From assembly GCA_017395685.1 (NCBI GenBank), contig JAFQOD010000049.1, positions 1-55,534 on the forward strand: a DNA stretch of 55,534 nt. Reading direction: 5' to 3'. Each line of letters starts with the position of its first letter. Position 1 is the stretch's first letter. A program made the position numbers and the translations under genes. The notes beneath the pieces were generated by a model. The model made no database searches and was not told where the DNA came from. It worked only from the letters and a program-made list of their open reading frames with translations. Source of the DNA: Clostridia bacterium (GTDB taxonomy: Bacteria > Bacillota > Clostridia > Christensenellales > Aristaeellaceae). Positions 1 through 55,534 of this stretch are shown piece by piece.

Positions 1-1
1 A

Positions 2-169
2 GAATCATTTATGATTCGGGAAGAATTTTTCATTCCTATCAGATTTTCTGCCCGTGCTGCGAAGCAGCACAAGAAAATCTGCATGTCGAAAAAAATGATC
101 CTTCATTTTTTTCGAGCGTGTTGACTTTGTCAACACGCAGACCCGGAGGATTTATCATTATCCTCCGGG
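2..169. repeat. Array of five consecutive perfect hairpins downstream of gyrA
   Basis: Five inverted repeats lie end to end: arms 2-8/11-17, 40-49/72-81 (with an inner stem 54-60/64-70), 87-98/103-114, 116-125/129-138 and 142-151/160-169. All arms are perfect. The last one, nearest the gyrA stop, probably acts with its neighbours as the transcription end of gyrBA on the minus strand, although none is followed by a clean T-run. The 87-98 hairpin carries an A7/T7 tract inside its stem. This is far more structure than one terminator needs. Confidence 0.75.
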
Positions 170-177
170 ATTTCTTT

Positions 178-2613
178 TTACAGAATCAGTTCCATCACCA
201 CGTCATCCAGCACCGCCATCACCGTGGGCTTGCCCTTATCGGCAAGATTCTGGCAAGGCAGTTCATCGGAGATCATGGGGGTCATCAATCCCCCATTCTG
301 CAGCACCGTGAAGGGACGGGAGGCCGTAATCCGGGCGGCGGCGCCCACATAGGTGCCGGTGGAGCCCGATTTATTGAAGGATACGCATTTTACGCCCTTG
401 CCGGCCCTTCCCTGCACATCGAACATGGCGCCCATCAGCCGCTTGGCATAGCCCCGTTCGGTAAACAGAAGAATCTGATGGGAATTGGTGAGGGGGGTGG
501 CCAGCAGCACTTCATCCTGATCCTCCAGCTTGATGCCCCGCACGCCGGCGCTGACCCGGCCCATCTGGGGCACCTGATCTGCCTGAAAGCGGATGCACAT
601 GCCGCCCCGGGTGATCAACATTAGATCGGCCCCATCCTCTTCCCCGGTGACGCAGAGCAGCTGATCATCGCCCTTCAGATTGATGGCGGCGAACTTAGCA
701 CGCTTGACATCATATTCAGCGGCGCTGGTGCGCTTCACCTGGCCCTGCTTTGTAAAGAAGATCAGATCGCCCATGGCGTTGAGGCTGCCGGGGGTGATCA
801 GCAGCAGGGATACGCATTTTTCCCCCATTTCCAGCCCGGCCAGCACGCCGGAGAGGGTGACGCCCCGATCCTTGGGCCGATTATTTTCCGTCAGTGCCCC
901 CACGCTCAAGGGATAGCAATTGCCCTTATTGGTAAAGAACAAAAGGGTATGATCGGTCTGGGTATGGAAAATCCACCGGGCCATTTCCCCTTCATGCTCC
1001 GGCATTTCCAGCTTTTCATAATACCGGGGGGCCATCCGGCGCAGATGCCCTGCCCGGGTGAGGAATACCACTGCCTCTTCGGGGGGCGGCGCCTCCTGGG
1101 TAACGTCGATCTGATCCTCTTCCTTTTCCTTGAAGAGCTGGGTGCGGCGGTCATCCCCGAACTGATCGGCGATTTCCCGCAGCTCCTTCTTGATCACATT
1201 CAACAGCTTCTTTTCGCTTTTCAGAATGCCCTCCAGGGTATCGATCAGCTTCAGAATATCCGCATATTCCTTCCGCAGGGCCTCAATTTCCAAGCCGGTG
1301 AGCCGCTGCAAACGCAGATCCAATATGGCCTGGGCCTGGATATCGGTGAAGCCGAACCGCTCCATCAGGCGGGCCTTGGCTTCTTTTCCGTTCTTGCTGG
1401 CCCGGATCAGGGCGATCACTTCATCCAGGTTATCCACGGCGATGATCAGGCCCTCCAAAATATGGGCCCGGGCCTTGGCCTGCTCCAATTCATACTGGGT
1501 GCGGCGGGTAACCACATTCTTCTGATGGCGTATGAAATGGCCGATGACGGTTTTCAGCCCCATCTGCACGGGCTTGCCCTCCGCAACGGCCACCAGATTC
1601 ACGCCGAAGGTGACCTGCAGATCGCTGTATTTGTAGAGATAGGCCAGCACCTTTCTGGGATCGGCCTCTTTCTTCAGCTCGATCACCGCCCGCATGCCGG
1701 TACGGTCGGATTCATCCCGGATATCGTGGATGCAGCCCAGGGCCGCCTTCTTTTCCTCGGAAAGCCTGAGGATTTTTTCCAGCATGGCGGCCTTGGCCAC
1801 GCCGAAGGGAATTTCCGTCACCACCAGCAGGGTGCGGCCGGCATTGCCGGGCTCAATTTCCACCTTGGCGCGGACGGTCAGCTTGCCCCTGCCCGTTTCA
1901 TAGGCAGCCCGGATTTCCGGGGTATCCAGCAGAATGCCGCCGGTGGGGAAATCAGGGGCGGGCACCGCCTTCATCAGTTCATCCAAGGTGACATCCGGAT
2001 GATCAATCTGCATGCAGACGGCGTCCGTCACTTCCCGCAGATTATGGGGCGGAATATTGGTGGCCAGGCCCACGGCGATGCCGCTGGCGCCGTTCACCAG
2101 CAGATTGGGGAACCGGGCGGGAAGCAGATCGGGCTCCTTTAAGGTATCGTCAAAATTCAGCCGGAAGGGCACCGTATCCTTTTCGATATCCCGCAGCATC
2201 TGCAATGCCAGGGGCGCCATTCTGGCTTCCGTATAACGCATGGCGGCGGCGCTGTCCCCGTCGATGGAGCCGAAATTGCCGTGACCATCCACCATTACTC
2301 CCCGCAGGGAATAGGGCTGGGCCATGCGGGTGAGGGCATCGTAAACGCTGCTGTCCCCGTGGGGATGATATTTACCCAGGCAATCGCCCACAATGCGGGC
2401 GCACTTGCGATGGGGCTTATCGGGGGTGAGGCCCAGTTCATTCATGGTATATAAAATACGCCGCTGCACCGGCTTGAGGCCATCCTCTACCCTTGGGATG
2501 GCACGCTCCAGAATGACGTATTCCGCATAGGGCATCATGGATTGATGCAGCACGTCTTCCAGGGGCGTTTGAATAATATCGGGGGTGATTACCTGCACGG
2601 GCTTTTTCGCCAT
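178..2613 (-). CDS. gyrA: DNA gyrase subunit A (type IIA topoisomerase breakage-reunion subunit)
   Basis: This 811-aa protein is the DNA-cleaving subunit of gyrase. The sequence shows the winged-helix/tower breakage-reunion region with the catalytic tyrosine Y127 in [11 protein letters not shown], the conserved [11 protein letters not shown] segment, and a C-terminal beta-pinwheel with a GyrA-box-like QGRAGKG at 734-740. The GyrA-box and the DGHGNFGS motif favour GyrA over ParC, although [13 protein letters not shown] is somewhat ParC-like, so a topoisomerase IV role is not fully excluded. In the quinolone region [10 protein letters not shown] the serine (S88) and aspartate (D92) are the wild-type, susceptible residues. 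The ATG at 2613 follows GGAGGTTTTTCAC. It lies 140 bp downstream of gyrB, from whose promoter it is probably transcribed. The gap is filled by the inverted-repeat element at 2647-2790. Confidence 0.9.
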
Positions 2614-2646
2614 GTGAAAAACCTCCAGCTTATATGGGGAAAGGAT

Positions 2647-2790
2647 AATTCGGAATTCAGGATTCGGAATTCGGAATTATGGCTTGCTTCAACGCTTCTT
2701 TGTCCTTCGTTTTCTTAACATCAGATTGTGAAAACAGCAGTATGAAAAGGATATCAAAATTCCGAATTCCGAACTCCGAATTCCGAATTC
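2647..2790. repeat. Inverted-repeat element built of GAATTCGG units, inserted at the 3' end of gyrB
   Basis: The left arm (2647-2678) and right arm (2758-2790) are made of tandem AATTCGG/AATTCCG units. The left arm and the reverse complement of the right arm match at 29 of 32 positions. The 79-bp centre shows no recognisable gene. The right arm runs into gyrB and supplies its last 11 codons (NSEFGVRNSEF) and leads to its stop at 2754. Each unit is itself partly palindromic, so the DNA can form large alternative hairpins. It resembles a non-autonomous MITE-like or REP-like repeat, but no target-site duplication could be fixed by eye. Confidence 0.7.
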
Positions 2791-4751
2791 TGGATCTTAT
2801 CCGCCTGCTGATCAAAATGATCCGCCTTATTGAATTCTGCATGGCGGGTGATATATTCCCGCCTCGGCTCCACTTTATCCCCCATGAGGATGGTGATCAG
2901 GGAATCGGCCTGGGCGGCATCCTCAATGGTCACCTGCATCAGCTTTCGGTGGGCAGGATCCATGGTAGTATCCCAAAGCTGCTCCGGATTCATTTCACCA
3001 AGGCCCTTATACCGCTGCAGGGTGTAGCCCCGCAGGCCCTGGGTGGCCTTTTTCAGTTCCTTATCGTCATAGGCATAGCGGATATCCCCGCCTTTTTTCA
3101 CTGCATACAGGGGGGGCATGCCGATATATACATGGCCGTCCGCCACCAATTGCCGCATATAGCGGTAAAAGAAGGTAAGCAGGATAGAGCGGATGTGGGC
3201 GCCGTCCTGGTCGGCGTCCGCTAAAATAATCACTTTATGATATTTGAGGGAAGAAATATCAAAATCCTCTCCGATGGAGGTGCCCAGCGCCGTAATGATG
3301 GAGCGGAATTCTTCATTGGCCAGCACCTGATCCAACCGCTTCTTTTCGGCGTTTAAGGGTTTACCGCGAAGAGGCAAGATGGCCTGAAAGCGCCGATCGC
3401 GGCCCTGCTTGGCACTGCCGCCGGCGGAATCGCCCTCCACGATGAACAGCTCATTATCCACGGCCTTGCGGCCGGTGCAGGCGGACAGCTTGCCAACCAA
3501 TGGCGCCGCTTCCAGCTGATTCTTGGCCCGGGCCACATCCCTGGCCTTCCGGGTTGCCTCCCTTACCTTGGCGCTTTTGACTGCCTTATCAATGATTTTC
3601 TGGGCCAGCTCCTGATTTTTCAGATCCTCCAGGAATTCATACAGCTTTTCCAACACTACCGCTTCTACCGCCGGGCGCACTTCCGTATTGCCCAATCTTC
3701 CCTTGGTCTGGCCTTCGAACTGGGGATTTTTTACCATGGTGGTGAGCACCACGGTGATGCCCTCCCGGAAATCCTCCCCCGCCAGGTTATTATCCTTTTC
3801 CTTCAATGCGCCGATTTTCCGGGCATAATCATTCAGCGCCTTGGTCAATGCCGTCTTAAAGCCCGTTTCATGGGTGCCGCCCTCGCCGGTGGGGATATTA
3901 TTCACGTAAGAGAAAACGGAATCGGTAAAGCCGTCGGTATACTGAATGGCGGCGGCGCAAACCACATCATCCTTCTTGCCCTCAAAATAAATGGGATTTT
4001 CGTGGAGCGCATTTTTATCCTTATTCAGGAATTTCACATAATCAATAATGCCCCCGGCGAAGCAATATTCCGCATAGGCCTTTCCATCTTCCTTGGTGCG
4101 CTCATCGGTGAAGGTGATTTTCAGCCCCTTATTCAGATAGGCCAGTTCCCGAAGGCGGCGGCGCACATTGTCCCCATTAAAAACCGTTTCTTCAAATACG
4201 GTATCATCGGGCAGGAAACGCACCAGGGTGCCCCGTTTGCGGGTATTGCCCAGCTTTTCCAGGGGGGATACGGGATGCCCGGCCACATATTTCTTTTCCT
4301 TGGGATCAAAATAATTTTCAAAGCGCATGGCGTAGTGGCTCCAGTTGATAAAGATATCCACCGTCAGCCATTTGGATAGGGCATTGACCACCGAAGCGCC
4401 CACCCCGTGAAGACCGCCGGAATAGGCATAATTCTCATTGCCGAATTTGCCGCCGGCATGCAGGCGGGTAAAAATCACCTCAACGCCGGGAATGCCCAGG
4501 GCAGGATGCATATCCACCGGCATGCCCCGGCCGTTATCCCATACGGAGGCAGATCCATCCTTGTGCAGCGTTACCGAAACTTCGGTGGCATGGCCGCCCA
4601 TGGCCTCGTCCACCGCATTATCCACGATTTCCCACAGCAGATGATGCAGGCCCCGGCTGCCGGTGGAGCCGATATACATGCCCGGCCGCATGCGTACCGC
4701 ATCCAGCCCTTCCAATACTTTAATACTGCCCGCGTCGTAAGTCTGCGCCAT
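2754..4751 (-). CDS. gyrB: DNA gyrase subunit B (ATPase subunit)
   Basis: The 665-aa ATPase/TOPRIM subunit partners the adjacent gyrA to drive negative supercoiling. It shows the GHKL ATP site (EIVDNAVDEA at 41-50, DNGRGMP at 72-78, GLHGVGASVVNAL), the transducer domain, and a TOPRIM domain with EGDSAGGSAKQGRDR from E439 and the metal-binding DADQDG. The motif RYKGLGEMNPEQLWDTTMDP is typical of GyrB. The family normally ends soon after MGDKVEPRR and the following arm. Here the end is extended by NSEFGVRNSEF, translated from the repeat element at 2647-2790. The ATG at 4751 follows AGAGGTGCAAT, and a good promoter lies at 4794-4822. Confidence 0.93.
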   Translation of the reverse strand: MAQTYDAGSIKVLEGLDAVRMRPGMYIGSTGSRGLHHLLWEIVDNAVDEAMGGHATEVSVTLHKDGSASVWDNGRGMPVDMHPALGIPGVEVIFTRLHAGGKFGNENYAYSGGLHGVGASVVNALSKWLTVDIFINWSHYAMRFENYFDPKEKKYVAGHPVSPLEKLGNTRKRGTLVRFLPDDTVFEETVFNGDNVRRRLRELAYLNKGLKITFTDERTKEDGKAYAEYCFAGGIIDYVKFLNKDKNALHENPIYFEGKKDDVVCAAAIQYTDGFTDSVFSYVNNIPTGEGGTHETGFKTALTKALNDYARKIGALKEKDNNLAGEDFREGITVVLTTMVKNPQFEGQTKGRLGNTEVRPAVEAVVLEKLYEFLEDLKNQELAQKIIDKAVKSAKVREATRKARDVARAKNQLEAAPLVGKLSACTGRKAVDNELFIVEGDSAGGSAKQGRDRRFQAILPLRGKPLNAEKKRLDQVLANEEFRSIITALGTSIGEDFDISSLKYHKVIILADADQDGAHIRSILLTFFYRYMRQLVADGHVYIGMPPLYAVKKGGDIRYAYDDKELKKATQGLRGYTLQRYKGLGEMNPEQLWDTTMDPAHRKLMQVTIEDAAQADSLITILMGDKVEPRREYITRHAEFNKADHFDQQADKIQNSEFGVRNSEF

Positions 4752-4793
4752 ATTGCACCTCTATTGATTGACATTCAAAATAACCCATCTTGT

Positions 4794-4822
4794 ATTATAA
4801 CACATTTTCCCAAAGAATGCAA
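4794..4822 (-). promoter_or_regulatory. gyrB-gyrA promoter (TTGCAT-N17-TATAAT)
   Basis: On the minus strand the -35 TTGCAT (4817-4822) and -10 TATAAT (4794-4799) are separated by exactly 17 bp, about 40 bp upstream of the gyrB start. No second promoter of this quality is seen before gyrA. Confidence 0.75.
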
Positions 4823-4906
4823 AACCAGCGGCAGACAGAAAAGAAAGAGGCGGGAATGCTTTTAATCCCCCTTCGGATACAGCCGGAAAAAATCCCTCAT
4901 CCCCCA

Positions 4907-4936
4907 TTGACAAAAAAAGCATCCCCAGCATATAAT
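4907..4936 (+). promoter_or_regulatory. Promoter of the metal-resistance operon (TTGACA-N18-TATAAT)
   Basis: A consensus -35 TTGACA (4907-4912) and a consensus -10 TATAAT (4931-4936) are spaced by 18 bp. The palindrome at 4942-4957 lies across the expected transcription start, so the promoter is well placed for repression by the first gene product. Confidence 0.85.
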
Positions 4937-4941
4937 AACGC

Positions 4942-4957
4942 ATGAACAGTTGTTCAT
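4942..4957 (+). promoter_or_regulatory. ArsR/SmtB-type operator palindrome
   Basis: ATGAACA-GT-TGTTCAT is a perfect 7-2-7 palindrome. It matches the TGAACA/TGTTCA half-sites known for SmtB/CzrA/CadC-family repressors. It sits between the -10 box and the ribosome-binding site (GGAGG at 4968-4972) of the repressor gene, implying autorepression relieved by metal. Confidence 0.8.
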
Positions 4958-4981
4958 ACGTTTATTTGGAGGAAAATCATC

Positions 4982-5350
4982 ATGGATCTGGATCAGTTCT
5001 CCCCCGTTCCCCGGTGCGATTGCCCCCATACCCACCCTTCCCTCATTGCCGACGCCCATCAGGATATGCCCGCCGAAGAAATGCTCTATGATCTGGCGGA
5101 ATTATATAAGGTATTCGGCGACAGCACCCGCATCAAAATCCTTTATGCCCTGTTTGAGGCGGAAATGTGCGTGTGCGATATTGCCGCCCTGCTGAATATG
5201 ACCCAATCCGCCATTTCCCATCAGCTGAGGGTGCTCAAGCAATCCAAGTTGGTGAAATTCCGCCGGGAGGGCAAAGCCATCTTCTATTCCCTGGCGGATG
5301 ATCACGTGCGCACCATCATCGATATGGGCATGGAGCATCTGTGCGAATAA
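4982..5350 (+). CDS. ArsR/SmtB-family metal-sensing repressor (CadC-like)
   Basis: A 122-aa winged-helix repressor predicted to release DNA on binding Zn, Cd or Pb. The family's two metal sites both appear intact. The alpha3N site has C12 and C14 in the N-terminal arm (RCDC) plus C63 and C65 in EMCVCD, as in CadC. The alpha5 site has D106-x-H108-x10-H119-x2-E122, matching the SmtB/CzrA pattern exactly. The helix-turn-helix is around 66-85 (AALLNMTQSAISHQLRVL). It is the first gene of a two-gene operon with the P-type ATPase at 5371, and a matching operator lies in its own promoter. Possession of both sites favours Cd/Pb/Zn rather than arsenite sensing. Confidence 0.9.
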   Translation: MDLDQFSPVPRCDCPHTHPSLIADAHQDMPAEEMLYDLAELYKVFGDSTRIKILYALFEAEMCVCDIAALLNMTQSAISHQLRVLKQSKLVKFRREGKAIFYSLADDHVRTIIDMGMEHLCE

Positions 5351-5370
5351 CCCGGCAGGAGGATCAAAAA

Positions 5371-7356
5371 ATGGGATGTTCTTGCGGTCACAATCATGAA
5401 AAAGAAAAAAGCTGCGCCTGTCACGGGCACGAGCATGAACGCGAACATGAGCATACCGGTTGCTGCCATGGGGATCATGCCCCCTCCTGCGGCTGCCATC
5501 ATCAGAAAAATAGCAGGCGGGAAGGGATACTGTTGGCCCTGGGCGCCCTTTTCCTGGCATGCGGAATTTTTCTGCCCCTGATGCCTCCCTTCCCTCTGAT
5601 TTTCTATCTTGCCGCCCTTCTCTTATGCGGTTATCCCGTTTTCCGGGCGGCGGCAAAGAATATCCTTCACGGGGAAATCTTTGATGAAATGCTGCTGATG
5701 GCCCTTGCCTCCCTGGGGGCCTTTGCCATCGGGGAATATGCGGAGGGCGTGATGGTGCTGCTGCTGTTCCAGATCGGGGAAATGCTGCAGCACCGGGCTG
5801 TGGAAAAAAGCCGTGCCTCCATCCGGGCTCTTTCCGATATCCGGCCGGATTTTGCGCTGATGGAAGAAAAGGGGCAGCTTCGGAAGGTATCCCTCGGGGA
5901 TGTGGCCCCAGGGGATGTGATCATCGTCCGCCCGGGGGATCGTATTCCCCTGGATGGGGAAATCATCGCCGGGGAATCGCTGCTGGATACGGCGGCCCTC
6001 ACCGGCGAAAGTCTGCCCCGGCCTATCCGGGAGGGGGAGCGGGCCCTCAGCGGCTGCATCAATCTTTCCTCTCCCCTGCGCATCCGGGTGACCCATCCCT
6101 ATCATCAATCCACCGTTTCCAGAATCCTTACCCTGATGGAAGAAGCGGAGCAGAAAAAATCCCGGGCTGCCCGGATGATCACCCGGTTTGCCAAGGTTTA
6201 TACCCCCATTGTGGTCATCAGTGCGCTGCTGATTTTTCTTATCCCCGTATTGCTATTCCGTCAGGATCTGCAGCATTGGGCCCATGCAGCCCTCAGCTTC
6301 CTGGTGATTTCCTGCCCCTGCGCCCTGGTGATTTCCGTGCCGCTGACCTACTTTGCCGGCATCGGCGCCGCCTCCCGGGCGGGCATGCTGGTCAAAGGGG
6401 GATCGGATCTGGAAATGCTCTCCCGGGCGGAGATCATTGCCCTGGATAAGACGGGCACCCTGACCCGGGGGGAATTTTCCCTGACGGGCATTTTCCCCAT
6501 CGGGATGGAAAAGGATCAGCTGCTTTCCCTGGCCGCCGCTGCCGAATCCATGAGCACCCACCCCATTGCCCGGTCGGTGGCCGCTGCCTGGAAAGGGGAA
6601 ATGAAGAAGGCGGAAAATATCCGGGAAATCTCCGGCCAGGGGGTATGCGCCCTGGTGGAGGGAAAAAGGATCGCCGTGGGCAATGAGCGTCTGATGGACG
6701 CCTTTGGCGTCGCCCTGCCCCGGGAACGGCCGGAGGGCATCGCCCTCTATGCCGCAGTGAATGAAAAATATGCGGGCTACCTTTTGCTGCAGGATACCTT
6801 AAAGCTCGGGGCAAAGGAGGCCGTCCGGCAATTGAAAGCCCTGGGCATCCGGAAAATCCTGATGCTCACCGGGGATACCTGGGAGGCTGCCCGGAAAACG
6901 GCTGAGGAAGCGGGCATGGAAGAAATCCATGCCGGGCTGCTACCCCAGGATAAGGTGGCCCTGATCGAAAAAGCCATGGAAGAAAAGGGCAAAAAAGGCG
7001 CCCTGATCTTCCTGGGGGACGGCATCAACGACGCCCCGGTGCTGGCCCGGGCAGATACCGGCGTCGCCATGGGGGGCATGGGATCGGCAGCGGCCATTGA
7101 GGCAGCGGACGGGGTGATCATGGATGATGATCTGCAAAAGCTGCCCCGGGCCATCCGCATCGCCCGGAAAACCCAACGCATCGTATACCAGAATATTCTC
7201 TTTTCCCTGCTGGTCAAGCTCGCCGTGATGGGGCTGAATCTGATCTTCTCCCTGCCCCTGTGGATCTGCGTATTTGCGGATGTGGGGGTGTGCATGCTGG
7301 CCATCCTCAATGCCCTGCGGGCCATGGGATGGGGCAGGGCAAATAAATCATCATAA
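5371..7356 (+). CDS. Zn2+/Cd2+/Pb2+-exporting P1B-type ATPase
   Basis: A membrane pump of 661 aa that exports soft divalent metals. It shows the actuator motif TGESLP, the membrane metal site CPC (C315-P-C317), the phosphorylated aspartate D359 in DKTGTLT, the STHPIA (HP) motif, and GDGINDAP near 549. The last membrane pair carries a lysine (LLVKLAVMGL) and an aspartate (FADVGVC), as in ZntA. There is no ferredoxin-like HMA domain. Instead the first 50 residues are a His/Cys-rich tail (about 13 His and 9 Cys), a likely metal-sequestering arm. The ATG at 5371 is preferred over the in-frame GTG at 5341 because AGGAGG (5357-5362) precedes it. It is co-transcribed with the repressor, 20 bp downstream. 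Confidence 0.92.
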   Translation: MGCSCGHNHEKEKSCACHGHEHEREHEHTGCCHGDHAPSCGCHHQKNSRREGILLALGALFLACGIFLPLMPPFPLIFYLAALLLCGYPVFRAAAKNILHGEIFDEMLLMALASLGAFAIGEYAEGVMVLLLFQIGEMLQHRAVEKSRASIRALSDIRPDFALMEEKGQLRKVSLGDVAPGDVIIVRPGDRIPLDGEIIAGESLLDTAALTGESLPRPIREGERALSGCINLSSPLRIRVTHPYHQSTVSRILTLMEEAEQKKSRAARMITRFAKVYTPIVVISALLIFLIPVLLFRQDLQHWAHAALSFLVISCPCALVISVPLTYFAGIGAASRAGMLVKGGSDLEMLSRAEIIALDKTGTLTRGEFSLTGIFPIGMEKDQLLSLAAAAESMSTHPIARSVAAAWKGEMKKAENIREISGQGVCALVEGKRIAVGNERLMDAFGVALPRERPEGIALYAAVNEKYAGYLLLQDTLKLGAKEAVRQLKALGIRKILMLTGDTWEAARKTAEEAGMEEIHAGLLPQDKVALIEKAMEEKGKKGALIFLGDGINDAPVLARADTGVAMGGMGSAAAIEAADGVIMDDDLQKLPRAIRIARKTQRIVYQNILFSLLVKLAVMGLNLIFSLPLWICVFADVGVCMLAILNALRAMGWGRANKSS

Positions 7357-7535
7357 TTATTTACAAAATATCGTTCCTTTTGCCGGAAACATGCCATCAT
7401 TGTGCCACAAAAAGGGGATATGATCATCCTGCAAGCAGCAATCAGCGGTTATGCGGCCGGGCTGCCCCCTCGGCCCGCCGCCTCCGTTGATGCATTATTT
7501 TCCCCTCTTTATCCCCTCTTTTTTTCCCTTGGAAC

Positions 7536-7570
7536 GGCCCTGCTGTATCCCCTCACAGCAGGGCCTTTGC
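7536..7570 (+). terminator. Probable terminator after the metal ATPase
   Basis: A 10-bp perfect stem, GGCCCTGCTG/CAGCAGGGCC (7536-7545/7556-7565), is followed by a T-rich run. It is the only clear structure in the roughly 300-bp gap 7357-7655. The rest of that gap is T/C-rich and shows no coding potential. A weak promoter for the next gene may lie here, but none stands out. Confidence 0.55.
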
Positions 7571-7655
7571 TTTTGCCTTTTTCCCTTTCTCCGGCAGGAT
7601 TTTTCCCCTGTCATCCCGAAATCAATGATCATCATCCAGAAAAGGAGAAGCATCC

Positions 7656-8609
7656 ATGAATATTGCCCTGATCGAGCCTTTACATATTGCCCCGGAGACT
7701 CTTTCCCGCCTGGCCGCCCCCCTGCAGGAAGCCGGCCATCATTTCACCGCCTGGGCTCAGAAAGCCCAAAGCCCCGAGGAGATGCTTGCCCGGGTGCAGG
7801 GCCAGGATATTGTGATCATCGCCAATACCCCCTTCCCGGAAGCGGTGGTGCAAGGGGCGGATCAACTCAAGATGCTGGATGTGGCCTTCACCGGCATCGA
7901 TCATGTGGCCCTCAATCCCTGCCGGGAAAAGGGAATCATGATCTGCAACTGCGCCAATTATTCCAATCAGGCGGTGGCAGAAATGGCGGTGGGCCTGGCC
8001 CTTTCCATGCTGCGGAAAATCCCGGAAGGGAATGATCTCATCCGCAAAGGCCATGGCAGCGCCGGGCTGATGGGCGGGGAAATCGCCGGAAAGACGGTGG
8101 GCATCATCGGCACAGGACGCATCGGGGAAAAGGCCATCCGCCTGTTCCAGGCATTCGGGGCCCGGGTGATCGCCCATTCCCGGACGGAAAAGCCGGAAAT
8201 CAAGGCCCTGGGGGTGGAATATATGCCCCTCAATGCGGTAATGGCAAAAAGCGATATCATCTCCCTCCACATCCCTGCCAATGCCCAGACCCGCCATCTC
8301 ATCGGCGCCGAGCAGATCCGGTGCATGAAAAAAAGCGCCCTGCTGATCAACTGCGCAAGGGGCGCTGTGGTAGATGCAGAGGCGCTGAAGGCCGCCCTGA
8401 ATGAAGGGGAAATTTCCGGGGCCGCCCTGGATGTATTCGATCAGGAGCCGCCGCTGCCCCCTTCCCATCCGCTCTTCGGGGCAAAGAACCTGATCATGAC
8501 CCCCCATACCGCTTATTTCACCGCAGAGGCCATGGAGCGGCGGGCAGAAATCGCTTTCAATAATGTGCTTGCTTATCTGGAGGGCAGGCCGCAGAATATC
8601 TGCCGCTGA
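7656..8609 (+). CDS. D-isomer-specific 2-hydroxyacid dehydrogenase
   Basis: This 317-aa cytoplasmic NAD(P)-dependent oxidoreductase interconverts a 2-oxoacid and a D-2-hydroxyacid. It has the Rossmann motif GIIGTGRIG (G152-x-G-x2-G157) and the catalytic triad of the family: R235 in INCARGAVVD, E264 in DVFDQEPP and H284 in MTPHTAYF. Length and order of motifs are those of a full-length member. The substrate (lactate, glycerate, phosphoglycerate or another) cannot be read from the sequence. No regulatory ACT domain is present, which argues against SerA. The ATG follows GGAGAAGCATCC. Its end abuts the convergent regulator gene (stop at 8610). Confidence 0.88.
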   Translation: MNIALIEPLHIAPETLSRLAAPLQEAGHHFTAWAQKAQSPEEMLARVQGQDIVIIANTPFPEAVVQGADQLKMLDVAFTGIDHVALNPCREKGIMICNCANYSNQAVAEMAVGLALSMLRKIPEGNDLIRKGHGSAGLMGGEIAGKTVGIIGTGRIGEKAIRLFQAFGARVIAHSRTEKPEIKALGVEYMPLNAVMAKSDIISLHIPANAQTRHLIGAEQIRCMKKSALLINCARGAVVDAEALKAALNEGEISGAALDVFDQEPPLPPSHPLFGAKNLIMTPHTAYFTAEAMERRAEIAFNNVLAYLEGRPQNICR

Positions 8610-8933
8610 TCATTCCCCCGGCCTCACCCGCAGCAGATAGCCCACCCGGAATACCGTTTCGATGCAGGAAAGGCCCAGCTTTTTCCGCAGCCGCTGGATA
8701 TGCACATCCACCGTGCGGGTATCCCCTATGGAGGCATATCCCCAGGCCCCCTGCAAAAGCATCTTGCGCTGAACGGGTTGATTGGCATTATCCAGCAGCA
8801 CCTGCAGCAGGGTAAATTCCTGGGGCGTGAGGGCGCAGGGAACGCCATCCACCTGCACCTGGCGGTAGGATTCATCCACCATCAGCTGGCTGGCCCCGCC
8901 CCGTTCATTTTTCACCCAGTAGATCCTTTGCAT
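8610..8933 (-). CDS. Stand-alone OmpR/PhoB-type winged-helix DNA-binding protein
   Basis: A 107-aa protein consisting almost entirely of an OmpR/PhoB C-terminal effector domain. LTPQEFTLLQVLLDNANQPV is the start of the winged helix, and TVDVHIQRLRKKLG is the recognition helix. The usual receiver domain is absent: the first 30 residues (MQRIYWVKNERGGASQ onward) are too short for one and carry no phospho-acceptor aspartate. It may act constitutively or be controlled by expression. It has its own promoter at 9038-9066, preceded by two 13-bp direct repeats. A complete two-component system lies about 0.7 kb upstream on the same strand. Confidence 0.82.
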   Translation of the reverse strand: MQRIYWVKNERGGASQLMVDESYRQVQVDGVPCALTPQEFTLLQVLLDNANQPVQRKMLLQGAWGYASIGDTRTVDVHIQRLRKKLGLSCIETVFRVGYLLRVRPGE

Positions 8934-9037
8934 GTTCTTTCCCCATCCATCCGGCTGGTGCTGCCTTGGCGGTATCCGGCCGTTTTCTTTTGTAAAATGC
9001 TGTATATTGTCATTATTTCTTAATACTTCCGTAATAT

Positions 9038-9066
9038 ACTTTACTATGCGTATCCTCCCCTGTCAA
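9038..9066 (-). promoter_or_regulatory. Promoter of the receiver-less winged-helix gene
   Basis: On the minus strand a TTGACA -35 (9061-9066) and a TAAAGT -10 (9038-9043) are spaced by 17 bp. The hexamer AAGTAT recurs 13 bp apart just downstream of the -10 (minus strand), a possible tandem site for an OmpR-type protein. Confidence 0.6.
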
Positions 9067-9072
9067 GGGCCC

Positions 9073-9106
9073 AGATGTAAACATTGGCCCCGAAGATGTA
9101 AACATT
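9073..9106 (-). promoter_or_regulatory. Two 13-bp direct repeats upstream of the promoter (candidate activator site)
   Basis: AGATGTAAACATT occurs identically at 9073-9085 and 9094-9106 (plus-strand reading), 21 bp apart, which is two helical turns. They lie immediately upstream of the -35 box of the gene at 8610-8933. The core ATGTAAACA is also found, on the minus strand, at 11413-11421 in front of the response-regulator promoter. That suggests a shared activator, perhaps the response regulator itself. Confidence 0.55.
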
Positions 9107-9130
9107 TTTAACATTTATTTCCAATTTCAA

Positions 9131-9176
9131 GCAGAAAAGAAACGCCGCCCGGAAATTTCGGTTCCAGGCGGCGTTT
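9131..9176 (-). terminator. Terminator of the two-component operon
   Basis: A 10-bp perfect stem AAACGCCGCC/GGCGGCGTTT (9140-9149/9167-9176) follows the stop of the gene at 9181. On the minus strand it is followed by TTTCTTTTC. Confidence 0.75.
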
Positions 9177-9180
9177 ACCG

Positions 9181-9591
9181 TCATTTCAGCAGTTCATCCG
9201 TCAGCTGCAGCACCTGCGGGGCCAGGCGCTCCCGCTCCCTTCGGGTAATGCGCCGATAGGCAGGATAGGCCAGGCCGGCAAGCCCCAGCCCGCCAAGGCC
9301 CAGCAAAATGCCCAGCAGCCAGCAGATTACCACGCCCATGCCCAGCGCCGATCCCAGATCGGTGAGAATCAGGCTCATGCCGCATCCCAGCACCAGGGCG
9401 CCCGTTACGCCGAAAATCAGGGATACGGCAGTGGCCTTTTTCTCCACGCCCTCATCCAGCATCCTCAGCTGCGCCATTTTATCCTGGGTATTTTCCTCAC
9501 GGGGCAGATATTTTTCCCGGATTTTCTTGATTTCCGCCTGTTCTTTGGCGGAATAGGTATATTGAAAGGAACTGTTTTCTCGATTTTCCAT
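9181..9591 (-). CDS. Small two-helix membrane protein, paralogue of the protein at 11741-12109
   Basis: I do not recognise a named family. The 136-aa protein has a charged soluble N-terminus (about 1-52), two hydrophobic segments (about 53-78 and 84-108) and a basic C-terminal tail (AYRRITRRERERL). It resembles the 122-aa protein at 11741-12109: both have an acidic/basic helix ending near LR-MD, then a hydrophobic stretch containing GCGMSLILTDLGS or GSGMSLVMTDLAS, then YPAYRRI or YPIYRRI. It begins 20 bp after the histidine kinase stop and ends at a terminator. It is therefore probably the third gene of the regulator-kinase operon and could be a target or modulator of that system. Confidence 0.75.
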   Translation of the reverse strand: MENRENSSFQYTYSAKEQAEIKKIREKYLPREENTQDKMAQLRMLDEGVEKKATAVSLIFGVTGALVLGCGMSLILTDLGSALGMGVVICWLLGILLGLGGLGLAGLAYPAYRRITRRERERLAPQVLQLTDELLK

Positions 9592-9611
9592 TGTCTACAA
9601 CCTCATGTATT

Positions 9612-10682
9612 TCATTCTGATTTTGTTGCTGCGGTTTCCACCCTTACGATGAAGGCTGTGCCCTTCCCCCATTCGCTTTCCACGGTAATTTCCCCATGGA
9701 TGATATCCACTACCCTTTTCACCAGCGCCAGGCCCAGGCCGTTGCCCCGGGTGGCATGGGAGGTATCCCCCTGATAGAATTTTTCAAATATGTGGGCGCC
9801 GGTTTGCGCCGTCATGCCGCAGCCGGTATCCTGAATTTTCACAATGGCATGATGCTCTGCTGCAGTGAGGGATAGAAAAACCGTCCCCCCCGCCGGGGTA
9901 AACTTGAAGGCATTGGACAACAGATTATTCCATACCAGGGAAAGCAATTCCCGGTCGGCGCAGATACGCACACCCTCGGCAATATCCGTTTCAATGGCGA
10001 TATTTTCCCTTTCCCAGATATTTTCATACTGCAGCAGGCTTTCGCAAAGCTGTTCCCCCAGATCAAATTCCTCCCCCCGGGGAAAAATCTGCTGGTTTTC
10101 CAATTTGTTCAGCTTCAGAATGTTGGTCACCATATCCGAAAGCCGGCGGGCGCTATCCGAAATTCCTTTGGCATATTCCAATCGCTTGTCTTCCGGAAGA
10201 TCGCCGGATTGCAGCAGCGTGCCGTAATTCTGCATCACAGCCAGGGGCGTTTTCATCTCGTGGGATACATTGGCGATAAAATCCGTGCGCAAGGTTTCCA
10301 CCCCGGAAAGCTCCTGGGCCATCTGGTTGAAGCAATCGATGATTTCAAAAAAGTGCTCGTCATTGCCGAATTGGCTGGGGCGCTCCACCCGGGCGGAAAA
10401 ATCCCCGGCCACAATGCGCCGGGCCGCATCCGCAATGCGCCGGGCAGTGCGCCCAACCGTCAGCTTCCGGCGCAGGGCATCCAGCAAAGTAAATAATATG
10501 CTGAGCACAATCACATTGATAAAGGTCAGCTTGGCCGCCGTTGCCAGATTTTCCTCCGTCAGCACCAGTCCCAACGAATCAATCAGCGATCGGGCAAACA
10601 GCAGGATGCAGCAGGTAACCAGAAAGGCCGTCAGCAAAAAGAACGCAATATAATGATTCAGCCCCCGGAGAAATTTTTTCAT
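9612..10682 (-). CDS. Sensor histidine kinase
   Basis: A 356-aa membrane kinase of the HAMP/HisKA/HATPase type. Two transmembrane segments (about 11-31 and 52-69) flank a very short extracellular loop of about 20 residues, so it may sense a membrane or envelope cue rather than a large ligand. A HAMP domain follows, then the H-box with H141 in NVSHEMKTPL. After that come the N-box NNLLSNAFKF, G1 DTGCGM and G2 GNGLGLALVKR. It overlaps the upstream response regulator by 4 bp (ATGA), indicating translational coupling. The signal sensed is unknown. Confidence 0.92.
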   Translation of the reverse strand: MKKFLRGLNHYIAFFLLTAFLVTCCILLFARSLIDSLGLVLTEENLATAAKLTFINVIVLSILFTLLDALRRKLTVGRTARRIADAARRIVAGDFSARVERPSQFGNDEHFFEIIDCFNQMAQELSGVETLRTDFIANVSHEMKTPLAVMQNYGTLLQSGDLPEDKRLEYAKGISDSARRLSDMVTNILKLNKLENQQIFPRGEEFDLGEQLCESLLQYENIWERENIAIETDIAEGVRICADRELLSLVWNNLLSNAFKFTPAGGTVFLSLTAAEHHAIVKIQDTGCGMTAQTGAHIFEKFYQGDTSHATRGNGLGLALVKRVVDIIHGEITVESEWGKGTAFIVRVETAATKSE

Positions 10683-11353
10683 CCTTTCAGCACCGCCTTA
10701 TATCCCAGCCCATGCACCGTTTTGATTTCGAAATCATCGCAATCGGAAAGCTTGCTGCGCAGCTTGGTCATGTATACATCCACCGCCCGGGGGGCCGCAT
10801 CGGAATCCGCATCCCAGAATTCATCCATCAGCTGCTGGCGGGTGAAGGTCTTTTTGGGGTAGGAAAGCAGCTTATAGAGAATATTGAATTCCCGCTTGGT
10901 CAGGCTGATTTCCTCCCCGTTCAGGGAAGCGGAAAATTCATCCGCATCCATCATGAAGGCCCCCACCTCCAGCTTGCGGCTGGCGGCGATCTTTGCCCGG
11001 CGCAGCAGCGCCCCGATCCGCAGGAATAATTCATCCAGATCGATGGGCTTCACCATATAATCATCCACCCCGATACGGAAGCCCCGCTGCTTGGAGGCCA
11101 GATCATCCCGGGCGGTCATGAAAAGGATGGGGATATTTTCATTGAGGGCACGGACGCTGGAAGCAAATTCAAAGCCGTCAATCCCCGGCATCATAATATC
11201 GGATACCACCAGATCAAAGACGGTTTCATACATGGCGTCATAGGCCTCTGCGGCACGGAGGCAGCCCACGGCCTCATAGCCGGACCGGTTCAGAAAGGCG
11301 CATACGGTGCGGTTCAGATCCCGGTCATCCTCCACAACAAGAATTTTGAACAT
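10679..11353 (-). CDS. OmpR-family response regulator
   Basis: This 224-aa cytoplasmic regulator is partnered with the kinase downstream. The receiver domain has the acidic pocket D9/D10, the phospho-acceptor D52 in VVSDIMMPG, the switch threonine in FMTARDD and the lysine of YMVKPID. The C-terminal winged helix (about 128-224) has the recognition helix region AVDVYMTKLRSKL and ends GLGYKAVLKG. It is first in an operon with the kinase and the small membrane protein at 9181. Its promoter has an extended -10 and a poor -35 overlapped by an ATGTAAACA motif, consistent with activated, possibly autogenous, expression. Confidence 0.93.
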   Translation of the reverse strand: MFKILVVEDDRDLNRTVCAFLNRSGYEAVGCLRAAEAYDAMYETVFDLVVSDIMMPGIDGFEFASSVRALNENIPILFMTARDDLASKQRGFRIGVDDYMVKPIDLDELFLRIGALLRRAKIAASRKLEVGAFMMDADEFSASLNGEEISLTKREFNILYKLLSYPKKTFTRQQLMDEFWDADSDAAPRAVDVYMTKLRSKLSDCDDFEIKTVHGLGYKAVLKG

Positions 11354-11386
11354 GGCTTTGGCTCCTGTTTTTCAGATTACGGGATG

Positions 11387-11421
11387 ATTATAGCACAGAA
11401 ATGTTTCCGTTTTGTTTACAT
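11387..11421 (-). promoter_or_regulatory. Response-regulator promoter: extended -10 plus ATGTAAACA box
   Basis: On the minus strand TGCTATAAT (TATAAT at 11387-11392) forms an extended -10. No good -35 hexamer is present at 17 bp. At that place lies ATGTAAACA (11413-11421), the same core as in the direct repeats at 9073-9106. The layout suggests an activator-dependent promoter. Confidence 0.55.
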
Positions 11422-11428
11422 GGGAAAG

Positions 11429-11459
11429 AAAATCAGGCCCGGAAAAAATCACAGGCCTG
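11429..11459 (-). terminator. Terminator of the 12109-11470 gene pair
   Basis: The stem CAGGCC/GGCCTG (11434-11439/11454-11459) follows the stop at 11470. On the minus strand it is followed by ATTTTCTTTC. The stem is short, so confidence is moderate. Confidence 0.5.
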
Positions 11460-11469
11460 TTGCATCTGC

Positions 11470-11718
11470 TTACTTGCCCTTGGCGGCATCGATCCGGGCC
11501 TGGGCCGCATCCTTTCGCTGATGGGCCTGTTCCATCTGCTTGTCGCGTTCAGCCTGCATCATGGCCTTGCGGGTTTCGGGCCTGCGCATGGCCTTGGCCT
11601 CCTCCCACTGGGCCTTGGATTCCGCCTTGGCGGCGGCAAAATTGGCTTTATCCACTTCATGCTGGGCCTGGGCGCTTTCCTTCATATCCTGAAATGCTTT
11701 CTTCAGAAAATTGGTCAT
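11470..11718 (-). CDS. Small highly charged helical protein, unknown function
   Basis: An 82-aa protein rich in Lys, Glu, Gln and Ala, with no signal peptide or membrane segment. It is predicted to be one long helix or coiled coil (AEVDKANFAAAKAESK-like composition). I do not recognise a family. It begins 22 bp after the membrane protein at 11741-12109, with a good AAAGGAGATAAAAACC ribosome-binding region, and shares its terminator, so the two are probably one transcript. A membrane-associated partner for the upstream protein is possible but untested. Confidence 0.7.
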   Translation of the reverse strand: MTNFLKKAFQDMKESAQAQHEVDKANFAAAKAESKAQWEEAKAMRRPETRKAMMQAERDKQMEQAHQRKDAAQARIDAAKGK

Positions 11719-11740
11719 GGTTTTTATCTCCTTTCATTTT

Positions 11741-12109
11741 TCAGGGGTTCTGCAGCATCCGGCTGCTGAACTGCAGAATCTGGGTTTTAAACTGCTTTTT
11801 CCGGGAAGAGAGAATGCGGCGGTAGATGGGATAATTGATGCAGGTCATGATCAGGCCGATCACGCCGATTACAATGCCGGGGGTCATGCCGTCCCCAAGG
11901 CCGATCACGGAAGCAAGATCCGTCATCACCAGGCTCATGCCGCTGCCCATCAGCAGGGCGGAGAGGATGCCGAAAATCCAGCCGAACATGAGGGCGGGGC
12001 GCTTGACCTGGGCGTCCATGGCACGCAGCTGATCCAGGGGCGTATTTTCCTTCTCGGTATACTGATCCCGGATCTTGCGGATGAAAAATTCCTGATCTTC
12101 TTTATACAT
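11741..12109 (-). CDS. Small two-helix membrane protein, paralogue of the protein at 9181-9591
   Basis: A 122-aa protein with a charged N-terminal helix (about 1-37), hydrophobic segments at about 40-62 and 73-96, and a basic C-terminus ending YRRILSSRKKQFKTQ. The GSGMSLVMTDLAS segment and YPIYRRI align with GCGMSLILTDLGS and YPAYRRI of the paralogue at 9181. No enzyme or transporter motif is visible. A TATAAT (minus strand, 12154-12159) and the strong AAGGAGGAAAGCATC precede the ATG. Having one copy inside the two-component operon and one beside it suggests a duplicated target of that system. Confidence 0.75.
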   Translation of the reverse strand: MYKEDQEFFIRKIRDQYTEKENTPLDQLRAMDAQVKRPALMFGWIFGILSALLMGSGMSLVMTDLASVIGLGDGMTPGIVIGVIGLIMTCINYPIYRRILSSRKKQFKTQILQFSSRMLQNP

Positions 12110-12222
12110 GATGCTTTCCTCCTTGATGCTTTCGCATGTGCTTTACGGGGATCATTATAGGGAGGAGAGATTTGCAAATGTTTGTTGATTTGTTTCTGTT
12201 TTATGAAATCTTGCATTTTTTC

Positions 12223-12258
12223 AAAAAAATCCCCGGCTGGGATTTCTCCCGGCCGGGG
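12223..12258 (-). terminator. Terminator of the alpha-galactosidase gene
   Basis: A strong GC stem spans 12231-12258 (CCCCGGC...GCCGGGG with inner GGGA/TCCC). On the minus strand it is followed by A and seven T residues (12223-12229), just past the stop at 12278. Confidence 0.85.
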
Positions 12259-12277
12259 GCAATGCAGATACCGTTAT

Positions 12278-14431
12278 TTACACTTTTTCAAAGCAATAGA
12301 CCCAGCTTTCAAAATCCTGCCAGGGGGCGGGCATGGGAATGCCCATTTCCATGAGTGCGCCGCCGCTGCAGCGGATGTGATGGGCCTGATCCTCATAAAC
12401 CGCATCTTCCTCCAGCCCGGAAAGCCTCAGCCGCCAGGGCTGGGCATTGGGGAAGGAGCGATCCTGATAGACGCAGACGATCACCCTTTTTTCATCCTGG
12501 AACTGCCAGGCAGCCCGGCCCTTTCCCGGAGCGGGGGCAATCAAACGGGTATAGACGCCCTGCTGCATGGTATGCCGGTATTTTTTCACGTTTTCCACGG
12601 CTTCCTTCGCCCATGCCAGTTCCTGCTCCGTCAGTTTGGTCAGATCCAGTTCGAAGCCGAAATTGCCGCCCATGGCCACATTGCACCGGGTAAGGAAGGG
12701 GGTGATGCGCCCGGTCTGATGATTGGGCACGGCACTCACATGGGCGCCCATGGCGCTGCAGGGATAGATCAGGGAAGTGCCGTACTGGATATGGATGCGT
12801 TCAGAGGCGTCGGTATCATCGCTGGTCCAGGTCTGGGGCATATAATGGAGCATGCCGCAATCAAACCGGCCGCCCCCGCCGGAGCAGCTTTCAAACAGTA
12901 CATGGGGGAAGGAAGAGGTGATCTCCTCCAGCACCCGGTACAGGCCCAGCATATACCGGTGCTGGGTTTCCATCCGCCGCTCCGGGGGCAGCAGGGGGCT
13001 GAAGCCCTCCGCCATATTGCGGTTCATATCCCATTTGACATAGCTGATGGGACCATCGCGCAGCACGCCGCAGATGGCGCCGATCACATAATCCTGCACA
13101 TCCTTCCGGCTCATATCCAGGATCAACTGATTGCGGGCGGGGGTACGATCCCTGCCCTCCACATGCAGGCACCAATCGGGATGGGCACGGTACAGATCGC
13201 TGTCCGGGGAAATCATTTCCGGCTCCACCCAGATACCAAAGCGCATGCCCAGGGCGGTGATTCTCTCCCCCAGGGCCTTCAGGCCGCCGGGCAGCTTTTC
13301 TTCATTGACCACCCAATCCCCCAGGGAGGATCTGTCGTCATTCCGCTTGCCGAACCAGCCGTCATCCATCACAAATAATTCACAGCCGATCCGGGCGCCC
13401 TGCTCCGCAATGGCTACCAGCTTATCCGCATTGAAATCAAAATAGGTGCCCTCCCAATTGTTGATCAGGATGGGCCGGGGCTGATCCCGCCATTGCCCCC
13501 GGCAGATATGCCGGCGGATGAAGGGATGCATCCGGTGGGACAGGCCGTTCAGCCCGTCCGGGGCGAAGCACAGCAGCGCCTCCGGCCCCTGGAAGCCCTC
13601 CCCGGGGGCCAGCTTCCACCGGAATACATCGGGGCACAGGCCCATCATCATCAGCGGCGCCCCGTCAATGCCCACATCCACCGAAGCGCTGAAGCTGCCG
13701 GAATAGACGTGAGTCATGGCGTATACATCCCCCTGATCCTCGGTGGTATGGGGCTTTACCAGCGCCAGAAAGGGATTGTTTTCATGGCCGGATGCGCCAC
13801 GGCGGCTGCTGATAGTAAAGGTAGCCTGGGCCATGGGGATGCGCTTCACATGCCGCTCCCTTGCCCATGCGCCCTTGAGATGAATGATTTCATAATCATC
13901 CAGGGGCAGCCGGGCAGCGGCCTGCACATCGGAAAGGAGGAGGGGATCGTCCCCCTCATTCAGGATATACATGCTGCGTGCCAGCACATCCGCATCCCGG
14001 AATACGGTATAGGAAAGGGTAATGCAAGCGCCGGTCAGCTGATCCTTCATATCGATTTCCAGCGTCCGGGCATCCTCCTCCCTTTCCGCATAGGAGGCAG
14101 GCAGGCCGCTCAGGGGCCGCTTTCCCGAAAAAATACGGCAATCCTGATACCGCAGGGATACCACATCATCCCCCTGGCTGTTGATGATGCCCAGGGCGCG
14201 TCCGCCGAAATATCCCCTTTCCTGGGTGGGTACTTCCAGAGGCAGCCGGCTGAAGGCCAGATCGAAGGAGGCGGCATCCCCCTGGAATGCCATCAGCGGC
14301 CAGGGATTTTCCACCGGGATTTTCTTGCCCCAGTACAGATGAAGAAGCACCCCGTCCCTGACCCCAAGCACATAGCTGTAGGATGGGCCCTGCAGATGAA
14401 ATACCATTCGCTGCTGATCAAAAAATATCAT
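12278..14431 (-). CDS. GH36-family alpha-galactosidase
   Basis: A 717-aa glycoside hydrolase that removes terminal alpha-1,6-galactose from melibiose, raffinose-family oligosaccharides or similar glycans. The N-terminal beta-supersandwich is followed by a TIM barrel and a C-terminal beta domain, the usual GH36 build and length. The nucleophile aspartate is D468 in VKWDMNRN. The acid/base lies in WTSDDTDA (D538/D539). The substrate-site motif ESCSGGGGRFD is also clear. There is no signal peptide, so it acts in the cytoplasm on imported sugars. No sugar transporter is adjacent. It is a single-gene unit with its own terminator, divergent from the aldo/keto reductase at 14649. Confidence 0.93.
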   Translation of the reverse strand: MIFFDQQRMVFHLQGPSYSYVLGVRDGVLLHLYWGKKIPVENPWPLMAFQGDAASFDLAFSRLPLEVPTQERGYFGGRALGIINSQGDDVVSLRYQDCRIFSGKRPLSGLPASYAEREEDARTLEIDMKDQLTGACITLSYTVFRDADVLARSMYILNEGDDPLLLSDVQAAARLPLDDYEIIHLKGAWARERHVKRIPMAQATFTISSRRGASGHENNPFLALVKPHTTEDQGDVYAMTHVYSGSFSASVDVGIDGAPLMMMGLCPDVFRWKLAPGEGFQGPEALLCFAPDGLNGLSHRMHPFIRRHICRGQWRDQPRPILINNWEGTYFDFNADKLVAIAEQGARIGCELFVMDDGWFGKRNDDRSSLGDWVVNEEKLPGGLKALGERITALGMRFGIWVEPEMISPDSDLYRAHPDWCLHVEGRDRTPARNQLILDMSRKDVQDYVIGAICGVLRDGPISYVKWDMNRNMAEGFSPLLPPERRMETQHRYMLGLYRVLEEITSSFPHVLFESCSGGGGRFDCGMLHYMPQTWTSDDTDASERIHIQYGTSLIYPCSAMGAHVSAVPNHQTGRITPFLTRCNVAMGGNFGFELDLTKLTEQELAWAKEAVENVKKYRHTMQQGVYTRLIAPAPGKGRAAWQFQDEKRVIVCVYQDRSFPNAQPWRLRLSGLEEDAVYEDQAHHIRCSGGALMEMGIPMPAPWQDFESWVYCFEKV

Positions 14432-14539
14432 ATATTCACGCTCCGCCGTTTTTTTGCCATCATATCACATTCCCGCCGGATTATCAAGCGCCCCTCCTTC
14501 CGGGCCAGGATGGCCCCTTGCTTGCAAATGTTCAGCATC

Positions 14540-14568
14540 TGGACAAATGATCCATTTTCGGCTATACT
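14540..14568 (+). promoter_or_regulatory. Promoter of the aldo/keto reductase gene
   Basis: TGGACA (14540-14545) and TATACT (14563-14568) are separated by 17 bp, about 80 bp upstream of the ATG at 14649. Confidence 0.7.
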
Positions 14569-14648
14569 ATATATGGTGGAAAATTGTGTATTCGAAGAAA
14601 GGGATGCTTTCCTTTTCTTCCTCAAATGTGAAAAGGAGGCATTTATTT

Positions 14649-15794
14649 ATGCAGTATGTTCCCTTTGGCAAACTGGGCAAGGATGTATCCCGTCTAGGCT
14701 TTGGCTGCATGCGGCTGCCCACCAAACAGGAAGGGGAAAAGAATGTGATCGACCGGGAGCGGGCCATCGCCATGATCCGCCACGGCATCGATGAGGGCAT
14801 CACCTATGTGGATACCGCCTATGGCTATCATAACGGAGAAAGTGAAATCGTAACCGGCCTGGCCCTGAAGGAAGGATACCGGGAAAAGGTGACCCTGACC
14901 ACCAAGCTGCCCCCGTGGATGGCCAATGAAGAGGCCGATCTGAATAAGCTGCTGGATGAACAATTGAAAAAGCTGGATGTGCCCTATGTGGATTTTTATA
15001 TCCTGCACGCCATGAACAAGGATTCCTTTGCCAAGCTGCAATCCTTCCACTATAAGGATTTCTATAAGCAGGCCCTCAAGGACGGCCGCATCAAGCATAC
15101 CGGCTTTTCCTTCCATGATAACAGGGAAACCTTCGAAATGATCCTGAAGGATTATGATCAGTGGGAGCTGGCCCAGATCCAGTATAATTATCTGGATGAT
15201 CAGGAGCAGGCCACCGAAGACGGATTGAAGCTGGCGGGCAAAATGGGCGTTCCCATTGTGGTGATGGAGCCCCTGCGGGGCGGCGCCCTGGCCACGCCCC
15301 CTGCCAATGTGGCGGAACTGATCAACAACCATGAATCCGGGCGCTCCGCCGTGGAATGGGCCTTCAAATATGTGGCCAATTATGCGGAAGTGGCCACCAT
15401 CCTCAGCGGCATGAGCACGGAAGAGCAGCTCAATGACAACCTGCGCATCTTCGATACCCTGAAGGTGGGCAGCATGACCGAGGCGGATATGGCCTTTGTG
15501 AAGACCCTGAAGCAGGCCTATCTTTCCCGCATGCCCATCAAGTGCACGGGCTGTTCCTACTGCGTGCCCTGCCCCCAGGGGGTCGCTATCCCCAGGATTT
15601 TTGCCGCCTACAATGACATGCATAAATTTGACCGGCCCGGCAATCTCACCTGGAGCTACAAGCAGATGGTGGAAAAGGGAACCGACGCCACCAAGTGCGT
15701 GCAGTGCGGTGCCTGCGAAAGCGTATGCCCCCAGCAGCTGCCCATCATCGATTGGCTGCAGAAGGTGGATCAGGCCTATCAGCAGATCAAATAA
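14649..15794 (+). CDS. Aldo/keto reductase with C-terminal 4Fe-4S ferredoxin domain
   Basis: A 381-aa protein of the clostridial AKR-ferredoxin fusion type. The N-terminal TIM barrel has the AKR catalytic residues D55 and Y58/Y60 in YVDTAYGYH and K86 in TTKL. The C-terminal part has two cysteine clusters, CTGCSYCVPCP and CVQCGACESVCP, for Fe-S clusters. This implies that electrons may be exchanged with ferredoxin as well as, or instead of, NAD(P)H. The substrate is unknown. The start at 14649 is chosen because AGGAGG lies at 14634-14639 and the family begins with an MQYVPFGKLG-like segment. Longer in-frame readings upstream pass through the promoter. Confidence 0.9.
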   Translation: MQYVPFGKLGKDVSRLGFGCMRLPTKQEGEKNVIDRERAIAMIRHGIDEGITYVDTAYGYHNGESEIVTGLALKEGYREKVTLTTKLPPWMANEEADLNKLLDEQLKKLDVPYVDFYILHAMNKDSFAKLQSFHYKDFYKQALKDGRIKHTGFSFHDNRETFEMILKDYDQWELAQIQYNYLDDQEQATEDGLKLAGKMGVPIVVMEPLRGGALATPPANVAELINNHESGRSAVEWAFKYVANYAEVATILSGMSTEEQLNDNLRIFDTLKVGSMTEADMAFVKTLKQAYLSRMPIKCTGCSYCVPCPQGVAIPRIFAAYNDMHKFDRPGNLTWSYKQMVEKGTDATKCVQCGACESVCPQQLPIIDWLQKVDQAYQQIK

Positions 15795-15812
15795 CCGGAT
15801 TGAATATTCTTT

Positions 15813-15855
15813 GGCGCGGCAGGGAAGCATATATCGCACCCGCCGCGCCCTTTCC
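15813..15855 (+). terminator. Possible terminator between the aldo/keto reductase and lgt
   Basis: A perfect 8-bp GC stem, GGCGCGGC/GCCGCGCC (15813-15820/15842-15849), is followed by CTTTCCATTTTG. The T-run is interrupted, so read-through into lgt is likely. Confidence 0.45.
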
Positions 15856-15883
15856 ATTTTGATAAAATAAGGAAGATGTTTCC

Positions 15884-16636
15884 ATGCCGGATAAGCTCTT
15901 TGGTATTTTCCCCATTTATGCCCTGCTGATCGTAAGCGCCGTCATCATGGCCGTCATCCTGTGCACCCGGGAGGAAAAGCGCCTTTCCCTGCCCAAGGAT
16001 ATGACCATCGAACTGGCCCTGTGGCTGGTGCCCGCTGCGGTGGTGGGGGCACGGCTTTATTATGTGGCCTTCCAGTGGGATCTGTATCAGGATAATCTGC
16101 TTTCCATCTTCCAGATCTGGAATGGGGGCCTGGCCATTTACGGCGGCGTCATCGGCGGGGCCATCGCAGGATTTTTCTTTTCCCGGAAAAAGAAGCTGCC
16201 CTTTGCCATGCTGGCGGATTTTGTGGCCCCGGTGCTGATCCTGGGCCAGGCCATCGGCCGCTGGGGCAATTTTTTCAATGGGGAGGCCTACGGCTATCTG
16301 GTGGAAAATCCTGCGCTGCAATTTTTCCCCTTTGCGGTATCCGTGGGGGGGCAGTGGCATATGGCCACCTTCTTCTATGAATCGGTATGGGATTTTGCAG
16401 GCTTTATGCTGCTGTGGTTCAACCGGAAAAAGGTGAAGCAGCCAGGCAATCTGTTCCTGTGGTATCTGATCTGGTACGGCATCGGCCGGGCCTTCATCGA
16501 AGGCCTGCGCACCGACAGCCTCTACTGGGGCCCCATCCGGGTATCCCAGGCACTGTCGCTGCTGATGATTATTGTGGCGGGGGCATGGCTTATCATCCGG
16601 GCCATCCGCAGAAGAAAAGCGGCCCCGGCAGACTGA
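15884..16636 (+). CDS. lgt: Prolipoprotein diacylglyceryl transferase
   Basis: This 250-aa integral membrane enzyme transfers a diacylglyceryl group from phosphatidylglycerol to the lipobox cysteine of prolipoproteins. It is the first step of lipoprotein maturation. About seven hydrophobic segments are visible. The family signature appears as GQAIGRWGNFFNGEAYG, preceded by GGLAIYGGVIGG with the conserved tyrosine. A conserved arginine occurs in GIGRAFIEGLRTDSL. Length is normal (250-290 aa). It begins 89 bp downstream of the aldo/keto reductase and converges on the spore-coat genes. Confidence 0.95.
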   Translation: MPDKLFGIFPIYALLIVSAVIMAVILCTREEKRLSLPKDMTIELALWLVPAAVVGARLYYVAFQWDLYQDNLLSIFQIWNGGLAIYGGVIGGAIAGFFFSRKKKLPFAMLADFVAPVLILGQAIGRWGNFFNGEAYGYLVENPALQFFPFAVSVGGQWHMATFFYESVWDFAGFMLLWFNRKKVKQPGNLFLWYLIWYGIGRAFIEGLRTDSLYWGPIRVSQALSLLMIIVAGAWLIIRAIRRRKAAPAD

Positions 16637-16641
16637 TTCCC

Positions 16642-16671
16642 AATAAAAAGGCCGCCCCTTGGGGAGCGGCC
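16642..16671 (-). terminator. Terminator of the spore-coat gene pair
   Basis: The stem GGCCGC/GCGGCC with inner CCC/GGGG (16650-16671) is followed on the minus strand by TTTTTATT. It also lies just past the lgt stop and could act in both directions. Confidence 0.8.
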
Positions 16672-16685
16672 GTGATTCGGTTTTC

Positions 16686-17060
16686 TCAGATGGTATTGCG
16701 CATCTGCTGAAATTTCTGCTTGGCGGTCTGGATATCCTGGGCCTGGGCGGGCTTTGTCTGATACCAGTTTTTCTGATTCATCAGATGGAAAATTTCCAGC
16801 TGATCCTGGCCCATCTGCAAATAGCAGTCATTCAGCGCCTGGCGCAGCCCGGGATGGGCGGCCTCCAGCACCTGAGAGGCGGTATTCACCAGCAGCGCCT
16901 TTTCCTGATAGAGCAGATCAAAGGCCAGCTCCTGATCGGAAAGGGGCTGGGCCTGGGCAGCCTGGGCGGCCTGATAGGTGGCAGCCTGAGGGGCCTGATT
17001 GAACTGGGGCCGCTGATTCTGATTGGGATTGGGGGCCCAGGATTGATTCTGATGAGGCAT
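16686..17060 (-). CDS. CotF-family spore coat protein
   Basis: A 124-aa protein with a low-complexity N-terminal part (about 1-45, rich in Gln, Asn, Pro and Ala) and a CotF-type helical domain: DLLYQEKALLVNTASQVLEAAHPGLR, then a second helix pair ending TAKQKFQQM. CotF-like proteins are coat components of endospores, made in the mother cell. The ATG at 17060 is preferred over an upstream in-frame start because AAAGGAGGG precedes it and the longer form would overlap the upstream gene. It is the second gene of a pair with the 69-aa protein at 17075. Confidence 0.8.
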   Translation of the reverse strand: MPHQNQSWAPNPNQNQRPQFNQAPQAATYQAAQAAQAQPLSDQELAFDLLYQEKALLVNTASQVLEAAHPGLRQALNDCYLQMGQDQLEIFHLMNQKNWYQTKPAQAQDIQTAKQKFQQMRNTI

Positions 17061-17074
17061 TGTTTTTCCCTCCT

Positions 17075-17284
17075 TTACTGACAGCCGTTGAGCAGGGCGC
17101 ACAGGGCGTCATACTGCTGGCGGTGATGCTGGGCCACCTGGGCGGCCATATTCTTCAGCTGGGCATCCTGAAATTGATTGGCATAATTCTGGGCCACCCG
17201 GCAGCTCATGGCCACATGGGTCAATTGATCCTCCAGCACGGTCAGATCCTTGCTGGTCAGGCCGCATCCGCATCCGTTCTGCAT
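17075..17284 (-). CDS. Small CotF-like spore coat protein
   Basis: A 69-aa protein that starts with a Cys-rich MQNGCGCGL and continues as a helical segment. TVLEDQLTHVAMSCRVAQNYANQ and the following AAQVAQHHRQQYDAL resemble half of a CotF/ferritin-like helical domain. It lies 14 bp upstream of the larger CotF-family gene, in the same orientation with one terminator. The cysteines could support cross-linking in the coat. The assignment rests on the neighbour and the helical pattern and is less certain than for the larger protein. Confidence 0.65.
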   Translation of the reverse strand: MQNGCGCGLTSKDLTVLEDQLTHVAMSCRVAQNYANQFQDAQLKNMAAQVAQHHRQQYDALCALLNGCQ

Positions 17285-17374
17285 AACAGATCCCTCCTTT
17301 TTCTTGGTCCATCCCTATTGTGGCCCAAATCGGCGGCCCTTATGCCCCGAAATTATTCCTACGGAGGAAGCAAG

Positions 17375-18514
17375 ATGAAAAATTGGCAATTGTATCGGCT
17401 GCTGCTCCATTTTCTGCCGAAAAAAGGCGATATCCGTGAAACCACCCTGCCCCCCGAGGCCAGCCGGGAGGCCCTGCGTATCCTGAAAAAGCATCGCTGC
17501 CTGGGGGCCAGTTTGTGCCTGTTTAATGAAGCAGGGATTACAGGCGGCCTTGCCTTCGGCGCTGCCCGGAAAAACGGCGCCCCTGCCGGAATGGATACCA
17601 TCTATCGCTCCGCCTCCGTGAGCAAATTCATCACCGCCCTGGGGGCCATGAAGCTGAAGGAGCAGGGAAAATTGGATCTGGACCGGGATATCGGGGAATA
17701 TTTCCCCCATAATCTGCGCCATCCCAAAGCACCGGATACGATGATCACCCTGCGGATGCTGCTTTCCCATACCGGGGGCATCCATGACGGCGCCGCCTAT
17801 AATAACGGCATCGGCCGGGGGGAACGCCTGGATTCCCTGCTGCAAGGGGATAGCTTCACCCAGCATCTGCCCCATGAAAAATGGGAATATTCCAATTTCG
17901 GGGCAGGCATCGCCGGTGCAGTGATGGAAGCGGCCCTGGGAATGGATTTTGAACGGCTGATGCAGGAAACGGTGTTCCAGCCCCTGCAGGTGAAGGCCAC
18001 CTATTATCCCCAGAAGACGGAAGGGCTGCTGGCGGATGCCTGCCGCATCCTTCCCCCTCAGAAGGACCCTAATTTTGATGCAGAAAAGCGGAAGAATCGT
18101 CCCCTGCCCGAAGCCGGGGTGGATCCCCAGGCCCATTATGCCCTGGCCCACGGCAATCTGTGCCTGACGGCGGGGGATCTGGCAAAATTGGGGATCGCCG
18201 GCATGATCCCCGGCTTCCTGACGGAAGAAAGCCTGCAGGAAATGCGCCGGATCATCGCCCCCTTCGGGGAGCGGGCCCGCAATCTTTCCCAGGGGATAGG
18301 CACCTTCATTCTGCAGGATGCCGCCATCTCCCCCCGGCCCCTCTTCGGTCATCAGGGCATGGCCTACGGGGCGGTGCACGGGGTATTCTTTGATCCGGAA
18401 ACCAAAAAGGGCCTGGCGCTGCTCACCACCGGGGCCAGCGAGGCCAGGCGGGGCGTGCTGGCTGATCTGAATAAGGATCTGATCTGTCTTTTCCTGGGGG
18501 ATCATCATGGATAA
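17375..18514 (+). CDS. Serine hydrolase of the beta-lactamase/penicillin-binding-protein fold (class C-like)
   Basis: A 379-aa protein with the active-site serine S81 and lysine K84 in SVSK (SxxK), the tyrosine motif Y172-S-N in WEYSNFGAG, and a FGHQGMAYG motif near the C-terminus in the place of KTG. This is the pattern of family S12/esterase-type proteins rather than a true resistance beta-lactamase. There is no obvious signal peptide, so it probably acts in the cytoplasm as an esterase or peptidase. The ATG at 17375 follows GGAGG (17363-17367); longer readings to 17060 run over the convergent coat genes. Its last 8 bp overlap recX. Confidence 0.85.
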   Translation: MKNWQLYRLLLHFLPKKGDIRETTLPPEASREALRILKKHRCLGASLCLFNEAGITGGLAFGAARKNGAPAGMDTIYRSASVSKFITALGAMKLKEQGKLDLDRDIGEYFPHNLRHPKAPDTMITLRMLLSHTGGIHDGAAYNNGIGRGERLDSLLQGDSFTQHLPHEKWEYSNFGAGIAGAVMEAALGMDFERLMQETVFQPLQVKATYYPQKTEGLLADACRILPPQKDPNFDAEKRKNRPLPEAGVDPQAHYALAHGNLCLTAGDLAKLGIAGMIPGFLTEESLQEMRRIIAPFGERARNLSQGIGTFILQDAAISPRPLFGHQGMAYGAVHGVFFDPETKKGLALLTTGASEARRGVLADLNKDLICLFLGDHHG

Positions 18515-19100
18515 AATCATTGAAATTCAGCGAAAGGCCGGGGTGGCCAGGGTCAGCTTCCTGTCCGGGGAAATGCTCAAAATCCCCTCTCCCCTGTTTC
18601 TGGAGCGCAGGCTGCGTCAGGGGGAAGTGATGGATCCCGCCGCATACCGTCTGTTCATGCAGCAGCGGGGCTATCCCCATGCGCTGGAGGCGGCCATGAA
18701 ATATCTGGCCCTCCGGGAGCGCAGCATGGCGGAGGTACGCGCCCGGCTGAAGCGATCCTGCTATGATGAAATGACCATCGAAAAGGTGCTGGATGTGCTG
18801 TCCGCCCATGAATTGATCTCCGATTCCCGGTTCGCAGAATCCTGGGCCCTGAGCCGCAGCAAAAAATACGGCAAATCCCGCATCGCCCAGGAATTGCGGA
18901 TCAAGGGGGTCAGCAACGATCAGGCCCAGGCCGCCCTTTCCCATCTGTCGGAGGAGGATGAAATCGCCCGGGCTGCAGAGCAGGCCAGAAAGCTTTCCAG
19001 AAGAATGGCGGATCCCCAGAAGATCATCCAGGCCCTGATCCGCCGGGGCTACAGCTGGAGCATCGCCAAAAAGGCACTGCAGAAAATGAACGGAAAATAA
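18507..19100 (+). CDS. recX: Regulatory protein RecX
   Basis: A 197-aa RecX-family protein that modulates RecA filaments. The family's three-helix repeats are recognisable: AAMKYLALRERSMAEVRARLKR, then VLDVLSAHELISDSRFAESWALSR, the GKSRIAQELRIKGV segment, and a final repeat ending RRGYSWSIAKKAL. The N-terminal 50 residues are an extra basic/beta region common in Bacillota RecX. The start overlaps the end of the serine hydrolase by 8 bp, so the two are translationally linked. recA is not in the window. A strong terminator follows at once. Confidence 0.9.
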   Translation: MDKIIEIQRKAGVARVSFLSGEMLKIPSPLFLERRLRQGEVMDPAAYRLFMQQRGYPHALEAAMKYLALRERSMAEVRARLKRSCYDEMTIEKVLDVLSAHELISDSRFAESWALSRSKKYGKSRIAQELRIKGVSNDQAQAALSHLSEEDEIARAAEQARKLSRRMADPQKIIQALIRRGYSWSIAKKALQKMNGK

Positions 19101-19101
19101 A

Positions 19102-19135
19102 AAAGCAGGATGGAAAAAATCCATCCTGTTTTTTT
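19102..19135. terminator. Bidirectional terminator between recX and the L,D-transpeptidase gene
   Basis: A perfect 9-bp stem CAGGATGGA/TCCATCCTG (19106-19114/19120-19128) with an A5 loop is followed by T7 on the plus strand, and by CTTTTTT on the minus strand. It serves the convergent genes on both sides. Confidence 0.9.
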
Positions 19136-19150
19136 GTAGCAATTGCATTT

Positions 19151-19597
19151 TCAAGGCAATATCCGCACTTCCGTCCCCAAGGGAATCAGATCATACAGCC
19201 TTTGGGCGTCATCCTCCCCAAGGGCGATGCACCCTGCCGTCCAATCGGAGGCCGTGCCCCCGCCGTGGATATAGATTTCTCCGCCCAGGGCGCTGCCCCA
19301 GGGGGGCCGCTCTCCCCGGGACGCCCGATCCCGGATGCAGCGCAGCAAATCCTCCGCCGCCCCCATGCGAATGACGTCCCCTTCATTGGGATAGCTGACG
19401 CCCAGGGAAGGGCCATACTTGCCCCTCTTTTTCAGGCAGATGAAGTAAGCCCCCTCCGGGGTTTTGCCATCCCCTTCTTTTTCTTTGGGGCCCACAGGAT
19501 GGGCGCCCAGGGCAATGGGGCAGGAAAAAATATCGTTTCTCTCTCCATCCGTCACCGTAAGACGGCGTTTTTGCTTTTCAATCAGAATTTTCAGCAT
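19151..19597 (-). CDS. L,D-transpeptidase (YkuD) catalytic-domain protein
   Basis: A 148-aa protein that is essentially one YkuD domain. The catalytic histidine is H111 in IYIHGGG, and the nucleophile cysteine is C123 in WTAGCIALG, the TxGC form of the motif. Such enzymes cross-link or cleave peptidoglycan through L,D bonds, or attach proteins to it. No signal peptide or membrane anchor is visible. For a cell-wall enzyme this is odd: it may be exported in an unrecognised way, anchored through its partner, or act on a cytoplasmic substrate. Its ATG comes one base after the stop of the DUF554 gene, so it is translationally coupled to that membrane protein. Confidence 0.85.
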   Translation of the reverse strand: MLKILIEKQKRRLTVTDGERNDIFSCPIALGAHPVGPKEKEGDGKTPEGAYFICLKKRGKYGPSLGVSYPNEGDVIRMGAAEDLLRCIRDRASRGERPPWGSALGGEIYIHGGGTASDWTAGCIALGEDDAQRLYDLIPLGTEVRILP

Positions 19598-19598
19598 A

Positions 19599-20276
19599 TC
19601 AGAAAATATAAATCAGGAACAGAGGGGTAAGAATGGCGGGCAGCATATCCCCCACCGGGATGTGATCCTTGCGGATCATATTCAGGCCGATGCCCATGAT
19701 CAGAAGGCCGCCCACGGCGCTCATTTCCGTCACCGCCCGATCGGTGAGGATGGGCTGCACCACCTGGGCAAGCAGCGCTATGCTGCCCTGATACAAAAGC
19801 ACCGCCAGGGCGGAGAGCATCACCCCGGGGCCCATGGTGCTGGCCAGGATGATGCTGTTCACCCCGTCCAGGATGGATTTGGCGATCAGGGTGCTGTGAT
19901 CCCCCCGAAGGCCGGAATCCAGGCTGCCCACGATGGCCATGGCCCCCACGCAGTACATCAGGGATGCGGTAACAAAGCCCTTGCCGAAGCTGTCATCCTC
20001 CCCATGGGCAAAGCGCTTTTGCAGCTTCTGCCCCAGCCGGTCCAGCCCCCGCTCAATATGCAGCAGCACACCGATCACCCCGCCGATGACGATGGCCAGA
20101 ATCACCAGCATCACATTTTCCGTTTTCAATGCGCCCTGGATGCCAATCAGCATCACGCACAGGCCCATGCCCTTCATCAGGGTATCCTTCAGCTGCTGGG
20201 GGATGCCCTTCCGCAGCATCAGCCCGATGAGGGAACCTACGATTACCGCCGCTGCATTGATAAGCGTACCAATCAT
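19599..20276 (-). CDS. DUF554-family integral membrane protein
   Basis: A 225-aa protein with about seven hydrophobic segments, starting MIGTLINAAAVIVGSLIGL, a start typical of DUF554 (YdfK/YqgA) proteins. Their function is unproven; a transport role is inferred for the family. The ATG at 20276 is chosen because the family starts there and AGAGGAT lies just upstream; a longer in-frame reading to 20453 would cross the promoter at 20330-20338. It is co-transcribed with the L,D-transpeptidase gene, whose start follows by one base. Confidence 0.88.
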   Translation of the reverse strand: MIGTLINAAAVIVGSLIGLMLRKGIPQQLKDTLMKGMGLCVMLIGIQGALKTENVMLVILAIVIGGVIGVLLHIERGLDRLGQKLQKRFAHGEDDSFGKGFVTASLMYCVGAMAIVGSLDSGLRGDHSTLIAKSILDGVNSIILASTMGPGVMLSALAVLLYQGSIALLAQVVQPILTDRAVTEMSAVGGLLIMGIGLNMIRKDHIPVGDMLPAILTPLFLIYIF

Positions 20277-20329
20277 ACATGATCCTCTTTTCCCATGATA
20301 AAGCGCCCGGCCCGGAACGCTGCCCCAAC

Positions 20330-20338
20330 AGTATAGCA
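20330..20338 (-). promoter_or_regulatory. Extended -10 promoter of the DUF554/L,D-transpeptidase operon
   Basis: On the minus strand TGCTATACT forms an extended -10 (hexamer 20330-20335). No good -35 is present 17 bp upstream. It lies about 55 bp before the ATG at 20276. Confidence 0.5.
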
Positions 20339-20382
20339 CGATCATTCCAGACCGGGGCGATTTTTCGTGCATTTCCTTTGTA

Positions 20383-20931
20383 TTAAATCCAGTTTTCCCC
20401 CAGCTTCCGTGCAGCACAGAGGGCATCCGGATCCTGCGCTGCGGGGATTTCATTGGTATGCAGGCTCATTACCGGATCGGCGATTTCCTTTGCACCCATG
20501 GAACGCAGCAGCATTTTTGCCGTTTTTACGGCCTGCTCCGGCCCGCCGTCCCCGCCGCCGCAAAGCAGGATCGCCCCTTTTTTCGGCTTTCTGATCAGGG
20601 AGACGCCCTGGAATTTCCGGGCGCAGTAATATACCTGCAGCCGGCTGAGCAGGGAAAGCATCGGCCCCGTCAGTTCCGAATAATACAGGGGGGATGCGAT
20701 GACAATGCAATCGCTTTCCTCAATCAGGCCATAAATTTTCTGCATATCATCCCGGATGGCGCAGGCAGGATGATCCCAGCAATACCGGCAATCCACGCAA
20801 GGGGAAATATCCCTTTTATCATAGGCCCTGATGAGGGTATATTCCCCCTTAAGCCCTTCCAGAAAGGCAGAAAGCAGCGCCGCCGTATCCCCGTTTTTCC
20901 GGGGGGAGCCATCAAAAATCAGCGTTTTCAT
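20383..20931 (-). CDS. NADPH-dependent FMN reductase / flavodoxin-fold oxidoreductase
   Basis: A 182-aa flavoprotein of the multimeric flavodoxin (WrbA/iron-sulfur flavoprotein-like) type. The N-terminus GSPRKNGDTAALL is the FMN phosphate-binding loop. CVDCRYCWDHPAC is a cysteine cluster of the kind seen in NADPH-dependent FMN reductases of clostridia. SPLYYSELTGPM is the isoalloxazine-contact region. Probable role: electron transfer or quinone/flavin reduction in the cytoplasm. It is the last gene of an operon in which successive genes overlap by 4 bp (22926 to 20383). Confidence 0.85.
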   Translation of the reverse strand: MKTLIFDGSPRKNGDTAALLSAFLEGLKGEYTLIRAYDKRDISPCVDCRYCWDHPACAIRDDMQKIYGLIEESDCIVIASPLYYSELTGPMLSLLSRLQVYYCARKFQGVSLIRKPKKGAILLCGGGDGGPEQAVKTAKMLLRSMGAKEIADPVMSLHTNEIPAAQDPDALCAARKLGENWI

Positions 20932-21419
20932 GCTTCAAAATAGGCAATCACATGGGAAACGGCCTCTTCCGTCACCGGCAGATCCTCCTTGCTCCTGGCC
21001 ACATCGATCAGGCCCTGCATATCGGCAGGGCGATCCTGCTTCTTTTCCAGGAAGGAAAGCAGCTTTTCCATCATCATCCGGTAGAGGGGCTTCAGCTTAT
21101 CCATATCCAGGCCGCCCCGGATCATGAAAACAGGGCCATCGCCGCAGCCATTCTTTTTGCCGATTTTCCCGGCCGCTTCCTCCGTATGGGAGGCCATGCC
21201 CACGGCGCAGACGGCCTTGGCGGCATAGCGGCGCTTCGCCTTCTTCCAGCCCTTGAGAATGCCGGCCATCATCCAGCCCATGAAAAGGATTTCATCCCCC
21301 TTGGCCAGATGCGTCCTTGCCTCCTGAAGGGAATAGACGGGCAGATTCAGCTTCTCTCCCAGCAGCTGGGCGTATGCTTTGGTATGTCCCGCATGGGATT
21401 CAAATACGATGGCTTTCAT
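20928..21419 (-). CDS. Flavodoxin-like protein
   Basis: A 163-aa protein with a flavodoxin-type start (KAIVFESHAGHTKAYAQLLGEKL) in which the usual phosphate loop is S-HAGHT-K. The next strands include GDEILFMGWMMAG and AVCAVGMASH. It resembles protoporphyrinogen-oxidase/flavodoxin-domain proteins of about 160 aa. It lies between the FMN reductase and the NUDIX gene, overlapping each by 4 bp, and may pass electrons to or from the FMN reductase. The C-terminal third is helical and basic. The substrate is unknown. Confidence 0.75.
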   Translation of the reverse strand: MKAIVFESHAGHTKAYAQLLGEKLNLPVYSLQEARTHLAKGDEILFMGWMMAGILKGWKKAKRRYAAKAVCAVGMASHTEEAAGKIGKKNGCGDGPVFMIRGGLDMDKLKPLYRMMMEKLLSFLEKKQDRPADMQGLIDVARSKEDLPVTEEAVSHVIAYFEA

Positions 21420-21892
21420 TGCAGTTGCTCCTTCCTGATTTTGGCCACACAGGCCCGCAATAGCGGCAGAATCACCGGAGAAATCTGGTCATCCCCGGGC
21501 AGCTCATCCAATTGGAACCATTTAAGATCGGTGACTTCCTCCTGCTGCATGGAAAAATCCCCTTCAAAATCCCGGCACAGATAGGAAAAGATCACCATGG
21601 ATACCTGATCCCCGTTGGGATAGGTGAAATCGAATTCCGGGCCGGAAAAGGTATCGATCAAATCCAGCTTCCGGGCAATGAGCCCCGTTTCTTCCTGCAG
21701 TTCCCGGCGGGCGGCATCCTCCACCCTCTCGCTCAGCTCCACCGAGCCGCCGTGATCGCTCCACAGCCCGTTATCCTTCCGCCGCTGCAAAAGCAGCCGG
21801 CCGTCCCGGTAGATGAATACGCTGGCCCCCACCATCAGCAGCTTCTGATGGCCCACAATTTTTCGCAGATCCATGATATAGCCCATGATCAA
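21416..21892 (-). CDS. NUDIX hydrolase
   Basis: A 158-aa pyrophosphohydrolase acting on a nucleoside diphosphate linked to another moiety. The full NUDIX box is present: G49-x5-E55-x7-R63-E64-L65-x-E67-E68-x-G70-L71. It ends with a typical VTDLKWFQLDELP segment. The N-terminal MIMGYIMDLRKIVG is the form seen in ADP-ribose/CoA-type NUDIX proteins of clostridia, but the substrate cannot be fixed. It overlaps both neighbours by 4 bp. Confidence 0.9.
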   Translation of the reverse strand: MIMGYIMDLRKIVGHQKLLMVGASVFIYRDGRLLLQRRKDNGLWSDHGGSVELSERVEDAARRELQEETGLIARKLDLIDTFSGPEFDFTYPNGDQVSMVIFSYLCRDFEGDFSMQQEEVTDLKWFQLDELPGDDQISPVILPLLRACVAKIRKEQLQ

Positions 21893-22926
21893 CGATCCTC
21901 CATGGCGTAAATATTCACCCGGTATATACCCTGGGCATACATATCGCTATCGTTGGGCACCTGCATCTGCCCCAGATGCTGAAGGCCCAGCTTTTCGCAT
22001 ACCCGTCGGGAGGCCGTATTGCGCACATCATTGGTGATCAGGGCGATCTTCATTTGATGATAGCGCATCACCGGCAGCAGCAGCCGGCAGGCCCGGCCTG
22101 CATAGCCCTGACCGCGGTATTTTTCATCCACGCTGTAGCCGATATTGCCCCCCACATACAGCCCGGGGGTGTAGCCGATGCGCAGATCGATCTTGCCGAT
22201 CACCTCGCTGCCCCGGGCAATATGGAACAGATAGGCAGGCACATATTTTTTCACCGGATCCGCCGGCGCCTTGGTATGGCAGATCAGGCGGATTTCCCCA
22301 TCGCTAAGATCGGGCAGATCCATAAAGCCATGGAACCTGCAGGGCAGCTTTTTCATCTCCCAGGCCTTCAATAGATGGTGATACTGTTCCCGGGTGATGG
22401 CATAGGTGTATTCATTGCCGGGCACCCCATCCTTTTCCTTGGCAGGGCGCACGCCAAAGGCCAGATCGCTCTTTTCCATGCCCAGCCGCAGCATCACCCG
22501 TTGGGAGGGCGCATTCCGCTCATCGCAATGGGCGATTACCCGCCTGGCCCCCATTTCTTCAAAGGCAAAACGCATCAGTTCCCTGCCCATTTCGGTGACG
22601 TAGCCCTTGCCCCGATGCTCCGGGGTGAGAATCCAGCCGATCTCCGCCTCATCCTCTCCCCAGTATTCCACACTGCCGTCCCCCAGGGTTTCCCCCGTTT
22701 CCTTCAGCACGATACAGAATTCCCGGGCGCGGACAGGGGCTTTCCCCCACTCACCCACCGCATAGGAAAGAAAGCGATGGGCGTCGGATTCCGGGGTGGT
22801 GCCGGGATGGCCCCAGTGATAGAGATATTTTACCGTATCCGGATCCGAGGAAATTTTCAGGATCAGGGGATAATCCCCCTCCTCAAAGGGACGCAGGATC
22901 AGGCGTTCAGTTTCCAGCCGGTTCAT
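21889..22926 (-). CDS. Tandem GNAT acetyltransferase (two RimJ/RimL-type domains)
   Basis: A 345-aa protein made of two N-acetyltransferase domains. The first (about 1-175) begins RLETERLILRPFEEGDYPLI and has the acetyl-CoA loop EHRGKGYVTEMGRELM (Q/RxxGxG/A). The second (about 190-345) has DEKYRGQGYAGRACRLLLPV and ends NDVRNTASRRVCEKLGL, a typical GNAT C-terminus. Each half looks complete, so this is a fusion rather than an error. It is the first gene of the four-gene overlapping operon. The substrate is unknown. It is 73 bp downstream of rpmA with a terminator between, so its own promoter is likely but was not identified. Confidence 0.88.
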   Translation of the reverse strand: MNRLETERLILRPFEEGDYPLILKISSDPDTVKYLYHWGHPGTTPESDAHRFLSYAVGEWGKAPVRAREFCIVLKETGETLGDGSVEYWGEDEAEIGWILTPEHRGKGYVTEMGRELMRFAFEEMGARRVIAHCDERNAPSQRVMLRLGMEKSDLAFGVRPAKEKDGVPGNEYTYAITREQYHHLLKAWEMKKLPCRFHGFMDLPDLSDGEIRLICHTKAPADPVKKYVPAYLFHIARGSEVIGKIDLRIGYTPGLYVGGNIGYSVDEKYRGQGYAGRACRLLLPVMRYHQMKIALITNDVRNTASRRVCEKLGLQHLGQMQVPNDSDMYAQGIYRVNIYAMEDR

Positions 22927-22943
22927 TTTTTTTCTCCTTTAAA

Positions 22944-22987
22944 ATTGCAAAAAGGGCCGCCGCTATGAATCATAGCGGGCAGCCCTT
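22944..22987 (-). terminator. Terminator of the rplU-prp-rpmA operon
   Basis: The outer stem AAGGGC/GCCCTT (22952-22957/22982-22987) encloses an inner CCGCTATGA/TCATAGCGG stem. On the minus strand it is followed by TTTTTGC. Confidence 0.85.
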
Positions 22988-22999
22988 CTGTTGCCTTGC

Positions 23000-23299
23000 T
23001 TACTGGGCGGCAGTTTCGGTGGCGACGGGATGCACGCTCACCTGCTTATCAAACTTGCCCTTGCGTTCGAAACGCATGATGCCGTCAACCTTGGCGAACA
23101 GGGTATCATCCTTACCGATGCCCACGTTCAGGCCGGGATGCACTTTGGTGCCCCGCTGACGGACCAGGATGTTGCCGGCCAGAACGAACTGACCATCGGC
23201 ACGCTTCGGGCCAAGACGCTTGCTTTCGCTGTCGCGGCCGTTACGGGTGGAACCCATACCTTTTTTATGGGCGAAAAGCTGAAGATTAAGCTTCAACAT
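23000..23299 (-). CDS. rpmA: 50S ribosomal protein L27 with cleavable N-terminal extension
   Basis: A 99-aa L27, whose N-terminal arm reaches the peptidyl-transferase centre. It begins [14 protein letters not shown]. In Bacillota the extension up to LQxFA is removed by the protease Prp, leaving the HKKG arm, and the expected site A10/H11 is intact. The rest ([31 protein letters not shown]) is standard. It is co-transcribed with rplU and prp, and the protease gene lies between the two ribosomal genes in the usual order. Confidence 0.97.
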
Positions 23300-23317
23300 T
23301 GCTTGCTTCCTCCAATT

Positions 23318-23632
23318 TCAATTTTCTTTGAGCTGAAGATATTCGGGATAGGCATCCGTTAGATCCCGCAGGCCCTGGATCACGGTGCGGAAGATCACCT
23401 GGGTATCATGGCTGGCCTGATCTTTTTCAATCAGCACCTGCATATACCCTTCATCCACCTTTGCCTTCCCCTTTACCCCGGCCACACTTTCCAGCGCATT
23501 TACGCAGGTGGTGGTGAGAATGGAGACGGCGGCGCAGATGATATCGGATCCTTCTTCGGCATATCCTGCGTGGCCCTTGCATTCAAAGCCCAGGATCTGC
23601 TCCCCGGCCCGAATGATTTTTGCGCGGATCAT
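23318..23632 (-). CDS. prp: Ribosomal-processing cysteine protease Prp
   Basis: A 104-aa cysteine protease that removes the N-terminal extension of L27. The catalytic histidine H21 in GHAGYAE and cysteine C33 in GSDIICAAVS are at the family positions (H22 and C34 in Staphylococcus aureus). The remainder, including LLIEKDQ-like and PEYLQL segments, matches in length. Its substrate is encoded 18 bp downstream. The overlap of function and position makes the assignment firm. Confidence 0.95.
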   Translation of the reverse strand: MIRAKIIRAGEQILGFECKGHAGYAEEGSDIICAAVSILTTTCVNALESVAGVKGKAKVDEGYMQVLIEKDQASHDTQVIFRTVIQGLRDLTDAYPEYLQLKEN

Positions 23633-23643
23633 GGGAAATTCGC

Positions 23644-23949
23644 TTACGCGTTCACGCCGGTGATTTCCACCTGGGTGAAGGGCTGACGATGGCCAGCCTT
23701 GCGGCGATAATTCTTCTTGCTCTTATACTTGAAGACGACGATCTTTTCGCCCTTGCCATGGCGAACAACCTTACCGGTCACGGTAGCGCCTTCGATGTAG
23801 GGGGAGCCCACTTCGATGGTTTCGCCGGAGAGCATCATCACGGGGAAGGAGACGATGTCGCCAACTTCGTTTTCAAGCTTTTCGATGTAGATGGTGTCAC
23901 CCTCGGACACGCGGTACTGTTTGCCGCCAGTCGCAATAATCGCGTACAT
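23644..23949 (-). CDS. rplU: 50S ribosomal protein L21
   Basis: A 101-aa L21 starting [14 protein letters not shown], with the family end [21 protein letters not shown]. The ATG at 23949 is preferred over an in-frame start three codons upstream because it matches the universal L21 start and lies correctly behind AAAGGAGGTGC. It is the first gene of rplU-prp-rpmA, with a structured leader (23950-24068) that probably gives autogenous control. Confidence 0.97.
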
Positions 23950-24068
23950 GGACAGCACCTCCTTTATTTATACTCGCCGGACTTCCCTGGAGGGAAAGGA
24001 TGGCATCTTGCAGCCATGGGGCGCTATATCAGGGCATAGCTTTAGGAGCCCCCTCCGAGCGGCTTACC
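23950..24068 (-). ncRNA. L21 leader (ribosomal-protein autoregulatory 5' UTR), candidate
   Basis: The roughly 120-nt untranslated region between the promoter and rplU has two clear hairpins: ATGGC...GCCAT (24000-24017) and TTCCCT/AGGGAA (23983-23996). GTCCGGCGAGT then runs just ahead of the ribosome-binding site. The position and the pattern fit the L21 leader known upstream of rplU in Bacillota. The assignment is from memory of the consensus, not a model search. Confidence 0.6.
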
Positions 24069-24073
24069 AAAGA

Positions 24074-24102
24074 ATGATATCATATCCTGCAGAAAATGTC
24101 AA
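24074..24102 (-). promoter_or_regulatory. rplU operon promoter (TTGACA-N17-TATCAT)
   Basis: On the minus strand TTGACA (24097-24102) and TATCAT (24074-24079) are separated by exactly 17 bp. Transcription would start near 24067, giving the L21 leader. Confidence 0.85.
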
Positions 24103-24194
24103 TCATTTTCCGGATATTTTTCGCTTTTCTCAGATGATTTTTTCTTTCTTTTTCCTTCCCGTCTGCACAGGCGCCCTGAGCTTCGCACAATAAA

Positions 24195-25463
24195 CTACGC
24201 CATGAGCATCTGCCGGAAAAAGGCCACGCCCCGGATCAGATTTTCAATGCTCAGGCGTTCATCCACGCCGTGCATCCTGCCCATTTCCTCCGGCAGCAGA
24301 ATAAAGGGGCTGAAACGATAGATACAGGGGCATAATGATTCCATCCGGCGGGCGTCGGAGGCGCCGGTGAGCAGATAGGGCACCACCGCCGTATCGGGGA
24401 AATGCACCTGCACTGCGGTCTGCAGCGCATCCCAGGCCATGCCCTGAGAGGGGGAAACGAGGCTGGGCTCATCCATCACATCCACCGAAACCAGGATTCT
24501 GCTGTCGCCGATCACACGCTGGATGCGCTTGAGCAATTCCCTGGCCTCATCCCCCGGCAGAATGGAGGCCTGGAAGGTAACGGCTGCCTTTTCTCCCCGC
24601 AGGGCGTCCCCCTGCATGCCGCTGATCATCACCTGGGTGCGGGATATGGCCCTGCCATAATGGGTATGCTCCAGCTTGCGCAGAAGATGGCCCTGCAGCT
24701 TGCCCGGATGGGCAGCGCAGAACCGGGAAATGCCCTGCATATCGCTGGACAGCGCCTGCAGCATCCGGCCTGTCACCGGGCAGATCCGGGGAATGAAAAA
24801 CATCCGCAGCAGCCGGTCCGACGCCCGCAGCAGCGTTTCCATGGATTTTTCCCCGTCGGCGGTCAGGGTAAAGCACATCCGCCCCTTCTCCGCCACCCCG
24901 ATCAGGGCGGCCGGCCGCTGGGATAGGCTGGGCAATTGGGTCACGCTGCCCCCTTCATCCAGCACGAAGGCGGGCTTTACCCCCCTCTTTTCAAGCATTA
25001 CCGCCATTTTCTGCATGCTGGGGCCGCGGATTTCCTCATCGCAGGAAAATGCGAAATAAATATCCCCCAAGGGCCTGAACCCCTGATCCAGCAGCGCCTC
25101 CGCCGCCGTGAGCAGGGCAATCAGATGGCCCTTCATATCCATGGCCCCCCGGCCATAAACAAAACCGCCCCGGATTTCCCCGGAGAAGGGGGGCACGGAC
25201 CAGGCATCCGCATCCCGGATGGGGGCCACATCCAGATGGGAAAGGAAAATCAGGGGCTGGCTGCCCCCTTCGCCGGGCAGACGGCCCAGCAGCGCCCTGC
25301 CATCCACCCGCTCCCATTCCGCCCTGGAAAAAAGCAGCGGAAACAATTCCCTCAGAATGGTATGACTTTCTTCAAAGGGACGATCCGGCCCTGCGGCCAG
25401 GGTAGGCTGCTGAATCAGAAGGGACAGCGCCCGGGCCACCCGTTTTTCCACCGCCTGCTGCAT
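24195..25463 (-). CDS. M20-family metallopeptidase
   Basis: A 422-aa zinc exopeptidase of the M20/carboxypeptidase-dipeptidase type. The metal-site motifs are present in order: SHLDVAP (metal His and catalytic Asp), GRGAMDMKG (bridging Asp) and SCDEEIRG (catalytic and metal Glu). A dimerisation domain occupies the middle. The C-terminal RMHGVDERLSIENLIRGV carries the final metal histidine. No signal peptide is present, so it is probably cytoplasmic peptide turnover. The ATG at 25463 behind GAGGGGGATCGG is preferred to an in-frame TTG at 25490, which itself reads as part of a TTGACA hexamer. It is divergent from the pfkA operon. Confidence 0.9.
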   Translation of the reverse strand: MQQAVEKRVARALSLLIQQPTLAAGPDRPFEESHTILRELFPLLFSRAEWERVDGRALLGRLPGEGGSQPLIFLSHLDVAPIRDADAWSVPPFSGEIRGGFVYGRGAMDMKGHLIALLTAAEALLDQGFRPLGDIYFAFSCDEEIRGPSMQKMAVMLEKRGVKPAFVLDEGGSVTQLPSLSQRPAALIGVAEKGRMCFTLTADGEKSMETLLRASDRLLRMFFIPRICPVTGRMLQALSSDMQGISRFCAAHPGKLQGHLLRKLEHTHYGRAISRTQVMISGMQGDALRGEKAAVTFQASILPGDEARELLKRIQRVIGDSRILVSVDVMDEPSLVSPSQGMAWDALQTAVQVHFPDTAVVPYLLTGASDARRMESLCPCIYRFSPFILLPEEMGRMHGVDERLSIENLIRGVAFFRQMLMA

Positions 25464-25568
25464 TCCCGATCCCCCTCTTTTCCTTGTCAAGTGGTGTAAA
25501 TTTTCTCTGTTTCGGATTTTTTCCCTGCATAAAAAATGAAAAAAATAAAGATTTTTTTGAAAAGATAT

Positions 25569-25597
25569 GGCATGTATTGAACGAACATGCTATAATA
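25569..25597 (+). promoter_or_regulatory. pfkA operon promoter with extended -10
   Basis: TATAAT (25592-25597) is preceded by TGC, making an extended -10. A weak TGGCAT (25569-25574) lies at 17 bp. The better-looking TTGAAC (25578) is too close to serve as the -35. Confidence 0.65.
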
Positions 25598-25627
25598 CTA
25601 CGGAATCTTTGCAGGGGAGGGGAGAAA

Positions 25628-25852
25628 ATGGCCGCAGCCTCCGGCGCTCAATGGAAGGTGATCCATATCACCCGCAGCCAGACCAATGCCCAGGCGCTGC
25701 TATCCGCCCTGGAAAGGGAGGGCTTTATGGCCCGCAGCCGTCAGGTATCCCGCACCTTATCCTCTGAAGAAAACTATTATGAAATTATGGTTCCCGGGGC
25801 GGAAGCGATGGAAGCCCATCAGGTGCTCATCGAAAACAACCTTCTGCTTTAA
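25628..25852 (+). CDS. Small DUF2007-like protein preceding pfkA
   Basis: A 74-aa soluble protein with an alpha/beta ferredoxin-like pattern: WKVIHITRSQTNAQALLSALEREGF, then a beta segment YYEIMVPGAEAMEAHQVLIEN. This resembles DUF2007 (putative signal-transducing) proteins, a family without proven function. The ATG at 25628 follows AGGGGAGGGGAGAAA. It lies 21 bp upstream of pfkA on one transcript, so a role tied to glycolysis is plausible but unproven. A longer in-frame reading to 25484 crosses the promoter and is rejected. Confidence 0.75.
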   Translation: MAAASGAQWKVIHITRSQTNAQALLSALEREGFMARSRQVSRTLSSEENYYEIMVPGAEAMEAHQVLIENNLLL

Positions 25853-25873
25853 CCCACAAAGGAGAGATTTGCC

Positions 25874-26923
25874 ATGTCCAACATCGCAGTATTAACCAGC
25901 GGCGGCGACGCCCCCGGCATGAATGCGGCGGTTATGTCCGTTGCCAGGAATGCGGCTTATCTGGGAATGCCTCTGATCGGCATCAAGCGGGGCTATAACG
26001 GCCTGCTGGGCCGCGGCCAGAAATTCGAAGATGATTTTATCCGCCTGGATCTGGATACTGTGCTGGATATTGCCGATATGCCCGGTACCTATCTGCGCAC
26101 CGCCCGGTGCGATGAATTCAAGGATCCCGCCGTGCGGGAAAAGGCCGCCAAGATCCTCAGGGATCTGGATATCAGCGGCCTTGTGGTCATTGGCGGCGAC
26201 GGCAGCTTCCAGGGCGCTATGCGGCTTTGCGAGCTGGGCATTCCCTGTATCGGCATCCCCGGCACCATCGATAATGACCTTTCCTATACCGAAGTTACCC
26301 TGGGCTATGATACCGCAACCAACGTATGCGTGGATACTGTACGCGCCATCCGCGCCACATCCCGCTCCCATGACCGTCCCCACGTGGTAGAGGTGATGGG
26401 CCGCAACTGCGGCGATCTGGCCCTGGCCACTGCTGAGGCCACCGGCGCCGAAGTGGTTGTGGTGCCCGAAGCGGACTGGCGGATTGACGATGTGGCCAAG
26501 CGGCTCAATCATCAGATTGAAATCGGCAATACCCGCGCCACCGTGGTGGTAGCCGAAGGCTGCTGGGCCTCCATGGAGCCCTTTGACGTATATGAATTCC
26601 TGCATCCCTACGGCAAGCAGGTATTCCCCGGCGAGCCCATGACCACCAACCGCCTGGCCAGCATCCTCAAGCGCAAGTGCGGCATGGCGGAAGTGCGCTC
26701 CACCGTGGTGGGCTATACCCAGCGCGGCTGCTCCCCCACCGCCCGGGACAGCATGTTTGCTTTCGAAGCCGGCGCCATGGCCGTGCAGCTGCTGCGCAAG
26801 GGCATCAGCAATCAGGCCATCGGCGTGGAAAACGGCCACACCTTCTATATGCCCATGGAAAAGGCCCTGGCCGCCAAGCGTCATTTCAACCGCAGTCTGT
26901 ATAACCTGCTGAACGCACTGTAA
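25874..26923 (+). CDS. pfkA: ATP-dependent 6-phosphofructokinase
   Basis: A 349-aa phosphofructokinase converting fructose 6-phosphate to fructose 1,6-bisphosphate in glycolysis. TSGGDAPGMNA (8-18) is the nucleotide loop. GGDGS (107-111) and PGTIDND (129-135) carry glycine at the two places that separate ATP-dependent from pyrophosphate-dependent enzymes (GGDDT and PKTIDND), so ATP use is predicted. MGRNCGDLAL and the effector-side GYTQRG are present. It is slightly longer than the 320-aa Bacillus type. It is followed by a strong terminator. Confidence 0.95.
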   Translation: MSNIAVLTSGGDAPGMNAAVMSVARNAAYLGMPLIGIKRGYNGLLGRGQKFEDDFIRLDLDTVLDIADMPGTYLRTARCDEFKDPAVREKAAKILRDLDISGLVVIGGDGSFQGAMRLCELGIPCIGIPGTIDNDLSYTEVTLGYDTATNVCVDTVRAIRATSRSHDRPHVVEVMGRNCGDLALATAEATGAEVVVVPEADWRIDDVAKRLNHQIEIGNTRATVVVAEGCWASMEPFDVYEFLHPYGKQVFPGEPMTTNRLASILKRKCGMAEVRSTVVGYTQRGCSPTARDSMFAFEAGAMAVQLLRKGISNQAIGVENGHTFYMPMEKALAAKRHFNRSLYNLLNAL

Positions 26924-26936
26924 AAAGATTGATCCA

Positions 26937-26972
26937 TTCTGCTCCGGACTCCCCGGAGCAGAATTTTTTTTT
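26937..26972 (+). terminator. pfkA terminator
   Basis: An 11-bp perfect stem TTCTGCTCCGG/CCGGAGCAGAA (26937-26947/26953-26963) is followed by a T-run of nine. Confidence 0.95.
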
Positions 26973-26986
26973 GCAATAAAACGGCA

Positions 26987-27031
26987 TAGAAAAAGGGCCC
27001 TCTCCTCATTCCGTGAAGGAGAAGGCCCTTT
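26987..27031 (-). terminator. Terminator of the DUF5684-like membrane protein gene
   Basis: AAAGGGCC/GGCCCTTT (26992-26999/27024-27031) with inner TCTCCT/AGGAGA. On the minus strand it is followed by TTTTTC. Confidence 0.8.
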
Positions 27032-27038
27032 ATATCAC

Positions 27039-27746
27039 TTAATACTGCCCGTAGGGGGGATTATTGGCCCGGTCAGAGCGGCGGGCAATGGGCTGCTGGG
27101 GCTGCTGAACAGGCTGATAGGGCTGCTGGAAATCCTGCTGAGGCTGGAATTCCGGCTGAGGCTGGTAGGGCTGATACGCCTGGGGGGCAGGCTGATAGGG
27201 CTGCTGATACATGGGGGCGGGCTTCCTGCCGATATTGGCCAGCACGGAGGGCACGCCGATGCCATCCTTATATTGCACGCCCTGATATTCATATTCGCCG
27301 AAGGCGGCGATGCAGCTGAAGATATTGTTCAGCAGGCACAGGCCCACAAAATGCTTATCCTGCATGCCGAAGGAGCGGGCCATCTTATACTTGCGCATGA
27401 TGCCGGCCACAAAGAAGGCGCCCAGGGAAACCGTATTGAACAGCAGGGAGAGCACATAGCCCAGGCCTTCGCTGATAAAGAAGAAGGGGAAGCTGAACAG
27501 GAACGTGGTGCCCAGGCCAATCAGCAGGGCCCAGTAAATCTTGCCGTCCCACACGATCTTATAGCTGATATAGGCGCCGTAGAAGGGGATGAAGCTCTTC
27601 CAGCCCTTTTCCCCCGCCTTGCGGAAAACAAACCAGCGGATGCCCCAGCGAACCAGCAGCAGGGCGATCAGGCCCGCCACCATCAGAGAGCTGCCGAACA
27701 TGCCCACGCCATCCATGAAATTAGCAAATGCTCTTGCACGATACAT
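27039..27746 (-). CDS. DUF5684-like multi-spanning membrane protein with Pro/Gln-rich tail
   Basis: A 235-aa protein with about five hydrophobic segments in the first 165 residues. It contains GEKGWKSFIPFYGAYISYKI, a motif of a widespread but uncharacterised Bacillota membrane family (GxKPWxxLIPFYNxY). Residues from about 175 on are low-complexity and soluble, with repeated QPYQP/QAYQPYQPQP. The ATG at 27746 follows AGGTGGAAGAAAAT; a GTG four codons upstream overlaps that ribosome-binding site. A consensus promoter (27792-27820) drives it alone, so it is probably highly expressed. It is not part of the dynamin operon, which ends about 140 bp upstream. Confidence 0.85.
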   Translation of the reverse strand: MYRARAFANFMDGVGMFGSSLMVAGLIALLLVRWGIRWFVFRKAGEKGWKSFIPFYGAYISYKIVWDGKIYWALLIGLGTTFLFSFPFFFISEGLGYVLSLLFNTVSLGAFFVAGIMRKYKMARSFGMQDKHFVGLCLLNNIFSCIAAFGEYEYQGVQYKDGIGVPSVLANIGRKPAPMYQQPYQPAPQAYQPYQPQPEFQPQQDFQQPYQPVQQPQQPIARRSDRANNPPYGQY

Positions 27747-27791
27747 ATTTTCTTCCACCTTTCTTCCACATTCATCCAGATATCGCCTTTT

Positions 27792-27820
27792 ATTATAATA
27801 AGGCAGGAAAAGAGTGTCAA
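27792..27820 (-). promoter_or_regulatory. Full-consensus promoter TTGACA-N17-TATAAT
   Basis: On the minus strand TTGACA (27815-27820) and TATAAT (27792-27797) match the housekeeping consensus in all 12 positions at the ideal 17-bp spacing. It drives the gene at 27039. Confidence 0.92.
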
Positions 27821-27882
27821 TAATCCGTCACATTTTGTTGGAATATTGTAGTACTTCCGCCATATTTTTTCCCGCTCAGGCC

Positions 27883-28404
27883 TCAGGATTGCAGAATGCT
27901 CAGAATGCTTTGATAGTATTTATCCAGCTGGGAAAGATATTGACGGACGCCTTCCCGCAGGGCCTGCTTTTCCCGGCATTCCCCTGCCGCTTTGGCCGCC
28001 GGGAACAGCGCCAGCCCGGGGCCGGCGGAGGATACCGCCACCGCCCAGGCCGGGGCATGGCACAGCAGCGAAATGCCCAGCCCTGCCAGCGCCCCTGCCG
28101 CCGGGATGACCGCCTGAAGGCAGGGGGGCATGCCCCTGGGGGCATCCATTTTCTGAAAGCGCATATCCTGCAGGAAAATATCCCGGATCAGGGCCGCCTT
28201 TCGGGCATCCTGCTGCTCCAGGGCCATCAGCCACCGGCCCCAGCGGTTATCCCGGCTTGCCCAATCGGATGCGGCATCCTGCAAGATCAGCTGCAGCTGG
28301 GAAAAGGGCGGCAGCTGGCCCCGGGCACGCCTGCCCATCTGCCCGGCCAGCCGGGCCATAAAATCCTGCCAATGGGCCTGAAATTGCCCGATATAATCCT
28401 GCAA
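27883..28404 (-). CDS. Unknown protein, last gene of the dynamin operon
   Basis: I do not recognise a family. The 173-aa protein has a helical N-terminal part (1-95, several Trp and Arg, DRFQ-like helices), a hydrophobic central stretch (about 97-135: AVIPAAGALAGLGISLLCHAP then AVAVSSAGPG) that could form one or two membrane hairpins, and a helical C-terminus. It starts 3 bp after the stop of the third dynamin gene, which ties its translation to the GTPases. The membrane hairpin would suit a partner that places the GTPases at the membrane; this is inference. Confidence 0.75.
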   Translation of the reverse strand: MQDYIGQFQAHWQDFMARLAGQMGRRARGQLPPFSQLQLILQDAASDWASRDNRWGRWLMALEQQDARKAALIRDIFLQDMRFQKMDAPRGMPPCLQAVIPAAGALAGLGISLLCHAPAWAVAVSSAGPGLALFPAAKAAGECREKQALREGVRQYLSQLDKYYQSILSILQS

Positions 28405-28407
28405 TGA

Positions 28408-30348
28408 TTATTCCTCCTTTTCGGGGCGGATCTGCCGTCTGATGGTTTCCAGCCCCTCCCGGCGATTGCCGATCTGCTGCATATCGCCCTTCACATCCAT
28501 AATTTTTTCTTCCAGCTGCTGCTGGCGGATTTTTTCTTCCTGGATCCAGCCCAGCACCGTTTTCTGATAAGCGGCCAGATAGCGATCGATTTCCGTATCG
28601 ATGGCGGCGCCCACCTGATCGATATAGCTGTTCAGCTGGGCCTGGGCCCCATCCACCACTTCATCAAAGTATTTTTTCAGCGGTTCCTCCAGCCGCAGCC
28701 GGGTATTCTTTTTCATTTCATCCACATTGATGCCCGCCTTGCCGGCCCCGAAGAGACCGCCCACAAAGCCGATGGCCGCCCCGATCACGGTGCCCACCCC
28801 GGGGGCCATCATGGTACCGATGGCTGCGCCTGTGGCTGCGCCGCCCCCTGCCCAGCGATTCTCCTTTTTCACCATATCCTGTGTGTATACCCCCGCCAGA
28901 TCGATTTCCCGGATCTTGGGCTGCTCGATCACGGGCAGGATGGTATCCACCTGAATATCGCCGGGCTTTATGCATTTCAGATCCTTGAAATGCAGCCGGA
29001 AGGCCCGCTGGAAATCCTGCATCCGGCGGCGGAAGGTGCCCACGGCGTCATTCTTATCCCCCGCATATGGACGGAAGACCTCCAGGATCATCTCCGCCTG
29101 TTTCTTGCAATCGGCGGTGATGGTATCGTGCATATAGTGATTAAGATTATCGGTGCTGCTCTGCTGATCCAGTGCATCCAGGATCGCCTGCCGGGCATCC
29201 AGGGACAGATCTTCATCCTCCGCTTCCTGCTGGATCCGGCTGCGGTATTCCGCCACCCCTTCTTCATAGAACCGGGCCTGCAGCCGCTTCTGGGCGGCCA
29301 CAAAATCCGTCAGATCCATCTGCTGGGTATTGCGCAGCACCTGCAGCCTTTCCTCCAGATCGGCGGTCATCTCCTCCATGCTGCCGGAAATGGCGCCGTA
29401 GATGCCGTCCATCAGGGAAAGCAGCTTCTTGGCCTGGGCGGCAGCCCGCTGACGGGCGGTATGCTCCATCAGCTTCCCTTCATTTTCTATGGAAAGGGCG
29501 GGATCCTGGGGATATTTGCCCGCCTCAAATGCTTCCGGGGCGAAGGTGCGCATTACATCCAGGGAGGCATAGGAAAGCACCAGGGGATTTCCCAGGGAAA
29601 ACCGGGCCCGGGCCGTTTTTTCCACAAATTTCAGCATCATTTTCTGCTCCCTGGGGGGAATCAGATCCACCTTGGTCACCACGAAGACGCACTGCTCCAG
29701 AATGGATTCCATCTGATTGCTGATAAATGTGCACAGGGAATCGGGCAGGGGACGCACCGCATCCACCAGAATGATGGAAAGATCGGATACCTCCTGCAGG
29801 GTACGGATGGTGGCCTGCTGATGCCAATGGGTGGTGGCGTCCAGGCCGGGGGTATCGATGATGCGAAGATTGTGCTTCAGCAGGGTATGGGAAGGCAGCG
29901 TCACCATCAGCTGGCTGAGCCCCTCCGCCTCCTCATTCCAGGCGGCCAGGGCATTCAGCTTTTCCTTCAGGGCGGCAAGATCGGGAAAGATGAATTTTTC
30001 CTCCCTGCCATCCTGCCACAGGGCCGAAAAGCCGTATTCCGGGCCGTATTCCATGATGGTGGAGGCCACCGTGGTGCCCTGCAGCACCCCGGCCTCCAGC
30101 AGGTTCATCCGCAGCAGCGCATTGATAAACGTGCTTTTGCCGCTGCTGAATTCCCCCACCACGGAAATATTCAGCCGCTTATCCCCCTGCTTTTCCCGGA
30201 TTTTCTGCAGCCGGGCCCGGAAATCCATCTCCACCGCCTGCTCCCACTGATATTTTTCAATCAGGCAGGAGGCAAAATCCAGATGATCCTCCAGATGGGC
30301 CAGCTCGCTGATATTTTCCCAGGAGAAATAAGCGGTATCATTCATCAT
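28408..30348 (-). CDS. Dynamin-like GTPase 3 of the operon
   Basis: A 646-aa bacterial dynamin-like protein. G1 is GEFSSGKST (65-73), G3 is DTPGLD (from D165) and G4 is TKVD (225-228). A threonine in GTTVAST provides G2. After the GTPase domain come long helices (about 290-480), then a Gly/Ala-rich hydrophobic stretch (about 498-538: GGGAATGAAIG to GFVGGLFGAG) of the kind that acts as a membrane-inserting paddle, then a helical end. Such proteins bind and remodel membranes on GTP hydrolysis. It starts 7 bp after GTPase 2 and is clearly divergent from the other two. Confidence 0.9.
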   Translation of the reverse strand: MMNDTAYFSWENISELAHLEDHLDFASCLIEKYQWEQAVEMDFRARLQKIREKQGDKRLNISVVGEFSSGKSTFINALLRMNLLEAGVLQGTTVASTIMEYGPEYGFSALWQDGREEKFIFPDLAALKEKLNALAAWNEEAEGLSQLMVTLPSHTLLKHNLRIIDTPGLDATTHWHQQATIRTLQEVSDLSIILVDAVRPLPDSLCTFISNQMESILEQCVFVVTKVDLIPPREQKMMLKFVEKTARARFSLGNPLVLSYASLDVMRTFAPEAFEAGKYPQDPALSIENEGKLMEHTARQRAAAQAKKLLSLMDGIYGAISGSMEEMTADLEERLQVLRNTQQMDLTDFVAAQKRLQARFYEEGVAEYRSRIQQEAEDEDLSLDARQAILDALDQQSSTDNLNHYMHDTITADCKKQAEMILEVFRPYAGDKNDAVGTFRRRMQDFQRAFRLHFKDLKCIKPGDIQVDTILPVIEQPKIREIDLAGVYTQDMVKKENRWAGGGAATGAAIGTMMAPGVGTVIGAAIGFVGGLFGAGKAGINVDEMKKNTRLRLEEPLKKYFDEVVDGAQAQLNSYIDQVGAAIDTEIDRYLAAYQKTVLGWIQEEKIRQQQLEEKIMDVKGDMQQIGNRREGLETIRRQIRPEKEE

Positions 30349-30355
30349 TGGTATT

Positions 30356-32389
30356 TCATCCCTTCACAAGATCAAAAATCAGTTCATCCAGCTGGATGCT
30401 CAGGGCCTTGATCTCCTCTTCACACCGGCTGATCACCTGTTCCCGCCGGGCCATATTTTCTTTGCCCTGCTCCATTTCGGCGATGATGATTTTCATCTGG
30501 GCATTCACATTGCCGATTTCCGCATCCAGGCCGGAAACCACCGCCTGGGCGATTTCATTGAATTTTTCCGTTACCTTTTCGGATACCTCATCGGCGGATT
30601 TTTCTGCTTCCTCCGCCAGGCGGCCAACCAGGTTTTCCGTCAGCCCGGCCTTCAGCTTTTTCATGGCGTTGCTCTGGCTCTTATTCATATTAAAGAGGAA
30701 CACGCCCACCAGCATGGCGCAGATGGTGAAGGGATTGAACAGCCCCAGCACCCCCAGCAGCGCCCCGGCGCCCAATTCGATGGCGGCGGTTTTCGCCAAT
30801 TCCATGCTCAGGCCATTGATGCCGGCGGAGGCGGCCAGGCCCACATCGCCCATCAGCAGGCCCCCTGCGGCCCCCACGATCCGCTGCCAGGTGGGCACCG
30901 GATCCGCCTGATAGGCGCCGTCGCTAAGATTCATCTGAATTTCATCCACCTCCGCCAGAATGGCGGCGGCGTCCGCCTCGGCCGATTCAAAAACGGCGGC
31001 GGATTTTTCTTCGATCAGAGGGGTCAGCACATCCTTTCGCCAGGCGCGCTGATGCTCTTCCACCTTTTCTGTAATATATTCGGAAATTTCCTTTACAATG
31101 ACCTCTGTTTTTTCCTTGTTGGGGATCAGGCCGAACTGATTCTTGGGTTCGTATTCCTCAATCCAGGCGGTTACCTGATCGCTCAGATCCAGGATATTCC
31201 GCCGGGCCGTCCGGCGCAGATCCTGCTTGCACTGCTCGATACGCAGGGCCATTTTGCTTTCCAATTGATCCTTCCGGGCGGTCAGATCCTGCAGCAGAGG
31301 CTTTACCTGCTCATAGCGCAGCTTCATTTCATTCAGATCGGTGCTGAGCATTTTGCGCTGCATGGGGATCACCTTGAACAGCGCCTCTGCATTGAGGATT
31401 CGCTTGAGTTCCCGGGCGGGCTGGGCCAGCTTCATTTTGCCCTTCTGGCCGGTAAGGAACCGGGACAGCCGCTGCTCAAATTCCATCATGCCGGAGGCCT
31501 CGAATTTGGCCGGATCGCCCTCCATCTTTCCGTCCAGGGCGTCCAGGGCAGATACAAAATGGATACCGGAGGCGCCGAAGCTGGTATAATTCTTCAGCTT
31601 CATCTGGGCGAACTTTTTCACCATTTCCTGCTCCCGCCGGGGGATGCAGTCAAACCGGTTCACCACAAAGAAAGGATCATCAAAGCCCTGGCCCTTGAGA
31701 TCATGGATGACAAAATCCATTTCGCTTTCCGAGCAAAGGGCCTGGGCATTGAGCACCATCAGGATGGCGTCCGCCCGGGACAGATAATCCATGGTCACCC
31801 GGGTGCGGGTGGCATGCTCATTGAGGCCGGGGGAATCGATGATTTCCACCCCGTTTTTCAGCAGCTCCAGGGGCCAGAATAATTCCACCTTCTCATAGGG
31901 GCTTTCCAGCAGCATTTCGCTGGCGTCCATGCCCATGGGAATGACCACATAATCCTCAATTTCATCATAGGGAATTTCCAGGGGGGGCACATTCTGCATC
32001 TGATGGGCCTGCATGTGCTCAAGGGCCCGGGGGGATAATTCCTGGGGCAGCACTTCCGGCAAGGGATTGCGGAAATGCAGGATGGCCCGCTTTTCTTCCC
32101 CGTATTTCACCTCATTGATCACCGCCGTGCAGGGAATGGAATAGGCCGGCAGCACCTCATCCCCCAGGAAGGAATTGATAAAGGTGGATTTTCCGTTCTT
32201 GAAGGTGCCAACCACCATAATCTTAAAGGAATCGTTATGCACCTTATCCTGCAGCACATCCAGATTTTCCTGATATTTATCCATATTCAGCCGGGCGATC
32301 ACCTGGGAGGACCGGCCCAGCAGACCGGCCATTTCCTGCCGCTGGCCGGCAAAGATCTGATACGCCTGGTGATTGGCATTGGAAGTCAT
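30356..32389 (-). CDS. Dynamin-like GTPase 2 of the operon
   Basis: A 677-aa dynamin-like protein. G1 is GTFKNGKST (61-69) and G3 is DSPGLNE (185-191), with serine replacing the usual threonine. G4 is NRFD (244-247), in place of TKxD. The insert between G1 and G3 is about 30 residues longer than in its neighbours. A helical stalk follows, then a hydrophobic region (about 520-580, ending GVLGLFNPFTICAMLVGVFLF), stronger than in the other two and likely to insert in the membrane, then a coiled-coil end. The altered G4 may mean lower or altered guanine specificity. It lies 30 bp after GTPase 1. Confidence 0.9.
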   Translation of the reverse strand: MTSNANHQAYQIFAGQRQEMAGLLGRSSQVIARLNMDKYQENLDVLQDKVHNDSFKIMVVGTFKNGKSTFINSFLGDEVLPAYSIPCTAVINEVKYGEEKRAILHFRNPLPEVLPQELSPRALEHMQAHQMQNVPPLEIPYDEIEDYVVIPMGMDASEMLLESPYEKVELFWPLELLKNGVEIIDSPGLNEHATRTRVTMDYLSRADAILMVLNAQALCSESEMDFVIHDLKGQGFDDPFFVVNRFDCIPRREQEMVKKFAQMKLKNYTSFGASGIHFVSALDALDGKMEGDPAKFEASGMMEFEQRLSRFLTGQKGKMKLAQPARELKRILNAEALFKVIPMQRKMLSTDLNEMKLRYEQVKPLLQDLTARKDQLESKMALRIEQCKQDLRRTARRNILDLSDQVTAWIEEYEPKNQFGLIPNKEKTEVIVKEISEYITEKVEEHQRAWRKDVLTPLIEEKSAAVFESAEADAAAILAEVDEIQMNLSDGAYQADPVPTWQRIVGAAGGLLMGDVGLAASAGINGLSMELAKTAAIELGAGALLGVLGLFNPFTICAMLVGVFLFNMNKSQSNAMKKLKAGLTENLVGRLAEEAEKSADEVSEKVTEKFNEIAQAVVSGLDAEIGNVNAQMKIIIAEMEQGKENMARREQVISRCEEEIKALSIQLDELIFDLVKG

Positions 32390-32419
32390 GATGGTATCTC
32401 CTTCTGTTATTGTATTGCT

Positions 32420-34315
32420 TTACGCCTGCAGGGCATCCAGATGCTGCTGCAGGGATTTCATTTGTTCCTTCAGGGCCTGCATATCCTTGCTTCCCTGGGG
32501 ATCAAGGCTGTTTTCCAGGGCCTGATGCTGGGCATCCAGCCACAGCTGCTGCTGCTGCCTGGCCTGGCCGATCATTTCATCATAGATGGCCTTGATGCGC
32601 CTGCTGCTGTTGGAAAGGGAAGATTCCACCAATTCCGGTACATTCGCCCGGATGGCGGCCTTGATTTCTTCCCGCTGCTTTTCGATGCGGCCCTTGAATA
32701 CCTGTTCGGAAATGAGGGAGGATCCGGTGCCGATGCCCATGGTGGCGGCCAGGGTGAAGCCCCCCAGGGAGGTGCACAGCATGGCCCCGGCAATGGTGAG
32801 CACCGTGGTACCCGCCCGGGTGATCATCCGCTGCCTGTCGATATTGGATAGTTTCACGTCCTTCCGGGCAGTGAAGCCGGAAAATTCCTCTTTATCGGTG
32901 ATGGGGGCAGGGGCCACATCGATCCTGCCCTTTACCTGCTGCTCCAGCACCGCATTGAGCCATTTGCTGTCGCCTGCAATCTGGCGGGATACCCCCTGCT
33001 CCATGGCGGAGGCCATATTGGTCAATTCAATCTTCATCCGGTAGGGATAGCTTTCCTGCCACCATTTCTGCAGATTGCCCGCCATGGCGGCCTCATATTC
33101 CAGCCGCTCGGCAATGCGGTCGGCGCTTTCATCCGCCTTTTCCCGGATCCAATCCAGGCACTGGCCGCACCGGGAAAGCATCTCCACTTCCACCTTGCCC
33201 ATGGCCACGCCTGCATGGCTGAGGGCGCTCTTTTTCTTGCGGATTTTTTCCTGCCGCTGCTGATCATCCCCCTCCAGCAGGGCCTGTTTTTCCTTCAGGG
33301 CATCCATGGCCGTGGAAAGGATGGCGCTGAGCCGGCCCTTCAGCCATTCCTGGGTAAGGGCCTGACGTTCGGGATGCTGCATCCAGGCGATCAGCTGCCC
33401 CTGCACCTTCTCCATACCCATGATATCCTGATACCGGTCATCCGGCATTTCCACCTGATAGGGCAGGTAAACGGGGATATCCATGCCCCACAGCTTCAGC
33501 TTATTCTTAACATATTCCACCACCATGGGCCGCTCCTTCATGGGAATCTGATCCATCTTGGTCAGGATCAGCATCAGGAAGGGGGTTTTTCTGGCGATGA
33601 GCCGCTGCTCGATGAACAATTTTTCGCTCTCGCTCAGGGCGGCAGTGGCACTGACGGCAATGATGGCGCCGTCCGCAGAAAGCAGGGCCTCCCCGATCGT
33701 CCGGGCCCGCTCCTGATCCAGATCGCCTGCGCCGGGGGTATCCATCAGCTCCATATGGGTTTTTTCCAGGAAGGGATGGGGAATGCCCACCAGGGCGCTG
33801 CCCTCGGGGCCGTTGCCGTCGATGGGATCGGCGATCAGCCCGTCCCATGCCTTTTCATCCAGGGGCATGGATCGCTTGCCCCCCCTGCCGTCGGCATAGA
33901 CCAGCACCGGCTTTTCATGATAGCGGATGCGGGTGAGCAGGGCGGTGGTGGGCAGATTGCCCACCGGCAGCACTTCATTGCCCAGGAAAGCATTGAGGAA
34001 GGTGCTCTTGCCCCGGCTGAATTCCCCGGCCACCGCCACGGTGAACCGTTCCTTTTCCGCCTGGGCCCGGGCCTGCTCTGCCGCCCTGGCCAGGGCATCC
34101 ATGCCCATTTCCCGGAGCAGATAGATGGCGCGGCGCACCTGCTGGCTCATCTGATAATCCAATTGCACGGGGGCGGTATCCACTTCCGGCAATTCCGTTT
34201 TTTCTTCCGAGGCCGCCGCCGGAATGGGGGCAGGGGCCGCCTGGGGAGCTGCCTGGCTGGCTGGCAGCTCCTCCTTATTCTTAAAGAAATTGGCATTCCG
34301 AACGATCTTGGCCAT
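32420..34315 (-). CDS. Dynamin-like GTPase 1 of the operon
   Basis: A 631-aa dynamin-like protein. A flexible Ala/Pro-rich N-terminal segment (about 15-45) precedes the GTPase domain with G1 GEFSRGKST (97-105), G3 DTPGAGD (from D192) and G4 TKMD (252-255). A long helical stalk follows, with a hydrophobic stretch near 515-550 (TTVLTIAGAMLCTSLGGFTL) as a candidate paddle, and a coiled-coil end (about 590-631). It begins 10 bp after the 177-aa gene. Bacterial dynamins commonly work as hetero-oligomers of two adjacent gene products. Here three adjacent ones are available. Confidence 0.9.
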   Translation of the reverse strand: MAKIVRNANFFKNKEELPASQAAPQAAPAPIPAAASEEKTELPEVDTAPVQLDYQMSQQVRRAIYLLREMGMDALARAAEQARAQAEKERFTVAVAGEFSRGKSTFLNAFLGNEVLPVGNLPTTALLTRIRYHEKPVLVYADGRGGKRSMPLDEKAWDGLIADPIDGNGPEGSALVGIPHPFLEKTHMELMDTPGAGDLDQERARTIGEALLSADGAIIAVSATAALSESEKLFIEQRLIARKTPFLMLILTKMDQIPMKERPMVVEYVKNKLKLWGMDIPVYLPYQVEMPDDRYQDIMGMEKVQGQLIAWMQHPERQALTQEWLKGRLSAILSTAMDALKEKQALLEGDDQQRQEKIRKKKSALSHAGVAMGKVEVEMLSRCGQCLDWIREKADESADRIAERLEYEAAMAGNLQKWWQESYPYRMKIELTNMASAMEQGVSRQIAGDSKWLNAVLEQQVKGRIDVAPAPITDKEEFSGFTARKDVKLSNIDRQRMITRAGTTVLTIAGAMLCTSLGGFTLAATMGIGTGSSLISEQVFKGRIEKQREEIKAAIRANVPELVESSLSNSSRRIKAIYDEMIGQARQQQQLWLDAQHQALENSLDPQGSKDMQALKEQMKSLQQHLDALQA

Positions 34316-34325
34316 TGTATCCTCC

Positions 34326-34859
34326 TTATTCTGCCAGGTACTTGCCGTAGAAATCCTGATCCAGGGCCTGATAGAGGGGATAGAGGGAAGGCTCCATAAT
34401 GATCTGCATCAGCCGGCGCATATGGGCCTCATCTTCCTGGGTGTATTCCGCCCCCTCCAGCAGGGCAGCGGCCACCTTATCATACTGATCCAGCAGTTCA
34501 TCCCGCATGGCCCGGTATTCCGCCTTCTTCATATGCTTCACCGCATCGTGGCGGAAAAAGCCGATGGCCTTGGAAAAATCCACCTGGGCAAAGGCGGGAT
34601 CATAAGAAAGATTGGAAAAGCCGATCATTTTCTTTTCCGGCCAGGTCATGGTGACCGTGTAGCGGATGGGATATACCAGCGTCTGATCCGGCTGACCGGT
34701 GACCTTGTATTTCAGAAAGGGCACCTGCAGGCACAATTCATCATGGATGATTTTGAGAATGGGCAGCCCCGGCACATAGCCCAGGGGCATATTGCAATGG
34801 AGCACGAAATCATGGGTATTGATATGCTGAACGGTTTCACGGATTGACAGCTTGCTCAT
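34326..34859 (-). CDS. Unknown 177-aa protein of the dynamin operon
   Basis: No family is recognised. The N-terminal 100 residues alternate beta segments (HDFVLHCNMPLGYVPG, LCLQVPFLKYKVTG, YPIRYTVTMTWPEKKMIGF) and the rest is helical, with many acidic residues. There is no signal peptide or membrane segment. The start at 34859 is chosen because AGGAGG lies 8 bp upstream; the longer form would overlap the peptidase gene. It lies 17 bp after the repeat-peptidase stop and 10 bp before GTPase 1. That position between them suggests an adaptor, but nothing in the sequence proves it. Confidence 0.75.
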   Translation of the reverse strand: MSKLSIRETVQHINTHDFVLHCNMPLGYVPGLPILKIIHDELCLQVPFLKYKVTGQPDQTLVYPIRYTVTMTWPEKKMIGFSNLSYDPAFAQVDFSKAIGFFRHDAVKHMKKAEYRAMRDELLDQYDKVAAALLEGAEYTQEDEAHMRRLMQIIMEPSLYPLYQALDQDFYGKYLAE

Positions 34860-34876
34860 TTTCATTTCCTCCTTCA

Positions 34877-36145
34877 TCAGTGGCACAGGATCATCTGATG
34901 ATCCCCGTCGGCCCAGGCATCTTCAAATACATCCAGGGGCACCAATTCGCCGCAGCCATCGGGGTGGCCGGAATCATTGAGGATCACCATGGGATTTTCG
35001 GGATCGGTGCGGTCAATACCGATGACCTGCACCGCATGATCGGCGCCGTCCACAGGGGCAAAGGCATTATCGGATTCCCCTTCCCAGATTTCGCCGCTAT
35101 CCACGCTGACGATCACCTTGCCGCCCTCATTCAGGCACTGCTCGATATCATCAATCTGGCCATGAAAGCTCATTTCATTATCGATACCGTGATAATCCAG
35201 CATCTTATTCATGTTCAGGGCGGTGGCGCCCCCTTCTTCGGTAAACCAGCCGTTTTCCTCAGCGGTATCGGCGAAATCCTCGATATCCACTTCCTCGCCG
35301 GTCAGCTCTTCAATGACGAATTTCTGGGAATAGAGGGTGCAGCGGTTGGTAGCCTCCTGGAATTCCCAGTTTTCCATGGAGGAGGCAGGATCGCCGGCCA
35401 CGGCCTCGGGATCGGCGGCCTCGGGATCGAAATTGGGCATCTGGGGCACTTCGTATTCCACGTCATACAGGCCCTCTGCGGCAATCAGTTCCAGGGAATT
35501 GGTTTCCGGATTGTTGGCATAGGCCTCTCCCCCGTCATATTGCTGATCCCCGTCGGTATCCACCTGAACGGAATAGAAATCTGCATTACCGTCCCCATCA
35601 GCATCGGCGATCACTTCTTCTTCCATGAAATCGATCTGCTGATCGCCGTCAAAATCATAGCGGGTGGTGGCGGTGGTCACACCGTCCTCGGTCACAATCT
35701 GGGATGCGGTATCAAACTGGCCGTCCCCATCTGTATCGCCGTAGACGTGGGCGGAATCCACCACGCCGTCCTGATCGTAATCATTGGCCCGTACCAGCTG
35801 ATCCACGATGCCGTCCCCGTCCACATCCACTTCGGCAGCGAAATTATCCATCACGCCGTTGTGATCGGTATCCATGGCGGCCACGTCCTCAATGCCGTCC
35901 CCATCCAGATCGGCTACCACCATATCTATGATCCCGTCGCCCTCCTGATCCAGGGCGGTCACATCGGTATATCCGTCCCCATCCAGATCCACATTCACCA
36001 GATCGGTGACGCCGTCCCCGTCGCTGTCCAGGGCCACGGCAGTGCCGTCTTCATATCCATCCCCATCCAGATCCAGGGGCATTGCGGTGGCATCCACGAT
36101 GCCGTCGCCGTCAAAATCGAATTCAACCGGTTCAAAATCGTACAT
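34877..36145 (-). CDS. Acidic DxDGDGxxD-repeat protein with C-terminal papain/C39-like cysteine peptidase domain
   Basis: A 422-aa protein. Residues 8-205 hold about 13 repeats of DxDGDGxxD type every 13-15 residues (such as FDGDGIVD, LDGDGYED, SDGDGVTD), resembling thrombospondin-3/dockerin calcium loops. Residues 255-422 look like a C39-like peptidase. Q263 lies six residues before C269, as in papain (Q19/C25). H370 in ADHAVQVIGID and N390 in MVILND would complete the site. There is no signal peptide, which is unusual because such calcium repeats are normally extracellular. It is the first gene of the six-gene dynamin operon, behind AAAGGAGG. Whether it is an active protease or only a fold relative is untested. 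Confidence 0.82.
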   Translation of the reverse strand: MYDFEPVEFDFDGDGIVDATAMPLDLDGDGYEDGTAVALDSDGDGVTDLVNVDLDGDGYTDVTALDQEGDGIIDMVVADLDGDGIEDVAAMDTDHNGVMDNFAAEVDVDGDGIVDQLVRANDYDQDGVVDSAHVYGDTDGDGQFDTASQIVTEDGVTTATTRYDFDGDQQIDFMEEEVIADADGDGNADFYSVQVDTDGDQQYDGGEAYANNPETNSLELIAAEGLYDVEYEVPQMPNFDPEAADPEAVAGDPASSMENWEFQEATNRCTLYSQKFVIEELTGEEVDIEDFADTAEENGWFTEEGGATALNMNKMLDYHGIDNEMSFHGQIDDIEQCLNEGGKVIVSVDSGEIWEGESDNAFAPVDGADHAVQVIGIDRTDPENPMVILNDSGHPDGCGELVPLDVFEDAWADGDHQMILCH

Positions 36146-36389
36146 TGTAAAATCCTCCTTTATGATTGATCAAATGAATTGCTGTATTGCCTGGTGGATC
36201 CTCCGGGGATCAGCTTTCCTCCTTGCAGGGATATCATAATCCATTCAAGGGGCTTTCCGGTCGCCAGAGGGGCGACAAAGCACATTTTTTTAAATGACAA
36301 TTTATCTGATAAAATTCTTCAGCATTTTCCCGCTTCCTTCCTTTTACAGACAAATTTTTATTTTCTTCACAAATTTTTTCCAGGAATGC
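36146..36389. other. AT-rich intergenic region upstream of the dynamin operon
   Basis: The 316-bp divergent gap 36146-36461 holds the plus-strand promoter listed next. For the minus-strand dynamin operon I see only a TATGAT-like hexamer near 36232 without a good -35, and AAAGGAGG before the ATG. A short inverted sequence GTCGCC...GGCGAC (near 36260-36276) lies upstream and could be an operator. The absence of a housekeeping promoter suggests another sigma factor or induced expression. Confidence 0.4.
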
Positions 36390-36417
36390 TTGCATCGGAA
36401 AAATATCGTGCTATAAT
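36390..36417 (+). promoter_or_regulatory. Promoter of the aromatic-acid-exporter-like gene (extended -10)
   Basis: TTGCAT (36390-36395) and TGCTATAAT (hexamer 36412-36417) are spaced by 16 bp. Confidence 0.75.
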
Positions 36418-36461
36418 AAGCCCCGTGTGTGTCAAAATGATGGCAAAAGAAGGGTTTATTC

Positions 36462-37019
36462 ATGGATCTTGGCAAGTATCACCTGCATCTGCACATCGGC
36501 CAGCGCAATATCAAAACCGCCCTGGCAGCCACCCTGTGCGCACTTACCTATTTCATCTTCGGCCGTAATCCCACCTTCGCCTGCATCGGGGCCATCTTCG
36601 GCCTGGGCAGCGATATGGCCTCCTCCCGGCTCAATGGGGGCAATCGCTTTTTCGGCACCCTCATCGGCGGGGTGCTGGGGATGGGGCTGTTCCGGCTGTA
36701 TATTATTTTTTATCCGGAGGGCGGCATCCATTTCCCGCTGCTGCTTTTCCTGTTCATCGGGGTGGTCATTCTGATCGTGGTCAGCCAGGTATGCCACTGG
36801 CCGGGGGCCATCCAGCCCGGGGGCGTGGTGCTGTGCATTCTGCTTTTCAATACCCCGGTGGAAACCTATCTTTCCTATTCCATTGCCCGCATTCTGGATA
36901 CCGGCATCGGCGTGCTTTTTGCGCTGCTGGTCAATTTCCTTCTGCCAAGGGAAAAAGTGATCCGCTTTTTGGAAAAGCTGCATATGAAGCATTGCGCGCC
37001 CCTGGAAAAACACCTCTGA
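36462..37019 (+). CDS. Aromatic acid exporter (ArAE/FUSC-like) membrane protein
   Basis: A 185-aa membrane protein with about five hydrophobic segments. It starts HIGQRNIKTALAATLCALTYF and contains NGGNRFFGTLIGGVLG, and later ARILDTGIGVLFALLVNFL. These are recurrent features of the ArAE_1/FUSC half-transporters found in Bacillota. It lacks the C-terminal cytoplasmic domain of larger members, so it probably works as an oligomer or with another subunit. The substrate is unknown. It stands alone between its promoter and a strong terminator, divergent from the dynamin operon. Confidence 0.8.
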   Translation: MDLGKYHLHLHIGQRNIKTALAATLCALTYFIFGRNPTFACIGAIFGLGSDMASSRLNGGNRFFGTLIGGVLGMGLFRLYIIFYPEGGIHFPLLLFLFIGVVILIVVSQVCHWPGAIQPGGVVLCILLFNTPVETYLSYSIARILDTGIGVLFALLVNFLLPREKVIRFLEKLHMKHCAPLEKHL

Positions 37020-37025
37020 GCAAAC

Positions 37026-37075
37026 AAAAAATGCTGCCCCTCCACCGGAAATACCGGGGAAAGGCAGCATTTTTT
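37026..37075. terminator. Bidirectional terminator between convergent genes
   Basis: A 13-bp perfect inverted repeat, AAAAAATGCTGCC/GGCAGCATTTTTT (37026-37038/37063-37075), gives a U-run on either strand for the genes ending at 37019 and 37082. Confidence 0.92.
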
Positions 37076-37081
37076 ATACGA

Positions 37082-38281
37082 TCAATCGTTGGTATAATTA
37101 TCGAAATAGCCCTGGATATAGACGATGGGGGTGCCCTTATCGCCGGATCCGCTGGTCAGATCGCACAGGGAGCCGATCAGATCGGTGAGGCGGCGGGGAG
37201 TGGTGCCCTGGGCGGCCATCTGGCCCACCAGGCTGGATCCATCCTTATGCTGGATGGCGCTGCGGATGGCGTCCCTGAGGGCCTCACCGGAAAGGGAGGC
37301 ATAATCATTATCCGCCAGATATTTCAGCTTCAGTTCGTTGGGGGTGCCCTCCAGGCCCAGGGTATAGGCGGGGGACACTACCGGATCGGCCAGTTCCCAG
37401 ATCTTGCCCACCGGATCCTTGAAGGCGCCGTCACCGTAGACCATCACCTCAATATGCTTGCCGGTCAGCTTCAGCAGCCGGGCCTGCACATCATCCACCA
37501 GATCCTGGCATTCCCGGGGGAAGAGCTTCACCGTTTCTTCCGTGGCCTTATTGGAGCCCAGCAGGCCGTAGCTGGCATTATAGCCGCTTCCGTCCACAGG
37601 GGCGTTCATGATTTCATCCAGGCCGAAAATTCTTTCCCCGCCAGCGGCCTTCAGCAGGCGGCTGGTGCGCTTGCGGGTATGAATATCGCAATGAAGCACA
37701 TTCTTTGTATAGGCAAGGATGGCCCTAGGATCATTGGCGAATACGATTTCCACCTCAGCGCCGCATTCCCGGATCAGATTGCTGTAATATTCCACATAAT
37801 CCACGCCGGTGAAGGGATGCTTGATGTAGCCAAACAGCTCCCGGTATTTTTCTTCGGAAAGCACATCCTTGTAAGGATCCACATGATGGTGATCCATCAT
37901 ATCCCAATCGATAAGATGATTGCCCACTTCATCGGCAGGATAAGAAAGCATCAGCACCACTTTTTTGCAGCCCATGGCGATACCCTTAAGGCAGATGGCA
38001 AAGCGATTGCGGCTGAGGATGGGGAAAATCACGCCCACCGTTTCGCCGCCCAGCTTTTCCTTCACATCCCGGGCGATCTGATCCACCGTCACATAATTGC
38101 CCTGGGCACGGGCCACAATGGCCTCAGTCATGGCCACCACATCCCGATCCCGGGGGATAATGCTGCCTTCCTTCATGGCGGCATGAATGGAATCAGTCAC
38201 GATCTGGGCCAGATCATCCCCCTCGCGGATAATGGGGGCGCGCACGCCCATGGATACGGTGCCCAGCATTCTGCTCATCAT
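37082..38281 (-). CDS. Coenzyme F420-0:L-glutamate ligase-like protein (CofE family)
   Basis: A 399-aa protein of the F420_ligase family found in many clostridia that are not known to make F420. The N-terminus GTVSMGVRAPIIREGDDL and the segments FPILSRNRFAICLKGIA, MVYGDGAFKDPVGKIWELADPVVSPAYTLGLEGTPNE and QGTTPRRLTDLIGSLCDLTSGSGDKGTP are strongly conserved in that group. It is much longer than archaeal CofE (about 250 aa). True F420 biosynthesis genes are absent here, so the glutamyl acceptor may differ. The start is ambiguous among three adjacent ATG codons (38284, 38281, 38278); 38281 sits 6 bp after GAGGAG. A TATAAT occurs at 38341-38346 on the minus strand. Confidence 0.85.
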   Translation of the reverse strand: MMSRMLGTVSMGVRAPIIREGDDLAQIVTDSIHAAMKEGSIIPRDRDVVAMTEAIVARAQGNYVTVDQIARDVKEKLGGETVGVIFPILSRNRFAICLKGIAMGCKKVVLMLSYPADEVGNHLIDWDMMDHHHVDPYKDVLSEEKYRELFGYIKHPFTGVDYVEYYSNLIRECGAEVEIVFANDPRAILAYTKNVLHCDIHTRKRTSRLLKAAGGERIFGLDEIMNAPVDGSGYNASYGLLGSNKATEETVKLFPRECQDLVDDVQARLLKLTGKHIEVMVYGDGAFKDPVGKIWELADPVVSPAYTLGLEGTPNELKLKYLADNDYASLSGEALRDAIRSAIQHKDGSSLVGQMAAQGTTPRRLTDLIGSLCDLTSGSGDKGTPIVYIQGYFDNYTND

Positions 38282-38430
38282 CATACACTCCTCTATGTTC
38301 ACGGAAAGTGCCGTTTTTTGTATGTGCCTTTTACTGCAATATTATACAGCAAGTTTTCACTTTGGAAAAGAGAAATTTTGAAATTCACGGCATTTTTTTC
38401 GTGTTTTTATCCATTTCCCCCCAGCCAGGA

Positions 38431-38459
38431 AAAAATCCCCTCCGTTAATCACGGAGGGG
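38431..38459 (-). terminator. Terminator of the SH3b gene
   Basis: The perfect 9-bp stem CCCCTCCGT/ACGGAGGGG (38437-38445/38451-38459) is followed on the minus strand by ATTTTTTC. Confidence 0.9.
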
Positions 38460-38475
38460 AGGGATGAGCCAAGGA

Positions 38476-39653
38476 TCACAGAATCCTCAGCCCGTCGGCC
38501 GGCAGGAAGCCCTGGGCCGTATGTACGCCGGTGCTGTCCTGCACGGTGTATTCGCAGTATACCCATTCCCTGGCCTCATTGAGGAATGCCAGGGGGGTCA
38601 CCGTAATATTGGCGGTAATGGTGGTGCCCACTTCCTCCAGGCTGGCGTCGGGATCATCGGTGACGGTGAGATACCGGGTGGTCATGGCGGTCAGGTTTTC
38701 GGCGAAATGGATATTCTGCACCCGCATCAGATCGGATGCGGGAATGCAGGAAGAGGGGGCCCAGGCATAGCGATAGCCGCTGTTGGAATCGCTGGGATAG
38801 CGGATCAGGATCCATCCGTCCCGCTTGCCGTAGATACGCAGGTTTTTATCATTCTGCCCGGTATAGGCATAATCCCCGATGGAGGGAATATACCGCCGCC
38901 AGTAATGCCGGCCCGGCCCGCCGTAAACATAGGTATGGCTTTGAATGCAGGGCACCCCGTCAAAATACTGCATCACCGGCAGCAAGCCCACCATCAGGGC
39001 AAAATCCTCATCATGGCCGGCATAGCAATAGGCATTGCCGTAATAATCGGCGCAGATATACCGCGCCCGGTCAATGATATTGAAGGCAGGGCGCCGGGTG
39101 GGGGCAGGGGTGGGGGTAACAGGCACCGGGACGGGGGTAGGCGCAGCGCCACGGTATTGGCCAGATGATCCACATGGATATATCCCCTGGCCCATTTATT
39201 CTCCTCCCGGTATTCGCACAGGGCCCAATTTCCCTCCACGCCGAATACCCGGACGGAGGCATTCTTGCCCACCGATTTTCTGCGGGCGGCATACTGTTCG
39301 CCGGGGCCGTAATAGGCCTTGCTGCCAGCCGTCAGGGTATCCTCCGTATAATCGGGGCTTTCCCAGGGAATAAAGCCAGATGCATTTACCCGCTTTTTGC
39401 CGGTATAGGTGCGGTATAATTTGCTGTTCAGGGTGAATTCCACCTGATACCAGATCGTTCCCCCGGTTTCAATCTGGGCAACGACGGTGATCGGCGTGGA
39501 TTGGGACAGAGTGCCCAGTTCCTCGGTATATTTGGTGCCGGGGCCTGAGCGGGTGGCCATTTTCTGATTCAGATAGGCGGATACATTCGCCAGGCCTGCT
39601 TCCGGGATCAGCAGCATCAAGGCAAGCAAAATCAGGGCTATTCTTTTTTTCAT
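38476..39653 (-). pseudogene. Secreted SH3b-domain protein interrupted by a -1 frameshift
   Basis: The first frame (39653 downward) encodes a signal peptide (MKKRIALILLALMLLIPEAGLA), one SH3b domain (LNQKMATRSGPGTKYTEELG), a second (AYYGPGEQYAARRKSVGKNA) and ARGYIHVDHLANTVALR. The remaining protein (PVPVPVTPTPAPTRRP linker, then a 200-aa domain to the stop at 38476) continues in another frame. One extra C in the C5 run on the minus strand (39133-39137) would join them as LPPVPVPV. A single-base deletion, an assembly error or a programmed shift are all possible. Restored length is about 392 aa. Both halves keep normal codon use, which argues against an old pseudogene. It is followed by its own terminator. 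Confidence 0.8.
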
Positions 39654-39754
39654 GGTTCTTCTCTCCCTTTCCCCGTCATTCTATAACGGGATGCATGAAT
39701 ACTTCGGTAAAAACGCCCTTTTTCCCTGCGTGAAACAAGATTTCTTTTCTCCAC

Positions 39755-39787
39755 AAAAAACAGAGGATGCAAAAAATGCATCCCCTG
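39755..39787 (-). terminator. Terminator of the ABC transporter operon
   Basis: An 11-bp stem CAGAGGATGCA/TGCATCCCCTG (39761-39771/39777-39787, one mismatch) with an A5 loop. On the minus strand it is followed by TTTTTT. Confidence 0.9.
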
Positions 39788-39804
39788 TCTTCATTGAATC
39801 AGCA

Positions 39805-40920
<1,116 letters not shown>

Positions 40921-40923
40921 GCT

Positions 40924-42732
40924 TTAACCTCCTACGCCTTTATCGATGGATGCGCCGGTGACCTTGTTGACCAGGAAATTGACCAGCAGCACCACAATGA
41001 TGATCATCAGATTGATGGCGTTGCCAAACTGGGCCCAGCCCTTTTCCGAATACTGCATGAGCATGGTGGTAAGCAGGGTGTTGCTGGTGGGCACCAGCAG
41101 TACGAACAGGGATAATTCACGCATGCAGGATACCATGGGCAGCAGATAACCGGAAAGGAAGCTGCTCTTCTGGATGGGGAAAAGGATGCGGATCATCCGC
41201 TTATACCAGGGTACGCCCACAATCACTGCCGCTTCCTCAATTTCACCGGATAGCTGCAGCATGGCATTCACACCGGAGCGGGAGGCAAAGGGCAGATATT
41301 TCACCGATCCGATCAGCGCCAGCACCGCAAAGCCCTGCAGCCCGGGCACCCGGGTGCTCATGGCCAGATAGATGGCACCAAAGGCCAGGGAAGGCATCAG
41401 ATAGGGGAAGAAGGAAAGATTGCTCACCAGGGTGGAAAGCTTGCTGCCCCGGCGCTTGACAATACCATAGCCCACCAGCACGCCGCTGGTGCCCGCAACC
41501 ACAGAGCAGGTGATGGCCAACAGCAGGCTGTAGCCCAGGGCCTTAAGCACCTTGGCGCTGAGCAGAATGCCCGTAGAATCCCCCTGATCCAGATAATTCA
41601 GGTTCCGCCCGATCCAGAAATCCAGCGTCATATTGGAAAGGCTGTAATCCCCGGCCTTGATGATCACCGATTCCAAGGCGAAAGTGATCAAGGGCACCAC
41701 GGCTACCAGGATCATCAGCACCGTCAGAATGATGGCGATGGGCCAATTGCCTCCCCGCAGATTGACCAGCGAAATCTGGGAAGATTTACCCGTTACGGTG
41801 GTATAGCTCTTTCTGCTGCCGGTAATCTTCTGATTGACGGCCAGAATGCTCACGCCGAAAATGATCATCACTGCCGCAATGATATAGCCCTGACCGGGGA
41901 AGTTATTGATCAGCGACATCATCTTGGTGGAAAGCACATAATAGCGCACAGGGCTGCCCAGGAAGATGGGCACAGAATAGGCGCTCATGGCGCTGGAGAA
42001 CACCAGCAGCAGCGTGGAAAGCAGCGCAGGCTTTACAATGGGCAGGGTAATGCGCATCATCATCCGCCAGCGCCTGGTTTTCAGGATGGTGGCCGCTTCT
42101 TCCAGATTGGCGTCCATATTCCGCAGGATGCCGCCGATGAGAATATAGGCAAAGGGCGCATAATGCAGCCCCAGCACCAGGGAAATGGGGAAATAGCCAT
42201 ACACAAACCATTCCGGCATATAGATGCCGAATACCGCGGCCATGATGCCGTTGGATGTGCCGGCGCCAACATTCACATTCTTAAAGAAAGTGGCCCAGAA
42301 GGTGGCCAGCGTCCAGGCCGGCATGATATAGGGAAATACAAATACGGAGGAAATGAATTTTTTACATTTCAGATTGGTGCGGGTGATCAGCCAGGCCACC
42401 CCGCCACCAAAGAGAATGGCAATCAAAGAAGCGGTTAGAGCCACGGCCAGAGTATTGAACAGGGGCTGATAGAATGTCAGCTGGCTGTAATTGAATCTGG
42501 AGGTGGCGAAGATGTTTTTCAGGCTGTAGAGGGTAAAGCTGCCGCGGGGAAGCTTGATGCTGGTCACTTCCTTGCCCGCATGAACGGTCACGGTTTCAAG
42601 AAGCAGCAGAATCAGCGGATAGAGCGTCAGCACAGACAGCACAGCGCAGAAGGCCACCAGGATGATATTGGCCGGTTTTCCAAAAAAAGCCCGCACCCGG
42701 GCGCGCTGCCTGGCAGAGAACGGGTTCAGCAT
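40924..42732 (-). CDS. ABC transporter permease, fused two-domain (FbpB type)
   Basis: A 602-aa membrane protein with about 12 hydrophobic segments, made of two BPD-type permease halves in one chain. Each half has an EAA loop contacting the ATPase: EEAATILKTRRWRMMMRITLP and EEAAVIVGVPWYKRMIRIL. Fused permeases of about 550-600 aa are typical of FbpB and related iron(III) or 2-aminoethylphosphonate importers, not of sugar importers. That narrows the substrate. A hairpin terminator at 42769-42798 lies between the binding-protein gene and this gene. Confidence 0.92.
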   Translation of the reverse strand: MLNPFSARQRARVRAFFGKPANIILVAFCAVLSVLTLYPLILLLLETVTVHAGKEVTSIKLPRGSFTLYSLKNIFATSRFNYSQLTFYQPLFNTLAVALTASLIAILFGGGVAWLITRTNLKCKKFISSVFVFPYIMPAWTLATFWATFFKNVNVGAGTSNGIMAAVFGIYMPEWFVYGYFPISLVLGLHYAPFAYILIGGILRNMDANLEEAATILKTRRWRMMMRITLPIVKPALLSTLLLVFSSAMSAYSVPIFLGSPVRYYVLSTKMMSLINNFPGQGYIIAAVMIIFGVSILAVNQKITGSRKSYTTVTGKSSQISLVNLRGGNWPIAIILTVLMILVAVVPLITFALESVIIKAGDYSLSNMTLDFWIGRNLNYLDQGDSTGILLSAKVLKALGYSLLLAITCSVVAGTSGVLVGYGIVKRRGSKLSTLVSNLSFFPYLMPSLAFGAIYLAMSTRVPGLQGFAVLALIGSVKYLPFASRSGVNAMLQLSGEIEEAAVIVGVPWYKRMIRILFPIQKSSFLSGYLLPMVSCMRELSLFVLLVPTSNTLLTTMLMQYSEKGWAQFGNAINLMIIIVVLLVNFLVNKVTGASIDKGVGG

Positions 42733-42763
42733 AGGTTCACCTCAGCTTCTGCAGAATGGAGAA

Positions 42764-42798
42764 GAAAAGGGGCTGTAAAGCCTTTGCTCTACAGCCCC
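42764..42798 (-). terminator. Intra-operon terminator or attenuator between binding protein and permease
   Basis: A perfect 9-bp stem GGGGCTGTA/TACAGCCCC (42769-42777/42790-42798) is followed on the minus strand by TTTTCTTC. It would lower permease and ATPase expression relative to the binding protein. Confidence 0.75.
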
Positions 42799-42853
42799 CA
42801 AGGCGTTGATTGATAGGATCAGGCGCTGCTTTGGGGCAGCAGCGATCCGAGAC

Positions 42854-44008
42854 TTACTGCAGGAACATATTCACAAAGAAGTATACATCCTCGTAATTTG
42901 CAAGAATGTAAGCGGGGTCTTCCATAACCAGAGAGGCCTTCCAATCAGCCAGGGGCAGGTCGCCTTCCAGGGGAGCGATTTCGGCATTACCGGAGTAAGC
43001 ACCGATGCTCTTGCCCCAGGGCTTGAAGCCATCAGCACCCATCAGATATTCGATGAACAGCATGGCGGTGTAGGGCCGGGAAGCATTGGAAGACAACATG
43101 GCATACATGGGATACATGAAGCCGGAGAAGGGCTCGATAGCCACGCCGGTTTCGGCGGCCTGATACTGGCCCACGGTCAGGTTTTCAGTCAGCACGGAAG
43201 AGGAGCGCAGCTTGCTCAGCACGAACAGGCCGATCTTGCCCTGGGCGGTTTCCTGGGAAACTTCTTCCGCCAGGGTGGTATCAGAATTGCCGAATACGCA
43301 GTTGCCCAGGAATTCAGCGATCCACTTGTAGCCAGCGTTGGGATATTCGCCCAGATCGATTTCCTTGCCGTAGAGGTTCTTATAAGCGGTGGCCAGCTTG
43401 CCGGACCATTCTTCGTTGGTGAGCATCACCAGGAAGTTCATATTGACCTGTTCGGCATCGGGGGACTTGAACACGATGTTGCCCTTGAACTGGGGCTCAG
43501 TCAGCTGCCATACGTTGGTGATGGCGGGCACGTTTTCGCCCTTGTTGTTCCAGATGAAGGTCTTGTTGATGAACTGCTGGATCAGGGGATTCTGATCAGC
43601 TTCAGCCACATTGGCCTTCACGGAGGCGGGGACGAAATTGACCAGATAGCCATTAGCAATGGCAATGCTCTGCAGGGAAGCGCCATCCTGGATCATAACC
43701 ATATCGGCGCCCTTGGATTTGCCTTCGATTTCGGTGGACAGCTTGGTATAGATTTCGGCGTCCTTCAGGTTGCTGCCTTCAAAGGCGATGCCGTAGAGAG
43801 CGCTGAAGTTTTCAGCGGCGGTAACAATGCGGCTGGTGTTGCCGTATACCACGAAGGTGCCTTCTTCGGCCAGGGCCTTTTCCACCAGTTCTTCATGGGT
43901 CATGGATTCGGCAGCCTTGGCCAGATCGGCCACAGATTCAGCCATAGCAGCGGGAACCAGGCACAGCACCATCAGCAGAGCCAGGGCCAGAGACAGGAAC
44001 CGTTTCAT
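42854..44008 (-). CDS. Extracellular solute-binding protein (iron(III)/AfuA-like)
   Basis: A 384-aa binding protein. It has a Sec signal peptide (MKRFLSLALALLMVLCLVP) with a likely AMA-ES cleavage near 23. A mature part begins EEGTFVVYGNTSRIVTAAENFSALYGI, the pattern of type II FbpA/AfuA-like proteins. A lipobox cysteine is not present at the cleavage site, so it is not a typical lipoprotein even though lgt is in the window. How it is held at the Gram-positive surface is unclear. It heads the transporter operon, with a full-consensus promoter at 44086-44114. The ligand cannot be fixed; iron(III) or a phosphonate is suggested by the fused permease. Confidence 0.88.
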   Translation of the reverse strand: MKRFLSLALALLMVLCLVPAAMAESVADLAKAAESMTHEELVEKALAEEGTFVVYGNTSRIVTAAENFSALYGIAFEGSNLKDAEIYTKLSTEIEGKSKGADMVMIQDGASLQSIAIANGYLVNFVPASVKANVAEADQNPLIQQFINKTFIWNNKGENVPAITNVWQLTEPQFKGNIVFKSPDAEQVNMNFLVMLTNEEWSGKLATAYKNLYGKEIDLGEYPNAGYKWIAEFLGNCVFGNSDTTLAEEVSQETAQGKIGLFVLSKLRSSSVLTENLTVGQYQAAETGVAIEPFSGFMYPMYAMLSSNASRPYTAMLFIEYLMGADGFKPWGKSIGAYSGNAEIAPLEGDLPLADWKASLVMEDPAYILANYEDVYFFVNMFLQ

Positions 44009-44085
44009 AGAGCATTCCTCCCATAGTTTGTTCTGTTGTGTAATTTCTTTGCAGGCAAACCGGCCCGCAAAGTATACCTGTTCAT

Positions 44086-44114
44086 ATTATACGAATGAGT
44101 TTCATCAATGTCAA
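44086..44114 (-). promoter_or_regulatory. ABC transporter promoter, full consensus TTGACA-N17-TATAAT
   Basis: On the minus strand TTGACA (44109-44114) and TATAAT (44086-44091) match the housekeeping consensus fully with 17-bp spacing. The start of transcription would be near 44079, about 70 nt before the ATG. The rest of the gap 44009-44196 has one weak hairpin (CCGGCA/TGCCGG near 44141-44172). Confidence 0.92.
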
Positions 44115-44196
44115 TATAATATCTGGAAATATCCTTCCATCCGGCAGCCGTCATGCCCCATGATTGCCGGAGGGAAAGGCGTCATTTTCATCGCCC

Positions 44197-44586
44197 TCAG
44201 TAAATGGTGCTGAGGATAATCCCTTCATAGATGCCAAAGATCACCGCGAAAATCACAGCGGCAATGATCACCCATTTGACGCCGTTTTTGTATTTTTCGT
44301 TCTCTTCTTTTTTGCGGTTCTGCTCTGCCCTGAAATCCCGGGCAAGGATCTGCTCTTTCTCCTGCAGAATGGCATCCCTGTAATGGGGATTGTAGGGGGA
44401 AATCATCATATTTCCCGGCTGGTTTACCATCATGGGGGCAGAATATTTCACCATCAGTTCTTCATTTTCTTCCACTGTGACGGTGGTTTCAGCAAAACCG
44501 ATATAGGTATCATACCCATAATATTTCCCCTCCCAAGTATAAAATCTGAAAAGATTATAGCATTTTTTCCTTATTTCGGCAAACAT
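44197..44586 (-). CDS. Membrane-anchored protein of unknown function, with a disturbed start
   Basis: The open frame reads 129 aa from an ATG at 44586, but its promoter lies inside the first 12 codons (44554-44582), so that ATG is probably not used. Downstream, AGGGG is followed by an ATG at 44519-44517 that is one base out of frame. One extra G in the GGG run (44515-44517) would give MGYDTYIGFAETTVTVEEN in the right frame. As it stands, that ATG reads a 21-codon frame ending in TGATG at the internal MVKYS start, so the shorter product may be made by coupling. The body (AETTVTVEENEELMVKYSAP) looks like a beta domain, followed by a charged helix and one C-terminal membrane helix (VIIAAVIFAVIFGIYEG). 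Confidence 0.6.
   Translation of the reverse strand: MFAEIRKKCYNLFRFYTWEGKYYGYDTYIGFAETTVTVEENEELMVKYSAPMMVNQPGNMMISPYNPHYRDAILQEKEQILARDFRAEQNRKKEENEKYKNGVKWVIIAAVIFAVIFGIYEGIILSTIY
44554..44582 (-). promoter_or_regulatory. Promoter inside the apparent 5' end of the 44197-44586 frame
   Basis: On the minus strand TTGCCG (44577-44582) and TGCTATAAT (hexamer 44554-44559) are spaced by 17 bp. Its position argues that translation starts further downstream. Confidence 0.65.
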
Positions 44587-44624
44587 ACATCCTTTTTCCG
44601 GCTGAAAGCAGTATTCCTTTTCCG

Positions 44625-44654
44625 AAAAAACGGCCTGCCAGATATGGCAGACCG
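44625..44654 (-). terminator. Terminator of the leucine-rich-repeat gene
   Basis: CGGCCTGCCA/TGGCAGACCG (44631-44640/44645-44654, one mismatch), followed on the minus strand by TTTTTT. Confidence 0.85.
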
Positions 44655-44673
44655 CAGGATATGATCAATCCCA

Positions 44674-45420
44674 TCAGGATTCCTTGTCCCCATAGCGGCA
44701 GACGTAGCCCTCCTTCCGGCACCATTCTTCAGCGAAAGAGCCGCGCTCAACCGAAATTTCATCCAGGGAGGAGCATCCCCGGAATGCACGGAATTCGATA
44801 GCGGTGACGCTTGCGGGAATGTACACAGAGGATAGTTTTTCGCAATTGTTGAATGTATTGACATCAATGGTGCTGACGCCGCCGGGAATGACGATGGCGG
44901 GCAGGGCCTCGCAATTGCTGAAAGCGGCGCTGCCGATGACCGTGACGCTTTCAGGAAGGGTTACGGCTGTCAGCGCAGAGCAGAAGGAAAAGGCGCAATC
45001 CCCGATGGAGGTGACGCCGTCGGGGATCTCAATGCCCTGCAGCGCAGTGCAGTAAGAAAATGCGCTTTCCCCAATAGAAAGGAGGCTTTCGGGAAGAACC
45101 ACCTTTTCAAGCCGGGAGCAGAAAGGGAACGCATTATTCCCGATGGAAGTGACGCCCTCTGGAATCATCACTTCAGCGAGGGAGGAATTGTAGAAGAAGG
45201 CCTGATAACCGATGGAGGTGACAGGGTATCCGTCAAGCTCCTGCGGGATTTCCAGGCTTTCTGCACGGCCGCGATAGCGGGTGATCTCCGCCATGCCATC
45301 CTCCAGCAGGATATAATCATAATCGCCGCCGGTGTGGGGAATATTTCCTGCCTCCGCCAGCGCACAGACCGGCAGGCTTGCCAGCAGCAGAATCAACAGC
45401 AGAATCATTGTATTTTTCAT
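44674..45420 (-). CDS. Secreted BspA-type leucine-rich-repeat protein
   Basis: A 248-aa secreted protein. A signal peptide (MKNTMILLLILLLASLPVCALA) is followed by an acidic N-domain and about seven LRR_5/BspA repeats of 23 residues, each near VTSIGxxAFxxCSxLxxVxLPES. It ends in the form FAEEWCRKEGYVCRY seen at the end of many clostridial BspA-like proteins. Such proteins bind host or environmental surfaces. No cell-wall anchor or lipobox is visible. The ATG at 45420 is chosen because AAAAGGAGG precedes it and the promoter at 45446-45474 excludes the longer frame. It is a single-gene unit. Confidence 0.88.
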   Translation of the reverse strand: MKNTMILLLILLLASLPVCALAEAGNIPHTGGDYDYILLEDGMAEITRYRGRAESLEIPQELDGYPVTSIGYQAFFYNSSLAEVMIPEGVTSIGNNAFPFCSRLEKVVLPESLLSIGESAFSYCTALQGIEIPDGVTSIGDCAFSFCSALTAVTLPESVTVIGSAAFSNCEALPAIVIPGGVSTIDVNTFNNCEKLSSVYIPASVTAIEFRAFRGCSSLDEISVERGSFAEEWCRKEGYVCRYGDKES

Positions 45421-45445
45421 AGGATAAACCTCCTTTTCTGTAATG

Positions 45446-45474
45446 ATTGTATCATCAAAAAAATGGAAATTCAA
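45446..45474 (-). promoter_or_regulatory. Promoter of the leucine-rich-repeat gene
   Basis: On the minus strand TTGAAT (45469-45474) and TACAAT (45446-45451) are spaced by 17 bp. Transcription would begin about 20 nt before the ATG at 45420. Confidence 0.75.
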
Positions 45475-45544
45475 GAAGGTTTAGCAGATTGGATCCCCCG
45501 TGCACAGTGCCCGCAGGATCAAGTGCCCCGCATTCCATCCATAT

Positions 45545-45588
45545 AAAACCCCCTCTTCCCTTTGGCAAAACCATCGGAAAGAGGGGGG
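45545..45588 (-). terminator. gapA terminator
   Basis: A long stem of CCCCCTCTTCCC (45549-45560) with GGAAAGAGGGGGG (45576-45588), with small mismatches. On the minus strand it is followed by TTTTAT. Confidence 0.85.
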
Positions 45589-45625
45589 AATGCGATTTAC
45601 ATTTTATACTTGCGGAATGGTTTGA

Positions 45626-46654
45626 TTAGGCCAGTTCAGCGAAGTACTTGATGGTGCGAACCATCTGAGAGGTGTAGCTGTTTTCGTTGTCGTACCAGGA
45701 CACAACCTGTACCTGATAGGTATCATCGTCGATCTTGGCAACCATGGTCTGGGTGGCATCGAACAGGGAGCCATACTTCATGCCGATCACGTCGGAAGAA
45801 ACGATGGGTTCCACGTTGTAGCCGAAGGAAGCGGAGGCCTGGGCCTTCATGGCTTCGTTCACGGATTCAACGGTCACATCCTGACCCTTCACAACGGCAA
45901 CCAGGATGGTGGTGGAGCCGGTGCATACGGGCACGCGCTGGGCGGAACCGATGAGCTTCTTGTTCAGTTCGGGGATAACCAGACCGATGGCCTTGGCGGC
46001 GCCGGTGGAGTTGGGAACGATGTTCTGGGCGCCAGCGCGGGCACGACGGAGATCGCCCTTGCGATGGGGGCCGTCCAGGATCATCTGGTCGCCGGTGTAG
46101 GCATGAACGGTGGTCATGATGCCGCTCTGGATGGCATACTTATCGTTCAGGGCCTTAGCCATGGGGGCCAGGCAGTTGGTGGTGCAGGAAGCGGCAGAGA
46201 TGATCTGATCTTCTTTGGTCAGGGTGTTTTCGTTAACAGAGAACACGATGGTCTTCAGATCGTTGCCGGCGGGGGCAGAAATAACAACCTTCTTGGCGCC
46301 AGCGGTGATATGGGCCATGGACTTTTCCTTGGAGCAGTAGAAGCCGGTGCATTCCAGAACCACGTCTACATCCAGTTCGCCCCAGGGGCAATCGGCGGCA
46401 TTCTTTTCGGCATAGATCTTGATTTCCTTGCCGTCAACGATGATGGAATTTTCAGTGGCTTCGACGGTGTGCTTGCCTTCGCCGATCGCGCCGCAGTAAG
46501 AGCCCTGGGCGGTATCATACTTGAGCAGATGGGCCAGCATAGCGGGGCTGGTCAGGTCATTGATGGCCACGATTTCGTAACCTTCGGCACCGAACATCTG
46601 ACGGAAAGCAAGACGGCCAATACGACCGAAACCATTGATAGCAACCTTCACCAT
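45626..46654 (-). CDS. gapA: Glyceraldehyde-3-phosphate dehydrogenase
   Basis: A 342-aa glycolytic enzyme. NGFGRIGR (8-15) is the NAD fold. D33 in INDLT indicates NAD rather than NADP preference. The catalytic cysteine is C157 in [12 protein letters not shown], and the catalytic histidine lies in VHAYTGDQ. The C-terminus [20 protein letters not shown] is standard. The ATG at 46654 is chosen over an in-frame start 19 codons upstream because AAAGGAGGAG precedes it. The other triose-phase genes (pgk, tpiA) are not adjacent. It is a single gene with a strong promoter and terminator, consistent with high expression. Confidence 0.97.
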
Positions 46655-46716
46655 AGGAATCTCCTCCTTTAACATTAAACAGGTGTCATGCGGTGAACCA
46701 TTCTTCACCAACTATT

Positions 46717-46745
46717 ATTATACCGAATAATCTGTATTTTGGCAA
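46717..46745 (-). promoter_or_regulatory. gapA promoter (TTGCCA-N17-TATAAT)
   Basis: On the minus strand TTGCCA (46740-46745) and TATAAT (46717-46722) are spaced by 17 bp, about 60 bp before the gapA ATG. Confidence 0.82.
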
Positions 46746-46816
46746 GGCCTGGAATGGGACGATTTCCGCCCGCTGTAACACTTTTCGCCCGGATCGGATG
46801 CGCCGGAGAATTCTGT

Positions 46817-46845
46817 TTGACATGGTTCCGTCTTTCCGTTACAAT
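46817..46845 (+). promoter_or_regulatory. Promoter of the zinc-ribbon membrane protein (TTGACA-N17-TACAAT)
   Basis: TTGACA (46817-46822) and TACAAT (46840-46845) have 17-bp spacing. It is divergent from the gapA promoter. Confidence 0.85.
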
Positions 46846-46888
46846 AGGAAAAAATATCCCCTCAATATTCCATAAAGGAGCATCCGCC

Positions 46889-47425
46889 ATGTCCAATCCT
46901 CCTTATGATCCCTCTGCCCGCTATTGCCCCGGCTGCGGCGCCCCCGCCGGGGAGGAGGCCCGCTTCTGCAGATCCTGCGGAAGGGAGCTGCCTCCCATGT
47001 CCCCGCCCCAGTATCCCATGCAGTATCAGGCGCCCTGCCCGCCCCCGTATCAGCCCCGGTATCAGCCGGAATATGCCCCCATTCCCGAATATAATGTGCC
47101 TCAAGAGCCGCCTGCCGGCACCGGCCCTGCCCTGGCCGGGCTGTTCATCGGCCTTATTTCCTTCCTGCCCCTGCTTCTTGCGGCCATGTTCCTGCCCTCC
47201 ACCGGCATCAATCTGCTGCTGGCCTGCCTGCTGTGCCTGGCCATGAGCATCATCGGTACGGTGCTCAGCCACAAGGGCAAGCGGGGCTTTGCCCGGGTGG
47301 TGTGCGTCTTTGGCATGATCATCAGCATCACCATGATCGTCATCTGGTCCATTCTGCTGCTCGTTGCCGGCATCGGCCTGGCCCTTGGCACCACGCTGAT
47401 CGGCCTGCAGGATTTTTTCGGATAA
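46889..47425 (+). CDS. Zinc-ribbon protein with DUF4190-like membrane domain
   Basis: A 178-aa protein. An N-terminal zinc ribbon (YCPGCGAPAGEEARFCRSCG: CxxC...CxxC at about 13-31) is followed by a Pro/Tyr/Gln linker (about 36-75) and two or three hydrophobic segments (about 80-175) ending LGTTLIGLQDFFG. This zinc-ribbon/DUF4190 arrangement is common in Bacillota and its function is unknown. The start at 46889 follows AAAGGAG. A longer in-frame reading from 46739 crosses the promoter and is rejected. Confidence 0.82.
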   Translation: MSNPPYDPSARYCPGCGAPAGEEARFCRSCGRELPPMSPPQYPMQYQAPCPPPYQPRYQPEYAPIPEYNVPQEPPAGTGPALAGLFIGLISFLPLLLAAMFLPSTGINLLLACLLCLAMSIIGTVLSHKGKRGFARVVCVFGMIISITMIVIWSILLLVAGIGLALGTTLIGLQDFFG

Positions 47426-47447
47426 TCTGTTTCTCTTCCCGCCATCA

Positions 47448-47477
47448 GGATGCCGTTTTGCCCGGCATCCTTTTTTT
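47448..47477 (+). terminator. Terminator of the zinc-ribbon gene
   Basis: A perfect 8-bp stem GGATGCCG/CGGCATCC (47448-47455/47463-47470) followed by T7. Confidence 0.92.
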
Positions 47478-47510
47478 GATGAGAATTTCATTAGAAATTC
47501 ACAATATCGC

Positions 47511-47541
47511 TTGACATATAATACTATGTGTTATATAGTAT
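47511..47541 (+). promoter_or_regulatory. padR operon promoter with overlapping palindromic operator
   Basis: TTGACA (47511-47516) and TATAGT (47534-47539) are spaced by 17 bp. The inverted repeat ATACTAT-N7-ATAGTAT (47521-47527/47535-47541) covers the spacer and the -10, a position suited to autorepression by the PadR protein encoded next. Confidence 0.8.
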
Positions 47542-47559
47542 TTTCAGGAGGTGATCCCC

Positions 47560-47898
47560 ATGGATGCACAGCTGAAGCGGGGCCTGATCGAAATCTGCAT
47601 TTTATCCCTTCTTTCCCGGGGGGATTCCTACGGCTATCAATTGATCAAGGATATCGAGCCCGTCCTGAGCATATCCGAATCCACCCTGTATCCGGTGCTG
47701 CGGCGGCTGGAGGGGGCCGATTGCCTCACCGTATATTCGGTGGAGCATAACAGCCGGCTGCGGAAATACTACGCCATTACCCCTCAGGGCCGCCAAAAAA
47801 TCGCCGATTTTCAGCAGGAATGGGCCGAAATGAACAAAGTATACCAATTCATCATGGATGGGGCCGCCGGCCCCTGCAAGGAGGGAGATAACCCATGA
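47560..47898 (+). CDS. PadR-family transcriptional regulator
   Basis: A 112-aa winged-helix repressor. LKRGLIEICILSLLSRGDSYGYQLIKDI and SESTLYPVLRRLEGADCL are the conserved DNA-binding segments. RLRKYYAITPQGRQKI is the wing, and a short dimerisation helix ends the protein. It belongs to the small PadR-s2 type. The ATG at 47560 follows GGAGGT (47547-47552). It overlaps the next gene by 4 bp (ATGA), the usual pairing of PadR with a DUF1700/DUF4097 membrane-stress gene. The inducer is unknown. Confidence 0.92.
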   Translation: MDAQLKRGLIEICILSLLSRGDSYGYQLIKDIEPVLSISESTLYPVLRRLEGADCLTVYSVEHNSRLRKYYAITPQGRQKIADFQQEWAEMNKVYQFIMDGAAGPCKEGDNP

Positions 47899-49106
47899 CC
47901 CGGGATCAATATCTGGAACAGCTTGCCGCCGCCCTGGATTTTATGGAGGAAGAGGCCCGGGCTGCCGCCCTTTCCTTCTATGCCGAAATGCTGGATGACC
48001 GGATGGAGGACGGCATGGAAGAGGAAGCCGCCGTGGCCGCCATGGATGATATCCAGGCCATTGCCCAGCGGCTGAAGCATGAGCAGCCCAAAGCAAAAGA
48101 GGATATCTTCACCATCGTCGCCGAGCAGACCCGTGAAGTGGCCCAGGAGGCCCTGAAGGCCGCCGAAGGGGTGGTCAACAGCGTCAATACCTTCGCCAAT
48201 GCCGCCGTAGGCCGGGCAGAGGGCGCCTACAATGCCATCCGAGATGAAATCCAAAAGGGCGAAGAAGGGGAATATGATCAGCATCAGTTCACCTGCCCTG
48301 CAGCGGGCATCCGCAGCATCTCCCTCACCGCCCAGGATCTGCCCATCCGCATCTTCCCCAGCCCCGATGATCAGATCCATCTCACCTATTACAGCTGTGA
48401 AAACGACGTCTATACTGCGTTCGTGGAAAACGGGGCGCTCACCCTGTCCCATCTGGGCGGCAGCCGGAAAAAGGGCTTCCATTTTTCCCTGTTCAATTGG
48501 GGGCAGATGAAAATCCTGTGGCATCAATCCTCCCCCACCATTGAACTGGCCCTGCCCCCCGACAGCCTGTGCGATCTTGCCGCCGCCACATCCAACGGCT
48601 CCATCCGGGCAGAGGGGATGAACGCCCTGTGCGATACCATTCTGAGAACCAGCAACAGCCGCATCTCCCTGGAGCGCACCCAATGCAAATCCCTGGATAT
48701 GCAGACCAGCAATGCCCGGCTGATCCTGGATCATGTGCAGTGCAAATCCTTTATCCTGGGCAGAACCAGCAACGGCCGCATTGAGGGCAGCTGCATCCAT
48801 GCCGCCGGGGAAATAACGCTGGTCACCTCCAACGGCCGCATCCAGATGGAGCATTGCGCCGCCCGCGCCCCCCTTTCCCTGATCACCTCCAACGGCGCTA
48901 TCGAGGTCCATGGCGTTACCGGCCCGAATGTGACGCTGCGCACCTCCAACGGCGCCATCCGGGGCACGCTCCCCGGCCCCATCACCGATTGGCAAATCGA
49001 CAGCGCCACCTCCAACGGCCGCAATTCCCTGCCCGGCTACCAGCCGGGGAATAAACCCCTGTCCGTCCGCACCGCCAACGGAAACATTGATATTTCATTC
49101 GAATAA
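47895..49106 (+). CDS. DUF1700-like/DUF4097 beta-helix protein partnered with PadR
   Basis: A 403-aa protein. The N-terminal 60 residues (MTRDQYLEQLAAAL, then EEEAAVAAMDD) resemble the DUF1700 helical domain. The C-terminal half is a DUF4097 beta-helix with about eight repeats of a TSNGxI ladder (such as ATSNGSIRAEG, RTSNGRIEGS, TSNGAIEVHG). No membrane segment is seen between the parts, unlike many relatives, so it may be cytoplasmic or peripheral. It is translationally coupled to the PadR repressor. The pair is common in Bacillota and is linked to cell-envelope stress, although the role is not proven. Confidence 0.85.
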   Translation: MTRDQYLEQLAAALDFMEEEARAAALSFYAEMLDDRMEDGMEEEAAVAAMDDIQAIAQRLKHEQPKAKEDIFTIVAEQTREVAQEALKAAEGVVNSVNTFANAAVGRAEGAYNAIRDEIQKGEEGEYDQHQFTCPAAGIRSISLTAQDLPIRIFPSPDDQIHLTYYSCENDVYTAFVENGALTLSHLGGSRKKGFHFSLFNWGQMKILWHQSSPTIELALPPDSLCDLAAATSNGSIRAEGMNALCDTILRTSNSRISLERTQCKSLDMQTSNARLILDHVQCKSFILGRTSNGRIEGSCIHAAGEITLVTSNGRIQMEHCAARAPLSLITSNGAIEVHGVTGPNVTLRTSNGAIRGTLPGPITDWQIDSATSNGRNSLPGYQPGNKPLSVRTANGNIDISFE

Positions 49107-49126
49107 TAAACCCACTTAAGCGAAAG

Positions 49127-49156
49127 GGCCGTCCCATGATGGGGACGGCCTTTTTT
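49127..49156 (+). terminator. Terminator of the padR operon
   Basis: A perfect 9-bp stem GGCCGTCCC/GGGACGGCC (49127-49135/49142-49150) followed by T6. Confidence 0.93.
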
Positions 49157-49240
49157 CAACGCACTCTCCAAAAACAAAAATCCTCCCCAAGGGAAGGTGT
49201 TGATGGACGAACGATCCAAAGCAGTTTTCTTTGGGAGAGC

Positions 49241-49280
49241 GCGAGAGGGGCTTTCTTTTTCAAAAGAAAGCCCCTCTCGC
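49241..49280. repeat. Perfect 19-bp inverted repeat with 2-nt loop
   Basis: The arms 49241-49259 and 49262-49280 are exact reverse complements, separated by TC. The flanks hold a further partial inverted pair (CTCTCCAAA near 49164 and TTTGGGAGAG near 49230). It lies 26 bp past the stop of the oxidoreductase gamma gene and may end that operon, but no T-run follows on the minus strand. It looks like a REP-type or MITE-like repeat. Confidence 0.75.
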
Positions 49281-49305
49281 AAAAATCTTTCCCCCGTCCC
49301 CTCCG

Positions 49306-49830
49306 TCACTCGCCCAGGAAGGCCTGCTTGTTCAGGGGAATGAGGGCGGCCTTGCGACCGGTGAAAACCTTTTCGAAAACATGGAAAACAGATTCGATGG
49401 AAACCACGCCGGTATTGCGCACCACTTCCCCCAGCATTACCATATTGGCCACCTTATCATTGCCCAGGGCAGCGGCACGGCCGGCGATATCGATAGCATA
49501 GGCGTCGATATCATCCCGGTTCTGATCCCTTTCGATCAGGGATTTATTGTAGAACAGCTTGCCGCCCTTTTTCAGCATGGGCTCAAATTTATCCATGGAG
49601 GGCAGATTCATGGCCACCGCAATATCCGCCTCATAAATAATGGGGCAGGAAACGGGCTTATCGGATACCACCACGGTGCAATTGGCGGTGCCGCCCCGCA
49701 TTTCAGGGCCGTAGGAGGGCAGGAAGGTGGCTTCCTTGCCTTCCAGCATGGCGGCATAGGTGACAATCTGGCCCATCATGAGGACGCCCTGGCCGCCGGA
49801 GCCGGCAAAGAACATTTTATAGGTGCTCAT
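49306..49830 (-). CDS. 2-oxoacid:ferredoxin oxidoreductase, gamma subunit
   Basis: A 174-aa subunit of a four-subunit 2-oxoacid:ferredoxin oxidoreductase. The start FFAGSGGQGVLMMGQIVTYAA, then FLPSYGPEMRGGTANCTVVVSD, is the standard gamma (CoA-binding) domain, as in KorC/VorC. The enzyme converts a 2-oxoacid plus CoA to acyl-CoA, CO2 and reduced ferredoxin, and can run in reverse. It overlaps the beta gene by 4 bp. It is the last gene of the operon 52615-49306. Confidence 0.93.
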   Translation of the reverse strand: MSTYKMFFAGSGGQGVLMMGQIVTYAAMLEGKEATFLPSYGPEMRGGTANCTVVVSDKPVSCPIIYEADIAVAMNLPSMDKFEPMLKKGGKLFYNKSLIERDQNRDDIDAYAIDIAGRAAALGNDKVANMVMLGEVVRNTGVVSIESVFHVFEKVFTGRKAALIPLNKQAFLGE

Positions 49831-50579
49831 TCTTTTTCATCCTCCTTCGGCTCCCGCATAACGCCCAGGGGATAATAGGGCATCACCTTTTCCCGCACCC
49901 ATTCCAGGGCCTTGACGGGGGTCATGCCCCAGTTGGTGGGGCAGGTGGAAAGGAATTCGATGAGGGTAAAGCCCAGGCCCTTCTGCTGAATTTCAAAGGC
50001 CTTCCGCACGGCCTTTTTCGCAGCCCGCACATGGGCGGGGGAATCCAGGGCCACCCGCTCGATATACACGGCGCCGTCAATGGTAGAAAGCATTTCACTC
50101 ATCTTCAGGGGCATGCCGTTTGCTTCCTTGCTGCGGCCGTCCTGGGAGGTGGTGCTCTTCTGCCCGATGAGGGTGGTGGGGGCCATCTGGCCGCCGGTCA
50201 TGCCGTAAATGCCGTTATTGATAAAGAAGGTGGTGATTTTTTCACCGCGGACAGCGGCATGGACGATTTCGGCGGTGCCGATGGAGGCCAAATCGCCGTC
50301 CCCCTGATAGGTGAAGACGATCTTATCGGGATGCACCCTGCGGATACCGCTGGCAACGGCGGGGGCACGGCCGTGGGCGGCCTCGCACATATCCACATTC
50401 ATATACTGATGGGCCATCACGGAGCAGCCGATGGGGGCCACGCCGATGGCCTTGCCCAGCATGCCCATTTCATCCAGCACTTCCATGATGATCCGGTGGG
50501 CGATGCCATGGGTGCAGCCGGGGCAGTAATGGGCGGAGGCCCGGGTCATGCCCTTGGTATATTCAAATACTGGCTTCAT
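49827..50579 (-). CDS. 2-oxoacid:ferredoxin oxidoreductase, beta (TPP-binding) subunit
   Basis: A 250-aa thiamine-pyrophosphate subunit. HYCPGCTHGIAHR is the conserved N-terminal Cys motif. YQGDGDLASIG, followed by NNGIYGMTGGQMAPTT, is the TPP/Mg binding pair (GDG...NN). A GMTGGQ form is shared by KorB/VorA-type enzymes. It completes the active site with the alpha subunit encoded upstream. It overlaps both neighbours by 4 bp, so the subunits are made in equal amounts. Confidence 0.94.
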   Translation of the reverse strand: MKPVFEYTKGMTRASAHYCPGCTHGIAHRIIMEVLDEMGMLGKAIGVAPIGCSVMAHQYMNVDMCEAAHGRAPAVASGIRRVHPDKIVFTYQGDGDLASIGTAEIVHAAVRGEKITTFFINNGIYGMTGGQMAPTTLIGQKSTTSQDGRSKEANGMPLKMSEMLSTIDGAVYIERVALDSPAHVRAAKKAVRKAFEIQQKGLGFTLIEFLSTCPTNWGMTPVKALEWVREKVMPYYPLGVMREPKEDEKE

Positions 50580-51670
50580 TTCAATCCCTCCAATACTGCC
50601 TTGGCCCTGGCCGCCACTTCGGGGGAAGTGGGCACCATGCCGCCGGTGCGGTGGGCAAGGAATGCGGGCAGACGGCCGTTCAGGGCGATCTGCACATCGG
50701 TGATCATCTGGCCCATGGAAAGCTCGGCGGAGATGACGGCCTTGGTGGTCTTATAATCGATTTCGTCAAAGGCCTTGTTGGGGAAGGGCCACAGGCTGAT
50801 GGGCCGGATCAGGCCCGCCTTGATGCCCTGGGCAGCCAGGATTTCAATGGCCTCCCGGGTGATGCGGGCGGTGGTTCCGAAGGCGACGAAGACCACTCCT
50901 GCGCCCTCCAGATTTTCCGTTTCATAGCGGCACAGCTCTTTTTCCGCCCGGGCATATTTTTCAAACAGGTATTCCACATGCTCTTCCAGCTTTTCGGGCT
51001 GCATGCGAAGGGATTTCACCACCCGGCGGTTTTCTGCGCCGCCCCGATCATCAAAGCCGGTGCAGGCCCAATCCCGGTGGGCAGCAATTTCATCAGGGGT
51101 CAATACCTTCTTATATTCGGGCAGACGCACGGGCTCCATCATCTGGGCGATCATGCCGTCCGCCAGGATCATGATGGGATTCTGCCATTTCTGGGCCAGC
51201 TCCGTGCCCTCATAGAGCAGATCCACCGCTTCCTGGATGTTGCTGGGGGCAAAGACGGGAATGCGGTAATCGCCGTTGCCGCCGCCCCGGGTCACCTGAT
51301 AATAGTCCGCCTGGCCGGGCTGGATGCCGCCGATGCCGGGGCCGCCACGGGATACATTGAGGGCAAGCAGCGGCACTTCCGCAGAGCACAGGAAGCTCAT
51401 CCCCTCCTGCATCAGCGCAATGCCGGGGGAAGAGGAAGAAATAAATACCGTGCCGCCTGCAGCGCCGGCGCCGTAGGCCATATTGATGGCACCCAGCTCG
51501 CTTTCCGCCTGAACGAAGGCGCCGCCCACTTTGGGCAGCTCCCGGCTCATATATTCGGGCACTTCGCTCTGGGGGGTGATGGGATAACCAAAATACAGCC
51601 GTGCGCCGCCGCGAATGGCCGCTTCAGCAAAGGCCTCATTGCCCTTCATGAGCACTTTATCGGTGATCAT
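50576..51670 (-). CDS. vorB: 2-oxoacid:ferredoxin oxidoreductase, alpha subunit (VorB-like)
   Basis: A 364-aa alpha subunit. The N-terminus KVLMKGNEAFAEAAIRGGARL, followed by YFGYPITPQSEVPEYMS, then SSSSPGIALMQEGMSFL and RGGPGIGGIQPGQADYYQ, is the pattern I associate with VorB, the 3-methyl-2-oxobutanoate (2-ketoisovalerate) dehydrogenase subunit. A 2-oxoglutarate preference cannot be excluded by eye. Reaction: 2-ketoisovalerate + CoA + ferredoxin(ox) to isobutyryl-CoA + CO2, or the reverse. Its valine link agrees with the T-box reading of the divergent acyl-CoA synthetase gene. It overlaps neighbours by 4 bp. Confidence 0.88.
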   Translation of the reverse strand: MITDKVLMKGNEAFAEAAIRGGARLYFGYPITPQSEVPEYMSRELPKVGGAFVQAESELGAINMAYGAGAAGGTVFISSSSPGIALMQEGMSFLCSAEVPLLALNVSRGGPGIGGIQPGQADYYQVTRGGGNGDYRIPVFAPSNIQEAVDLLYEGTELAQKWQNPIMILADGMIAQMMEPVRLPEYKKVLTPDEIAAHRDWACTGFDDRGGAENRRVVKSLRMQPEKLEEHVEYLFEKYARAEKELCRYETENLEGAGVVFVAFGTTARITREAIEILAAQGIKAGLIRPISLWPFPNKAFDEIDYKTTKAVISAELSMGQMITDVQIALNGRLPAFLAHRTGGMVPTSPEVAARAKAVLEGLK

Positions 51671-51897
51671 TGGTCGCCCTCCTCCTTGAGATAAATTTCA
51701 ATGGCCCCATCGGGACACATCAGTGCACAGCTCTGGCAGCCGATGCACTTTTCCTCTTCCAGGGCACAGGCAGGATGATAGCCCTTCAGATTCACCTGGG
51801 GCGCCATGCCGATGACGCCCTTGGGGCATACGGATTTGCACAGCTCGCAGCCCTTGCACCGTTCGGGATGAAAAACAAGCTTAAATGCCCGCATCAT
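51667..51897 (-). CDS. 2-oxoacid:ferredoxin oxidoreductase, delta (2[4Fe-4S] ferredoxin) subunit
   Basis: A 76-aa ferredoxin-like subunit with two clusters, CKGCELCKSVCP and CIGCQSCALMCP, that carries electrons from the TPP site to external ferredoxin. The ATG at 51897 is chosen (a second ATG follows directly) because AAAGGAG lies 7 bp upstream; a longer in-frame reading to 51930 would run back to the previous stop. It overlaps the alpha gene by 4 bp and follows the ATPase gene by 34 bp. Confidence 0.93.
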   Translation of the reverse strand: MMRAFKLVFHPERCKGCELCKSVCPKGVIGMAPQVNLKGYHPACALEEEKCIGCQSCALMCPDGAIEIYLKEEGDQ

Positions 51898-51931
51898 TGG
51901 TTCGCTCCTTTCAAGCAAGTAAAAAATCACA

Positions 51932-52615
51932 TTATTTATCCAGATAGGCAGGCCGCATATACAGCTGCAGCGGCATCAGGGGTGAAATGCCCTTGAGATC
52001 CCCTGCATCAATGACGCCCGCAGGATAGCAGGTAAACAGGAGGGGCTTATCCATGGCAAGGGCTAAAGCCTTCGCCTTTTCATGGCCCTCCAGGATGATT
52101 TCCTCCGTGGTTTCCCGGAGGAGATGGGTGTTATTGACAAGGCCGGTCACCGGCATCTCCAGTTCCCTTTCGATGGCCTCCACATGGGCCCGGGCATCCA
52201 ACACATCCCGGGTTTCATACCGCCGGAAATTGACCACTGCCCACAGGGCATGCTCATCCCCTTCAAAATACTTCCTGAACTGGCGCAGCACCCTGGCCCC
52301 GGCGTCATTGCCCCCCAGGTCAATGATCACCTGGCAATCAGGATTTTCCAGCGGCGCCCTGAGGGAAGCCGTCAAGGCCGGCAATTCCGCCGCTTGCATG
52401 CCCCCGAAGGTATCCGCATGCACGGTGATTCCCGCCTTTTCCAGCATATCCCGCTTTTCACGGGAACGGAAATAGGGATTGGCCACATCCAGATCCACCA
52501 GGGAAAGCTGGCGCCAGGGACGGCCCTGCTCCTTTGCCAATTGCATGGCCAGGCTGACGGAAAGCTCCGTTTTGCCGCTGCCGTAATGCCCGGCGATCAC
52601 AATGATCCGCTTCAC
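51932..52615 (-). CDS. P-loop ATP-binding protein leading the oxidoreductase operon
   Basis: A 227-aa cytoplasmic nucleotide-binding protein. It begins MKRIIVIAGHYGSGKTELSV (GTG start, read as Met), with Walker A GHYGSGKT and a SIMIBI-like SLVDLDVANPYFRSRE after strand 2. IIDLGGNDAGARVL follows as the Walker-B-like part. The family recalls CobQ/MinD-type NTPases, but its target is unknown. The GTG at 52615 follows AAAGGGGGC; the longer frame to 52690 begins inside the -35 of its own promoter, so it cannot be the true start. It heads the VorB-type operon and may be an assembly or maturation factor for it, which is inference. Confidence 0.82.
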   Translation of the reverse strand: MKRIIVIAGHYGSGKTELSVSLAMQLAKEQGRPWRQLSLVDLDVANPYFRSREKRDMLEKAGITVHADTFGGMQAAELPALTASLRAPLENPDCQVIIDLGGNDAGARVLRQFRKYFEGDEHALWAVVNFRRYETRDVLDARAHVEAIERELEMPVTGLVNNTHLLRETTEEIILEGHEKAKALALAMDKPLLFTCYPAGVIDAGDLKGISPLMPLQLYMRPAYLDK

Positions 52616-52661
52616 GGCCTGCCCCCTTTCCCCGCAATCATGACGGAAATGCTTTCTAAAA

Positions 52662-52690
52662 ATTATCCTCTCTTCTTGCGAAAATGTCAA
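52662..52690 (-). promoter_or_regulatory. Promoter of the ATPase-oxidoreductase operon (TTGACA-N17-GATAAT)
   Basis: On the minus strand TTGACA (52685-52690) and GATAAT (52662-52667) have 17-bp spacing. No T-box is seen downstream of this promoter. Confidence 0.82.
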
Positions 52691-52745
52691 TGCCCAATGA
52701 TTGTATTTCTATTGTATAGAGATAGAAAAATTTGTTTTCCCTGCC

Positions 52746-52774
52746 TTGACAAGCCCTGCTGCCTTTGATACACT
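52746..52774 (+). promoter_or_regulatory. T-box leader promoter (TTGACA-N17-TACACT)
   Basis: TTGACA (52746-52751) and TACACT (52769-52774) are 17 bp apart. The predicted start near 52781 gives a leader of about 300 nt before the ATG at 53088. It is back-to-back with the oxidoreductase promoter at 52662-52690. Confidence 0.82.
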
Positions 52775-52794
52775 ATTGCTAATTTCATAATCAA

Positions 52795-53054
52795 AGGCGA
52801 TGACGGAGAGGGCGGGGCTTTTTCCAATCACAGAGAGCCGGCGGTTGCTGAAAGCCGGCAGCGGAGAAACCTGATGCTGTAGCTTCTGAGCCGGGGCCCT
52901 GAAATCAGATCAGTAGGGGCTTCCCGAGTACGCTGCGTCAGTGCGAAGGGCTTTATAGAGCCTGAAGAGGCGTATAGAATACGCAATTTGAGTGGTACCG
53001 CGGGTTGAATTTCAGCTCGTCTCAAAGAAAATTTGCTTTGAGGCGGGCTTTTTT
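52795..53054 (+). ncRNA. T-box riboswitch, specifier read as GUA (valine)
   Basis: All T-box parts are present. Stem I has the AG-bulge/distal-loop sequence CAGAGAGCCGGCGGTTGCTG (52831-52850). A specifier side ends GTA-G-CTTC-TGAG, with GTA at 52879-52881; a GGAG-CTTC helix sets its place. An AGTAG element of stem II is at 52912, and a stem III hairpin GCGTAT/ATACGC precedes the core. The T-box core GAGTGGTACCGCGG (52990-53003) has the UGGU bulge at 52993-52996, matching a tRNA with discriminator A73, as tRNA-Val has. The terminator stem 53014-53027/53036-53049 (two G-U pairs) ends in T6. Uncharged tRNA would open it. The core is certain; the codon call is by eye. Confidence 0.92.
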
Positions 53055-53087
53055 CTTCGCCTCTCACTGGAAAAGGAGGTTTTTTGC

Positions 53088-55361
53088 ATGGCTGCTTCCA
53101 ATCAGGCCCCGGCAATGCTTCGGGATGTGGCCGCCCGTATTCATGATCTGAGGGAAATTTCCGGCTATTCCATCGGCGAACTGGCCAGGCTCACCGATGT
53201 GACCGAGCAGGACTGCGCCCGGTATGAAGCCGGTGCGGCGGAAATGCCCTTTACCTTTGTGCATAAATGCGCCCTGGCCTTCGGGGTAGATATTGTGGAA
53301 TTGATCGAGGGCACCAGCCCCCGGCTTTCTTCCTATACCGTCACCCGCAAGGGCCAGGGGGAAGTGACCACCGATATCAAGGGCGTGGAAATGCGCAATC
53401 TGGCCCCCTTCTTCCGCAAGAAGATTGTGGAGCCCTATTTCACCCGCTATTCCTACGATCCCACCCTGCAGGCCGCTCCCATCCATACCATCACCCACTC
53501 CGGCCAGGAATTTGACTATATCCTCTCCGGCGTGCTACGGGTGCAGGTGGGCGATCATACGGAAACCCTCCGGGAAGGGGATTCCATCTATTTCGACTCC
53601 TCCACCCCCCACGGCATGATTGCCGCCGAGGGCCAGGATTGCCTGTTCATGGCCATCGTTATCCCCGGGGAAGAAACCGAGGCCCCCGCCCATCATGAGG
53701 CCATCGCCGCCCTGCCGCCCCATGAGGCGCTGGTATGCGATCCCTATATCGATCGGGTGGAGGATGATCGGGGCGCCCTCAAATCCATCCGCTATCACGA
53801 TATTGATTCCTTCAATTTCGCCTTCGATATCATCGATAAGCTGGCGGAGGAAAAGGGCGATCAGCTGGCCATGCTGCACTTGGATGTGCACAGGGCGGAG
53901 CGGCGCTTCACCTTTGCCGATCTGAGGGCCCAATCCAATAAAGCGGCCAATTATTTCCGCTCCCTGGGCATCAAAAAGGGGGATCGGGTGATGCTGGTGC
54001 TGCGGCGGCAGTATCATTTCTGGATCGCCATGCTGGCCCTGGAAAAGCTGGGGGCCGTGGTCATCCCCGCCACCGATCAGCTGCTTTGCAAGGATTATAT
54101 CTATCGCTTCAAAACTGCCGGGGTCAGCGCCGTATTGTGCACCAGCCACGGCAGCGCCGCCAGTGAAATCGAGGCCGCCCTGAAGGAATACGAGGGCATG
54201 GCAAACCGCATCTACTGCGGCGGCAGCCGCCCCGGCTGGCATGATTATGACGCCGAGGTGCAGTTTTTCTCCCCCTCCTATTTGCGCACGGAAGAGGCCC
54301 CCTGCGGGGATGATCCATTGCTTATGTTCTTTACCAGCGGCACCACCGGCTATCCCAAGCTGGTATGCCACAATCACAAATATCCCCTGGGCCATTTCAT
54401 CACCGCAAAATACTGGCACTGCGTGGCCCCCGGCCAATTGCATCTCACCCTGTCCGATACCGGCTGGGCCAAGGCCCTCTGGGGGAAGATGTTCGGCCAG
54501 TGGCTGTGCGAGGCCGCCATCTTCGTATACGATATGGATCGCTTCCATGCCGCCGATATCATGCCCCTGTTCAAGCAGTATAATATCAAAACCTTCTGCG
54601 CCCCGCCCACCATGTACCGCATGCTGATCAAGGAAGACCTTTCCAAATATGATCTTTCCTCCATCCGCCATGCCACCACCGCCGGGGAAGCCCTCAATCC
54701 AGAGGTATTCCTGAAATTCAAGGAAGCCACCGGCGTATCCATCATGGAAGGCTTCGGCCAGAGCGAATCCACCCTGATTGCAGGTACCCTGGCTGGCATG
54801 AGCCCCAAGGTGGGCTCCATGGGCCGGCCCACCCCCCTCTACGATGTGGATATTGTGGATCCCGACGGCAATCCGGTGCCCATCGGCGAAACCGGCGAAA
54901 TCGTCATCCGCACCGAAAATGGGCCTGTCTGCGGCCTGCTCACCGGCTATTATGGCAGCAGCGACCGGAATGTGATGGGCAACTGGCATGACGGCCTCTA
55001 TCATACCGGCGATACCGCCTGGCGGGATGAGGACGGCTACTTCTGGTATGTGGGAAGGGTAGATGATCTGATCAAATCCAGCGGCTACCGCATCGGGCCC
55101 TTCGAAATCGAATCGGTGATCATGGAACTGCCCTATGTGTTGGAGTGCGGCGTCTCCGCCGCCCCCGATCCTGTCCGCGGTCAGGTAGTAAAGGCATCCA
55201 TCGTGCTGGTAAAGGGCAAGGAAGGCACGGAAGAGCTGAAGAAGGAAATCCAGAATTACGTCAAGCAGCGCACTGCCCCCTACAAGTATCCCCGCATCGT
55301 GGTCTTCAGGGAAGAGCTTCCCAAGACCACCAGCGGCAAAATCCAGCGGGCACTGCTGTAA
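53088..55361 (+). CDS. XRE-cupin-acyl-CoA synthetase (AMP-forming) fusion under T-box control
   Basis: A 757-aa protein of three parts. Residues 10-75 form an XRE helix-turn-helix (SIGELARLTDVTEQDCARYE). Residues about 130-195 form a cupin (ITHSGQEFDYILSGVLRVQVG, then GDSIYFDSSTPHGM). Residues about 215-757 form an AMP-dependent acyl-CoA synthetase with TSGTTGYPK (416-424), the motif GFGQSES, the hinge YHTGDTAWRDEDGYFWYVGRVDD, and the acyl-adenylate lysine K751 in KTTSGKIQ. It activates a carboxylic acid with ATP and CoA. The T-box in front and the divergent VorB-type oxidoreductase suggest isobutyrate as the acid, an inference. The DNA-binding part may give autoregulation. The ATG at 53088 follows AAAGGAGGT. 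Confidence 0.9.
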   Translation: MAASNQAPAMLRDVAARIHDLREISGYSIGELARLTDVTEQDCARYEAGAAEMPFTFVHKCALAFGVDIVELIEGTSPRLSSYTVTRKGQGEVTTDIKGVEMRNLAPFFRKKIVEPYFTRYSYDPTLQAAPIHTITHSGQEFDYILSGVLRVQVGDHTETLREGDSIYFDSSTPHGMIAAEGQDCLFMAIVIPGEETEAPAHHEAIAALPPHEALVCDPYIDRVEDDRGALKSIRYHDIDSFNFAFDIIDKLAEEKGDQLAMLHLDVHRAERRFTFADLRAQSNKAANYFRSLGIKKGDRVMLVLRRQYHFWIAMLALEKLGAVVIPATDQLLCKDYIYRFKTAGVSAVLCTSHGSAASEIEAALKEYEGMANRIYCGGSRPGWHDYDAEVQFFSPSYLRTEEAPCGDDPLLMFFTSGTTGYPKLVCHNHKYPLGHFITAKYWHCVAPGQLHLTLSDTGWAKALWGKMFGQWLCEAAIFVYDMDRFHAADIMPLFKQYNIKTFCAPPTMYRMLIKEDLSKYDLSSIRHATTAGEALNPEVFLKFKEATGVSIMEGFGQSESTLIAGTLAGMSPKVGSMGRPTPLYDVDIVDPDGNPVPIGETGEIVIRTENGPVCGLLTGYYGSSDRNVMGNWHDGLYHTGDTAWRDEDGYFWYVGRVDDLIKSSGYRIGPFEIESVIMELPYVLECGVSAAPDPVRGQVVKASIVLVKGKEGTEELKKEIQNYVKQRTAPYKYPRIVVFREELPKTTSGKIQRALL

Positions 55362-55432
55362 CACCCCAACGCAGAATGAGGCTCCCTTTCAAATCTGAAC
55401 AGAACCAGTAAAAACGAACAATAGACAAAAAG

Positions 55433-55468
55433 CCCCCTGAAGTAGGATAATAGAACTACGTCAGGGGG
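55433..55468. repeat. Hairpin near the right edge
   Basis: CCCCCTGAAGTAG/CTACGTCAGGGGG (55433-55445/55456-55468) pair at 12 of 13 positions. It could be a terminator for the synthetase gene, whose stop is 70 bp before, or the left end of a mobile element whose gene begins at 55476. No U-run follows. Confidence 0.55.
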
Positions 55469-55475
55469 TAACTTT

Positions 55476-55534
55476 ATGGAGAAACGAAAATGGACAGATA
55501 TCTCAAAGTATAGCGAAGTTATAGAGCAGTTGCG
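55476..55534 (+). CDS. Start of an unidentified, possibly transposase-like gene (truncated by the window edge)
   Basis: Nineteen open codons, MEKRKWTDISKYSEVIEQL, run off the right edge, and the local base composition is richer in A than the neighbours. The short stretch resembles the start of a helix-turn-helix transposase (IS3 orfA-like) known from clostridia, but this is a weak impression. No clear ribosome-binding site is seen upstream (TCAGGGGGTAACTTT is the nearest). Confidence 0.35.
   Translation, partial: MEKRKWTDISKYSEVIEQL

Follow-up and report, generated by a model that had tools for sequence, protein, structure and literature searches.

What could bring a predicted cysteine peptidase and three dynamin-like GTPases together in a single operon, and does such a combination constitute a system of its own? 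The question is raised by a 55,534-nt stretch of DNA from Clostridia bacterium (GCA_017395685.1, contig JAFQOD010000049.1), hereafter the window, in which an ORF check located six complete, co-directional open reading frames between positions 27883 and 36145 of the minus strand (Table 1). A sequence-only reading had described a single minus-strand run of six genes separated by gaps of 17, 10, 30, 7 and 3 bp, and both the run and the gaps were borne out, given that P5 starts at the ATG at 34859; its alternative GTG start at 34886 would produce an overlap with the peptidase gene. A clear ribosome-binding site, AAAGGAGG, precedes the peptidase gene, and the TTG start of P1 is preceded by AAAAGGAGG. 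The eight adjoining ORFs scanned with Pfam are mostly housekeeping-like, and base composition gives no signal of foreign origin (GC 0.572 in the operon versus 0.562 and 0.553 in the flanks). Two candidate control sites were rejected: the GTCGCC/GGCGAC palindrome located 5' of the peptidase gene is absent from every other upstream region, and of the 21 loci that have a LytTR gene close by, one shows LytTR-type direct repeats upstream under a strict pattern and two do so under a loose one.

Table 1. Genes of the six-gene operon, with positions counted from the first nucleotide of the window
Gene	Coordinates	Strand	Description
C39	34877..36145	-	DxDGDG repeats (residues ~7-221) followed by a predicted papain-like C39-type cysteine peptidase domain (~246-422)
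P5	34326..34859	-	177 aa; companion of the peptidase
GTPa	32420..34315	-	dynamin-like GTPase no. 1, 631 aa
GTPb	30356..32389	-	dynamin-like GTPase no. 2, 677 aa
GTPc	28408..30348	-	dynamin-like GTPase no. 3, 646 aa
P1	27883..28404	-	173 aa; hydrophobic region; TTG start

The assignment of three dynamin-like GTPases with the P-loops GEFSRGKST (GTPa), GTFKNGKST (GTPb) and GEFSSGKST (GTPc) is upheld by Pfam Dynamin_N, which scores over its cut-off in all three (E 1e-20 to 2e-28), and each protein carries the full set of dynamin-superfamily motifs (P-loop, DxPG and TKxD/NRxD, the G4 motif of GTPb being NRFD). As regards the helical neck/trunk and membrane-binding paddle of the superfamily, GTPb additionally contains the bacterial dynamin helical domain PF21808 and is BDLP1-like along its length (PDB 2j68, E 2.5e-40, residues 23-646), while the closest solved structures of GTPa and GTPc are Cj-DLP (5owv, E 7.7e-12) and IniA (E 5.9e-12), respectively. 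A simple scan detects one hydrophobic segment in each GTPase, lying at a similar place in GTPa (near residues 505-523) and GTPc. Within their own genome, no match other than these three extends across the Dynamin_N domain; other contigs hold two short ones of 32-34 positions. The order a-b-c is retained in 17 of 17 non-duplicate six-gene loci, window included, a count that leaves out L055, L081 (same C39 as L039), L090 and dynamins shorter than 480 aa. Searches of the 17 six-gene loci with simple patterns detected G1 in 15, 17 and 16 of them at dynamin positions 1, 2 and 3, G3 in 14, 17 and 16, and G4 in 13, 16 and 12. Sequence comparison of 137 of 142 rows, those without a P-loop match being left out, separates a, b and c into distinct orthologue classes. 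Because distinct classes recur in a fixed order, a hetero-oligomer of GTPa, GTPb and GTPc would fit the comparison.

The protein encoded by the first gene had been described as a peptidase fusion leading the operon, and this description holds: the structure model comprises a papain-like catalytic domain preceded by regular one-strand repeats, and the catalytic residues Q263, C269, H370 and D391 are conserved. Fold and Gln, Cys, His and Asp residues together are those of the C39 type, so that C39 is predicted to be a papain-like cysteine peptidase; its match to Pfam Peptidase_C39_2 (E 7e-4) reaches 20.6 of the 24 bits required and stays under the cut-off. Residues 1-240 contain ten DxDxDG motifs, compared with a mean of 0.44 and a maximum of 3 in 1000 shuffles, and display the repeated DxDxDG loops of calcium-binding repeat proteins. 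The acidic repeats are of the calcium type, and calcium binding is predicted from these motifs. The repeat region is highly variable in length across the family, ranging from 0 to 64 motifs, and many C39-family peptidases have no repeats. No signal peptide is evident in C39.

Neither of the two small proteins is matched by a Pfam or NCBIfam model over cut-off. The P5 model (pLDDT 96.5, pTM 0.90) combines a helix and an antiparallel sheet with a helical bundle that comes after them; fold matches of the helix-plus-sheet domain are weak and mixed, cystatins among them. A kinship of P5 to the Hsp70 lid was considered and rejected, the profile match (E 0.024) covering the helical part only. P1 had been described as membrane-hairpin-like: the hydrophobic character is present, but a simple scan detects one segment in place of the two of a hairpin, which is possible. 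The best match of P1 among PDB sequences, a spidroin (E 0.006), was taken as chance.

Conservation beyond the window was assessed in named genomes by searching with the peptidase domain alone, which yielded 80 loci from several phyla; since these are the best 80 of 123 relatives, they lean towards window-like peptidases. Among these best 80 of 123, dynamins occur in 66, 61 have P5 downstream of C39 at a distance of no more than 300 bp, and 17, from Bacillota and Bacteroidota, carry all six genes, so the anticipated conservation of the whole set across unrelated genomes was found in two phyla. P1 occurs in the same number (17 of the best 80), always with C39, P5 and at least three dynamins, and is missing from 12 of the 29 loci in that sample with at least three dynamins, some of their contigs being cut. 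Pairwise distances correlate among all six proteins in the six-gene loci. The six-gene set recurs in distant gut bacteria; one named carrier is the gut commensal Bacteroides oleiciplenus YIT 12058 (L064). P5 was found in one of 29 genomes of its own genus and in one of 398 genomes of a phylum sample, namely its own. The contrary expectation, that P5 and P1 would lie mostly away from dynamin genes, was followed in part and not borne out: their profiles matched none of the 397 other genomes of that sample, which contains no other carrier and so indicates no more than that copies standing alone are uncommon.

The combination of three dynamins with a peptidase, which had been presented as unfamiliar, is real but not unique to C39, as a genome of the same genus carries a dynamin trio with an M48 peptidase. 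Eleven of the best 80 of 123 loci pair C39, mostly together with P5, with a HerA-like ATPase and no dynamin, and one locus (L058) contains C39-P5 with neither. Judged from these gene neighbourhoods, the dynamins are not the constant part, and the trio belongs to a broader C39-P5 family, other versions of which have either a dynamin pair plus Hsp70/GrpE or, in place of the dynamins, a HerA-like ATPase. Counts over 78 loci, also used for the LytTR comparison, leave out L055 and L090, which closely duplicate L054 and L089 (gene lengths equal or almost so, C39 letters not identical); in these, repeats versus Hsp70 gave a Fisher value of 1.2e-9 and the third dynamin versus Hsp70 one of 6.2e-6. Because too few independent changes occur on the C39 tree, from which L077 was also left out, repeats and Hsp70 as alternative switches, and the third dynamin versus Hsp70, are a lead only.

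The observation of a six-gene set is thus confirmed, and its earlier interpretation is partly supported. We infer that triggering may come from calcium or membrane damage, with the peptidase as effector or regulator. A tentative mechanism, possible but short of probable, is that the peptidase, held back by P5 and triggered by calcium, governs a membrane machine of three dynamins that responds to membrane damage or to an invader. In the resting cell, the peptidase would be kept inactive by P5, whose sheet domain is weakly cystatin-like. Upon a breach of the envelope, calcium would flow in and be bound by the repeats, and the activated peptidase might then cleave P5, P1 or a dynamin; GTPa, GTPb and GTPc would subsequently assemble, with P1 providing part of their anchorage, and close the damaged membrane or isolate it. 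Where a version of the family has no repeats, the switch may instead be Hsp70/GrpE. Eukaryotic calpain acts in membrane repair, and the proposed logic would resemble it by analogy, with no homology claimed.

Other explanations account for parts of the same evidence. A chance neighbourhood, or hitch-hiking of unrelated genes, is extremely improbable: it would be compatible with short intergenic gaps taken by themselves, but it is contradicted by the same composition in 17 of the best 80 of 123 loci, in two phyla, and by the fixed dynamin order and correlated distances. A conflict system directed against phages or plasmids, in which dynamins, Hsp70 or the HerA-like ATPase would sense an invader or membrane perturbation, C39 would stop growth or kill the infected cell and P5 would serve as antidote, is unlikely. 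It would accord with the very patchy occurrence of P5 combined with wide phylum spread, the swappable NTPase modules, the match of PADLOC Leo dynamin models to all three GTPases, and an integrase gene (PF00589) upstream of C39 in L044 with kin in L059 and L103. C39 relatives also occur on 28 plasmid records (Rhodococcus, Prescottella and Anabaena), and four plasmid stretches carrying them have dynamin genes nearby in all four and Hsp70 in three. On pANA01 there are also two genes of DO-GTPase-like type, of which one passes the Pfam cut-off; the DO-GTPase class is placed in predicted conflict systems by Kaur et al. 2020 (PMC7159879). Yet neighbours are mostly housekeeping-like, in the window and in seven loci inspected by eye, and neither phage nor viral carriage was detected, with no C39 match in phage records and no relatives of C39 or P5 in viral contigs.

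RTX proteins fold their calcium repeats outside the cell, and a similar folding logic would suit a vesicle or export device, in which the dynamins release vesicles and the leaderless repeat peptidase is a cargo that stays unfolded while cytosolic calcium is low and becomes active outside, with P5 as cytosolic guard. The variable repeat region would agree with this proposal, as would the vesicle-linked secretion that LeoABC is reported to promote, according to the part of the source available (PMC4159319). Such a device is nonetheless improbable, since a hydrophobic N-terminus is absent from 91 of 92 peptidases in a simple scan and many family members lack repeats. The partner Hsp70/GrpE is, moreover, cytosolic in known systems. 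Maturation of P1 or another small partner by C39, in the way that ABC exporters use C39 domains to remove leaders, with the dynamins acting on the product, is very improbable: P1 was not found in 63 of the best 80 of 123 loci, some of which lie on cut contigs while divergent copies may escape the profile, and a role as the general substrate is therefore unlikely.

The calcium-triggered peptidase-dynamin mechanism might also be one instance of an undescribed bacterial stress or immune platform, an unlikely but wider proposal in which a C39-P5 core across phyla would be combined with interchangeable NTPase machines (a HerA-like ATPase, Hsp70/GrpE alongside two dynamins, or the three-dynamin membrane machine plus P1), the calcium-repeat sensor of the trio being a counterpart of calpain repair in logic, not in homology. 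A fixed three-dynamin set with a peptidase and its partner offers a testable control circuit for switching on bacterial dynamins, and the occurrence of the same core beside HerA-like ATPases hints at a regulatory module of more general use. Should calcium entry be the trigger, bacteria, like animal cells, would answer membrane damage by means of a protease.

Among known systems, the staphopain-staphostatin pair combines C39/papain-like peptidases with dedicated inhibitors, a role that is putative for P5; to our knowledge, a dynamin link is part of neither this system nor calpain-calpastatin, the latter serving as an analogy. PADLOC-DB (2023, preceding later systems) places Leo-type models on the dynamins (E 2.4e-11 for GTPa, 8.8e-23 for GTPb and 3.4e-18 for GTPc), together with a chance-level Cas10 row, and has no match on C39, P5 or P1. 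In the open-access literature searched, which included no preprints and few subscription papers, no title or abstract returned describes the set. Its recurrence in distant gut bacteria points to an undescribed system. LeoABC of ETEC likewise has several dynamin genes in one operon that are proposed to act together; in the available text, LeoB and LeoC each encode a part of its second dynamin, giving two dynamins in three genes (PMC4159319), whereas the window operon has three full dynamins with a peptidase, P5 and P1, and no split GTPase gene. The window dynamins also fall outside the LeoA family, with 19.6-26.4 bits for NCBIfam DLP_LeoA against a cut-off of 325. The conflict systems of Kaur et al. 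2020 contain GTPase pairs, partly with Hsp70/GrpE, and have sister systems with peptidase modules; these are DO-GTPases with GAP1, and the terms dynamin and C39 do not occur in the available text (PMC7159879). The pANA01 locus, with its DO-GTPase-like genes, is a further point of likeness. Pfam detects no DO-GTPase family in the six proteins or eight adjoining ORFs, and no Hsp70 was found in or beside the window operon. Adjoining dynamin-like GTPases are shared with the bacterial dynamin pairs (Nostoc BDLP1, Cj-DLP1/2, B. subtilis DynA and IniA), which have no peptidase partner in the available text, where the word peptidase is absent (PMC6104087); the window operon, in contrast, joins three dynamin classes to a peptidase-P5 module.

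The comparison shows a conserved operon-level system centred on the C39 peptidase (N-terminal DxDGDG repeats and a papain-like cysteine peptidase domain) and its companion protein P5. An alignment of the peptidase domain was used to scan a collection of one genome per species (84,980 species), yielding at least 123 relatives; the best 80 were kept, a sample that leans towards window-like peptidases, and their neighbourhoods were typed by iterated profiles and counted anywhere in the fetched stretch. Among these best 80 of at least 123, P5 is present in 62 loci, in 61 of them no more than 300 bp downstream of C39; a dynamin occurs in 66, Hsp70 in 41, either one in 76, and LytTR in 25 (directly upstream within 3 kb in 18). 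Dynamin and Hsp70 are both absent from four loci: L077 and L052, whose stretches end at a contig end or at most 1 kb from one, L076, which has a HerA-like gene, and L058, in which C39-P5 is followed by an unrelated gene.

The six-gene minus-strand run described by the sequence-only reading is borne out by ORFs and coordinates, with six complete ORFs in a single run separated by 17, 10, 30, 7 and 3 bp, and the three dynamin-like proteins it had named all match Dynamin_N in Pfam; within the window's own genome, only the GTPa, GTPb and GTPc matches span this domain. GTPb also matches PF21808, the C39 peptidase matches Peptidase_C39_2 with a score below the cut-off, and P5 and P1 (a protein with a hydrophobic region) match no Pfam family over the cut-off.

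Features of the window and of compared locus stretches (L numbers)
Feature	Location	Strand	Length (aa)	Transcribed
Six-gene operon	window 27883-36145	-		
C39 peptidase		-	422	1st
P5		-	177	2nd
GTPa		-	631	3rd
GTPb		-	677	4th
GTPc		-	646	5th
P1		-	173	6th
Phosphofructokinase and DUF5684 genes	window 25874-27758			
Phage-type integrase gene (PF00589)	L044:7294-8385			
C39 with HerA-like ATPase, same family	L030:5493-11664; L031:3657-10054			
M48-interrupted dynamin trio	L025:4989-13856; L026:1346-8840; L027; L023			
Kinase with leucine-rich repeats	L046:6376-8241			
Tandem C39 pair	L089, L090 ~10000			
Anabaena plasmid pANA01 locus	L035, 2846-14196			
HerA-like loci	L060, L062, L065, L067, L074, L076, L078, L100, L103, L108, L109, L111, L116			

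Conservation of the whole set in other genomes, proposed as a check on that reading, was found in 17 of the best 80 of at least 123 loci (16 once the near copy L055 is removed), in two phyla, with nine Bacillota and six Bacteroidota rows; strain records among the carriers are Bacteroides oleiciplenus YIT 12058 and Bacterium C-53 (C-53 has no phylum label). P1 likewise occurs in 17 of these 80, and in 17 of the 29 with at least three dynamins. Counting dynamin ORFs of at least 480 aa, all 17 non-duplicate six-gene loci, the window included, keep one order: the best match is GTPa for the first dynamin, GTPb for the second and GTPc for the third. Among six-gene loci, each class forms one group in a quick G-domain tree. 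Where exactly three such ORFs are present, class a is at position 1 in 24/26 loci, b at position 2 in 24/26 and c at position 3 in 23/26. Exceptions are L064, in which P1 precedes the third dynamin, and L056 and L070, with one extra dynamin ORF each; a search for the G1, G3 or G4 pattern gave no match in some rows. Pairwise distances of all six proteins are correlated (Spearman 0.60-0.92, C39-P5 strongest), and the C39 catalytic part is the most similar to its window counterpart (39-66% identity); GTPb (30-56%) and P5 (31-50%) come next, ahead of GTPa (21-44%), GTPc (19-39%) and P1 (18-34%).

P5 and P1 homologues lying mostly away from dynamins were looked for, and profiles of both found the window's own genome as sole carrier in a 398-genome phylum sample; single-protein search found P5 in that genome alone among 150 of the same family, and P5 occurs in 1/29 genomes of the genus. 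Single-protein searches placed the C39 domain in 4/150 and 4/291 same-family genomes (own counted in both), with six foreign matches. Genome G404 carries LytTR-Hsp70-C39-P5-dynamin-GrpE-dynamin, G377 LytTR-C39 at a contig end, and G040 C39-Hsp70-dynamin; G001 and G078 combine C39 with a HerA-like gene and a gene whose Hsp70 match is partial and borderline (under the cut-off for G001, slightly above it for G078), and G338 has an ordinary C39_2 peptidase (E 1.3e-19) with no dynamin match nearby. L030 and L031, where C39 lies near small proteins, a partial-borderline-Hsp70 protein and a HerA-like ATPase, are a distant version in the window genome's family. Separately, an M48 metallopeptidase gene interrupts a dynamin trio in 3/150 family genomes of the same genus and family (G134, G080, G102; PF01435 confirmed in G134 and G080), which again unites three dynamins with a peptidase, of a different class; G134 also has a zinc-ribbon-like protein, and in G102 the pieces are split over two contigs.

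The family is modular. Counting same-strand genes within 10 kb of C39 among the best 80 of at least 123 loci, a HerA-like ATPase (DUF87) occurs without dynamin in 11, both in 2, dynamins alone in 63 and neither in 4; Hsp70 accompanies 12/13 HerA loci. The HerA-like proteins are about 900 aa when complete (DUF87 tested in L065, L030 and L031). GrpE was found by profile in 11 of the same 80 (PF01025 in the member tested). The association of the repeats, or of a third dynamin, with Hsp70 absence is strong in raw counts and not independent on the tree. Rhodococcus plasmid pRWAY01 has the order dynamin-dynamin/GTPase-Hsp70-DxDGDG protein-C39-small-sigma factor. Protein kinase genes recur near C39 (13 of these best 80 by profile), including one with leucine-rich repeats in L046; tubeworm gammaproteobacterial symbionts carry a tandem C39 pair ahead of P5 and dynamins, and in L105 (Akkermansia) several Hsp70-type ORFs surround C39 and two dynamins.

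The C39 tree requires 12 phylum changes (minimum 6; shuffles 28.2), which suggests transfer without proving it, because many loci are metagenome bins. The integrase gene in L044 lies upstream of the six-gene set and has kin in L059 and L103; searches of viral contigs and of phage records yielded no relative. The operon adjoins phosphofructokinase and DUF5684 genes at a spot whose downstream content varies among same-genus genomes, and it lies beside the shared phosphofructokinase gene in 0/10 same-genus relatives (the fetched stretches reach some 4 to 14 kb past that gene).

The conserved set may constitute a calcium-triggered peptidase, restrained by P5, that would control a three-dynamin membrane machine; vesicle export, processing and defence are possible alternatives to the calcium-triggered mechanism. 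The pANA01 locus (Hsp70, C39, P5, two dynamins and two DO-GTPase-like genes, one of which exceeds the Pfam cut-off) links the C39-P5 family to predicted GTPase-centred conflict systems. The window differs from these systems in the DO-GTPase-system features tested (PMC7159879), and from LeoABC in its tested membership features (PMC4159319); Cj-DLP1/2 (PMC6104087) and the death and TRADD-N systems (PMC8195603) were also compared. As far as the searches reach, newness is claimed for the whole system; the families of its catalytic parts are already known.
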